A stretch of DNA of 36,333 nt, from positions 1 to 36,333 of the forward strand of contig JAVEPB010000118.1 of NCBI GenBank assembly GCA_030922375.1. Direction: 5' to 3'. A model generated the notes under the pieces. The model did no database searches. It was not told the DNA's origin and saw only the letters and a list, made by a program, of their open reading frames with translations. Position numbers and translations under genes: made by a program. Below, one piece after another: positions 1 through 36,333 of the stretch (positions are counted from its first letter, which is position 1; each line of letters starts with the position of its first letter). The DNA is from a bacterium (GTDB taxonomy: Bacteria > UBA8248).

Positions 1-369
1 GAGGTGCCGCCCGTAGGAGCGGAAACTCTCCCCTATCTGGAGGGCGAGCTCGCGCGTGGGCGCCATGATGAGGGCGCGCGGGACGGCTCGCCGGCGGTGT
101 TTGCCGCCGCGCTTTCCATTGCCGTCATCATTTCTTTCGGCATTTCCATTGTTGCCGGGCCGGCCGGCGAAAAGATGCTGCAGGATGGGCAGAGCGAAGG
201 CGGCGGTCTTTCCCGTGCCGGTCTGGGCGATACCGAGCAGGTCCCGTCCGGCGAGGAGGCGCGGGATGGCCTGATCCTGAATCGGGGTCGGGTGGGTGTA
301 ATTCTCCGCGCGAAGGGCGCGCTCGAGCGGCCCGGACACGCCGAGATCGGCGAACGAACTTTGTGTCAT
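1..369 (-). CDS. DEAD-box RNA helicase, RhlE-like, 3'-truncated by window edge
   Basis: ATP-dependent RNA helicase N-terminus; 123 codons are present and the frame runs open off the window edge. Reading from the ATG at 369, residues 6-40 carry the F-x-x-L-G and PTPIQ pieces of the Q motif, AQTGTGKT is Walker A (motif I), and APTRELA is motif Ia. These are diagnostic of the DEAD-box family, and the order resembles RhlE, which acts in ribosome assembly and RNA turnover. An unusual basic, Asn/Gly/Arg-rich linker of roughly 25 residues separates motif I from motif Ia. An AGAAGGAAG Shine-Dalgarno lies about 8 bases upstream of the ATG. The DEAD box itself and the C-terminal RecA domain are outside the window, so subfamily (RhlE, DeaD, CshA) cannot be fixed. 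The gene has a long leader with a predicted promoter at 549-577. Confidence 0.9.
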
Positions 370-398
370 GTAAACGTACTTCCTTCTGCCAGAAGCCG

Positions 399-414
399 CC
401 GCCCCATCGGGCGG
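399..414 (-). promoter_or_regulatory. Hairpin in the helicase leader
   Basis: Perfect 6-bp inverted repeat (CCGCCC / GGGCGG) with a 4-nt loop, about 30 nt upstream of the helicase start. It could fold in the mRNA leader and modulate translation. It has no U-tract, so it is unlikely to be a terminator. Function is inference. Confidence 0.35.
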
Positions 415-548
415 TCGTATGCATCGTGGCTTGTACCGCTTTCCACGCGCATCTGGAGAAGACGGAGGGTAACTGGATAGGTCTCGGGACAAGAGGCGCT
501 TCCGATCGCAGGAAGCACAACGCGCGATCGCGAGAAATGTCAGCGGGG

Positions 549-577
549 TTTATGCCCTCCCGGCGCTCGGATGTCAA
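549..577 (-). promoter_or_regulatory. Predicted sigma70 promoter for the helicase gene
   Basis: On the minus strand a perfect -35 TTGACA (572-577) is followed by a 17-nt spacer and CATAAA (549-554, 4 of 6 matches to TATAAT). A transcript would start near 542 and have a leader of about 170 nt before the ATG at 369. This is a sequence match only. Confidence 0.5.
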
Positions 578-754
578 GGGGGCTGGAGGCGAGGTCTTTC
601 AATGGCCTAGCGGGTTCCCGGCTCACCCTCCCGAAAATCCGTCTATTCCCCTCCCCTGAAATCGGCAAACACCCTGTGCACGGCGAATTCCCATTCGACG
701 CCAAAATTTAAACCAAATCGGGAATTTGCCACGTCCGCCATTCACTTCGGAAGA

Positions 755-769
755 ATCCGGCGGCCGGAT
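755..769 (-). terminator. Weak hairpin at the end of the efflux permease gene
   Basis: ATCCGG and CCGGAT form a perfect 6-bp stem with a 3-nt loop that overlaps the last base of the TGA stop. On the minus strand it is followed by TCTTCC, not a real T-run. It may mark the 3' end of the efflux operon transcript, but termination is doubtful. Confidence 0.3.
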
Positions 770-2358
770 CACGCCTTCCGATTGGGGAATTTAAAGAACA
801 AAACCAGTGGAACGATCGCCAGAAACATCACCCCAAGGAACATGTAGAGATCGTTATAGGCAAGCATGATCGACTGCCTTTCCACCATCCGATCGGCCAG
901 GGCGAGGGATTTCGCAATGGCGAGGCTCGAGGGGACCTGTTGCTGAAGGAGGGACTCAGCGATTCCGGCCTTGAACCGGAGAAAGGCCTCGTTCGTTTCC
1001 GTGATGTGCGCTATCAGGTTGATTCGGTGAAAGGCAACGCGGCGCTCTAGAATCGTCGTGAGCAAAGCGAATCCGATGTTTCCCCCCATTCGCCGGGCGA
1101 GGTTGAATATTCCCGCCGCCGCGGTCGTGTCTTCCGGCTTGACGCTGCCGAGGGAAATCGTGGAAAGGGTGATGAATATGCAGGGCGCCCCCATTCCGAG
1201 GAGAATCAGACCGGGAAGCATGTTCCAAAAACCCGCCTCGAGAGAGAGGCCGGCGAAAACCACCATTCCGAAAATGATAAAGCCGGCCCCCACCGGTATG
1301 AAAAAGCGCGAATCGACATACCTGAACAGGCGTCCCACCACGACCAGGGTGGTGAACAGCATGAGCCCCCTGGGCGCCATGATCATGCCCGCGTGATAGG
1401 GCGTGTACTCAAGAAGGTCCTGGAGGAACTGGGGCAGAATAAATGTCGTCCCGAACTGGGCGATGCCGAAAATGAGCATAATTCCCGATCCGACGGCCAG
1501 GGGAATGTTCCGAAGCACCCGAATATTCACGACGGGCTCGTCCGTTCGAAGCTCCCAGAACACCAGCGCGACGAGGGAAATCACCGTGACGGCGGTAACG
1601 GCGCTGATCCAGTTCGAATCGAACCAATTCTCCTCCTGGCCCCGCTCCAGCACAATTTGAACGCCCGTAATCGCTACCGTGAGAAGAGCGATTCCCGCCC
1701 AATCGACCCTCTCTATCCCCCGCTTCAGGTACGGCGGGTCTTCCACATAGGCGTTTATCAAAATAAATCCCACGATGGCGAAAGGAACATTGATGTAGAA
1801 AATCCAGGGCCACCCGAATTCCTCGGTGAGATACCCCCCCACCACCGGCCCGAGGGCCGGCGCCATAACGACCCCCATGCCGAATCTCGCCATCGCGGCT
1901 CCGTGAAGCCTCGGCGGATAGGACTCCCTCAAAATCGCCTGGGAAAGCGGGACCAGGCTACCTCCTCCCGCTCCCTGGAGGATGCGGTAAATGATCATTT
2001 CGTTGAAGGTGGTCGCCGTGCCGGCCAGTATGGAGCCGAGGGTGAATAAAATGACGGATATGAGGAGGAACCGTTTCCTGCCCAGGAGCGTGCTCCACCA
2101 GGCGGACATGATGATCATGATGACCTGGGCGATGGTGTAGCTGCTGGCCACCCAGGTGATCGTGGAAAGATCGACCCCGAAGGTCCCCCGCATATGTTTA
2201 AGGGCGACGTTTACGATGGTCGTGTCCAGGAGCGAGATGAACGCCGCGAACATCACGGCGAACGTCACCATCCTCCGCCTGCCGACGGGGAGGCCCTGCC
2301 CGGCGGCGGTGCCTTCCCCGCCGCGGATGGGCGCGGAGGACTCCGTATTCCGACTCAA
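769..2358 (-). CDS. emrB: EmrB/QacA-type multidrug MFS transporter (DHA2)
   Basis: Proton-driven drug exporter of the inner membrane, 529 aa, the usual DHA2 length. I count 14 hydrophobic segments. The LDTTIVNVAL segment near residue 45 is the DHA2 D1 motif; LGRKR between TM2 and TM3 is the motif A position; ALGPVVGGYL followed by WPWIFYINVP is motif C and the TM5-6 signature. The start is TTG at 2358, which overlaps the TGA of the upstream membrane fusion gene as TTGA, so translation is probably coupled. No in-frame ATG lies close upstream, and the first internal ATG (residue 30) would start within TM1's flank. EmrAB pumps normally need a TolC-type outer-membrane channel, and none is encoded nearby. 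The substrate is unknown. Confidence 0.92.
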   Translation of the reverse strand: MSRNTESSAPIRGGEGTAAGQGLPVGRRRMVTFAVMFAAFISLLDTTIVNVALKHMRGTFGVDLSTITWVASSYTIAQVIMIIMSAWWSTLLGRKRFLLISVILFTLGSILAGTATTFNEMIIYRILQGAGGGSLVPLSQAILRESYPPRLHGAAMARFGMGVVMAPALGPVVGGYLTEEFGWPWIFYINVPFAIVGFILINAYVEDPPYLKRGIERVDWAGIALLTVAITGVQIVLERGQEENWFDSNWISAVTAVTVISLVALVFWELRTDEPVVNIRVLRNIPLAVGSGIMLIFGIAQFGTTFILPQFLQDLLEYTPYHAGMIMAPRGLMLFTTLVVVGRLFRYVDSRFFIPVGAGFIIFGMVVFAGLSLEAGFWNMLPGLILLGMGAPCIFITLSTISLGSVKPEDTTAAAGIFNLARRMGGNIGFALLTTILERRVAFHRINLIAHITETNEAFLRFKAGIAESLLQQQVPSSLAIAKSLALADRMVERQSIMLAYNDLYMFLGVMFLAIVPLVLFFKFPNRKA

Positions 2359-3692
2359 CGAATGATTGTCGCGTTTTTCTGGGTGCGGCTCGGATAGGCC
2401 AGCAGGCGTGAGCCGCTTCGATCGCGTACATCGACTCGCACCTTGGCGGACATCCCGACCAACAGGGGATACCGGGGAGGAGGAGATTCATCCAGCAGAA
2501 TCTTGACGGGAATCCGGCGCGTGATTTTCACCCAGTTGCCCGTGGCGTTCTCGGCGGGAAGCAGGGAAAATGCGTCCCCCGTCCCGGAGTAGACGCTGCC
2601 CACATGGCCCCTGAAAGGATAATTCGGATATGCGTCGACGGTAATCGTGACGGGCTGCCCCACGTGGATATCCTCGAGCTGGACTTCCTTGAAGTTCGCC
2701 CTGATATAGGCCTTGTGCAGTTGTACGACGACAAGCAGGGGGCGGCCCTGTTCGACATAGGTTCCCGGATCCAGGGTCTTCGATACGTATCCCGAAACCG
2801 GAGCCCTGATTTCCGTGTAGGAGAGAAACACGCGGGCGGCCTTCAGGTCGGCCTCCGCCTCCGCCAGTTCGGCCTTGAGCGACTGGGAAGTCAACTCCTG
2901 CATCCGCTCGGATTGCCCCTCGTTTTTCGCCAGACCGATGGAGGCCTGGTGCTCTTTCAATTGCTGCTTCAGGGCGGCGACCTTCTCCTCCTCAACCTTG
3001 AGCGCCGCCGTGATGGCTTCGTGGTTGGCGTTGGCGACCTTGAAGTAGGCCTCGACCTGAGTCAGATCCTCGTCGGAGATCACCCGCTGGCGGTGGAGGC
3101 TTCGCTTTCGCCTTAAATCATCTCGCGTTCGCGCCAGGGTGGCCGCGGTGGCCTGGGTTTCCTTGCGCCTCTGGACGAGCAGGGCCCGGGCGGAGCGCAG
3201 GGTCTTTTTGAGGGTCGCCATCCGGGCGCGGGCCTCATCGAGGAGCCCGGTGACGCGCCCCTGCGAGTGAATGACGGAGACCTTGCTCGCTTCGTAGCGT
3301 GCCCGCGCCACTCCGACGGCCGCGCGGGCCTTTTCCACGGCCACCCGGAAGCGCCTGGCATCAAGGCGGACGAGCAGGTCCCCGGCGTGCACCGCCTGGT
3401 TGTCGGACACCTGCATTTCGCTCACGACACCCGCGACCTGGGGGCTGACGGGGACGACGGTCGCCTTCACATAAGCGTTGTCCGTGGATTCGAAATTGCG
3501 AAATTCCTCGCGCCAGACGGATATTCCCTTAAATCCTCCGAACGCCGCCCCCGCTAAAACGAAAACGAGGATCACCTTTCGAAGGCGTGGTCGTCCACGG
3601 ATTTTGCCCAGGTTGGCGGTTTCGCCGGCTGGAAGATCGATCCGGTCCGATTCGGCGTCTGGACCGGGAATCTGATCACCTTTTTCTGGCAT
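2355..3692 (-). CDS. emrA: EmrA/HlyD-type membrane fusion protein
   Basis: Periplasmic adaptor linking the MFS pump to an outer-membrane channel, 445 aa. A short cytoplasmic N-terminus is followed by one transmembrane helix (about residues 38-58), a biotinyl-lipoyl-like half (STDNAYVKA followed by VSPQVAGVV is typical of EmrA), a long alpha-helical coiled-coil hairpin rich in Ala, Glu, Lys and Arg (about 110-290), the second lipoyl half (IRAPVSGYV), and a beta-barrel with the EmrA-type ATGNWVKI segment. I start at the ATG at 3690-3692, preceded by GAAGGTG about 7 bases upstream. A start 36 codons earlier would add a Pro- and Cys-containing stretch with no family resemblance. Its TGA overlaps the TTG start of the MFS gene, making a two-gene operon. 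Confidence 0.92.
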   Translation of the reverse strand: MPEKGDQIPGPDAESDRIDLPAGETANLGKIRGRPRLRKVILVFVLAGAAFGGFKGISVWREEFRNFESTDNAYVKATVVPVSPQVAGVVSEMQVSDNQAVHAGDLLVRLDARRFRVAVEKARAAVGVARARYEASKVSVIHSQGRVTGLLDEARARMATLKKTLRSARALLVQRRKETQATAATLARTRDDLRRKRSLHRQRVISDEDLTQVEAYFKVANANHEAITAALKVEEEKVAALKQQLKEHQASIGLAKNEGQSERMQELTSQSLKAELAEAEADLKAARVFLSYTEIRAPVSGYVSKTLDPGTYVEQGRPLLVVVQLHKAYIRANFKEVQLEDIHVGQPVTITVDAYPNYPFRGHVGSVYSGTGDAFSLLPAENATGNWVKITRRIPVKILLDESPPPRYPLLVGMSAKVRVDVRDRSGSRLLAYPSRTQKNATIIR

Positions 3693-3863
3693 TGTGGGCA
3701 CCTTCGCTTCGTTGATATCGGAAAAACGGCATATCACCACAGGTAACAGACTACACCCCGGCCACCTTCCCGTCACCAACCCGGAGGCATCTGGCGGCAT
3801 TTCGGAGGATTGCTTGTTATTGCCGTCCTGTTATGTCGGAGCGTTGATTGTTCGGGGCGACGA

Positions 3864-3891
3864 TTGGCGGACGAGGCGCTAAATTTATGAT
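3864..3891 (+). promoter_or_regulatory. Possible promoter for the DinB-family gene
   Basis: TTGGCG (3864-3869), a 16-nt spacer and TATGAT (3886-3891) lie 60 nt upstream of the DinB-family start, in the divergent gap with emrA. The -10 is good and the -35 is partial. Confidence 0.4.
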
Positions 3892-3950
3892 ATTTTCCAT
3901 CAATTCTCCGAAACCCATTTCATTTATCATTAAACAGGACGGGACAGACC

Positions 3951-4505
3951 ATGACCCCCGAAGAAAAATTCGACGCGGCAATTGATTCGGCGATGAACGA
4001 CCGCCGGGAATTAATTGGATTTCTGGAAAACCAGACCGACGCCCAGGCCGGATGGGAGCCCACCGACGGGGAATGGTCAATCGCCCAGGGGGTGGAACAC
4101 ATTCTGCTCACCGACGTTTTCGCCAGAAAAATGCTCGTCGACACCCTCGAAACTGCGCAAAAAACGGGGGCCTGGGACAATGCACCCGATAAACCCCAAA
4201 AGCTGTCCTCGGACCAGCTCAGGCGACGCGAGCAGGGCCCCGTTCCCGCACCCGAACATTTACTCCCCGTGGAGGGCCGCCCTCTCTCCGAGATGATTCC
4301 GCTGCTCATGCCCGCCCGTGAGGAGACGAACAGGGCCCTCGCCCCTTATCGCGAGCGCGATCTCGAGCGCCTGAACCCGCCGGCCACCCGCTACGGAGAT
4401 TTAAATATATACGACCGGATGTACTACATGGGAATTCACGACGCCCTGCACAAAGAGCAGATGGAGCGCATCACGCAGGCAAGCGGGTTTCCGGCTGCCG
4501 GGTAA
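3951..4505 (+). CDS. DinB/YfiT-family metalloprotein
   Basis: 184-aa cytoplasmic protein of the DinB-like four-helix-bundle superfamily. Members bind one divalent metal by three His and include thiol-S-transferases (bacillithiol or mycothiol dependent), hydrolases and proteins of unknown role. Here His50 (in GVEHIL), His163 and His167 (in GIHDALHKEQ) are at the expected positions on helices 2 and 4, and the EWSIAQGVEH segment is a typical DinB_2 signature. The middle part (residues 75-110), Pro- and Gln-rich, is a long loop. The ATG at 3951 has a weak AGGACGGG upstream. It is transcribed divergently from the emrAB pair, so a link to detoxification is possible but is inference from position only. 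Confidence 0.82.
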   Translation: MTPEEKFDAAIDSAMNDRRELIGFLENQTDAQAGWEPTDGEWSIAQGVEHILLTDVFARKMLVDTLETAQKTGAWDNAPDKPQKLSSDQLRRREQGPVPAPEHLLPVEGRPLSEMIPLLMPAREETNRALAPYRERDLERLNPPATRYGDLNIYDRMYYMGIHDALHKEQMERITQASGFPAAG

Positions 4506-4600
4506 TCGGCTCGTTGGGAGCGATTCGGCGCGGCCGGAGCGAACAGTATGGCGGGAGAGAGTTGGGGATTTTTCGGAAGACAGGTGCTGGAGACAGGCGC

Positions 4601-6454
4601 CTAGCTTTCGATCTTCTTCTTTTCCTCGAGCAGCGACTCCGCTGACTCGGGCAGATTGGGGCCGATCTGGTTTTTTTTCACCCTGAGCACCTTCTCGCCC
4701 TTCCCTTCCTTCACAAAAACCCAATCCTTCGTTTCGCCGCGAGCGAAGGTGATCGGCCCGAATTTCTTTCCGCTTTTATCCTCGAGAGACACCCGGGCCC
4801 GGAATTTCTCGAAATCGCGGGGTCCCTCCTTCGCCTCTCCCTCGTGTTCGAGGTCCTTCAGCATGGTGAGAAGGCTTTCGATCGCGCCGCCGTTCGCCTT
4901 CCTTCCGGAAGGGTGTTTGATCGTCCAATCCTCCCCGCTTCGGTGAAACACCATTTCAGCACTCGAGGGGAATTTCACCGCCACCCGGGCGATATCCTCT
5001 TCTTTCTCGATTTTCGCGAGGCGGCGGTCGCTCAGATGGAAAGAGGTTCTCAGTATCTTGTCAAAATCCTTTTTGTCGAACGCGAACAGACGTTTCGTCC
5101 CTTCGAATTGGCCGTAGGTCTTCTTGCCGCCGGTCAGAGGCCCTAGGGTGAGGGATTTTTTCACCTCGGGGCCCTCTTTTTTCTTCTTGATCCAGACGCT
5201 CACCCGGTTAACCCCCTTCGGGGCGAGGCCGTACTTCGCCAAATCCTCCGGCTCATCCACGAATTCCACCGCGTTGGCCCACTTGATGTCCCACAATACA
5301 TCGTCGATGTGTTTGTGCCGGGAGGGGACCCGGACCGCCTTCCCGCCCGGCCGCGTGACGCGCATGTCCCATTTTTTCTTGGCCAGCCGCTTGATGTCGA
5401 TGGACCCGGACGCCCGCTCCAGCTTGAGGCGGGTGATATGGTCCACATCGAAATCGATGATGTTTTTATTCCTCAGCTTGAAAGGCTCCCTCGGAAAATC
5501 CTTGACGACATCGTTGCCGATGAGCATCACCGGCCCGCCCGAGATTCTCCGCGCGTAGTGGACCACCTGCCTGACCATTTTCCCCTGGCGGCCCGGAAGC
5601 GACGCTTCGGTCGGAAGGCCGAGAAGAATCCCATCTCCTTTTTTGTCCTTCTTATCTTTCTTGTCCCTAAAAAGGCGAATCGCATAGACGGGAATGTCGA
5701 GCCCGTAGGGGGTGAGATCCTTGGGGTCCTCTTTCACGAACCGGAGCACTTTTTTGTATTTAAGGGCCGAGAGCACGCTGTCCGCCTCGGTCGAATCCGC
5801 CTTGTCCTTGACGGGAGCCGTCATCTCCCAATCCTCCTTGCCCTTGCGAACCACCGTGAAGGGGTTCTCCCCTTTCGGCTCGACGACGAAGCGGTGAATC
5901 TCATCGGGCTCCATCGAAACGATGGCGCGATCGCGAAGATCAAATACCTTTTTGTTGATTTTGTTGATGTCGTCGATCTTCAGGGTAAAGATGGAGGTTT
6001 TGTTGCTCTTGAGCGAGGCGTACCGAAATTCGCGGGTGGGCGTCCGGTCCCCAATCTGGACGATGACATCGTTTTCGTCCTTGAGGCCGAAGGTGATGGT
6101 CATCCGGGGCTTGTCGAGGCCGAATTCCGAGATGTCGGGCATCTTGCCGAGCCGGCGGTGGGGCTTGAGATCCGCGGCCGCCTTGATGACGATCTCCTGT
6201 TGGTCCTCGTCCATCAGGGCATCGACCGGTTTCACGAAGCGCCAGTTTTTTTCGGACCGGATGAGTTGAAAGGGAGCCTCCTTGCGCTGAAGGGAAATTC
6301 TCATCAGACGCTTCGAGTCGATCCCCTTGAGGATTTTGGCTTTTCGATCCTCCTCGGCCTTTTTCTCGCCGGCCCATTTCACATCGTAGAGGTAATAACC
6401 CAACCCGGCGACGAGCAGGACAAGCAGGAGGATGAGATTTTTTTTCGGGTTCAC
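4601..6454 (-). CDS. DUF4340 domain protein, last gene of Gld-like ABC operon
   Basis: 617-aa membrane-anchored periplasmic protein. One N-terminal transmembrane segment (about residues 7-24, Leu/Val rich) is followed by a charged Lys/Glu stretch and then repeated DUF4340-like units, in which segments of the type FGLDKPRMTI, PYGLDIPVYAI and KYGLAPKGV recur with Lys-rich linkers. DUF4340 proteins lie next to GldA/GldF/GldG-like ABC genes in many Gram-negative phyla, and their biochemical role is not established. The start is GTG at 6454, which overlaps the TGA of the GldG-like gene as GTGA. An upstream in-frame start would add 22 residues read from within the neighbour gene. No enzyme motif is visible, so a structural or substrate-binding role at the membrane is the best guess. 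Confidence 0.85.
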   Translation of the reverse strand: MNPKKNLILLLVLLVAGLGYYLYDVKWAGEKKAEEDRKAKILKGIDSKRLMRISLQRKEAPFQLIRSEKNWRFVKPVDALMDEDQQEIVIKAAADLKPHRRLGKMPDISEFGLDKPRMTITFGLKDENDVIVQIGDRTPTREFRYASLKSNKTSIFTLKIDDINKINKKVFDLRDRAIVSMEPDEIHRFVVEPKGENPFTVVRKGKEDWEMTAPVKDKADSTEADSVLSALKYKKVLRFVKEDPKDLTPYGLDIPVYAIRLFRDKKDKKDKKGDGILLGLPTEASLPGRQGKMVRQVVHYARRISGGPVMLIGNDVVKDFPREPFKLRNKNIIDFDVDHITRLKLERASGSIDIKRLAKKKWDMRVTRPGGKAVRVPSRHKHIDDVLWDIKWANAVEFVDEPEDLAKYGLAPKGVNRVSVWIKKKKEGPEVKKSLTLGPLTGGKKTYGQFEGTKRLFAFDKKDFDKILRTSFHLSDRRLAKIEKEEDIARVAVKFPSSAEMVFHRSGEDWTIKHPSGRKANGGAIESLLTMLKDLEHEGEAKEGPRDFEKFRARVSLEDKSGKKFGPITFARGETKDWVFVKEGKGEKVLRVKKNQIGPNLPESAESLLEEKKKIES

Positions 6455-8136
6455 TGCAGCTGCCTTCTCCGAACGTAAACGGCGGCTCCAAAGAGAATCA
6501 CCAGCAATGGCATGACCCAAACCGTGAACATGCGGACGAATTCGGCCTGTCCCCCGGCCAGGAGAAGGGGCTCTCCCACCCGGCGCTTGGCGCGGATGGT
6601 GACGAGAGCCTTCTCGCCGCTCAGCCAGTTCACCGAATTGAGGATGAGATTTCCGTTGCCCTGCGCTCCGATATAGGCGTCGCTCGCGAAATCGGCGTCG
6701 CCGAACACCACGATGCGCGCCTCTTTCTTGCCTCCGTTCTTGGCATTATCCGCTCCCGGGGCCGCTTTGCCGGCGCTCTTCGGAAGGAATTTATCGAGAT
6801 CGACCGTCACCGCCGCGCCCAGGGAGACGGGCCCGTCTTTTTTCGTGGCCGGATCGTAGGAAACTTGCTGGTCCTTAACCTCGATGCGCCCCACCGTATA
6901 ACTCCCCTTCCCCGTCCGGGCGAGGATTTCGGTGGAAACGCCCTTTTTGGAATCGGACTTCGCCGATATGCGCCGGGCCGTCGGGAACATGCTCGCCATC
7001 CCGCGCATCTGTTTGGTGATGTCGTGGACGCCGTATTGAGTGACGAAGGGGGTGAGTTCGTTTCCGCCAACCAGCGCGAACTGGACCGCCTGGGGGTCGA
7101 TGACGAACGATTCGGGGGCATCGACGCCGAATTTCTTGAGCAAATCGGTCAGCCGGCCCTGGGGCGTTTCAGGCTCGAGAAGCGCCAGAAGCCGTCCGCC
7201 GTCTTTCAGGTATTTTTCAATAAAACCCGCTTCGGCCTCTTCGATGTCTTTTCTGGGAGCGGCGATGATGAGCAGTTTCGTATCCTTGGGTACCCCTTTT
7301 TTCCTCAAAAGAAAAAGCTCGTCCACCTTGTAGTTGTCGTCGCGCATGTTCGTCGCGAGGGCGGCCATCAGCTGCCTCCCCCTGCCGACGTGCAGTCGCT
7401 CGCCGTGGCCGGTCAGGAAATAAACCCGCTTCTGGTCCGTCTGGATCGTCTTCAGGATGGCGTTCGCGATGGAGTTCTCCGAAAGGTCGAAAAACTTCTC
7501 GGAGCGGAAATTTTTCGTCTCCTTCCCGCCCGTCTTTGCGTCTCCCGCGGCTTTTCCGGATATTTTTTCGTCTTTTTCGAGGCGATGGACGACCACGATT
7601 GTTCCGTATGCGTCCACTTCGTATTTCTTGGCCGTTTTCGGGGCCGAATCCAGATCGACGAACCGGAATTTCACCATTTTTGTCCGGCGGGAGTATTGCT
7701 CGAGCACTTTCTTAATCGGCTCGTTCTGGATTTTGGGCGTGAAAGAAATAATCTCGATCCGCTTTTTCTCCGCATCCAGCTTGTCGAGAATTTGGAGGGT
7801 TTTCCGGGAGAGCGTGAAATAACTCCCCGGCGTCAGATCCCACCGCTTGTTGTGCTTTATCGAAACCAATTCGACGACGATCAAAATCCCCGTCACAACG
7901 ACGATCATGGCCCCCACCTGGAATCCCGTCCGCGTCGAGCGGCGCATCCCTCCCTTGAGGCCGTGGCGCGACTCCCAAAGGCCAAAAATCAGGATGAGCA
8001 TCCCCAGACCCAGAGCGGCGTAACCCCACAGCGACACGCCGTCGATGGGGTCCTGGAGGGCCCACCCGAGGAGGCCAACCGACATCAGGGCGATTCCGGC
8101 GATGATGCTGTAGAGGTTCAAGTTTGGACTGTTCAT
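6451..8136 (-). CDS. GldG-like ABC transporter auxiliary protein
   Basis: 561-aa protein of the GldG / ABC_transp_aux family (PF09822-type). Three hydrophobic segments sit in the first 90 residues, a large periplasmic domain follows, and a C-terminal transmembrane helix (VWVMPLLVILFGAAVYV) ends with RRRQLQ. The RVYFLTGHGE segment is the family signature and resembles a ThuA-like/GATase-like fold that has lost its catalytic residues. Residues 450-480 form a Lys/Gly-rich loop. I start at the ATG at 8134-8136 because GGAGGGG lies 9 nt upstream. A GTG 6 codons earlier would overlap the preceding gene by 13 nt and has no ribosome site. In Bacteroidetes GldG works with GldA/F in gliding; here, without gliding genes nearby, the transported substrate is unknown. 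Confidence 0.87.
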   Translation of the reverse strand: MNSPNLNLYSIIAGIALMSVGLLGWALQDPIDGVSLWGYAALGLGMLILIFGLWESRHGLKGGMRRSTRTGFQVGAMIVVVTGILIVVELVSIKHNKRWDLTPGSYFTLSRKTLQILDKLDAEKKRIEIISFTPKIQNEPIKKVLEQYSRRTKMVKFRFVDLDSAPKTAKKYEVDAYGTIVVVHRLEKDEKISGKAAGDAKTGGKETKNFRSEKFFDLSENSIANAILKTIQTDQKRVYFLTGHGERLHVGRGRQLMAALATNMRDDNYKVDELFLLRKKGVPKDTKLLIIAAPRKDIEEAEAGFIEKYLKDGGRLLALLEPETPQGRLTDLLKKFGVDAPESFVIDPQAVQFALVGGNELTPFVTQYGVHDITKQMRGMASMFPTARRISAKSDSKKGVSTEILARTGKGSYTVGRIEVKDQQVSYDPATKKDGPVSLGAAVTVDLDKFLPKSAGKAAPGADNAKNGGKKEARIVVFGDADFASDAYIGAQGNGNLILNSVNWLSGEKALVTIRAKRRVGEPLLLAGGQAEFVRMFTVWVMPLLVILFGAAVYVRRRQLQ

Positions 8137-8141
8137 TTCGC

Positions 8142-8918
8142 CTATCCCCTCCACCGGTAATATTCAAGCGAGCGCATTGTCAGGAACAGGCACAGGAAAT
8201 TCACGTTCACGAGAAAAACCAGGTCCCGCGTATCGACGACCCCCTGGATAAACGATCTGAGATGCAGGCCGAGCGAGAGGTGGCGAAGCACCCCGCTCAC
8301 TATCGGACCCGCCGAGACCGAAAGGAAGTCGAGGACAAAACTCGTCAGCAGGATCATGAAGGAGATCATGGCCGCGACAATCTGATTCGACGAGAGCGAG
8401 CTGGCCAACACTCCCACGGCCAGAAAAGCGCTTCCCAGGAGGAGCAGGCCGAGATAGCTGGCCCCGACGACTCCCCAATCGACCGAAACGAAGGCGCCCA
8501 AGATCGCCGGATAAACAAAGGTCAAAACCAACATGACGCCATATATCAAAAGGGCGGAAAGATACTTGCCCATCAAGATATCTATGTCGCGAAGGGGATA
8601 GGTCAGCAGAAGCTCCATCGTTCCCTGCTTTTTCTCCTCGCTGAACAGGCGCATGGTCAACAGGGGGATGACGAACAAAAGAACGACGGTGGTGCTCGAG
8701 AAGACCGGTCCCAATATGGCCGAGGTCGCCGTGAGGTTGAGGCGGCTCGCCGCCTGCGGATTTCTCATGATCTGGAGCGAAATGACGGCATAGTTGAGAA
8801 ACGAACCGGAATAGAAGACGCCCAGGAGGAGCGTCCAGGCCCCTAGAACGACATAGGCGATCGGAGAAAAGAAGAACGAAGCCAACTCCCGGCGGCAAAT
8901 GAGCCAGATATTAGACAT
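8142..8918 (-). CDS. ABC-2 type permease, GldF-like
   Basis: 258-aa inner-membrane permease with six hydrophobic segments (starting near residues 18, 75, 110, 145, 175 and 233). The SEEKKQGTMELLLTYPL segment after TM2 is the characteristic cytoplasmic motif of the ABC-2/GldF/NosY group, where the protein couples to its ATPase. It starts at the ATG at 8918 and overlaps the upstream ATPase gene by 8 nt. Together with the ATPase and the GldG-like protein it makes an export-type ABC complex. NosY-like permeases share the fold, but the GldG partner downstream argues for the GldF group. Confidence 0.9.
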   Translation of the reverse strand: MSNIWLICRRELASFFFSPIAYVVLGAWTLLLGVFYSGSFLNYAVISLQIMRNPQAASRLNLTATSAILGPVFSSTTVVLLFVIPLLTMRLFSEEKKQGTMELLLTYPLRDIDILMGKYLSALLIYGVMLVLTFVYPAILGAFVSVDWGVVGASYLGLLLLGSAFLAVGVLASSLSSNQIVAAMISFMILLTSFVLDFLSVSAGPIVSGVLRHLSLGLHLRSFIQGVVDTRDLVFLVNVNFLCLFLTMRSLEYYRWRG

Positions 8919-9876
8919 GGGCCGCCTCCTCCTCGCTTCTCGATTCGCCGCCGATAATTTTGACGAACGTATCCTCGAGAGTCATTCGCTCCCGATAAAG
9001 CTCGGTGAGACGGCCGCCCGCCGCCGTCACCGCCGCCACGAGGTCCGGGCGAACATCCCGTCCCTTCCCGGCGCTAACCTCGAAGTGTGCCTCCTCGCCC
9101 GCTACATCCTCCCTCAAACTCACGCCCCGGACCCCGGAGACCGAGGCGAGGCCACTCCGAATCGCCTCCGCCGGCCCAAGCGCCGAGACCCGGATGGTTT
9201 CCCCGTCCTGGGTATCCATCGCCAGGGTGTCGAGGGCGCCCTCCGCCGCCACGCGGCCCTGGTGAATGACGACCACGCGGTCGCATATGACGTTGACCTC
9301 GGGGAGGATATGCGTGCTCAGAATGATCGTGTGGTTGCCCTTGAGGCCGCGAATCAAATCGCGAATCTCGATAATCTGCGCAGGATCGAGTCCCGAGGTG
9401 GGCTCGTCCATGATGAGGATGTGGGGATCGTTGACCAGCGCCTGGGCCAGGCCCACCCGCTGGCGATATCCCTTGGAGAGATGGCCGATGATTCGCATGG
9501 CCACATCCTCGAGGCCGCACCCACCAACCACGCGATCGATTGCCGCGGCCTTGCCGGCGCCGCGCAACCCTTTCACCGACGCGACGAAATCAAGATAGGC
9601 CGATACCGTCATCTCGGGATAGAGCGGGTTGTTTTCGGGCAGATACCCGAGGCGCTTTTGAACTTCGAGCGGTTTCTCGATGACATCGATTCCGTCCAGC
9701 CGGACGGTTCCCGAGGTCGGGGGCATGTAGCCGGTCAGAATCCGCATGGTGGTTGATTTCCCGGCCCCGTTCGGGCCGAGAAAGCCCAGAATTTCACCCT
9801 CCTCGACCTTGAAGGATACATCCAGGATTCCGGGCAGGTTTCCATAAAACTTGGTCAGACCATCGACCTCAATCAA
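8911..9876 (-). CDS. ABC transporter ATPase, GldA-like
   Basis: 321-aa cytoplasmic ATPase, first gene of the four-gene operon. Visible motifs are Walker A GPNGAGKST (about residue 33), Q-loop YLPEN, signature LSKGYRQRVGLAQAL, Walker B ILIMDEPTSGLD and H-loop STHIL. The residues after 215 form the C-terminal DUF4162-like extension common in export-type ABC-2 ATPases. The start is TTG at 9874-9876 with a strong GGGAGGAG 7-8 nt upstream, and no ATG lies nearby. GTP/ATP-dependent export of an unknown substrate through the GldF-like permease is inferred from gene order. Confidence 0.92.
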   Translation of the reverse strand: MIEVDGLTKFYGNLPGILDVSFKVEEGEILGFLGPNGAGKSTTMRILTGYMPPTSGTVRLDGIDVIEKPLEVQKRLGYLPENNPLYPEMTVSAYLDFVASVKGLRGAGKAAAIDRVVGGCGLEDVAMRIIGHLSKGYRQRVGLAQALVNDPHILIMDEPTSGLDPAQIIEIRDLIRGLKGNHTIILSTHILPEVNVICDRVVVIHQGRVAAEGALDTLAMDTQDGETIRVSALGPAEAIRSGLASVSGVRGVSLREDVAGEEAHFEVSAGKGRDVRPDLVAAVTAAGGRLTELYRERMTLEDTFVKIIGGESRSEEEAAHV

Positions 9877-10062
9877 CGAACTGCTCCTCCCTTGGCGGCG
9901 CCCGAAAATTTGGCCGCCCTAAAAATTCCCAAAAAAAATTACCGGATTCCAAGAGCCGCGTGACAAAGGCCACTCGGAAAATAGCGGCATTAAACGCCGT
10001 TGGTTTTCGTTAGACGGACACAGGTTCCAAAACCTATAAAAACCTCTCATTGAGCGCCCTAT

Positions 10063-10091
10063 AAAATATTTGCCGCGCTCCCCCCTGTCAA
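10063..10091 (-). promoter_or_regulatory. Predicted promoter of the Gld-like ABC operon
   Basis: Minus-strand TTGACA (10086-10091), a 17-nt spacer and TATTTT (10063-10068). It lies 187 nt upstream of the operon's TTG start at 9876, in an AT-rich gap after the AcoX-like gene, and so gives a leader of about 180 nt. This is the best sigma70 match in the gap. Confidence 0.55.
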
Positions 10092-10157
10092 GGCCTTTTT
10101 CGCACCCTTGGGTCCGGGTGGTCATTTGTAATTATTTACATTTCAATTACTTGGGCA

Positions 10158-11255
10158 TTAGCTTTTACTACCTTTTCCCGAAGCTTTCAACCCGCCCGCC
10201 GCCAGAGCGGACAAATGCCCGCCGGTGGCGGCCCGCTCCAGAAGAGCCGGAACATCGAGCACCCTCGGCCCCTTTCGATCCAGTTCGACGCCAACGCGCT
10301 CCCCCTCCGAGAGGACGTACTCCCGCTCTCCGTCGAAGGCGAGAACCTGATGCGGCCGGGCCGAAATCTCTATCATCTCGCCCGGCGAAATCCGCTTGAA
10401 ACCGGTGATATCCGCCGTCTGGACCAAACCCGGCCCAACGGGCGCCAGGACTTTCGTTTTTCGCCCGGGCCTTTTTCGTCCGGCCCGAGGGGTGAAATCG
10501 ATCCAGAGGCCATCGGGCTCCTCTGCTCCGATGGGGTCGAGGCTGGCCCCCACCGCCGAGAGACCAAGACCGCCGGGCAGGCACCGCGTGAGCGCCAGCG
10601 ACTCGATTCGCTCGATGTCCCAGACCGCCCGCGAGCCCGCGAAAGCCTCGTTGACCACAGCCAGATCCACGAGGGCGAGATCCACCCCCCTCGAAATATG
10701 CACCTTTAGCCGCTTGGAGGATGTCACCTGGCGCGAGTAGCGGCGCGGCCGACGGGCGTACAGACCGGCGGCGAGACCCGCCACCGTCCCCTCCCAGTTC
10801 TGCGAAAAGGCGTTGTTCGTCCCCGTGGAGAGCGGGATGAGCGGGCAGCGGCCGCAACCCTTCGCCGCGGCCCGGCTCGTGCCGTCTCCGCCGAGGACAA
10901 CGATGCAGGCCGCGCCCTCCTCGCGCATCCTCGCCGCGCCGCGCCTCGTATCCTCCGCCTCCCCCCGCGCTCCGACATCAAGGAGGCGAACCCTCGGTTT
11001 TTTTCTTCTTCCCCCGCCACCGCCCCTGCCTCCACTCTTGCCCGAGCCCGTGCGATAGGCCTCGGCCGCGGCCCGCCCCAGTGCGCCCGCATCGTCGAGC
11101 ATCAACACCTCGTCCGCGCCCGCCGCCTCGAGCCCAGCGAGGACGCGGCGAACGATAAGCAGCTTTTCGTGGTTGCTGAACGAGCTGGCAAGCGCCACGA
11201 GACGGCGGATATCTTTTCCGGACTGGGGGTTGGCGATTACTCCGATGCAGGACAA
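10158..11255 (-). CDS. AcoX-like ATP-NAD kinase family protein (COG3199 type)
   Basis: 365-aa soluble protein of the NAD-kinase/diacylglycerol-kinase fold. GVIANPQSGKD at residues 5-15 and GGDGT at 122-126 followed by PLIPLSTGTNNAFS are the nucleotide-binding motifs of this superfamily, in the arrangement seen in AcoX-like COG3199 proteins. The later part carries repeated short beta segments with a VNEAFAGSRAVWD stretch. I start at TTG 11253-11255 because TGGAGG sits 6 nt upstream. The same frame stays open far upstream, but that part is antisense to the glycerate kinase. A Gly/Arg/Lys-rich insertion at residues 70-87 interrupts the N-terminal domain. Activity on NAD versus another diphosphate substrate cannot be decided. 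It is divergent from the glycerate kinase gene. Confidence 0.82.
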   Translation of the reverse strand: MSCIGVIANPQSGKDIRRLVALASSFSNHEKLLIVRRVLAGLEAAGADEVLMLDDAGALGRAAAEAYRTGSGKSGGRGGGGGRRKKPRVRLLDVGARGEAEDTRRGAARMREEGAACIVVLGGDGTSRAAAKGCGRCPLIPLSTGTNNAFSQNWEGTVAGLAAGLYARRPRRYSRQVTSSKRLKVHISRGVDLALVDLAVVNEAFAGSRAVWDIERIESLALTRCLPGGLGLSAVGASLDPIGAEEPDGLWIDFTPRAGRKRPGRKTKVLAPVGPGLVQTADITGFKRISPGEMIEISARPHQVLAFDGEREYVLSEGERVGVELDRKGPRVLDVPALLERAATGGHLSALAAGGLKASGKGSKS

Positions 11256-11261
11256 CGAAAA

Positions 11262-11267
11262 CCTCCA
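11262..11267 (-). promoter_or_regulatory. Shine-Dalgarno that fixes the TTG start of the AcoX-like gene
   Basis: TGGAGG on the minus strand, 6 nt before the TTG at 11255. It decides against the much longer upstream frame, whose earlier start codons lack such a site. Confidence 0.7.
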
Positions 11268-11284
11268 GGTTGAAACGTGCACCC

Positions 11285-11311
11285 CCCGGCGGCTATCTCC
11301 CCGCCGCCGGG
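11285..11311. repeat. Perfect 9-bp inverted repeat in a divergent intergenic region
   Basis: CCCGGCGGC and GCCGCCGGG flank a 9-nt spacer, 30 nt upstream of the AcoX-like start and about 120 nt upstream of the glycerate kinase start. It may be a regulator binding site or a hairpin in the AcoX-like leader. Local GC bias makes chance more likely than for AT-rich repeats. Confidence 0.5.
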
Positions 11312-11429
11312 ATCGGTTAGTGTGTGACTCAAAAGAACCCTGCCCGTACGCGAGGCTAATGAAGCGGCCCTCCAGCGTCAAGGAATCGCCGGACGCCAGG
11401 ACGCGCCGCCCAACCGGAGCCAGATCGCC

Positions 11430-12800
11430 ATGCCCAGCCGCCGACGACAGGCGAGGAAACCGGCCCGCGCCTCTCTCCGGAGAGACGCGAAGGCCATTTA
11501 CAAAGCGGCCCTGGACTCCGTTCGCGCTGGGGTGGTGGTCCCGAAATTTATCGCGATGGAAAAAACGGCCCGAGGAGAGCGCATCAGGTGCGGCAAGAGG
11601 CGCTTCCCGCTCCGGCGGGGGGGGCGGCTCATCGTCGTGGGCGCGGGCAAGGCCAGCTCGCACATGGCCCGGGCGGCCGAGCGGATTCTTGGTCGCCGGA
11701 TCGACGGCGGAGCCGTGGTCACCCAGACCGGCTACGCCGCCGCCTGCCGGCGCGTCGAGGTCCTCGAGGCGAGCCACCCGATCCCGGACGAGGCGGGAGT
11801 CCGGGCCGCCCGAAAAATCGGCGAGTGGGTGGACGGCGCCGGCGCGGAGGATTTGGTGATCTGCCTGATTTCGGGAGGAGGATCGGCCCTCCTTCCGGCT
11901 CCGGCCGAGGGCGTCACCCTCCGCGACAAGCGCGCCACCACCGACGCCCTCCTGAAAGCGGGCGCGCCCATCGATTCGCTCAACTGCGTCCGCAAGCATC
12001 TGTCCCGCTTCAAGGGCGGACAACTCGCCGCGCGCGCGGCCCCGGCCCGCCTTCTCACCCTCGCCATATCGGACGTGGTGGGAGATCCGTTCGACGTCAT
12101 CGCCTCCGGGCCCACCTGCGGCGACCCGACGACCTTCACCGACGCGGCGGGGGAGTTGAAGCGCTACGGCGTTTGGGGGAGCGCACCGCCGCGGGTCCGT
12201 CGCCACCTCGAGCGAGGAATCACCGGAGAAATTCCCGACACCCCGAGGCCCGGGGATCCGGTTTTCGCCCGCGTTCATAACCAGATCACGGCCAACAACG
12301 GGACCGCGCTACAGGCGGCGAGGGAGGCGGCCCGCGCCCTGGGCTACCGGCCCGTAGTTCTTACGCGGAGGATGCAGGGCGAAGCCCGTGAAGTAGGCAA
12401 TTTCCTGGCCGGCGTCGCCGACGGCATCCGGGCCGAGGGAACCCCCGCCCCGCCCCCGGCCTGCCTTCTTATCGGGGGAGAAACCACTGTTACTGTTGAG
12501 GGAAAGGGCCTCGGAGGGCGCTGCCAGGAGCTCGCTCTTTCATTTATCGACAATCTCGAATATGAAAATAATATATGTCTCCTTGCTGCGGGGACCGACG
12601 GGAAAGACGGACCCACCCCGGCGGCGGGCGCGATAGTGGACGAAAAATCTCTCCAATTAGTTCAAAAACAAGGTATTGACCTCGGATCCTTTTTGAGGGA
12701 CAATGATTCGCATAGGTATTTCGGTGACTATGGAGAGCTGATCTCTGCAGGTCCGACCGGAACCAACGTGATGGATCTTGTGGTGATACTTGCACGCTAG
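11430..12800 (+). CDS. gckA: Glycerate 2-kinase, class II (MOFRL type)
   Basis: 456-aa cytoplasmic enzyme: D-glycerate plus ATP gives 2-phosphoglycerate, feeding lower glycolysis. The N-terminal domain begins with the typical DAKAIYKAALDSV helix and LIVVGAGKASSHMA; SGGGSALL near residue 150, SGPTCGDP and NNGTALQAA follow. The C-terminal MOFRL domain has GGETTVTV, GGRCQELALS and GTDGKDGPTPAAGA. ATG at 11430 is used; the N-terminal helix motif lies 18 residues in, so no earlier start is needed. The last 260 bp are strikingly AT-rich compared with the rest of the gene, though the frame and motifs are intact. Divergent from the AcoX-like gene, 75 nt before the DUF3047 gene. Confidence 0.93.
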   Translation: MPSRRRQARKPARASLRRDAKAIYKAALDSVRAGVVVPKFIAMEKTARGERIRCGKRRFPLRRGGRLIVVGAGKASSHMARAAERILGRRIDGGAVVTQTGYAAACRRVEVLEASHPIPDEAGVRAARKIGEWVDGAGAEDLVICLISGGGSALLPAPAEGVTLRDKRATTDALLKAGAPIDSLNCVRKHLSRFKGGQLAARAAPARLLTLAISDVVGDPFDVIASGPTCGDPTTFTDAAGELKRYGVWGSAPPRVRRHLERGITGEIPDTPRPGDPVFARVHNQITANNGTALQAAREAARALGYRPVVLTRRMQGEAREVGNFLAGVADGIRAEGTPAPPPACLLIGGETTVTVEGKGLGGRCQELALSFIDNLEYENNICLLAAGTDGKDGPTPAAGAIVDEKSLQLVQKQGIDLGSFLRDNDSHRYFGDYGELISAGPTGTNVMDLVVILAR

Positions 12801-12875
12801 TTTTGAATCGCTTGCGTGCGGCGCTTATTTTGACTTTAATTTGCTTTACTTTTTCCGCCCGTCGTTGAGGTGACT

Positions 12876-13685
12876 ATGGCAGGCCTGCCTGGAATGTGGG
12901 TCCGTTCTCTGTGCGGCGTTCTCGCCGTCGCGTTTATCGGATTCTTGACTCCTGCCACATCCCAAGGCGCCGAAAAATCGGTTGCCGCCGACAATTCGGT
13001 TGTCGTCAGCAATTACGCAAAATCAAAAAACACCACGCAGGCGAACGGCCTTCCCCAGGGTTGGAAGCTCCGCATCTGGCAGGGCGAACCCGACATCAAG
13101 GTTCTCACGGAAAACGGGAAAAACATCCTTCGCCTCCGGAGTAAAGTCGCCTCGATCAGCATCTACAAAGACGTCGAACTCGACCTCCAAAAATTTCCCC
13201 ATCTGAAATGGCGCTGGAAAGTCACCCAACTGCCCAAGAACGCCGACGCCCGAATCAATAACAAGGACGATCAGGCCGCAGGCGTCTACGTCGTATTTCC
13301 CCGCTTCCCCAGCATGATTAACAGCCAGCTGTTGGCCTACGTCTGGGAGACGAGCGCCCCCGTGGGAACGGTCCTCCGAAACCGCCGCAACCCGATGGTT
13401 CACTATATTGTCGTCCGCAGCGGAAAGGGCCGGCTGAACCAGTGGATCACCGAGGAGCGCAACGTCCGGGAGGACTACCGAAAGGTGTTCGGCGAGGAGC
13501 CGCCGATGGTGGGCGGAATTTCCCTTCTCATCGACACGGACGACACCCGCTCCCAGGCCGAAAGCTTTTTCTCGAAAATCGAGTTCCGAAAACGCGCCCA
13601 CGTACGTCTCACCCCGCCCGCCAACCGGCTGGTCAAGTCGCTGATTCCCGCAATGTTGATTCCCACGATAGGATCCCCGGAATAA
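12876..13685 (+). CDS. DUF3047 family exported protein
   Basis: 269-aa protein with an N-terminal signal peptide (hydrophobic residues about 9-24, likely cut after SQGA). The mature part shows the DUF3047 pattern: FPHLKWRWKV, DDQAAGVYVVFPRFP, LAYVWETSAPVGTVL, MVHYIVVRSG, TEERNVREDYRKVFGEEPP and LLIDTDDTRSQAESFF. The fold is thought to be a beta-sandwich, and no activity is established for the family. The ATG at 12876 follows GAGG with a 6-7 nt gap. A GTG two codons earlier would overlap that ribosome site, so I reject it. It lies between glycerate kinase and pyruvate kinase genes; a periplasmic or envelope role is inferred from the signal peptide. Confidence 0.85.
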   Translation: MAGLPGMWVRSLCGVLAVAFIGFLTPATSQGAEKSVAADNSVVVSNYAKSKNTTQANGLPQGWKLRIWQGEPDIKVLTENGKNILRLRSKVASISIYKDVELDLQKFPHLKWRWKVTQLPKNADARINNKDDQAAGVYVVFPRFPSMINSQLLAYVWETSAPVGTVLRNRRNPMVHYIVVRSGKGRLNQWITEERNVREDYRKVFGEEPPMVGGISLLIDTDDTRSQAESFFSKIEFRKRAHVRLTPPANRLVKSLIPAMLIPTIGSPE

Positions 13686-13746
13686 CCGCTTCGCCGCTAA
13701 GTCGCCGAACTCCCCCTTTTTTTCCCGCACCGCCTCGAATCAAAAA

Positions 13747-13775
13747 TTCCCTCACCCCTAAAAGCCCGCTATACT
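13747..13775 (+). promoter_or_regulatory. Weak candidate promoter upstream of pyruvate kinase
   Basis: TATACT (13770-13775, 5 of 6) is a good -10. The 17-nt spaced TTCCCT (13747-13752) is a poor -35. It lies 75 nt upstream of the pyk start in the 164-nt gap after the DUF3047 gene. Confidence 0.35.
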
Positions 13776-13849
13776 AAACTTGCCAGGCCTCAACGGAATA
13801 GCGGAACCCTTTTGCATGACCCTTTTCCAGGAGGAGCGTTAGAGCCGAT

Positions 13850-15271
13850 ATGCGCCGGACAAAAATCGTCTGCACCCTAGGACCCGCGAGCCGCCACGCC
13901 TTCACTCTCAGGTCCATGATTCGCTCCGGAATGAACGTGGCCCGCCTCAATTTCTCTCACGGCACTCTGGCCGAACACCGGGCCATCATCAAAAAGATCA
14001 GGCGCCTTGCCTCGGAGGAGAACCGCGCCGTAGCCATTCTCGCGGACATGGGAGGCCCCAAATTCCGCCTCGGAAAAGTGCGCTCCGGAGAAATCCTCCG
14101 GGACGGGAGACGCGTCGATCTCACGAGCCGCCCCCGCGTCGGAACCGCGGAGCGCCTCTCCGTCAACCGCCCGGAACTCATCCCCCAACTCGGCCGGGGG
14201 GACAGGGTCATGATCTGGGACGGGAAACTCCAGCTTGAGGTCATCGAGACCGGTGAGGAGGAAGTCTCCTGCCGGGTAATCGTCGGCGGACCGCTCAAGG
14301 ACGGCGCCGGCCTCAACATGCCGGACACCACCCTCGACATCCCCGCCTTGACGGAAAAGGACTTGAAGGACATCGCCTTTTGCGTGAAGCAAAAGGTGGA
14401 TTTCATAGGCCTCTCCTTTGTTCGAACGGCGGCCGACATCGAACTCTGCCGCCGCGTAATCCGCTCCCACCATGCGGACATTCCGATCATCGCGAAAATG
14501 GAGAAGACCGAGGCCGTAAAAAACCTCGTGGAAATTATCGAGGCGACCGACGGAGTGATGGTGGCCCGCGGAGATCTGGGCATCGAAATTCCGCTCGAGG
14601 AGGTTCCCCTGGCCCAGAAAAAAATCATCTCCTGCGCCAATCATCTGGGGAAGCCCGTCATCACGGCCACCGAGATGCTTCTCTCCATGGTGGATGCCTC
14701 GCGGCCCACCCGGGCCGAGGCGGGCGATGTGGCAAACGCCATCCTCGATGGTTCGGACGCCGTCATGCTCAGCGAGGAGACCTCGGTGGGCAAAAATCCC
14801 ACCGAGGTCATCCGGATGATGGGCCGCATCGCCGAGGCCACCGAGAAAAGCGCGGCCATCTCGGCGAGCGCCGTGAGAAGAAGGAGGCAGGAAAACTCAG
14901 ACGGAACGAGTCTCGCCCACGCCATCGCGCACTCGACCGTCGAACTCGCGCGCGAACTGCGGGCCTCGGTAATCATCACCCCGACGGACTCGGGCGACAC
15001 CCCCCGGCGAATCGTGCGCCACCGGCCCGATCAACCCGTCATCGCCCTGAGCATCTCGGACCAGACCGTCCGGCGGCTCTCCCTTTCCTGGGGCGTTTTC
15101 CCATGGAAGATTCCCCGGCGCCTGCCCCTCGAGAAGATCCTTGCGGTCATCAGGGAGCGCATCATCGAGGAAAAACTGGGCGAGGAAGGCGGGTCCGCGA
15201 TCCTGTGCGCCGGATATCCCTTCGGCGCCAAGGAAAATAAGGGCCGGGTCATTCAGACCGAGGTGATCTGA
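13850..15271 (+). CDS. pyk: Pyruvate kinase
   Basis: 473 aa, typical length: PEP plus ADP gives pyruvate plus ATP. Motifs in order are TKIVCTLGPAS, GMNVARLNFSHG (substrate and K+ site), DMGGPKFRLG, IIAKMEKTEAVKN (catalytic Lys), VARGDLGIEIPLEEV (metal-binding Glu/Asp), and the SRPTRAEAGDVANAILDGSDAVMLSEET block. The C-terminal domain (after about residue 350) has the usual Rossmann-like fold and ends in VIQTEVI. Slight departures from the commonest form are Gln to Glu in ATEM and SEET for SGET; both occur in other pyruvate kinases as far as I know. AGGAGG lies 15 nt before the ATG, a rather long spacing. The ROK kinase gene follows after 2 nt. Confidence 0.96.
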   Translation: MRRTKIVCTLGPASRHAFTLRSMIRSGMNVARLNFSHGTLAEHRAIIKKIRRLASEENRAVAILADMGGPKFRLGKVRSGEILRDGRRVDLTSRPRVGTAERLSVNRPELIPQLGRGDRVMIWDGKLQLEVIETGEEEVSCRVIVGGPLKDGAGLNMPDTTLDIPALTEKDLKDIAFCVKQKVDFIGLSFVRTAADIELCRRVIRSHHADIPIIAKMEKTEAVKNLVEIIEATDGVMVARGDLGIEIPLEEVPLAQKKIISCANHLGKPVITATEMLLSMVDASRPTRAEAGDVANAILDGSDAVMLSEETSVGKNPTEVIRMMGRIAEATEKSAAISASAVRRRRQENSDGTSLAHAIAHSTVELARELRASVIITPTDSGDTPRRIVRHRPDQPVIALSISDQTVRRLSLSWGVFPWKIPRRLPLEKILAVIRERIIEEKLGEEGGSAILCAGYPFGAKENKGRVIQTEVI

Positions 15272-15273
15272 TC

Positions 15274-16224
15274 GTGGGCGATGAAGAGCAGGAGGGCATT
15301 TTTCTCGGAATCGATCTGGGCGGCACCCAACTCAAGGCCGCCCGCTTCTCGGCGAACGGCACCCGGGAAGCCATGGAAAACGCCGCTTCGGGAGCCGGCG
15401 GTGATGCCGAGGAAATTTTCAGCGCACTATGCTCAACCGCCAGCACCCTCATCGGCGGCTCTCGCCTGCGCGGAATCGGCGTCGGCGTCGCCGGTCTTCT
15501 CGATCCCGGTTCGGGCCGGATTCTCAACTCCCCCAACATTCCCGCCTTGAGCGGTTTCGCCCTCAGGAGCCGCGTGAGGGAAGCCTTCGGCGACAAAATC
15601 TTCGTCCGGATGATGAATGACGCCAACGCGGCCGCGCTGGGCGAGTATTTCGCGGGCGCGGGCACCGGCTCCTCGAGTATGTTCCTCCTCACCCTTGGAA
15701 CCGGAATCGGCGGCGGATTCGTCATCGACGGAAATCTCTGGACCGGTGCGGCGGGGGTGGGCGCCGAGGTCGGTCATATGTGCATTCGGGCCGATGGCCC
15801 CCTCTGCCACTGCGGGGCGCGAGGGTGTCTCGAAGCCTGTGTCTCGGGTTGGGCGCTCATGCGGGATGCCGATCAAATCGCCAAGCGGGACCCCAAATCC
15901 GCCATCGCGGAGCTATCCCCCCGGACTCCCCTCTCCCTGGCGGAACTCGCCTCCGCCGGCGACCGTCAGGCCCGGGCGCTCTGGGAAAATGCGGGGGCCA
16001 TGCTTGGCACCGGCATCGCCAATCTGATGAACCTCTTGAACCCCGACCGCATTGTGCTGGTCGGGGGGCTCGGAGGGGCAGGCGACCTTTTATTCGAGCC
16101 GGCGAGGCGGGCCTGGGAGAGTCAGGCTTTCAAGGAGGCCCGGACGTCCACGTCGGTGAAACCGGGGGTTCTGGGCGAATGGGCGGGCGTCCGGGGAGCC
16201 ATACAACCGTTTTTGGAAAAATGA
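15274..16224 (+). CDS. ROK family sugar kinase (glucokinase-like)
   Basis: 316-aa kinase that phosphorylates a hexose or N-acetylhexosamine with ATP. The ATP-binding motif DLGGTQLKAA sits near residue 13, MNDANAAALGEY carries the catalytic Asp, GTGIGGGFV the ATP site, GHMCI the GH-type zinc His, and CHCGARGCLEAC the ROK zinc motif (CxCGxxGCxE). The start is GTG at 15274, with GAGGTGA about 7 nt upstream inside the pyk end. Its TGA overlaps the ATG of the DUF3108 gene as ATGA. ROK members include glucokinase, fructokinase and NagC-like repressors; no helix-turn-helix is present here, so it is a kinase. Sugar specificity is not decided. Confidence 0.92.
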   Translation: MGDEEQEGIFLGIDLGGTQLKAARFSANGTREAMENAASGAGGDAEEIFSALCSTASTLIGGSRLRGIGVGVAGLLDPGSGRILNSPNIPALSGFALRSRVREAFGDKIFVRMMNDANAAALGEYFAGAGTGSSSMFLLTLGTGIGGGFVIDGNLWTGAAGVGAEVGHMCIRADGPLCHCGARGCLEACVSGWALMRDADQIAKRDPKSAIAELSPRTPLSLAELASAGDRQARALWENAGAMLGTGIANLMNLLNPDRIVLVGGLGGAGDLLFEPARRAWESQAFKEARTSTSVKPGVLGEWAGVRGAIQPFLEK

Positions 16225-17228
16225 GACGCGCGGCCCGGCTATGCGCCCTCCCGCTGGCAGCGGCGCTGTTTTTTCTCCCCGCCTCTGAATCCGCCCCCAT
16301 CTCTAGTCAGGAACGAAAACCCTCCAATCAGGGTCGTAACCCCTCTCGCCAGGGGCGCAGCCCCTCCCGCCCCTGGGAGGGATCCCACCCCTTTCAAACG
16401 GGCGAGAGTCTCAAATACCAGATTCACTGGCTGAGTCTCGCAGTCGCCACCCTCCGCCTCAGCGTCGAAGGCCCCCTGAGGTGGGAGGGGAACAACGTCT
16501 TTCGTTTTCACAGCCGCCTGAAATCCGCGGGCCTCCTCAGACACCTCATTCGGGTGGACGACAGGGTCACGAGCTACACGGACGCGGCAGGGCTGTTCAG
16601 CCGCCGGATTGAAGTCAGGCAGCGCGAGGGTCACTACCGGGGCGAGCGGTGGAACGTATTCGAGGGGAGACGCGCCACCTACGGCCGCCCGAAAAGGCCG
16701 CCCAGGTTCTATGAAATTCCGGGGCCGGTGCAGGATTTCCTCGGCGCGCTCTACAAAACAAGGGCGTTCGACCTCCAGCCCGGCAAGCGCATGACCCTGG
16801 AAATTTTCAACAACAAAAAACTTCACCCGGTGCGCATCAACGTCATCGGAACCGAAACGAGCGATACCCTGTGGGGACCTGTCCGCACCCTGGTCCTCCG
16901 GCCGGAATTCGTGGGCAACAATTACCTTACAAGCTTCGGGACAACCTGGATTTACGTGACAGCCGATCGCCACCGGATTCCGGTGCGTTTCGAAAGCCGA
17001 ACCTACCTGGGCACCGCGGTCGCCCACCTGGTCGAAAGCAGGGGCGTGCCCTCCGGCCCCCTCTCCAGGGCTCCAATCAGAAAGCTCAAGGGCTGGAAAT
17101 CACCCGCGAAGCGGGTCAAGGAGGGCTCGGGCGGAGGGCTCATTAAGTTAAAGGAACTTATGAATAAATCACGGAAAAGGGATTATAAAAAAAAGAAAAA
17201 GCCTTCGGATAGAGACGGCGGGTCTTGA
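16221..17228 (+). CDS. DUF3108 exported protein
   Basis: 335-aa periplasmic protein. A signal peptide (about residues 1-24, cut near SESA) is followed by a low-complexity Ser/Arg/Gln/Pro stretch (about 28-50) encoded by a strong DNA inverted repeat. The DUF3108 domain follows: GESLKYQIHWLSLAVATL, a LLRHLIRVDDRVTSY segment, and WIYVTADRHRIPVRFESRTYLGT toward the end. The C-terminus is highly basic (RKRDYKKKKKP). DUF3108 proteins are often near lipid or LPS genes and their role is unknown. The start ATG at 16221 overlaps the ROK stop, so coupling is likely. The same frame is open upstream to 15780, but that is antiphase with the ROK gene and is not coding. Confidence 0.85.
   Translation: MRRAARLCALPLAAALFFLPASESAPISSQERKPSNQGRNPSRQGRSPSRPWEGSHPFQTGESLKYQIHWLSLAVATLRLSVEGPLRWEGNNVFRFHSRLKSAGLLRHLIRVDDRVTSYTDAAGLFSRRIEVRQREGHYRGERWNVFEGRRATYGRPKRPPRFYEIPGPVQDFLGALYKTRAFDLQPGKRMTLEIFNNKKLHPVRINVIGTETSDTLWGPVRTLVLRPEFVGNNYLTSFGTTWIYVTADRHRIPVRFESRTYLGTAVAHLVESRGVPSGPLSRAPIRKLKGWKSPAKRVKEGSGGGLIKLKELMNKSRKRDYKKKKKPSDRDGGS
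16341..16381. repeat. Long interrupted inverted repeat within the DUF3108 gene
   Basis: CCCTC (16341-16345) pairs with GAGGG (16377-16381), and CCAGGGGCG (16349-16357) pairs with CGCCCCTGG (16368-16376). The loop is 10 nt and TCG bulges between the arms. This is 14 bp of stem in a coding linker region just after the signal peptide. It looks like a small REP-like palindrome that was inserted in frame. Confidence 0.6.
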
Positions 17229-17242
17229 TTTTCCTTTTGCTG

Positions 17243-17271
17243 TTGACAGGCGAACAATGTTAAATTAAATT
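17243..17271 (+). promoter_or_regulatory. Predicted promoter of the DtxR-Fe transport operon
   Basis: TTGACA (17243-17248) with a 17-nt spacer to TAAATT (17266-17271) lies 44 nt upstream of the regulator's ATG (17315). Perfect -35 and good spacing; the inverted repeat at 17258-17275 overlaps the -10. Confidence 0.65.
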
Positions 17272-17275
17272 AACA
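17258..17275. promoter_or_regulatory. Candidate DtxR-family operator (TGTTAA-N6-TTAACA)
   Basis: A perfect 6+6 inverted repeat, 18 bp in all, with an AT-only 6-nt centre. It covers the spacer end and the -10 hexamer of the promoter of the regulator gene itself. Its size suits a dimeric DtxR-family repressor, and autoregulation is common in the family. The exact bases are not the classical DtxR box. Confidence 0.55.
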
Positions 17276-17314
17276 ATATTTGATCGAAATTCTCGCCGCA
17301 CAGGAGAGAGAATC

Positions 17315-17845
17315 ATGCCCAGCCCTCATCAGAAACCCCCCGGTGAACTCTCACCCAGCCTGGAGCATTACCTTCGGTCGATTTACGATCTTCAAGAAGA
17401 GAAGGGATACGCACGCGTCACCGATATCGCCGAAAAGCTGGGGGTCGCGAAACCGGCCGTGTCCACCGCCCTTAAAACGCTTCGTACCTCCGGGCTCGTC
17501 GATCACCGGGTCTATGAGAGCGTGCTGCTCACCGAGAAGGGAAAGGAGCGCGCCAAGAGCGTTTCGGGGAAATTCTCGATACTCCTTCAATTTCTCACCG
17601 AGGTTCTTGGCGTCGAGGAGGAGCAAGCCTTCGTCGATGCCTGTCTGATGGAGCACTATGTAAGCGGCAACGCCATGGGCCGATTTCTCGACCTTCTTCG
17701 CTTCTTCGAGGACAAGGACCACCAGGGGGCCTTGGAGGCCTTCCACGATTTCAGGCGCTCCTGCGAGAGCGAGGTCACTTGTCCCACCTGCTCTTTTCAC
17801 TGTGATGTCAGCGTGAAGCCACCACGCATCGAGATCGGCTCATAA
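17315..17845 (+). CDS. DtxR/MntR-family metal-dependent repressor
   Basis: 176-aa regulator that binds DNA when loaded with Fe(II) or Mn(II). Residues 11-75 form the winged helix-turn-helix (helix 3 at about VAKPAVSTALKTL), and residues 80-140 the helical dimerization and metal-binding domain. Cys110, Glu113 and His114 (DACLMEH) match the ACxxEH metal site of DtxR. There is no SH3 domain, so it is of the short MntR-like type. Unusual is a C-terminal Cys cluster, Cys150, Cys156, Cys159 and Cys163, which could bind another metal or respond to oxidation. The ATG at 17315 follows CAGGAGAG. It heads the operon with the iron importer 8 nt downstream and probably represses it through the repeat at 17258-17275. 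Confidence 0.9.
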   Translation: MPSPHQKPPGELSPSLEHYLRSIYDLQEEKGYARVTDIAEKLGVAKPAVSTALKTLRTSGLVDHRVYESVLLTEKGKERAKSVSGKFSILLQFLTEVLGVEEEQAFVDACLMEHYVSGNAMGRFLDLLRFFEDKDHQGALEAFHDFRRSCESEVTCPTCSFHCDVSVKPPRIEIGS

Positions 17846-17853
17846 AGGAAACC

Positions 17854-18909
17854 ATGGAAATGAGAAAATTCATCGCCTGTCTCGGCCTGATTGCCCTGCT
17901 CCCCCTCGTCCCGATGCCCGGCGCCGGGGAGGCCAGGGCTGATGAGGTCAACCTCTACTCCTACCGCCAACCGTTTTTGATCAAGCCCATGCTCGATGAG
18001 TTCACCAAGAGAACGGGAATCCGGGTCAACACGGTTTTCGCGAAAAAGGGAGTGCTCGAAAAAATCAAGGCGACCCCGGGAGCGGCCGACGCCGTGTTAA
18101 CGTCGGACGTCGGGCGCCTGAACGACATGAGCGAGGCAGGAGTTCTCCTCCCGGTCAAATCGGAAATTCTCGCGAAAAACATCCCCGTCCAGTACCGCCA
18201 CCCCGATGGCCTTTGGTTCGGGCTGACGATGCGCGCCCGCATTCTCTTCGTCAGCAAGAACCGCGTGAAACAAGGCGAAGCGGCCTCCTACGAGGATTTG
18301 ACGAAACCCGGCCTCCGCGGGCGGATCTGCATCCGCTCCGGAAAGCACGTCTACAACATCTCCCTGATTGCATCGATCATCGCCCACAAGGGGGAGGCCG
18401 CCTCCCGAACATGGCTCGAGGGCGTGAAGGCCAACTTGGCCCGCAAGCCGGGCGGCAATGACCGCGCCCAGGCCAAGGCCATTTACTCGGGCCAATGCGA
18501 CATCGGCATCGGAAACACCTACTACATGGGAAAAATGCAGACAAATCGAAAAAAACGCGCCCAGCGAAAATGGGCCGCCTCGATCCACCTCGTTTTTCCG
18601 AACCAGGCGGGAAGGGGGGCCCACGTCAACATTAGCGGAGCCGCGATAATTCGCGGCGCGAGGAACCGGGCCAATGCCGTCAAACTGATCGAATTTCTGA
18701 GTGGAGATTTCGCCCAGAAATTCTACGCGGACCAGAACTTCGAATATCCGGTCAAGCCCGGCGTTCCGGTAAGTCCCCTGGTGAAGTCGTGGGGTGATTT
18801 CAAGGCCGACACGATTAGCCTGGCAGCCGTAGCGAAGCATCGGCGGGCGGCCTCGAAACTAGTGGACTTGGTGGATTTCAACAATTTCACAAAGTCCTCC
18901 AAAAATTAA
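17854..18909 (+). CDS. Ferric iron ABC transporter, periplasmic binding protein
   Basis: 351-aa FbpA/FutA-type protein. A signal peptide (about residues 1-29, cut after ARA) precedes NLYSYRQPFLIKPMLDEF. The first half carries TPGAADAVLTSDVGRL and PDGLWFGLTMRARIL; the second, GNTYYMGKM with the Tyr-Tyr pair that ligates Fe(III), and NISGAAI. These are class-typical of FutA/FbpA-like ferric binding proteins, and adjacent permease and ATPase genes complete the system. The length is typical (330-350 aa). AAAGGAAACC precedes the ATG at 17854. It follows the regulator by 8 nt. Specificity for Fe(III) is inferred from homology, Tyr residues and operon context; other metals or thiamine-like substrates are possible. 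Confidence 0.9.
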   Translation: MEMRKFIACLGLIALLPLVPMPGAGEARADEVNLYSYRQPFLIKPMLDEFTKRTGIRVNTVFAKKGVLEKIKATPGAADAVLTSDVGRLNDMSEAGVLLPVKSEILAKNIPVQYRHPDGLWFGLTMRARILFVSKNRVKQGEAASYEDLTKPGLRGRICIRSGKHVYNISLIASIIAHKGEAASRTWLEGVKANLARKPGGNDRAQAKAIYSGQCDIGIGNTYYMGKMQTNRKKRAQRKWAASIHLVFPNQAGRGAHVNISGAAIIRGARNRANAVKLIEFLSGDFAQKFYADQNFEYPVKPGVPVSPLVKSWGDFKADTISLAAVAKHRRAASKLVDLVDFNNFTKSSKN

Positions 18910-18924
18910 AAACTCGAAAAAGCC

Positions 18925-18952
18925 CCGTCCGGGTCAGGCTCCGCCCGGGCGG
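18925..18952 (+). promoter_or_regulatory. GC hairpin between binding protein and permease genes
   Basis: CCGTCCGGG and CCCGGGCGG form a 9-bp stem with one G-U pair and a 10-nt loop. A second overlapping pairing, GCCCCG (18922-18927) with CGGGGC (18961-18966), is possible. No T-run follows. Such a hairpin could keep the upstream mRNA stable and reduce downstream expression, so that binding protein exceeds permease. Confidence 0.5.
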
Positions 18953-18989
18953 CGCCGGGCCGGGGCGGGCTCTCGTTTCGGAACGGAAA

Positions 18990-20687
18990 ATGAGCGCTGC
19001 GACAGATAGCTCCTCCCTGCCGGCCCGCCCGATGAAGTGGATTCGTGCGGACGTCTGGACCGTCGGCACGGTTTTCTTCGCCGCCGTCATCGCCGCACCT
19101 ATCCTCACGGTCCTGATTCTGGCCGCCTCCTCAAGTGGGGACATCTGGAATCATCTCGCCTCCACCGTTCTTCCCCGCTATATTCGCACCACGCTCGGTT
19201 TGATGGCGGGCGTGGGCGCCGGAACGGCTGTGATCGGCGTCGCCAGCGCCTGGCTCGTCACCCTTTGCCGCTTTCCGGGAAGGCAGGTCTTCGAATGGGC
19301 TCTGCTCCTCCCCCTGGCGATGCCCGCCTATGTCGTCGCCTATGTCTATACCGACATCCTCGAATACGCGGGCCCCGTCCAGGAACTCCTCAGACAGGTC
19401 TTCGGCTGGTCTTCCGGGCGCGACTACTGGTTCCCCGAGATTCGCTCACTCGGCGGGGCCGCCGCCATGATGACGCTGGTCCTCTACCCCTATGTCTACC
19501 TTCTCGCGCGGATCGCCTTTCTTCAGCAGTCGGCCTGTGTCCTTGAGGCGAGCCGCACGCTCGGACTGGGCCCCTGGCGCAGTTTTTTCTCGGTGGCGCT
19601 CCCACTTGCCCGCCCCTCGATCGTCATCGGGGTGAGCCTGGTTTTGATGGAATCGCTCAACGACTTCGGAACCGTGGACTTTTTTTCAGTCGAAACGCTG
19701 ACGGCGGGCATCTACGACGTCTGGCTCAACATGAACAACACCGCCGGGGCGGCGCAACTGGCCACAGTGTCGCTCGCATTCGTCCTGGCGCTCATCGGGG
19801 CCGAAAAATGGTCCCGCCGGAGCCAGCGCTTCTACACCACTTCATCGAAATACCGGCCGCTCCCGAATTACCGGTTAAAGGGCTCTAGGGCGGCCATCGC
19901 TTTTGCGGTCTGCCTCTTTCCGGTAGCGTTCGGATTCTTGGTTCCCGCCGGGGTTCTTTTGAACTATGCGGCGAGATTCTACGAGGAGAGCCTGTCGGCG
20001 AATTTCCTGACCTACGCCGGAAACAGCCTGATACTTTCCTCGATCAGCGCCGCCCTGGCCGCCCTGCTCGGGCTGTTCATGGCCTACGGCGTCAGGATGA
20101 GCGGAAGCCCCCTCCTGGTGGCCGCCTCCCGCCTCGCGAGCATCGGCTACGCCGTGCCGGGCGCCGTCCTCGCCGTCGGCGTCATGATTCCGCTGGCCAG
20201 GGCCGATGCGGCGATCGACGGGCTGATGCGACACCTCTTCGGCATCCCGGCCGGACTTCTCCTGAGCGGAACCATCGTCGCCGTCACCTACGGTTATCTG
20301 GTCCGCTTCCTCGCCCTTTCCTACGGAACCGCCGAGTCCAGCCTCGCGAAGATCACCCCCAACATGGACGGCGCCTCGCGCACCCTGGGGATGAGCCCGG
20401 GCCGAACCCTCCGCCGGGTCCATCTCCCCCTGATACGGGGGAGCGTCCTCGCCGCCGCCATCCTGGTTTTCGTGGATTGCATGAAAGAGTTGCCGATGAC
20501 GATCATCCTGCGGCCGTTCAACTATGGGACCCTGGCCACCCAAGTACACCAGTTCGCCTCGGACGAGCTTTTGGAGGAAAGCGCTCTGGGCGCGCTGGCC
20601 ATCGTCGCGGCGGGGATCCTTCCGGTCATTATCCTCAGCGCGACAATCCGCGATACCCGGCCCGGCCACTCCGGAGCGAAAGGGTAA
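18990..20687 (+). CDS. Ferric iron ABC transporter, fused permease (FbpB-type)
   Basis: 565-aa inner-membrane protein with two tandem permease halves and about twelve hydrophobic segments. Each half has an EAA-loop that docks to the ATPase: EASRTLGLGPWRSFF (about residue 188) and GASRTLGMSPGRTLRR (about residue 460). This two-halves arrangement is standard for FbpB/SfuB. FQYVAYVYTD-like residues around 115 and KELPMTIILRPF near 500 are also typical. ATG at 18990 is preceded by GGAACGG. It lies in the same operon, 80 nt after the binding protein gene (with the hairpin between), and its TAA is 4 nt before the ATPase GTG. It imports iron across the inner membrane, powered by the next gene. Confidence 0.93.
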   Translation: MSAATDSSSLPARPMKWIRADVWTVGTVFFAAVIAAPILTVLILAASSSGDIWNHLASTVLPRYIRTTLGLMAGVGAGTAVIGVASAWLVTLCRFPGRQVFEWALLLPLAMPAYVVAYVYTDILEYAGPVQELLRQVFGWSSGRDYWFPEIRSLGGAAAMMTLVLYPYVYLLARIAFLQQSACVLEASRTLGLGPWRSFFSVALPLARPSIVIGVSLVLMESLNDFGTVDFFSVETLTAGIYDVWLNMNNTAGAAQLATVSLAFVLALIGAEKWSRRSQRFYTTSSKYRPLPNYRLKGSRAAIAFAVCLFPVAFGFLVPAGVLLNYAARFYEESLSANFLTYAGNSLILSSISAALAALLGLFMAYGVRMSGSPLLVAASRLASIGYAVPGAVLAVGVMIPLARADAAIDGLMRHLFGIPAGLLLSGTIVAVTYGYLVRFLALSYGTAESSLAKITPNMDGASRTLGMSPGRTLRRVHLPLIRGSVLAAAILVFVDCMKELPMTIILRPFNYGTLATQVHQFASDELLEESALGALAIVAAGILPVIILSATIRDTRPGHSGAKG

Positions 20688-20691
20688 GCCC

Positions 20692-21771
20692 GTGAGCAGC
20701 CTCGTAATGAAGAACATCCACCACGCCTACGGCGAGAACCGGGTCATTCGCGGGGTATCGGCCGAAATTACAAGTGGCGAGTTTGTCTGCCTTCTCGGCC
20801 CCTCGGGGTGCGGAAAAACCACCCTGCTCCGGCTAGCGGCCGGTCTCGAGCCCCTCCTGAGCGGAAGAATAGAAATTGGCGGCGCCATCGCCGCTGACTC
20901 CGAGGCGGGGATTTTCGTGCCGCCCGAGGCACGCGGCGCCGGCCTCATGTTCCAGGACTACGCCCTGTTTCCTCACCTCACGATTTTCGAGAACATTATA
21001 TTCGGAATCCCCGACCCCGCGCCGGACCGGATCCGCGCCGTCCGCGAGGCCATGGGCGATATGGGGATCGCCGCCCTGGCGGACGCTTACCCCCACATGC
21101 TTTCAGGCGGGCAGCAACAACGCGCCGCCCTTCTCCGGGCCATGGCGCCCAGGCCGAAAGTTCTTCTGCTCGACGAGCCGTTCTCGGGCCTGGATGTCAG
21201 CATGCGTGCACAGGTCCGCGAGGAGACGCTCTCGTTGTTGAAGAAAACGGAGGTGGCCGCCCTCATGGTGACCCACGATCCGCAAGAGGCGATGTTCATG
21301 TCCGACCGTATCCTGGTCATGAACCGGGGAAGAATCGAGCAGGTCGGATCCCCCAGGGAGGTCTATCAGTTCCCCGCCACCGAATACATCGCCCGCTTTC
21401 TCGGGCAAACCAATATCCTGCCCGGTATCGTCCTGGATTCGGGCTACGACGAAATCATGACCTCGATCGGTCCGGTTCCGTGCCTGTCCATGCGCGGGCT
21501 CGAATTTGGAACCGACGCATTCATCTCGATCCGGCCGGAGAGCTTCACGCTCGAGCCGGACGGGCCCTTTCAGGCCGAGGTCAGGGAAATCCGGTACGGA
21601 GGCCATTACGCGATTCTCGAGGTCGAGATCTCCGGGGAAATCGGAAAGGGCCAGAAGTTGAGAATTCACTCCCATTCGAACTGGCGAATCAGCATCGGCG
21701 AGAGAATTCGCTTTCGTGTGATCCCGGATTTCGTCACGGTGATCGAGGACGCGGCCCCGAACGGCGATTAA
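20692..21771 (+). CDS. Ferric iron ABC transporter ATPase (FbpC-type)
   Basis: 359 aa with a nucleotide-binding domain and a C-terminal TOBE-like domain. Walker A is GPSGCGKTT (about residue 36), Q-loop LMFQDYALFP, signature LSGGQQQRAALLRAM, Walker B VLLLDEPFSGLD, H-loop MVTHDPQEA. The TOBE part (after about 235) includes ISIRPESFTLEP. Start GTG at 20692, with AAAGGG about 8 nt upstream. The ATG 5 codons later (20707) is an alternative. The frame is open further upstream but overlaps the permease, so I reject that. It ends 10 nt from the stop of the convergent gene at 21782, leaving no room for a separate terminator. Confidence 0.93.
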   Translation: MSSLVMKNIHHAYGENRVIRGVSAEITSGEFVCLLGPSGCGKTTLLRLAAGLEPLLSGRIEIGGAIAADSEAGIFVPPEARGAGLMFQDYALFPHLTIFENIIFGIPDPAPDRIRAVREAMGDMGIAALADAYPHMLSGGQQQRAALLRAMAPRPKVLLLDEPFSGLDVSMRAQVREETLSLLKKTEVAALMVTHDPQEAMFMSDRILVMNRGRIEQVGSPREVYQFPATEYIARFLGQTNILPGIVLDSGYDEIMTSIGPVPCLSMRGLEFGTDAFISIRPESFTLEPDGPFQAEVREIRYGGHYAILEVEISGEIGKGQKLRIHSHSNWRISIGERIRFRVIPDFVTVIEDAAPNGD

Positions 21772-21781
21772 GGCGGGAGAG

Positions 21782-22446
21782 TTATTTGAAAACGGGCGAA
21801 AAACTTTTTTCGGACACGATTTTTCCGTCCCGAAAATCGAACCTTTTTCCCTTGGAATAATACCACCAGATCTCGGCTTTCTTTCCGTCCTGGTCCTTTC
21901 TGATTTCCTCGGCGATTCCGTAGCGGCGAATCACGCGGGCCCGGGGAGATTTTTTCGGGTAGGCCTTGAGGGTTTCCTGGACGTTTGGCCATGCTCCGTG
22001 AAACGCAAGTTGATGATCGTAAAGGATGAATTTTTCGGCCTCGACTCTCCGGGTGATGTCGATGCGGCTCGGCCGGGCGAAGCGAACATCGTCGAAACGT
22101 CCCTGGTCGAAAAAACTCAAATAATACTTCAGCTTGCCGGGTTGGACCGGAATGACCACGCGGAATGTTCCATCGGAGGCCGTGACGCCCGAGACAAGTA
22201 ATTTACGGCCTTTCAGTCCAAGGCGAGGGTCCGCCTGAAGGGGACGGCCGGAGACCGAAACCAGCACCGGAAGCTGCGGAACGGGCATCCCCAGGGGGTC
22301 GGTGACCAGACCCGCGATGACGACCCGCCCGCCTCCGGCGACCGCCGCCATCCTCAGGCCGGATTGAACGGTAGCCGCCGAGACCCAGCCAGCGCAACCC
22401 AACACCAGGAGAAGCAGCGGGAGGATACCCGGGGGGCGTCCAAGTA

Positions 22447-22450
<4 letters not shown>
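21782..22450 (-). CDS. Exported protein with carboxypeptidase-regulatory-like domain
   Basis: 222-aa protein of unknown function, translated from a GTG at 22450 that overlaps the secA TGA as GTGA. Residues 1-25 are a signal peptide with a Leu-rich core ([16 protein letters not shown]). A VLGC could serve as a lipobox, but the Leu at -2 is not ideal; cleavage after VSA is the other option. Residues 40-130 look like a beta-sandwich of the carboxypeptidase-regulatory type ([30 protein letters not shown]). The C-terminal 60 residues ([33 protein letters not shown]) recall SmpA/BamE-like lipoprotein ends, a loose resemblance only. Upstream in-frame starts add residues from within secA. Ties with SecA are positional. 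Confidence 0.65.
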
Positions 22451-25254
<2,804 letters not shown>

Positions 25255-25284
25255 AGCGTACTCCGATAAAGGAACCCTTAAAGA

Positions 25285-25301
25285 GGGGCGGTGACCGCCC
25301 C
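25285..25301 (-). terminator. Short GC hairpin between M23 peptidase and secA
   Basis: Perfect 7-bp stem GGGGCGG / CCGCCCC with a 3-nt loop in the 113-nt gap. On the minus strand it is followed by TCTTTAA, so it could weakly terminate the M23 transcript, or act in the secA leader. Ambiguous. Confidence 0.4.
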
Positions 25302-25367
25302 CGCCCCGAAAACCGTTAACCTACCGCGAGAGATGATAGCGAAAAAAAGATGTCGGCGGAGAATTTA

Positions 25368-26294
25368 TTACCTTCGCGCTACCGGAGTGTCAACGATATA
25401 GAGCATCGGGTTCACCGCGACTCCGTTCAGGCGGACTTCATAGTGAAGGTGGGGGCCCGTTGATCGGCCGGTGCTCCCCACTTGGGCGATGATGTTGCCG
25501 CGCTTGACGCGCATTCCCGCCCGGACCAGGTTTTTCTTGTTATGGGCATAGCGGGTGACGATGCCCTGCATATGCCTGATTTCAAGGATGTTTCCGTATC
25601 CGCCTTCCCGCTTGGCCTTGATCACCAAGCCGTCGGCGGGAGCCATGATAGGTGTTCCCTCCCGGGAAACGATATCGATTCCGGAGTGAAATTGCCTCCG
25701 GCTGGTGAACGGTGAACGACGGTGGCCGAAACCGGATGTGAGCCACCCTCTCGCGGGCAGTATCGAGGGCGTATGCGCGAGAACCACTTTCTTTTCCTTG
25801 AAAATATTGACCAGCGCTTTAAAGGCGCTCTTTTGAGAAGAAGATCTTTGTTCGAGGTCGAGGAACTGGCGGTTCAACCGTGTGACGAAGCGGCGGCCGG
25901 AGGGAGAGAGGCCGCCGAAACTCACATCCTGATCGTCCTTGTTCACTCCGCCGAGGCCCAGGTCGTTCCGCAGACCCCGCGGCTTCACCGAGGCCATGAT
26001 ACGAAGCTGGTCCTCGAATTTCCGCAGGGTGGACAGCCTTCCATCGAGTTCGTTGAGCCGGGCGCCGAAGCGCTCGAGAAACTTTCGCTGGGCCACCGAG
26101 CGCTCATGAAGCGGCTCGAGGCGGGAAATTTTATTTTCGAGGGTAACGCGGTCTTTAACGAGAAAAACGCTGATTCCAAAGAGAAGGAGTACGCAAAAGG
26201 TGGAGACCCATATCGTCCGGCGAGCGACGCCGAAGCGGCGGGTACCGCTTGTTTTATCCGGTATGATGATGACGGTATATTTCTTACCGGCCAA
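25368..26294 (-). CDS. M23 family peptidoglycan endopeptidase
   Basis: 308-aa membrane-anchored LytM-type zinc metallopeptidase, cleaving peptide crosslinks in peptidoglycan or acting as an EnvC/NlpD-like activator. A cytoplasmic RRF-containing N-terminus, one transmembrane helix (about residues 29-46), a coiled-coil (about 50-160, Leu/Arg/Glu rich) and a C-terminal LytM domain. Zinc and catalytic residues are visible: His203 and Asp207 (HSGID), His251 (RYAHN), His282 and His284 (PHLHYEV). Since all are present, it can be an active enzyme. The start is TTG at 26294, with GGGGA 7-9 nt upstream; no in-frame ATG is near. M23 genes just upstream of secA are common in deltaproteobacterial-type genomes. 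Confidence 0.9.
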   Translation of the reverse strand: MAGKKYTVIIIPDKTSGTRRFGVARRTIWVSTFCVLLLFGISVFLVKDRVTLENKISRLEPLHERSVAQRKFLERFGARLNELDGRLSTLRKFEDQLRIMASVKPRGLRNDLGLGGVNKDDQDVSFGGLSPSGRRFVTRLNRQFLDLEQRSSSQKSAFKALVNIFKEKKVVLAHTPSILPARGWLTSGFGHRRSPFTSRRQFHSGIDIVSREGTPIMAPADGLVIKAKREGGYGNILEIRHMQGIVTRYAHNKKNLVRAGMRVKRGNIIAQVGSTGRSTGPHLHYEVRLNGVAVNPMLYIVDTPVARR

Positions 26295-26411
26295 ACCAAG
26301 TTCCCCCGAAACGGAATTACACCACCCAGCCGCCTACAAATAAATGAGTGCACTGATTTCCGGGAAGAATGCCCCCTTGGAAATTCCTCCCCAAAATGCC
26401 CAATAGCCAAT

Positions 26412-26441
26412 ACGCTAACACCGGAGCTCGAATCTTGTCAA
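26412..26441 (-). promoter_or_regulatory. Candidate promoter of the M23 peptidase gene
   Basis: Minus-strand TTGACA (26436-26441) with TTAGCG at 17 nt or TAGCGT at 18 nt spacing. The -35 is perfect but the -10 matches only 3 of 6. Located 120 nt upstream of the TTG start. Next to it is the 10-bp palindrome TTAGGCCTAA (26446-26455). Confidence 0.4.
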
Positions 26442-26486
26442 TAACTTAGGCCTAAAAGACTGTTTTGTCATCTGTTCCGGAGAAAT

Positions 26487-27317
26487 TCACCCCATCACAG
26501 CCCCCGAATCGACGAGAATCGCCTGTCCGGTAATGGTACACGCATCCTCGCTCGCCAGGAAAGCGGCCACCCTTCCGATGTCCTCGGGGGTCTGCTCCCG
26601 CCCCAAGGGGGTCAAACCGACGAAATAGTCAAAGACTTCGCGGGGTGTCATTCCCTTGAGATGGGGGATTTTTTCGCCGTAGAGCGGGGCCAGTTTCCGC
26701 CACATGGGGCTCCAAATCAGGCCCGGACAAACGGCATTGGCGGTGATGCCGTCGCGGGCGGCTTCCCGGGCGAGGGCCTGGGTGAAATTGATGACCGCCG
26801 CCTTGGACGCACTATAGTGCGGAATGGCCTCGGTGCCCTGCCGGCCCGCGCGGGAGGAGATGTTAACGATCCGCCCCCATTTCGCCTCTTGCATGCCGGG
26901 CAGCGCCGCCCGGCACAAATGGAAAACGCCTTTGACGTTCACCTCGTAGGCGGCGTCCCAATCCTCGCTCGAGATATCCGAGAGCGGGAGGCCCAGCTTG
27001 AAATCCTGCCCGCCGATCACGCCCGCGTTGTTCACCAAAATATCAAGGCCGCCCAACTCCTCCCGGCTCCGTGCGACGGCGGCCTCGCAATCGTCGGCAT
27101 CTGTGACATCGAGTGGAAGGGCGACCGCCTTCGCGCCGGCGGCCTCCAACTCCTCCCGGCAGGTTTTCGCATCTTCGGGAAATATATCCGCCAGCGCGAG
27201 GGAGGCGCCTTCCTCGGCGAGACACCGGGCAATCCCCCGCCCGATCGACCCGCCGGCGCCGGTGATCAGTGCGGCGCGGCCTTCGAGTCTCCCCGGCCGG
27301 GCGGCGGCGCCCACCAT
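26487..27317 (-). CDS. SDR family NAD-dependent oxidoreductase
   Basis: 276-aa classical short-chain dehydrogenase. TGAGGSIGRG at residue 19 is the cofactor glycine motif; Asp44 at the end of beta-2 (ALADIF) favours NAD over NADP; NNAGV is the structural motif; catalytic Ser154/155, Tyr168 and Lys172 (YSASK) are all there; the C-terminus has the usual LASEDACTITGQAILVDSG. It lies last in the catabolic cluster, 6 nt after the carboxymuconolactone-decarboxylase-like gene. In pathways of the fuconate type an SDR oxidises the 2-keto-3-deoxy acid, so a role like that is possible here, but substrate cannot be read from sequence. ATG at 27317 is used. Confidence 0.92.
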   Translation of the reverse strand: MVGAAARPGRLEGRAALITGAGGSIGRGIARCLAEEGASLALADIFPEDAKTCREELEAAGAKAVALPLDVTDADDCEAAVARSREELGGLDILVNNAGVIGGQDFKLGLPLSDISSEDWDAAYEVNVKGVFHLCRAALPGMQEAKWGRIVNISSRAGRQGTEAIPHYSASKAAVINFTQALAREAARDGITANAVCPGLIWSPMWRKLAPLYGEKIPHLKGMTPREVFDYFVGLTPLGREQTPEDIGRVAAFLASEDACTITGQAILVDSGAVMG

Positions 27318-27323
27318 GATCGG

Positions 27324-27731
27324 CTATTCGTCCGATCCGAAGCCCGACATCGTCCGGCCCTGGGCGATCCATTCCTCATAAACCTTGATGCTTTCGAGCA
27401 CGGCGGGGGCTCCGACATAGGTAAACATCTGAACGATGACCTCTAAAATCTCCCTGTCGGTGGCGCCATAGCTGGCCGCAGCCGAAAAGTGCGCCCGGAG
27501 CTGGTTGAACATTCCCGTCACGCAAAGAGCGGCGATGGCACACAGCTCGCGGGTTTTGTGATCGATAACGTCACGGTCGTAGAGCCCTCCGTGGACGCTT
27601 CGCTGGAATATCATCGAAAATCCAGGATCAAGATTATTGAGACGCTCGAAAAGCGCTTCCGAATACCCCTCGCCGTATTGAGCGTCGCCGCGCTTTATCG
27701 CCGGGGGGTAGAATTTTTCATCATCCGTCAT
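27324..27731 (-). CDS. Carboxymuconolactone decarboxylase family protein
   Basis: 135-aa small all-helical protein of the CMD/AhpD-like superfamily. Residues 60-100 hold the family core with ELCAIAALCVTG, the Gln-x-x-x-His pattern (NQLRAHF) and YGATDREILEVIVQ, as in the PcaC-type members rather than the CxxC peroxidase AhpD (no CxxC here). PcaC decarboxylates gamma-carboxymuconolactone in protocatechuate breakdown, but many members have other or unknown roles. The ATG at 27731 follows GGGGAG by 7 nt. It sits between the FAH-family gene (44-nt gap holding an 18-bp palindrome) and the SDR gene. Confidence 0.83.
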   Translation of the reverse strand: MTDDEKFYPPAIKRGDAQYGEGYSEALFERLNNLDPGFSMIFQRSVHGGLYDRDVIDHKTRELCAIAALCVTGMFNQLRAHFSAAASYGATDREILEVIVQMFTYVGAPAVLESIKVYEEWIAQGRTMSGFGSDE

Positions 27732-27749
27732 CGGTTGACTCCCCTCTCA

Positions 27750-27767
27750 GATGACCGGCCGGTCATC
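27750..27767. repeat. Perfect 18-bp palindrome in the catabolic cluster
   Basis: GATGACCGGCCGGTCATC reads the same on both strands with no spacer, in the 44-nt gap between the FAH-family gene and the CMD-like gene, about 20 nt upstream of the latter's ATG. It may be a dimeric regulator's operator giving an internal promoter, or an mRNA hairpin. No regulator gene is in the cluster. Confidence 0.65.
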
Positions 27768-27775
27768 CTCCAGCC

Positions 27776-28702
27776 CTAACCCTCGACAACCGGATTAACG
27801 AGACGCCCGAGACCCTCGACTTCGACCTCGACCACATCCCCCGGCTGGAGGAACGAGGGCACCTCCCGCGCGTAGCCCACGCCCGACGGCGTCCCGGTCA
27901 GGAAGATGTCGCCCGGCTCGAGCGTAAAGCCTTCGGAGAGCGAGGAAATCATCGCCGGAATGTCGTGGATCATGTTCGCGGTGGAGGAGTCCTGCCTGAG
28001 ATCGCCGTTCACCCAGCTTTTCACTGTCATGTTCATCGGATCCCCGTAATCTTCACGGGGAACGATATAAGGGCCGAGCGGGCAGGAATCGTCGAGGGTT
28101 TTTCCCTTGAAAATCTGTTTATGTCTCCGCTGAATGTCCCGGGCGGAGATGTCGTTGGCGCAGCAATAGCCGAAGATGTGATCGTAGACTTTATCCCTGG
28201 GAATATTGATCCCGCGCCTGCCGATGATGACGGCGATTTCGGCTTCGTAGTCGTACTTCTCAGAGCAATTGTGCCTTGGAATTCCGGCCCCGTGGCCAAT
28301 GAGGGTGGAAGGCGCTTTCGTGAAGAAAATCGGCTGGTCGAGCTCGACCTTTGTCGTTTGGACGTCCTTGGCCTGGAGCCCCTCGGCCACATGGTCCTTA
28401 TAGTTGAGGCCCATGCAGAGGACATTTTTCCCCGGGCTGGGCACCGACGCCATGAACTTCACCTCGTCGGCGTCCACCAGAACCTCACTTAAATCAGCCG
28501 TCTTCTTCTCGGCCTCGGCGGCGAGTGCGTGGACCTTCGGGCCCAGCTCCCCCCAGTTTTCGATAAGCGCGACCATCGAGGCCGGATTCAAGCTGCCGTC
28601 GCCGATCAGCCCCGAGAGGCGGGCGATATGTCCGATCTTCTCGCCGACATAGATGCCGACGCGGGGAACCCCCCTGTAGTCGTAAGTCAAAAGCCTTGTC
28701 AT
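27776..28702 (-). CDS. Fumarylacetoacetate hydrolase family protein
   Basis: 308-aa FAH-fold enzyme. Metal ligands Glu153 and Glu155 (YEAEIAVI) and Asp184 (NDISARD) are present, along with the NVLCMGLNYKDHVAEG and PIFFTKAPSTLIGHG segments and GDIFLTGTPSGVG. The family hydrolyses or decarboxylates 2,4-dioxo acids, including fumarylpyruvate, 2-oxohept-3-ene-1,7-dioate and 2,4-diketo-3-deoxy-L-fuconate. The N-terminal 75 residues are the usual FAHD-type extension. ATG at 28702 follows GAGGAGAC by 4 nt. It lies 78 nt after the enolase-superfamily gene. With an SDR and a dehydratase next door a diketo-sugar-acid hydrolase is a fair guess; aromatic breakdown is the alternative. Confidence 0.88.
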   Translation of the reverse strand: MTRLLTYDYRGVPRVGIYVGEKIGHIARLSGLIGDGSLNPASMVALIENWGELGPKVHALAAEAEKKTADLSEVLVDADEVKFMASVPSPGKNVLCMGLNYKDHVAEGLQAKDVQTTKVELDQPIFFTKAPSTLIGHGAGIPRHNCSEKYDYEAEIAVIIGRRGINIPRDKVYDHIFGYCCANDISARDIQRRHKQIFKGKTLDDSCPLGPYIVPREDYGDPMNMTVKSWVNGDLRQDSSTANMIHDIPAMISSLSEGFTLEPGDIFLTGTPSGVGYAREVPSFLQPGDVVEVEVEGLGRLVNPVVEG

Positions 28703-28780
28703 TTTGTCTCCTCAGGTTTTTCGGCGCGCGCCGCCCGGAGAGGATGCCTCCCCTGGCGAAGGCCGGCTGCTTATCTGTTA

Positions 28781-29869
28781 TTACGAAGAAGAGAATTTCT
28801 TGATCGCCTCCGGGGTGAACTCGACACCGTGTCCCGGCACGTCGCACACCCGCATCATGCCGTCCTTGGCCACGAACTCTCGGGTGAGAGAGCCCGCCGG
28901 AATCAGCCCCATGAACTCCACCATAAACCCACGCGGGGTGGCGCCGACGAGACTGATCGATACCTCGTGAGCGAGATGGCTGCTCAGTGAAATATTGAAG
29001 GCATCCGCCAGGTGGGCCACCTTCATGAACTCGGTGATGCCGCCGCACCGGCAGACATCGGGCTGAAGATAGTCCACCGCCCGGCGCTCGCACATCTCCC
29101 TAAAACCCCAGCGCATATAATGATTCTCTCCCGCCCCGACCGGGACCATGCTCTTCTCGGCAACCTCGGCCAGATCGTCGAGCGAGTCGGCGAGGACGGG
29201 TTCCTCGAACCAGGCGACGCCATACTCGGCCAGCATGCAGGAGACCTCGATCGCCTCGCGCACGTTGAATTTCTGATTCGCATCGGCGAACAGTGTAAAA
29301 TCCTCGCCCAGCTCTTGCCGAAGGAGCGCCGTCCGCTCCTCGTCCCGATCGGTTCCGATCTTGAATTTGTAGGCGCCGAATCCGCGGGAGGCGAAATCCT
29401 GCGCCTCGGCGACCAGTTCGGCATCGCTCAGGGTGTGCCATCCCCCGCTCGCGTAGACGGGAACATCGTCCCTGAAGCCGCCTAGAAGGCGGTGCAGCGG
29501 CAGGCCCGCCGCCTTGCCCACGATATCCCAGCAGGCGATATCCACCGCCGAAAGGGCCCACACCCCCAACCCGCCGCGCATGCGCGCCTTGTTCGGCCCC
29601 CATAGGCGCTGCCAGAGCGCTTCGGGCGCCAGGGCGTCCTGCCCTACGGCCAGCGGAGCCAGCTCATTTTGGATGTAAGGGACGACGGCGGAGGTGGCGG
29701 CTCCGCCGAGGCCCATCGAAAATCCGGTTCCGCTCGGCCCGTCCTCGGTGTGGACGTTCACCACGGCGAAATCGACATGCGTATAGGTGCCGAGCGCGCT
29801 TCCAATCGGCTTATCGAGCGGCAGGGGCATCTGTACCGCCTCGATGGCCCTGATCTTCAACTTAGGCAT
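28781..29869 (-). CDS. Mandelate racemase/muconate-lactonizing (enolase superfamily) enzyme
   Basis: 362-aa enzyme with the two-domain enolase fold. The active-site set is complete for the mandelate racemase subgroup: Lys168 and Lys170 (YKFK), metal ligands Asp196 (FADAN), Glu222 (WFEEP) and Glu248 (GAGEN), and the His-Asp pair Asp271 (QPD) and His298 (SSHLAHE). This spacing nearly matches mandelate racemase itself. The subgroup includes mandelate racemase and acid-sugar dehydratases such as fuconate, rhamnonate, galactonate and tartrate dehydratases. The start ATG is at 29869, 17 nt after the acyl-CoA dehydrogenase stop. Substrate cannot be read, but in this cluster an acid-sugar dehydratase role is the best fit. 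Confidence 0.92.
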   Translation of the reverse strand: MPKLKIRAIEAVQMPLPLDKPIGSALGTYTHVDFAVVNVHTEDGPSGTGFSMGLGGAATSAVVPYIQNELAPLAVGQDALAPEALWQRLWGPNKARMRGGLGVWALSAVDIACWDIVGKAAGLPLHRLLGGFRDDVPVYASGGWHTLSDAELVAEAQDFASRGFGAYKFKIGTDRDEERTALLRQELGEDFTLFADANQKFNVREAIEVSCMLAEYGVAWFEEPVLADSLDDLAEVAEKSMVPVGAGENHYMRWGFREMCERRAVDYLQPDVCRCGGITEFMKVAHLADAFNISLSSHLAHEVSISLVGATPRGFMVEFMGLIPAGSLTREFVAKDGMMRVCDVPGHGVEFTPEAIKKFSSS

Positions 29870-29886
29870 CGCTCAAAGAATCTCCT

Positions 29887-31062
29887 CTAAAGAAAAGGCA
29901 TGGTCCGAATCCGCATGGCCTGGTTCGTTCCGTCCGAGTGAAGGAAGCTTGTCGCGTCGCGCAGGTATTTTTCCATCGGGGCCTCCGTCATGTAGCCCAT
30001 ACCTCCCCATACCTCGAGCGCCCGCGTGGCGATCCGGAAGGACGCCTCCGAAACAAAACACTTGGTCATGAAACCCATCTTCGGATCGTAGAGATCGTCC
30101 TGATTCGCCGTCCAGGCCGCGTAGTGAAGAAGGCTGCGCGAGGCTTCGTAGTCCGCGAAGCAATCGGCGAGCAAAAATCCGACCGCCTGATGGTCGATGA
30201 TCGGCTTCCCGCCCTGTACCCGGTTCCGCGCATACTCCAGCGCCTCCTCGTAGGCGGCCCGCGCCGTCCCCAAGACGGTGGCCGCCGCCTCGATGTTCGA
30301 GCCGCGCACGAATAGCTTGCGCGCCTCCATCGCCTCGTTCACCTCGGACACCCGGTTGGCATCCGGGATGCGGCAATTCTCGAAAATCAACTCGGCATTC
30401 TGAGAAAGCCGCTGGCCCATCTTGTCGTGAACGCGTCCGTAGGTAAAACCTTCCATGTCGGGCGTGGCTATGAACAGCGTCACTCCCTCGTTGACGCCTT
30501 TCGTCGTGTCGGTGCGGAGCGACATGAAATACAGTTTGGCGACACCGCCGTTGCTGATGAAATGCTTCATGCCGTTGACCACCCACTCATCGCCGTCGCG
30601 GACGGCGGTGGTCCGCATCCCGGCGTCGGGGCTGCTGTAGGGAATGATATTGTCCGATCCGGAGTTGGGCTCCGTCGAGCCGACGGCGAAGTGAAAGCGA
30701 TGGTCCTCGAGAAACGCTGGCAAATACCGGGCGCGGTGATCGTCATTCGCCAGGCGATGGAAGAAATGCGAAATCTTCCAGGTCTGATCGAAGGTGACGG
30801 CAATCCCCAGATCGCCCCAGGCGAGTTCCTCACCGACCAGGCACAGGGTCAGGACATCCGCGCCGCCGCCGCCCATCTCCTCGGGAAGGGCGAGAGTCCG
30901 GAGTCCCAGGCGGCTCCCCTTCTCCACTACCTCCCAGGGAAAGCGCAGGGCCGGATCGGCGATTTTCTCCTGCTCGTGGGCGATGGGCCGAATCTCCCGC
31001 TCGGCGAAATCGTGCGCCAATTTTTGGAGCGCTATCTGCTCGTCAGTGAGGCGAAAATCCAT
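29887..31062 (-). CDS. Acyl-CoA dehydrogenase-like flavoprotein, catalytic Glu replaced by Asp
   Basis: 391-aa flavoprotein of the acyl-CoA dehydrogenase family, first gene of the cluster. The N-terminal helical domain has LTDEQIALQKLAHDFAERE; the flavin-binding beta-domain has AVGSTEPNSGSDN and WVVNGMKHFISNG; the C-terminal domain ends with EVWGGMGYMTEAPMEKYLRDA. Aligned by RDA and GTN, the position of the usual catalytic base (Glu in YEGTN of medium-chain type enzymes) is Asp377 (SDGTN). Some family members put the base elsewhere (isovaleryl-CoA dehydrogenase, on another helix), so this may not mean inactivity. Strong AAAGGAG lies 7 nt before the ATG at 31062. It may act on an unusual acyl-CoA or non-CoA substrate. 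Confidence is high for family, low for reaction. Confidence 0.9.
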   Translation of the reverse strand: MDFRLTDEQIALQKLAHDFAEREIRPIAHEQEKIADPALRFPWEVVEKGSRLGLRTLALPEEMGGGGADVLTLCLVGEELAWGDLGIAVTFDQTWKISHFFHRLANDDHRARYLPAFLEDHRFHFAVGSTEPNSGSDNIIPYSSPDAGMRTTAVRDGDEWVVNGMKHFISNGGVAKLYFMSLRTDTTKGVNEGVTLFIATPDMEGFTYGRVHDKMGQRLSQNAELIFENCRIPDANRVSEVNEAMEARKLFVRGSNIEAAATVLGTARAAYEEALEYARNRVQGGKPIIDHQAVGFLLADCFADYEASRSLLHYAAWTANQDDLYDPKMGFMTKCFVSEASFRIATRALEVWGGMGYMTEAPMEKYLRDATSFLHSDGTNQAMRIRTMPFL

Positions 31063-31200
31063 GGGGAAACTCCTTTCAGAAAATCAGGCCGCGCAGGTAG
31101 CCCTGACGAGCCGCCGCGCCGGATAATAAAGACATAAAATTTGAGGCGATGTTATCCCGCCCCCCCGGATTGGCGCAAGGCCGCCAGGGGATAAAATCCT

Positions 31201-31230
31201 CCGAATCTCCCCCTCTTCAAGGGGATTCGG
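31201..31230. repeat. Hairpin-forming inverted repeat
   Basis: CCGAATC (31201-31207) plus CCC (31209-31211) pair with the 10-nt arm 31221-31230 (GGGGATTCGG), with one bulged T. No T-run follows on either strand, so it may be an operator or a transcript-end signal from neither side. Confidence 0.45.
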
Positions 31231-31263
31231 AAGACGACTCCTCGATTCAATCCTTTTAAAATA

Positions 31264-31292
31264 TTGATATTTTGCTATAGCTGTCATAGGAT
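31264..31292 (+). promoter_or_regulatory. Predicted promoter of the PhnDCE-like importer operon
   Basis: TTGATA (31264-31269), 17-nt spacer, TAGGAT (31287-31292), 80 nt upstream of the binding-protein ATG (31373). -35 matches 5 of 6 and -10 4 of 6. A direct repeat copy lies in the spacer. Confidence 0.55.
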
Positions 31293-31305
31293 TTGCCTAT
31301 AGCTG
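31275..31305. promoter_or_regulatory. Direct repeat CTATAGCTG x2, 22 nt apart
   Basis: CTATAGCTG occurs at 31275-31283 and 31297-31305, starts 22 nt apart, close to two helical turns. Both have a TTTGC lead-in (TTTTGC and ATTTGCC). The first copy is within the promoter spacer and the second just downstream of the -10, so a repressor binding both could block transcription. Confidence 0.5.
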
Positions 31306-31372
31306 AACGGGCATGAACAATCGAATTTTCGGCGGCGTTTTCAGCCATCCCGATTCCTTCGTGGAGACATCA

Positions 31373-32269
31373 ATGGTGAAAATTTGGGCTCTCGCGGTGC
31401 TTGCCGCGGCGGGCATTGCTTTCCTTCCGCCAAATGCAGAAGCGGCGGCAGCGACCGCTAAGGCGGTCGCTACCCTCCGGATCTCGGCGATCCCCGACGA
31501 GGCGCCGACGGAGTTGATACGCAAATTCAAGCCGCTTGCCCGTTATCTGGAAAAAGAGCTGGGCACCCGCGTCAAATTCATCCCGCTGGTCAATTACGCA
31601 GCCACCGTCGAGGCCCTCGCGGCGGGAAAAGTCGATCTCGTCTGGTACGGAGGCTTTACCCATGTCCAGGCCCGAATCCGCACCAAGGGCAAAGCGGTGC
31701 CGCTTGTCATGCGCAGGCGCGATCTGAAATTCAGGAGCAAATTCATCACCGCAACCGGCAGCGGGATCAAAACCCTGAAGGATCTCAAGGGCAAGACCTT
31801 CACCTTCGGCAGCGTGAGCAGCACCTCGGGCCACCTCATGCCGCGCTTTTTCCTCAAGCTCGCGGGAGTGGTTCCCGAAAGGGATTTTTCGAAATTCAGT
31901 TTCTCTGGCTCGCACGACGCAACGGCCAAATGGGTGGAAGCCGGAAAAGTCGAGGCCGGCGCCATGAACGAAGCGGTCTGGGACAAGCTCGTCGAATCGG
32001 GAAAATTGGACCCCAAGAAAATCCGCGCATTCTACACCACGCCCGCTTATGTGGATTACAACTGGACGGCCCGAACCGGCCTTCCCCGGGAAACACTGAC
32101 CCGCCTGGCGGCCGCTTTTCTCAAACTGGACAGCCGAAATCCCGTGCACAAGGAAATTCTCGACCTCCAGCGCGCGGAGGCCTACGTCCTCGCCTTCTCG
32201 GCCGACTTCAAGGGAATCGAGGCGGCGGCGAGGGATGCGGGCCTGCTGAAGAAAATCGCCACCCACTAA
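31373..32269 (+). CDS. PhnD-like ABC binding protein, putative selenate type
   Basis: 298-aa periplasmic protein of the phosphate/phosphonate-binding superfamily. A signal peptide (about residues 1-25, cut near AEAA) precedes LRISAIPDEAPTELIRKFKPLARYLEKELG. VNYAATVEALAAGKVDLVWYGGFTHVQARIRT follows, matching the group widely annotated as putative selenate transporter binding protein (the IPDE, TELxRKFKPL and WxGGFTxVQARxRT patterns are distinctive). The ligand is not established by sequence; phosphonate, phosphite or an oxyanion are alternatives. ATG at 31373 follows GGAG by 6 nt; an in-frame ATG at 31313 has no ribosome site and would put 20 polar residues before the signal peptide. It is followed by ATPase and two permeases. 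Confidence 0.85.
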   Translation: MVKIWALAVLAAAGIAFLPPNAEAAAATAKAVATLRISAIPDEAPTELIRKFKPLARYLEKELGTRVKFIPLVNYAATVEALAAGKVDLVWYGGFTHVQARIRTKGKAVPLVMRRRDLKFRSKFITATGSGIKTLKDLKGKTFTFGSVSSTSGHLMPRFFLKLAGVVPERDFSKFSFSGSHDATAKWVEAGKVEAGAMNEAVWDKLVESGKLDPKKIRAFYTTPAYVDYNWTARTGLPRETLTRLAAAFLKLDSRNPVHKEILDLQRAEAYVLAFSADFKGIEAAARDAGLLKKIATH

Positions 32270-32300
32270 ATCGCGATTTCCTCTGAACCGGAGACATCAA

Positions 32301-33121
<821 letters not shown>

Positions 33122-33125
<4 letters not shown>

Positions 33126-33976
33126 GCGCCACCGCCGCGCCGCCGCCGCGCCCTCCCCTGCCAGCTGGCCGCTTTACGATTCTCGCCGCCACCGGCGCGG
33201 CGATAATTTCCAGCTTTCACTACACGGGATTCAATCCCGCCCTCCTGTTTTATCCGGAATCGCTCGGGGCCATCGCCAGTTTTGGAATGGGTTTCCTCCC
33301 GCCGGACCTGAGCACCGGTTTTTTGGCCACAACGCTCAAACCCGCTCTTGAAACCATCCAGCTCGCCACGGCGGGTATGGCCCTGGCCCTGATTCTCGGG
33401 GTTCCGCTCGCTCTGATGGCCGCGGGCACGTTCCATCTGGGCGGCGCGCTTTTCGAGGGCGAACCGCCCGCCGGCGGCCTGCGAGGAACCCTCCGCGCCG
33501 CGCCTTACTGGATATCCCGCCTGCTGCTGAATGCGATGCGCTCGATTCCCGAGCTCATCTGGGCGCTCTTGTTCGTTCGCCTCGCCGGGCTCGGTCCCGC
33601 CGCCGGGATCCTCGGCATCGGCGTCGCCTATGCGGGCATTCTCGGGAAGGTGTTCGCCGAGATCATGGAAGGGACCGATATCAGCCCGGCGGCCACGCTC
33701 GTCGCCGCCGGATCGACGCGCCCCCGGGCAATCCTGTACGGGGTTCTTCCCGGAGCCTTCCGCACCCTTCTTTCCTACGCCCTCTACCGTTGGGAGTGCG
33801 CCATGCGGGCGGCGGCGATCCTTGGCTTCGTCGGCGCGGGCGGGCTCGGCCAGCAGATTGAAATCTCGATGCGGATGTTCGAGCACCATCGAACGGCCAC
33901 ACTGATCCTTGAGCTTTTCCTGTTGGTCGCTCTCGCGGACGCGATCAGCGCTCATCTCCGGAGGAAATTCGCATGA
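33122..33976 (+). CDS. PhnE-like ABC permease 1
   Basis: 284-aa inner-membrane permease with about six transmembrane helices. The EAA-loop analogue is GSTRPRAILYGVLPGAFR (about residue 203). The signature stretch RAAAILGFVGAGGLGQQIEI is nearly identical to that of permease 2. GTG at 33122 overlaps the ATPase stop; the end overlaps the next ATG as ATGA. The Pro-rich N-terminus (residues 6-15) is cytoplasmic. Together with permease 2 it probably forms a heterodimeric channel. Confidence 0.9.
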
Positions 33977-34836
33977 GCGGCGCCGAGCCGAACGCGGGGA
34001 TTCCCGGCCGCCCGGCAACGCGGGAGAGGTGGGTCTGGCTCGGCGGCCTGGGGGCGCTTCTGGCCTGGAGCTTTTCGGCGGCCGAGGGAGAGATTTGGGG
34101 AATCTTCACCAGTGAAGCGCTTGGCCAAGCCGGGGAGTATTTGGGGAATTTCTGGCCGCCGGCGGTGGAGACGGGCTTTCTCGCCATCGCTTTTCGGGCC
34201 GCCGCCGAGACGCTGGCAATCTCCATTGGGGGGACGGCCATCGCCGCTGCGGGGGCGCTGGCGCTCCTCTATTTCGCCTCCTCCGAGGATATGATCGGGG
34301 CTGGCGGGGAGTGGGAGTCCGCATCGCCCCGGCACCGGGCCGCCCGGCGGGTCCTTCACACCGCCTCGCGCGCGGCTCTGAACATGTTCAGGACAATTCC
34401 CGAGATCGTCTGGGCGATCTTTTTCGTCTTCGCGGTGGGGCTGGGCGCATTCGCCGGGGTCCTGGCGCTGGGTATCCACAACGCCGGCGTCATGGGCAAG
34501 CTCTACGCCGAGACGGTCGAAAACGTCCAGCGCGGCCCGGTCGAGGCGCTGCGGGCGGGCGGCACGCCGAGGTTCACGGCATTCGCTTACGGGGCGCTTC
34601 CCCAGGCCTCTTCCCAACTCATCGCCTACACCCTCTACCGCTGGGAGGTGAACATCCGCGCGGCGGCGATTCTCGGCTTCGTCGGCGCGGGCGGGCTCGG
34701 CCAGCAGATGCACATCTCGATATCCCTGTTCCTCGAATCCCGACTCGCCACCCTGACCATCGCCACCTTCATCCTCGTGAACGCCGTCGATCTTCTGAGC
34801 GGCTGGTTGCGCCGAAAGCTCGAAGCGTCGTTCTAG
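33973..34836 (+). CDS. PhnE-like ABC permease 2
   Basis: 287-aa paralogue of permease 1. It shares LNMFRTIPEIVWAIFF, AGGTPRFTAFAYGALPQ (EAA-type loop) and ALNMFRT/LLNAMRS-type turns with the first copy, and a 35-bp stretch of identical DNA (34675-34709 against 33824-33858). The ATG at 33973 overlaps the first permease's TGA. The operon ends here, followed by a terminator. The pair probably makes the channel of the putative selenate or phosphonate importer. Confidence 0.9.
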   Translation: MSGAEPNAGIPGRPATRERWVWLGGLGALLAWSFSAAEGEIWGIFTSEALGQAGEYLGNFWPPAVETGFLAIAFRAAAETLAISIGGTAIAAAGALALLYFASSEDMIGAGGEWESASPRHRAARRVLHTASRAALNMFRTIPEIVWAIFFVFAVGLGAFAGVLALGIHNAGVMGKLYAETVENVQRGPVEALRAGGTPRFTAFAYGALPQASSQLIAYTLYRWEVNIRAAAILGFVGAGGLGQQMHISISLFLESRLATLTIATFILVNAVDLLSGWLRRKLEASF

Positions 34837-34844
34837 GTGGAGCC

Positions 34845-34898
34845 AAAAAAATCGGCCCCCGAAGGAGCGTCCTCCGGAGACCGATTTCTCAATTTTTC
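34845..34898. terminator. Rho-independent terminator between convergent genes
   Basis: An A-run and AATCGG lead into a stem of 18 bp with three mismatches (left arm 34849-34866, right arm 34870-34887, loop GCG), followed by CTCAATTTTT. It can serve the importer operon on the plus strand, and because of the A-run on the other side also the cyclase gene on the minus strand. Confidence 0.75.
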
Positions 34899-34913
34899 TC
34901 AAATAGGCCAAAA

Positions 34914-35636
34914 CTACTCGAAATAAATCGCGACGGCTCGGACGGGCGAGCCGGTACCGCCGCGCATCTTGAGGGGCAGGCAGGAGAAGAGGAACTTCGT
35001 GCCGGCAACCTCTTTTAAATTCGCCATGTTCTCGACGTTGAGCACCTTGCGTTCGCGGCAGACCTTGTGCGCCCAGTAGCCGCGGTCCTTCATGGCGAGC
35101 GAGGAATCGACGCTGGGCGAGTCGATTCCGACGTTGACGCATCCCCGGTCGGCCAGCCAGTTCATCGCTTCTTCGCTGAGGCCGGGGTACTTGTAGAGGT
35201 AATCGTTGAAATCGCCGCCGTAGTATTTCTCATAGTGGCCCGTCCAGATGAGCACGCTCCCCTTATCGGGCACCTCGAGGCCGGCGGCCTGACAGGCGTC
35301 TTCAAGATCGCCGGCACTCATCCAGTCGTCGGTTCCGCAAAACTTGCTGAGGTCGAGGCAGATCGCCTCGGTGAAGAACCACTCGAAGCCGAGCTCGTCG
35401 ATGGTCTCGGCCCCGGGCGCGCTGTCCATGTGTACGAATGCGTCCACGTGGGTCGGGCCGTGGTCGCTCATGAGAAGGATGTTGGTGGTCGAGGTATGCC
35501 CCGAGGGCGAGTTCCGGTATGCGTAGGCGGTCTCCTCGTGCGTCTTGGCGGGATAGACGACGGTCCGTTGATGGCCGGGATAGACGGGCATCCCGCTGTA
35601 AATATCCTGGGTCAGATCGACGATTTTCCATTTCAT
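34914..35636 (-). CDS. Cyclase family (KynB-like) metal-dependent hydrolase
   Basis: 240-aa enzyme of the cyclase/kynurenine-formamidase family (PF04199). The metal-binding segment SDHGPTHVDAFVH at residues 57-69 gives His59, His63 and Asp65, the hallmark of the family (HxGTHxDxxxH type). GIDSPSVDSS near 170 and FSCLPLKMRGGTGSPVRAVA at the end are also typical. Members hydrolyse N-formylkynurenine, isatin or similar amides; substrate is not known here. ATG at 35636 follows GAGGGG by 9 nt. It lies 72 nt after lgt and converges with the importer operon. Confidence 0.88.
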   Translation of the reverse strand: MKWKIVDLTQDIYSGMPVYPGHQRTVVYPAKTHEETAYAYRNSPSGHTSTTNILLMSDHGPTHVDAFVHMDSAPGAETIDELGFEWFFTEAICLDLSKFCGTDDWMSAGDLEDACQAAGLEVPDKGSVLIWTGHYEKYYGGDFNDYLYKYPGLSEEAMNWLADRGCVNVGIDSPSVDSSLAMKDRGYWAHKVCRERKVLNVENMANLKEVAGTKFLFSCLPLKMRGGTGSPVRAVAIYFE

Positions 35637-35708
35637 TGGTGCGTTCCCCTCTCGATGAAAAAAATAATGGATGATTCGGCGAGCCTAACGCTCACCATAT
35701 AACAGCGT

Positions 35709-36333
35709 TCACGCGGCGGGTTTGGGAGCCTCCTCCCCTTCCCAAAGACGGTAGCGGACGATGACGAACCCGAACACGAGAATCAGGGCCGCGCTCGCGA
35801 GATAGGCGGCGCGGACAGGACCGAACCACAGACTGTCCGCCCGGAATCCGCTGACGGCGGCCCGGCCGATGGAGTAGAGAACGAAGTACATGCAAAAAAC
35901 GAATCCCTCGCGGTGGGGGCGGAGCCGGAGGCGGCGAAGGATGAAAAACCAGATGAGATTCAGCGCCAGCTCGTACAGCATGACGGGATGAATCGGCGTG
36001 CCCGGGAACTCGCGGCCGGCGATGCTCGATGCGGGAAATACCAGGCCAAAGGGCGAGTCGGTGGGAACCCCGTGGGCGTCGCCGTTCATGAAATTTCCGA
36101 AGCGGCCGAACGCCTGGCCCAGAATGATCGACGGCGCGACCGTGTCCGCGAAAGCGAAGGTCGGCGCCGCATGCCGCCTCAGATACAGGAAACCCGCCAG
36201 CACCCCTCCGATGAGACCGCCGTGGATGGCGAGGCCGCCGTGCCAAATCTGGGGGATTTCCAAAGGATGGGCACCGTAAAAATCCCAGTTGAAGGCGACA
36301 TAGTAAATCCGTCCGCCCAGGATGCCCGCGAAC
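35709..36333 (-). CDS. lgt: Prolipoprotein diacylglyceryl transferase, 5'-truncated
   Basis: Partial coding sequence, about 208 residues, running off the right edge; the N-terminal part, with the first TM segments, is missing. Lgt moves the diacylglyceryl group of phosphatidylglycerol to the lipobox Cys of lipoproteins. Signatures seen are GGRIYYV, IWHGGLAIHGGLIGG (catalytic His), LGQAFGRFGNFMNGDAHG (the Lgt signature), TPIHPVMLYE and FGRFGN-associated loops. TM helices follow, and the C-terminus is short (EGEEAPKPAA). The frame continues from the window edge without a stop. Same strand as the cyclase gene. Confidence 0.93.
   Translation of the reverse strand, partial: FAGILGGRIYYVAFNWDFYGAHPLEIPQIWHGGLAIHGGLIGGVLAGFLYLRRHAAPTFAFADTVAPSIILGQAFGRFGNFMNGDAHGVPTDSPFGLVFPASSIAGREFPGTPIHPVMLYELALNLIWFFILRRLRLRPHREGFVFCMYFVLYSIGRAAVSGFRADSLWFGPVRAAYLASAALILVFGFVIVRYRLWEGEEAPKPAA

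Follow-up and report, generated by a model that had tools for sequence, protein, structure and literature searches.

One of the closest described systems is the non-phosphorylating L-fucose/L-rhamnose route 3 (FucC/FucF/FucG, LRA5/LRA6), in which the genes for an MR-type dehydratase, an SDR 4-dehydrogenase (oxidising the C4-hydroxyl of the 2-keto-3-deoxy acid) and an FAH-type hydrolase are clustered, and which also uses sugar dehydrogenase, mutarotase and lactonase families (PMC11199699). Another is the cultured SAR202 clade (Ca. Lucifugimonas), marine heterotrophs described as having multiplied MR-type and dehydrogenase genes, MR-type enzymes coupled with SDRs in proposed parallel non-phosphorylative sugar-acid pathways, and better growth on fucose and rhamnose (PMC10444878). 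Single proteins of the locus analysed here also have relatives in the YisK/FAHD oxaloacetate tautomerases and the decarboxylase/isomerase HpaG, in the 4-carboxymuconolactone decarboxylase PcaC, in kynurenine formamidase and isatin hydrolase, and in the ACAD family (AcrC, SCAD, MCAD).

We compared these systems with a gene cluster in the 36,333-nt stretch of contig JAVEPB010000118.1 (the window), which comes from an uncultured marine bacterial lineage; the source is a "Nitrospinota" MAG that probably belongs to the GTDB phylum UBA8248. Positions 26487-31062 hold five intact, co-directional genes on the minus strand, transcribed in the order ACAD, MR, FAH, CMD and SDR and separated by gaps of 17, 78, 44, and 6 nt. 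They encode an ACAD-fold flavoprotein (29887-31062; PF02771/PF02770/PF00441), a mandelate-racemase-subgroup (MR) enolase (28781-29869; PF13378/PF02746), an FAH-superfamily enzyme resembling YisK and HpaG (27776-28702; nearest solved structures 8sky, 1gtt, and 6iym), a PcaC-like CMD-family protein (27324-27731; PF02627, best solved structure 2af7), and, last in the operon, a classical, likely NAD-linked SDR (26487-27317; PF13561/PF00106). The original prediction had placed five genes of these classes here, and the reading frames and Pfam domains agreed with it.

The divergent intergenic region upstream of ACAD (31063-31312) is the expected site of the operon promoter; the sigma-70-like matches found there (31287-31258, minus strand) were weak, with only 9/12 consensus positions. 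On the other side of this region, a Phn-type ABC transporter (SBP, ATPase, and two permeases; 31313-34836, plus strand) is transcribed divergently from the operon and lies between ACAD and a PF04199 "cyclase" metal hydrolase gene (34914-35636, minus strand). The transporter SBP scored 335 bits against the "putative selenate" model TIGR04553, above its cut-off of 250. In two loci (L121 and L122) of g6, one of the six available genera (g1 to g6), the upstream DNA likewise encodes either an SBP or a pair of permeases of the Phn type. Loci of g4 carry glycine-reductase selenoprotein genes; because these and the selenate-model SBP occur in different genera and outside the conserved unit, selenium metabolism was rejected as a theme.

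Catalytic residues and the proposed pathway

In the aligned cluster MR orthologues, K168-x-K170, D196, N198, E222, E248, D271, H298, and E318 were invariant, and the protein has the hallmarks of the mandelate racemase subgroup (KxK on strand 2, D/E/E metal ligands, and an H/D dyad). FAH matched PF01557 at 245.6 bits and has the E-x-E and D metal ligands of its superfamily, with E153, E155, and D184 invariant in the alignment. The conservation check showed the catalytic set of the SDR (S155, Y168, and K172) to be intact. Since all three enzymes keep their catalytic residues, it is plausible that the cluster dehydrates or epimerises, oxidises, and cleaves a hydroxy-acid.

Our preferred reading, held tentatively and at somewhat less than even confidence, is that a single operon serves to break down a small carboxylic acid of the polyhydroxy or alpha-hydroxy kind, with no phosphorylation step. 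The PF04199 hydrolase would open a lactone or amide to the acid, from which MR would take the alpha proton through Lys170 or His298, so that the acid is dehydrated or epimerised to a 2-keto-3-deoxy-type acid. The SDR would oxidise a hydroxyl of this product to a beta-dicarbonyl, which FAH would cleave, tautomerise, or decarboxylate to pyruvate or oxaloacetate-type products. CMD might decarboxylate or isomerise a by-product, either a beta-keto compound or a lactone. The ACAD-fold flavoenzyme, using Asp as its base, might oxidise one intermediate or product and pass the electrons to ETF. In this scheme we infer the substrate class, the order of the steps, what CMD and ACAD do, and the use of ETF.

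In genus g3 (L120), 45 nt separate ACAD from the PF04199 cyclase gene upstream of it, suggesting that the cyclase was probably an original operon member and that the ancestral unit had six genes in the order cyclase-ACAD-MR-FAH-CMD-SDR. The metal motif of the cyclase, H59-x3-H63-x-D65-x3-H69, was invariant in the alignment. The protein belongs to PF04199, the Pfam family of kynurenine formamidase and isatin hydrolase, but scored 50.6 bits against TIGR03035, below the cut-off of 223. The intact residues of all four enzymes and the position of the cyclase in g3 favour degradation of a hydroxy-acid, as does the abundance of MR-type genes in the host family, with 4-13 per genome vs 0-4 in most of the families sampled for comparison (8 and 28 per genome in the exceptions).

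The ACAD-fold protein and a possible CoA-bound substrate

It is also conceivable, although on balance unlikely, that the substrate of the operon is a non-sugar acid, either CoA-bound or carboxylated, such as a lactone, a furanone, or a ring-cleavage product. ACAD would then desaturate the CoA ester, MR would catalyse an isomerisation or cycloisomerisation, FAH and CMD would be HpaG/PcaC-like decarboxylases, and the SDR would oxidise a hydroxyacyl intermediate. Structural relatives of MR that scored 217-222 bits fit this alternative in that they include 3,6-anhydrogalactonate cycloisomerase, besides uncharacterised MR proteins. The structure matches of FAH point the same way, with 233 bits for 8sky, which we take to be B. 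subtilis YisK, and 219 bits for HpaG, vs 127 bits for the rhamnonate-pathway hydrolase 8gsr. FAH resembles YisK/HpaG-type enzymes, whose metal-site residues it keeps, more than a diketo-sugar-acid hydrolase, which also weighs against the preferred hydroxy-acid reading. FAH differs from those enzymes in being set within a catabolic operon. It clearly missed the HpaG cut-offs (TIGR02303, 176.9 vs 276.4 bits; TIGR02305, 119.3 vs 228.7 bits), which speaks against the CoA-bound alternative.

CMD is likewise nearest to PcaC-type proteins, and shares with PcaC the fold family and a conserved His (H81), which was invariant in the alignment together with R61-E62. In contrast, its score against the PcaC model TIGR02425 was 51.1 bits, far below the cut-off of 155.7, and Pca pathway genes were not found in the cluster. 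The earlier description of this protein as PcaC-like therefore holds for the fold, whereas identity with PcaC was rejected; an AhpD-type peroxidase was also rejected, because CMD has no CxxC.

The Pfam domains and structural comparison of the first gene product establish the ACAD fold and the FAD-site motifs shared by the ACAD family. Its AlphaFold model (pLDDT 89.9) gave TM scores of 0.89-0.92 to the medium/short-chain ACADs 1ukw and 1buc, and its nearest relatives were acryloyl-CoA reductase and short/medium-chain ACADs, as a CoA ester substrate would suggest. The active site differs from the family, however. The catalytic Glu of the motif x-E-G-T-N-Q is absent from the cluster ACADs; the base position is Asp377 in the window protein and Asp in 12/12 aligned cluster orthologues (every copy whose C-terminus could be read), and the preceding Tyr is replaced by Ser. 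The window protein also has an 8-residue insert after the GSD motif of the FAD site, and RVQGG where R-x-Q-F-G is expected. The missing Glu argues against the CoA-bound alternative, and so does the gene content of the cluster, in which neither a CoA ligase nor a CoA transferase or hydratase was recognised.

The base-swapped subfamily numbers dozens of copies in the 18 host-family genomes. Its paralogues carry Ala, Glu, Gly, Asp, Phe, or Asn at the same position in the alignment, and the occurrence of Ala, Gly, Phe, or Asn indicates that this position drifts. From these alignments, the cluster ACAD belongs to an expanded subfamily with a variable base position. In the neighbourhood search, no paralogue adjoined homologues of MR, FAH, or CMD, the most to be found nearby being a gene of the cyclase or SDR family at 30-35%. 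We consider it rather doubtful that the cluster represents a new route, in which the base-replaced flavoenzyme would share a small acid with MR, SDR, and FAH and the subfamily, expanded and largely lineage-specific, would have left acyl-CoA alpha,beta-desaturation for other chemistry. The subfamily is nonetheless a defined group of enzymes whose reactions the textbook family does not predict, and, if truly non-canonical, it would partly explain the use of otherwise resistant marine organic acids by these bacteria. The operon proteins are few and soluble enough for assay.

Conservation of the gene order

The original prediction named a search for the same five-gene order elsewhere as its check, and the lack of any conserved order as the outcome that would speak against it. 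The search was run, and the full ACAD-MR-FAH-CMD-SDR order recurred in five of the six available genera (g1, g2, g3, g4, and g6). In the sixth (g5; genome G008, L013), ACAD and MR are present and the contig breaks off within FAH. Gaps in the other loci were 9-18, 20-91, 15-67, and -4 to 6 nt in the same order, with two exceptions: a 1.2-kb insertion separates CMD from SDR in L123, and in L034, where the SDR match is partial, this gap was uncomputed. Genes of neighbour loci were called by a crude longest-ORF method on GC-rich DNA and were used only where homology agreed; genome-wide counts come from homology searches of the genomes. In these searches, FAH and CMD orthologues were present in 16/18 host-family genomes and 0/368 genomes outside the family. 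The MR-FAH-CMD-SDR core was found together solely in the host family, and no MR-bearing locus outside it had at least two of the other four genes at close identity. dN/dS between the window and its relatives was 0.02-0.17 (pairs with unsaturated dS only), indicating that all five genes are under purifying selection. The five genes thus form an operon-like arrangement that nearly all sequenced members of the lineage retain and that is not due to chance.

It is improbable that five unrelated enzymes without a common pathway are held together simply by the overall synteny of this part of the chromosome. The flank SDR-M23-SecA is conserved in the same order, so part of the gene order is ordinary synteny, and the genomes hold many paralogues of each enzyme class. 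However, the order upstream of ACAD is not conserved while the internal spacing stays short in nearly all loci, which makes the module more than a frozen block, and the five classes are functionally coherent as small-acid catabolic enzymes. The tight spacing, conserved order, and purifying selection are in line with the preferred reading of an acid-degrading operon, and its retention from genus to genus suggests a food source central to the lineage.

Comparison with fucose and rhamnose degradation

The known L-fucose/L-rhamnose route with two accessory genes is a still poorer explanation. MR, SDR, and FAH are the enzyme classes of that route, and MR carries the KxK and H/D pair; the part of the earlier claim that concerned these conserved classes stands. 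Its fuconate/rhamnonate assignment was rejected, because MR scored 131.8 bits against L-rhamnonate dehydratase (NF011968, cut-off 393) and FAH 149.8 bits against 2,4-didehydro-3-deoxy-L-rhamnonate hydrolase (NF053535, cut-off 500). MR also missed the L-talarate/galactarate dehydratase cut-off (NF047820, 198.4 vs 500 bits), and no cluster protein reached a curated acid-sugar cut-off in the profile search. L-fuconate dehydratase (FucD) structures were distant matches (125 bits, with many other MR proteins scoring higher), and no curated FucD model was among the profile matches of MR. Among the cluster genes examined, neither a sugar dehydrogenase nor a mutarotase or FucB-type lactonase was identified, the PF04199 hydrolase being present instead, and ACAD, CMD, and PF04199 genes are extra relative to route 3. 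ACAD and CMD had rightly been singled out as unusual additions, as neither has a role in known acid-sugar routes.

Several of these results also count against the preferred hydroxy-acid reading, namely the missed acid-sugar cut-offs, the sugar dehydrogenase and sugar transporter not identified in the cluster, the neighbouring transporter being Phn-type rather than sugar-acid type, and the two proteins foreign to such routes. In its favour is the likeness to SAR202, with its coupled MR and SDR enzymes and its growth on fucose and rhamnose. In contrast, SAR202 has 80 MR genes per genome, many more than the host family, and the available part of its pathway descriptions does not mention FAH, CMD, or ACAD (PMC10444878).

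Very unlikely, finally, is CoA-independent flavin oxidation of a nitro, amino, or hydroxy acid by the ACAD-fold protein, in the manner of nitroalkane oxidase with its Asp base, with the other genes degrading the resulting keto acid: the cluster ACADs have Asp at the catalytic position, and no CoA-activating enzyme was identified in the cluster, but sequence and fold are nearest to true acyl-CoA dehydrogenases and the paralogues show a drifting position.

In plasmid collections, ACAD and CMD homologues with <38% identity were among the best matches listed. Among them, only a distant ACAD homologue (36.8%), that of Shinella, adjoins annotated ETF-type genes, together with dioxygenase genes.

Composition and conservation of the five-gene unit

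Between 31062 and 26487, the minus strand carried five consecutive ORFs of 391, 362, 308, 135, and 276 aa, with gaps of 17, 78, 44, and 6 nt between them. In transcription order, their Pfam families were acyl-CoA dehydrogenase (ACAD), mandelate racemase-type enolase (MR/MLE), FAH, PcaC-like CMD, and short-chain dehydrogenase (SDR), and the original prediction had described this cluster correctly. The window is the entire 36.3-kb contig, and its parent MAG measures 4.06 Mb. The closest relatives of this genome were "Nitrospinota" MAGs. The search for relatives yielded 17 more genomes, all from one family, beyond which none was closer than "same domain," a gap expected of a deep, uncultured lineage. 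The MAG probably belongs to UBA8248, a GTDB phylum named in PMC10839748.

The original prediction had proposed a search for the same gene order elsewhere, and the complete order was present in loci of genera g1, g2, g3, g4, and g6 of the host family. In the g5 genome (G008, locus L013), the contig ended within FAH, leaving ACAD and MR plus the beginning of FAH visible. Spacing was short wherever computable, with two exceptions, both at CMD/SDR: in a g2 locus (L123), a PF00144 gene (beta-lactamase/esterase fold; L123:3874-5025) sat within 1.2 kb of inserted DNA, and in L034 from genome G004 the SDR was matched only in part and the gap was not computed. Of the 18 genomes in the family, 16 had FAH and CMD orthologues; the 368 genomes outside it had none. 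When one genome from each of 84,980 species was scanned, MR homologues outside the family were about 40% identical or less (the sole exception, at 63%, came from an Acidimicrobiia MAG), and none was accompanied by at least two other unit genes at close identity. dN/dS was 0.02-0.17 for unit genes where dS was unsaturated. Because M23 and SecA downstream were likewise conserved, gene order counts for less by itself than do the short spacing and the changing upstream side.

Upstream side of the unit

In a g3 locus (L120), a PF04199 metal hydrolase gene was co-directional with ACAD and lay 45 nt upstream of it. The same gene in the window (34914-35636, minus strand) was 3.9 kb from ACAD because a divergent Phn-type ABC transporter (31313-34836) intervenes. 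The ancestral unit was probably larger than five genes and included the PF04199 gene. The transporter's binding protein passed the TIGR04553 "putative selenate" model, a label that represents the model's hypothesis and not a tested function. In genus g6, the upstream side held a Phn-type substrate-binding protein (L122) or a permease pair (L121). In genus g4, a glycine-reductase set lay between the PF04199 and ACAD genes (L035:1437-6060 and L039:693-3889), comprising grdC-type (above its own cut-off), the grdA C-terminal part, grdE-type, and grdB, whose reading frame was broken by an in-frame TGA with GTGTRSG after it, the pattern expected of selenocysteine. The lineage carrying this set is presumably marine or sponge-associated.

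An ACAD with an altered catalytic base

The predicted ACAD model was of high confidence (pLDDT 89.9) and matched medium- and short-chain ACADs with a TM of about 0.9. In full-length alignments of 12 cluster orthologues, IYEGTNQ was replaced by HSDGTNQ, so that the catalytic Glu is Asp. This set leaves out the G004 copy, split by assembly or frame change; tblastn returned it as two pieces (L034, G004:C219), whether through a frameshift, a genuine break, or misassembly. The G008 copy (L134, genus g5) also had Asp, and close paralogues in the same genomes had Ala, Glu, Gly, Asp, Phe, or Asn at this position. In a tree of 72 sequences, an Ala clade (~70% identity) shared one half with the Asp sequences of the cluster; ten residue changes were needed overall, and long branches left several joins unsure. 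The subfamily is marked by an 8-residue insert after GSD and by RVQGG where RxQFG is usual, and ACAD-like genes with both marks are expanded in the lineage (L174-L209, L160-L162, and related family loci). A 36.8% homologue with the insert and Asp was found on a Shinella plasmid beside genes for an ETF beta-subunit and an FAD-binding protein, making it plausible that the cluster ACAD passes electrons to ETF.

Candidate pathway and paralogous modules

The MR enzyme kept every acid-base and metal-binding residue that characterises the mandelate racemase subgroup. Its closest solved relatives were uncharacterised MR proteins and 3,6-anhydrogalactonate cycloisomerase, with galactarolactone-type, talarate, and fuconate enzymes more distant; the comparison included 4ggb. 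The closest solved structure to FAH was 8sky (B. subtilis YisK), followed by HpaG, and the sugar-acid hydrolase 8gsr scored about half as high as 8sky. According to PMC10825186, FAHD/YisK proteins tautomerise oxaloacetate and also have a weak decarboxylase activity. The predicted CMD fold (pLDDT 83) is PcaC-type (top match 2af7, E 1.5e-4, TM 0.5), and CxxC was absent from the protein sequence. The SDR was a classical SDR. None of MR, FAH, CMD, and SDR reached the cut-off of a curated equivalog model. Given these missed cut-offs, the distance of the fuconate enzymes, and the 8gsr score, the fuconate/rhamnonate-type breakdown originally proposed was not confirmed.

The unit is a variant, specific to this lineage, of acid-catabolic modules already known. 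A CoA-based or lactone-degrading role is a serious rival; the reading with the most support is that a putative hydroxy-acid is broken down without phosphorylation. For this breakdown, the hydrolase would act first, followed by MR, SDR, and FAH, and CMD and perhaps ACAD would handle side or end products. The logic is that of fucose/rhamnose route 3 (PMC11199699) and is shared with SAR202 bacteria, for which parallel pathways run by MR and SDR paralogues have been proposed (PMC10444878, PMC6946804). One enzyme of the unit merits biochemistry.

A second MR paralogue, 61-66% identical, occupied a different conserved neighbourhood (L112-L119, L040) with an NMT1-type binding protein, a 3-hydroxyisobutyrate-dehydrogenase-like gene, metallo-beta-lactamase-fold genes, and a sulfatase; its 63% Acidimicrobiia copy reflects transfer or a binning error. 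In the window's own genome (L166, contig C245), an MR gene adjoined an FAH gene, about 30% and 39% identical to those of the window, with genes for a D-2-hydroxyacid dehydrogenase and a TPP enzyme nearby, and this neighbourhood is a possible parallel module.
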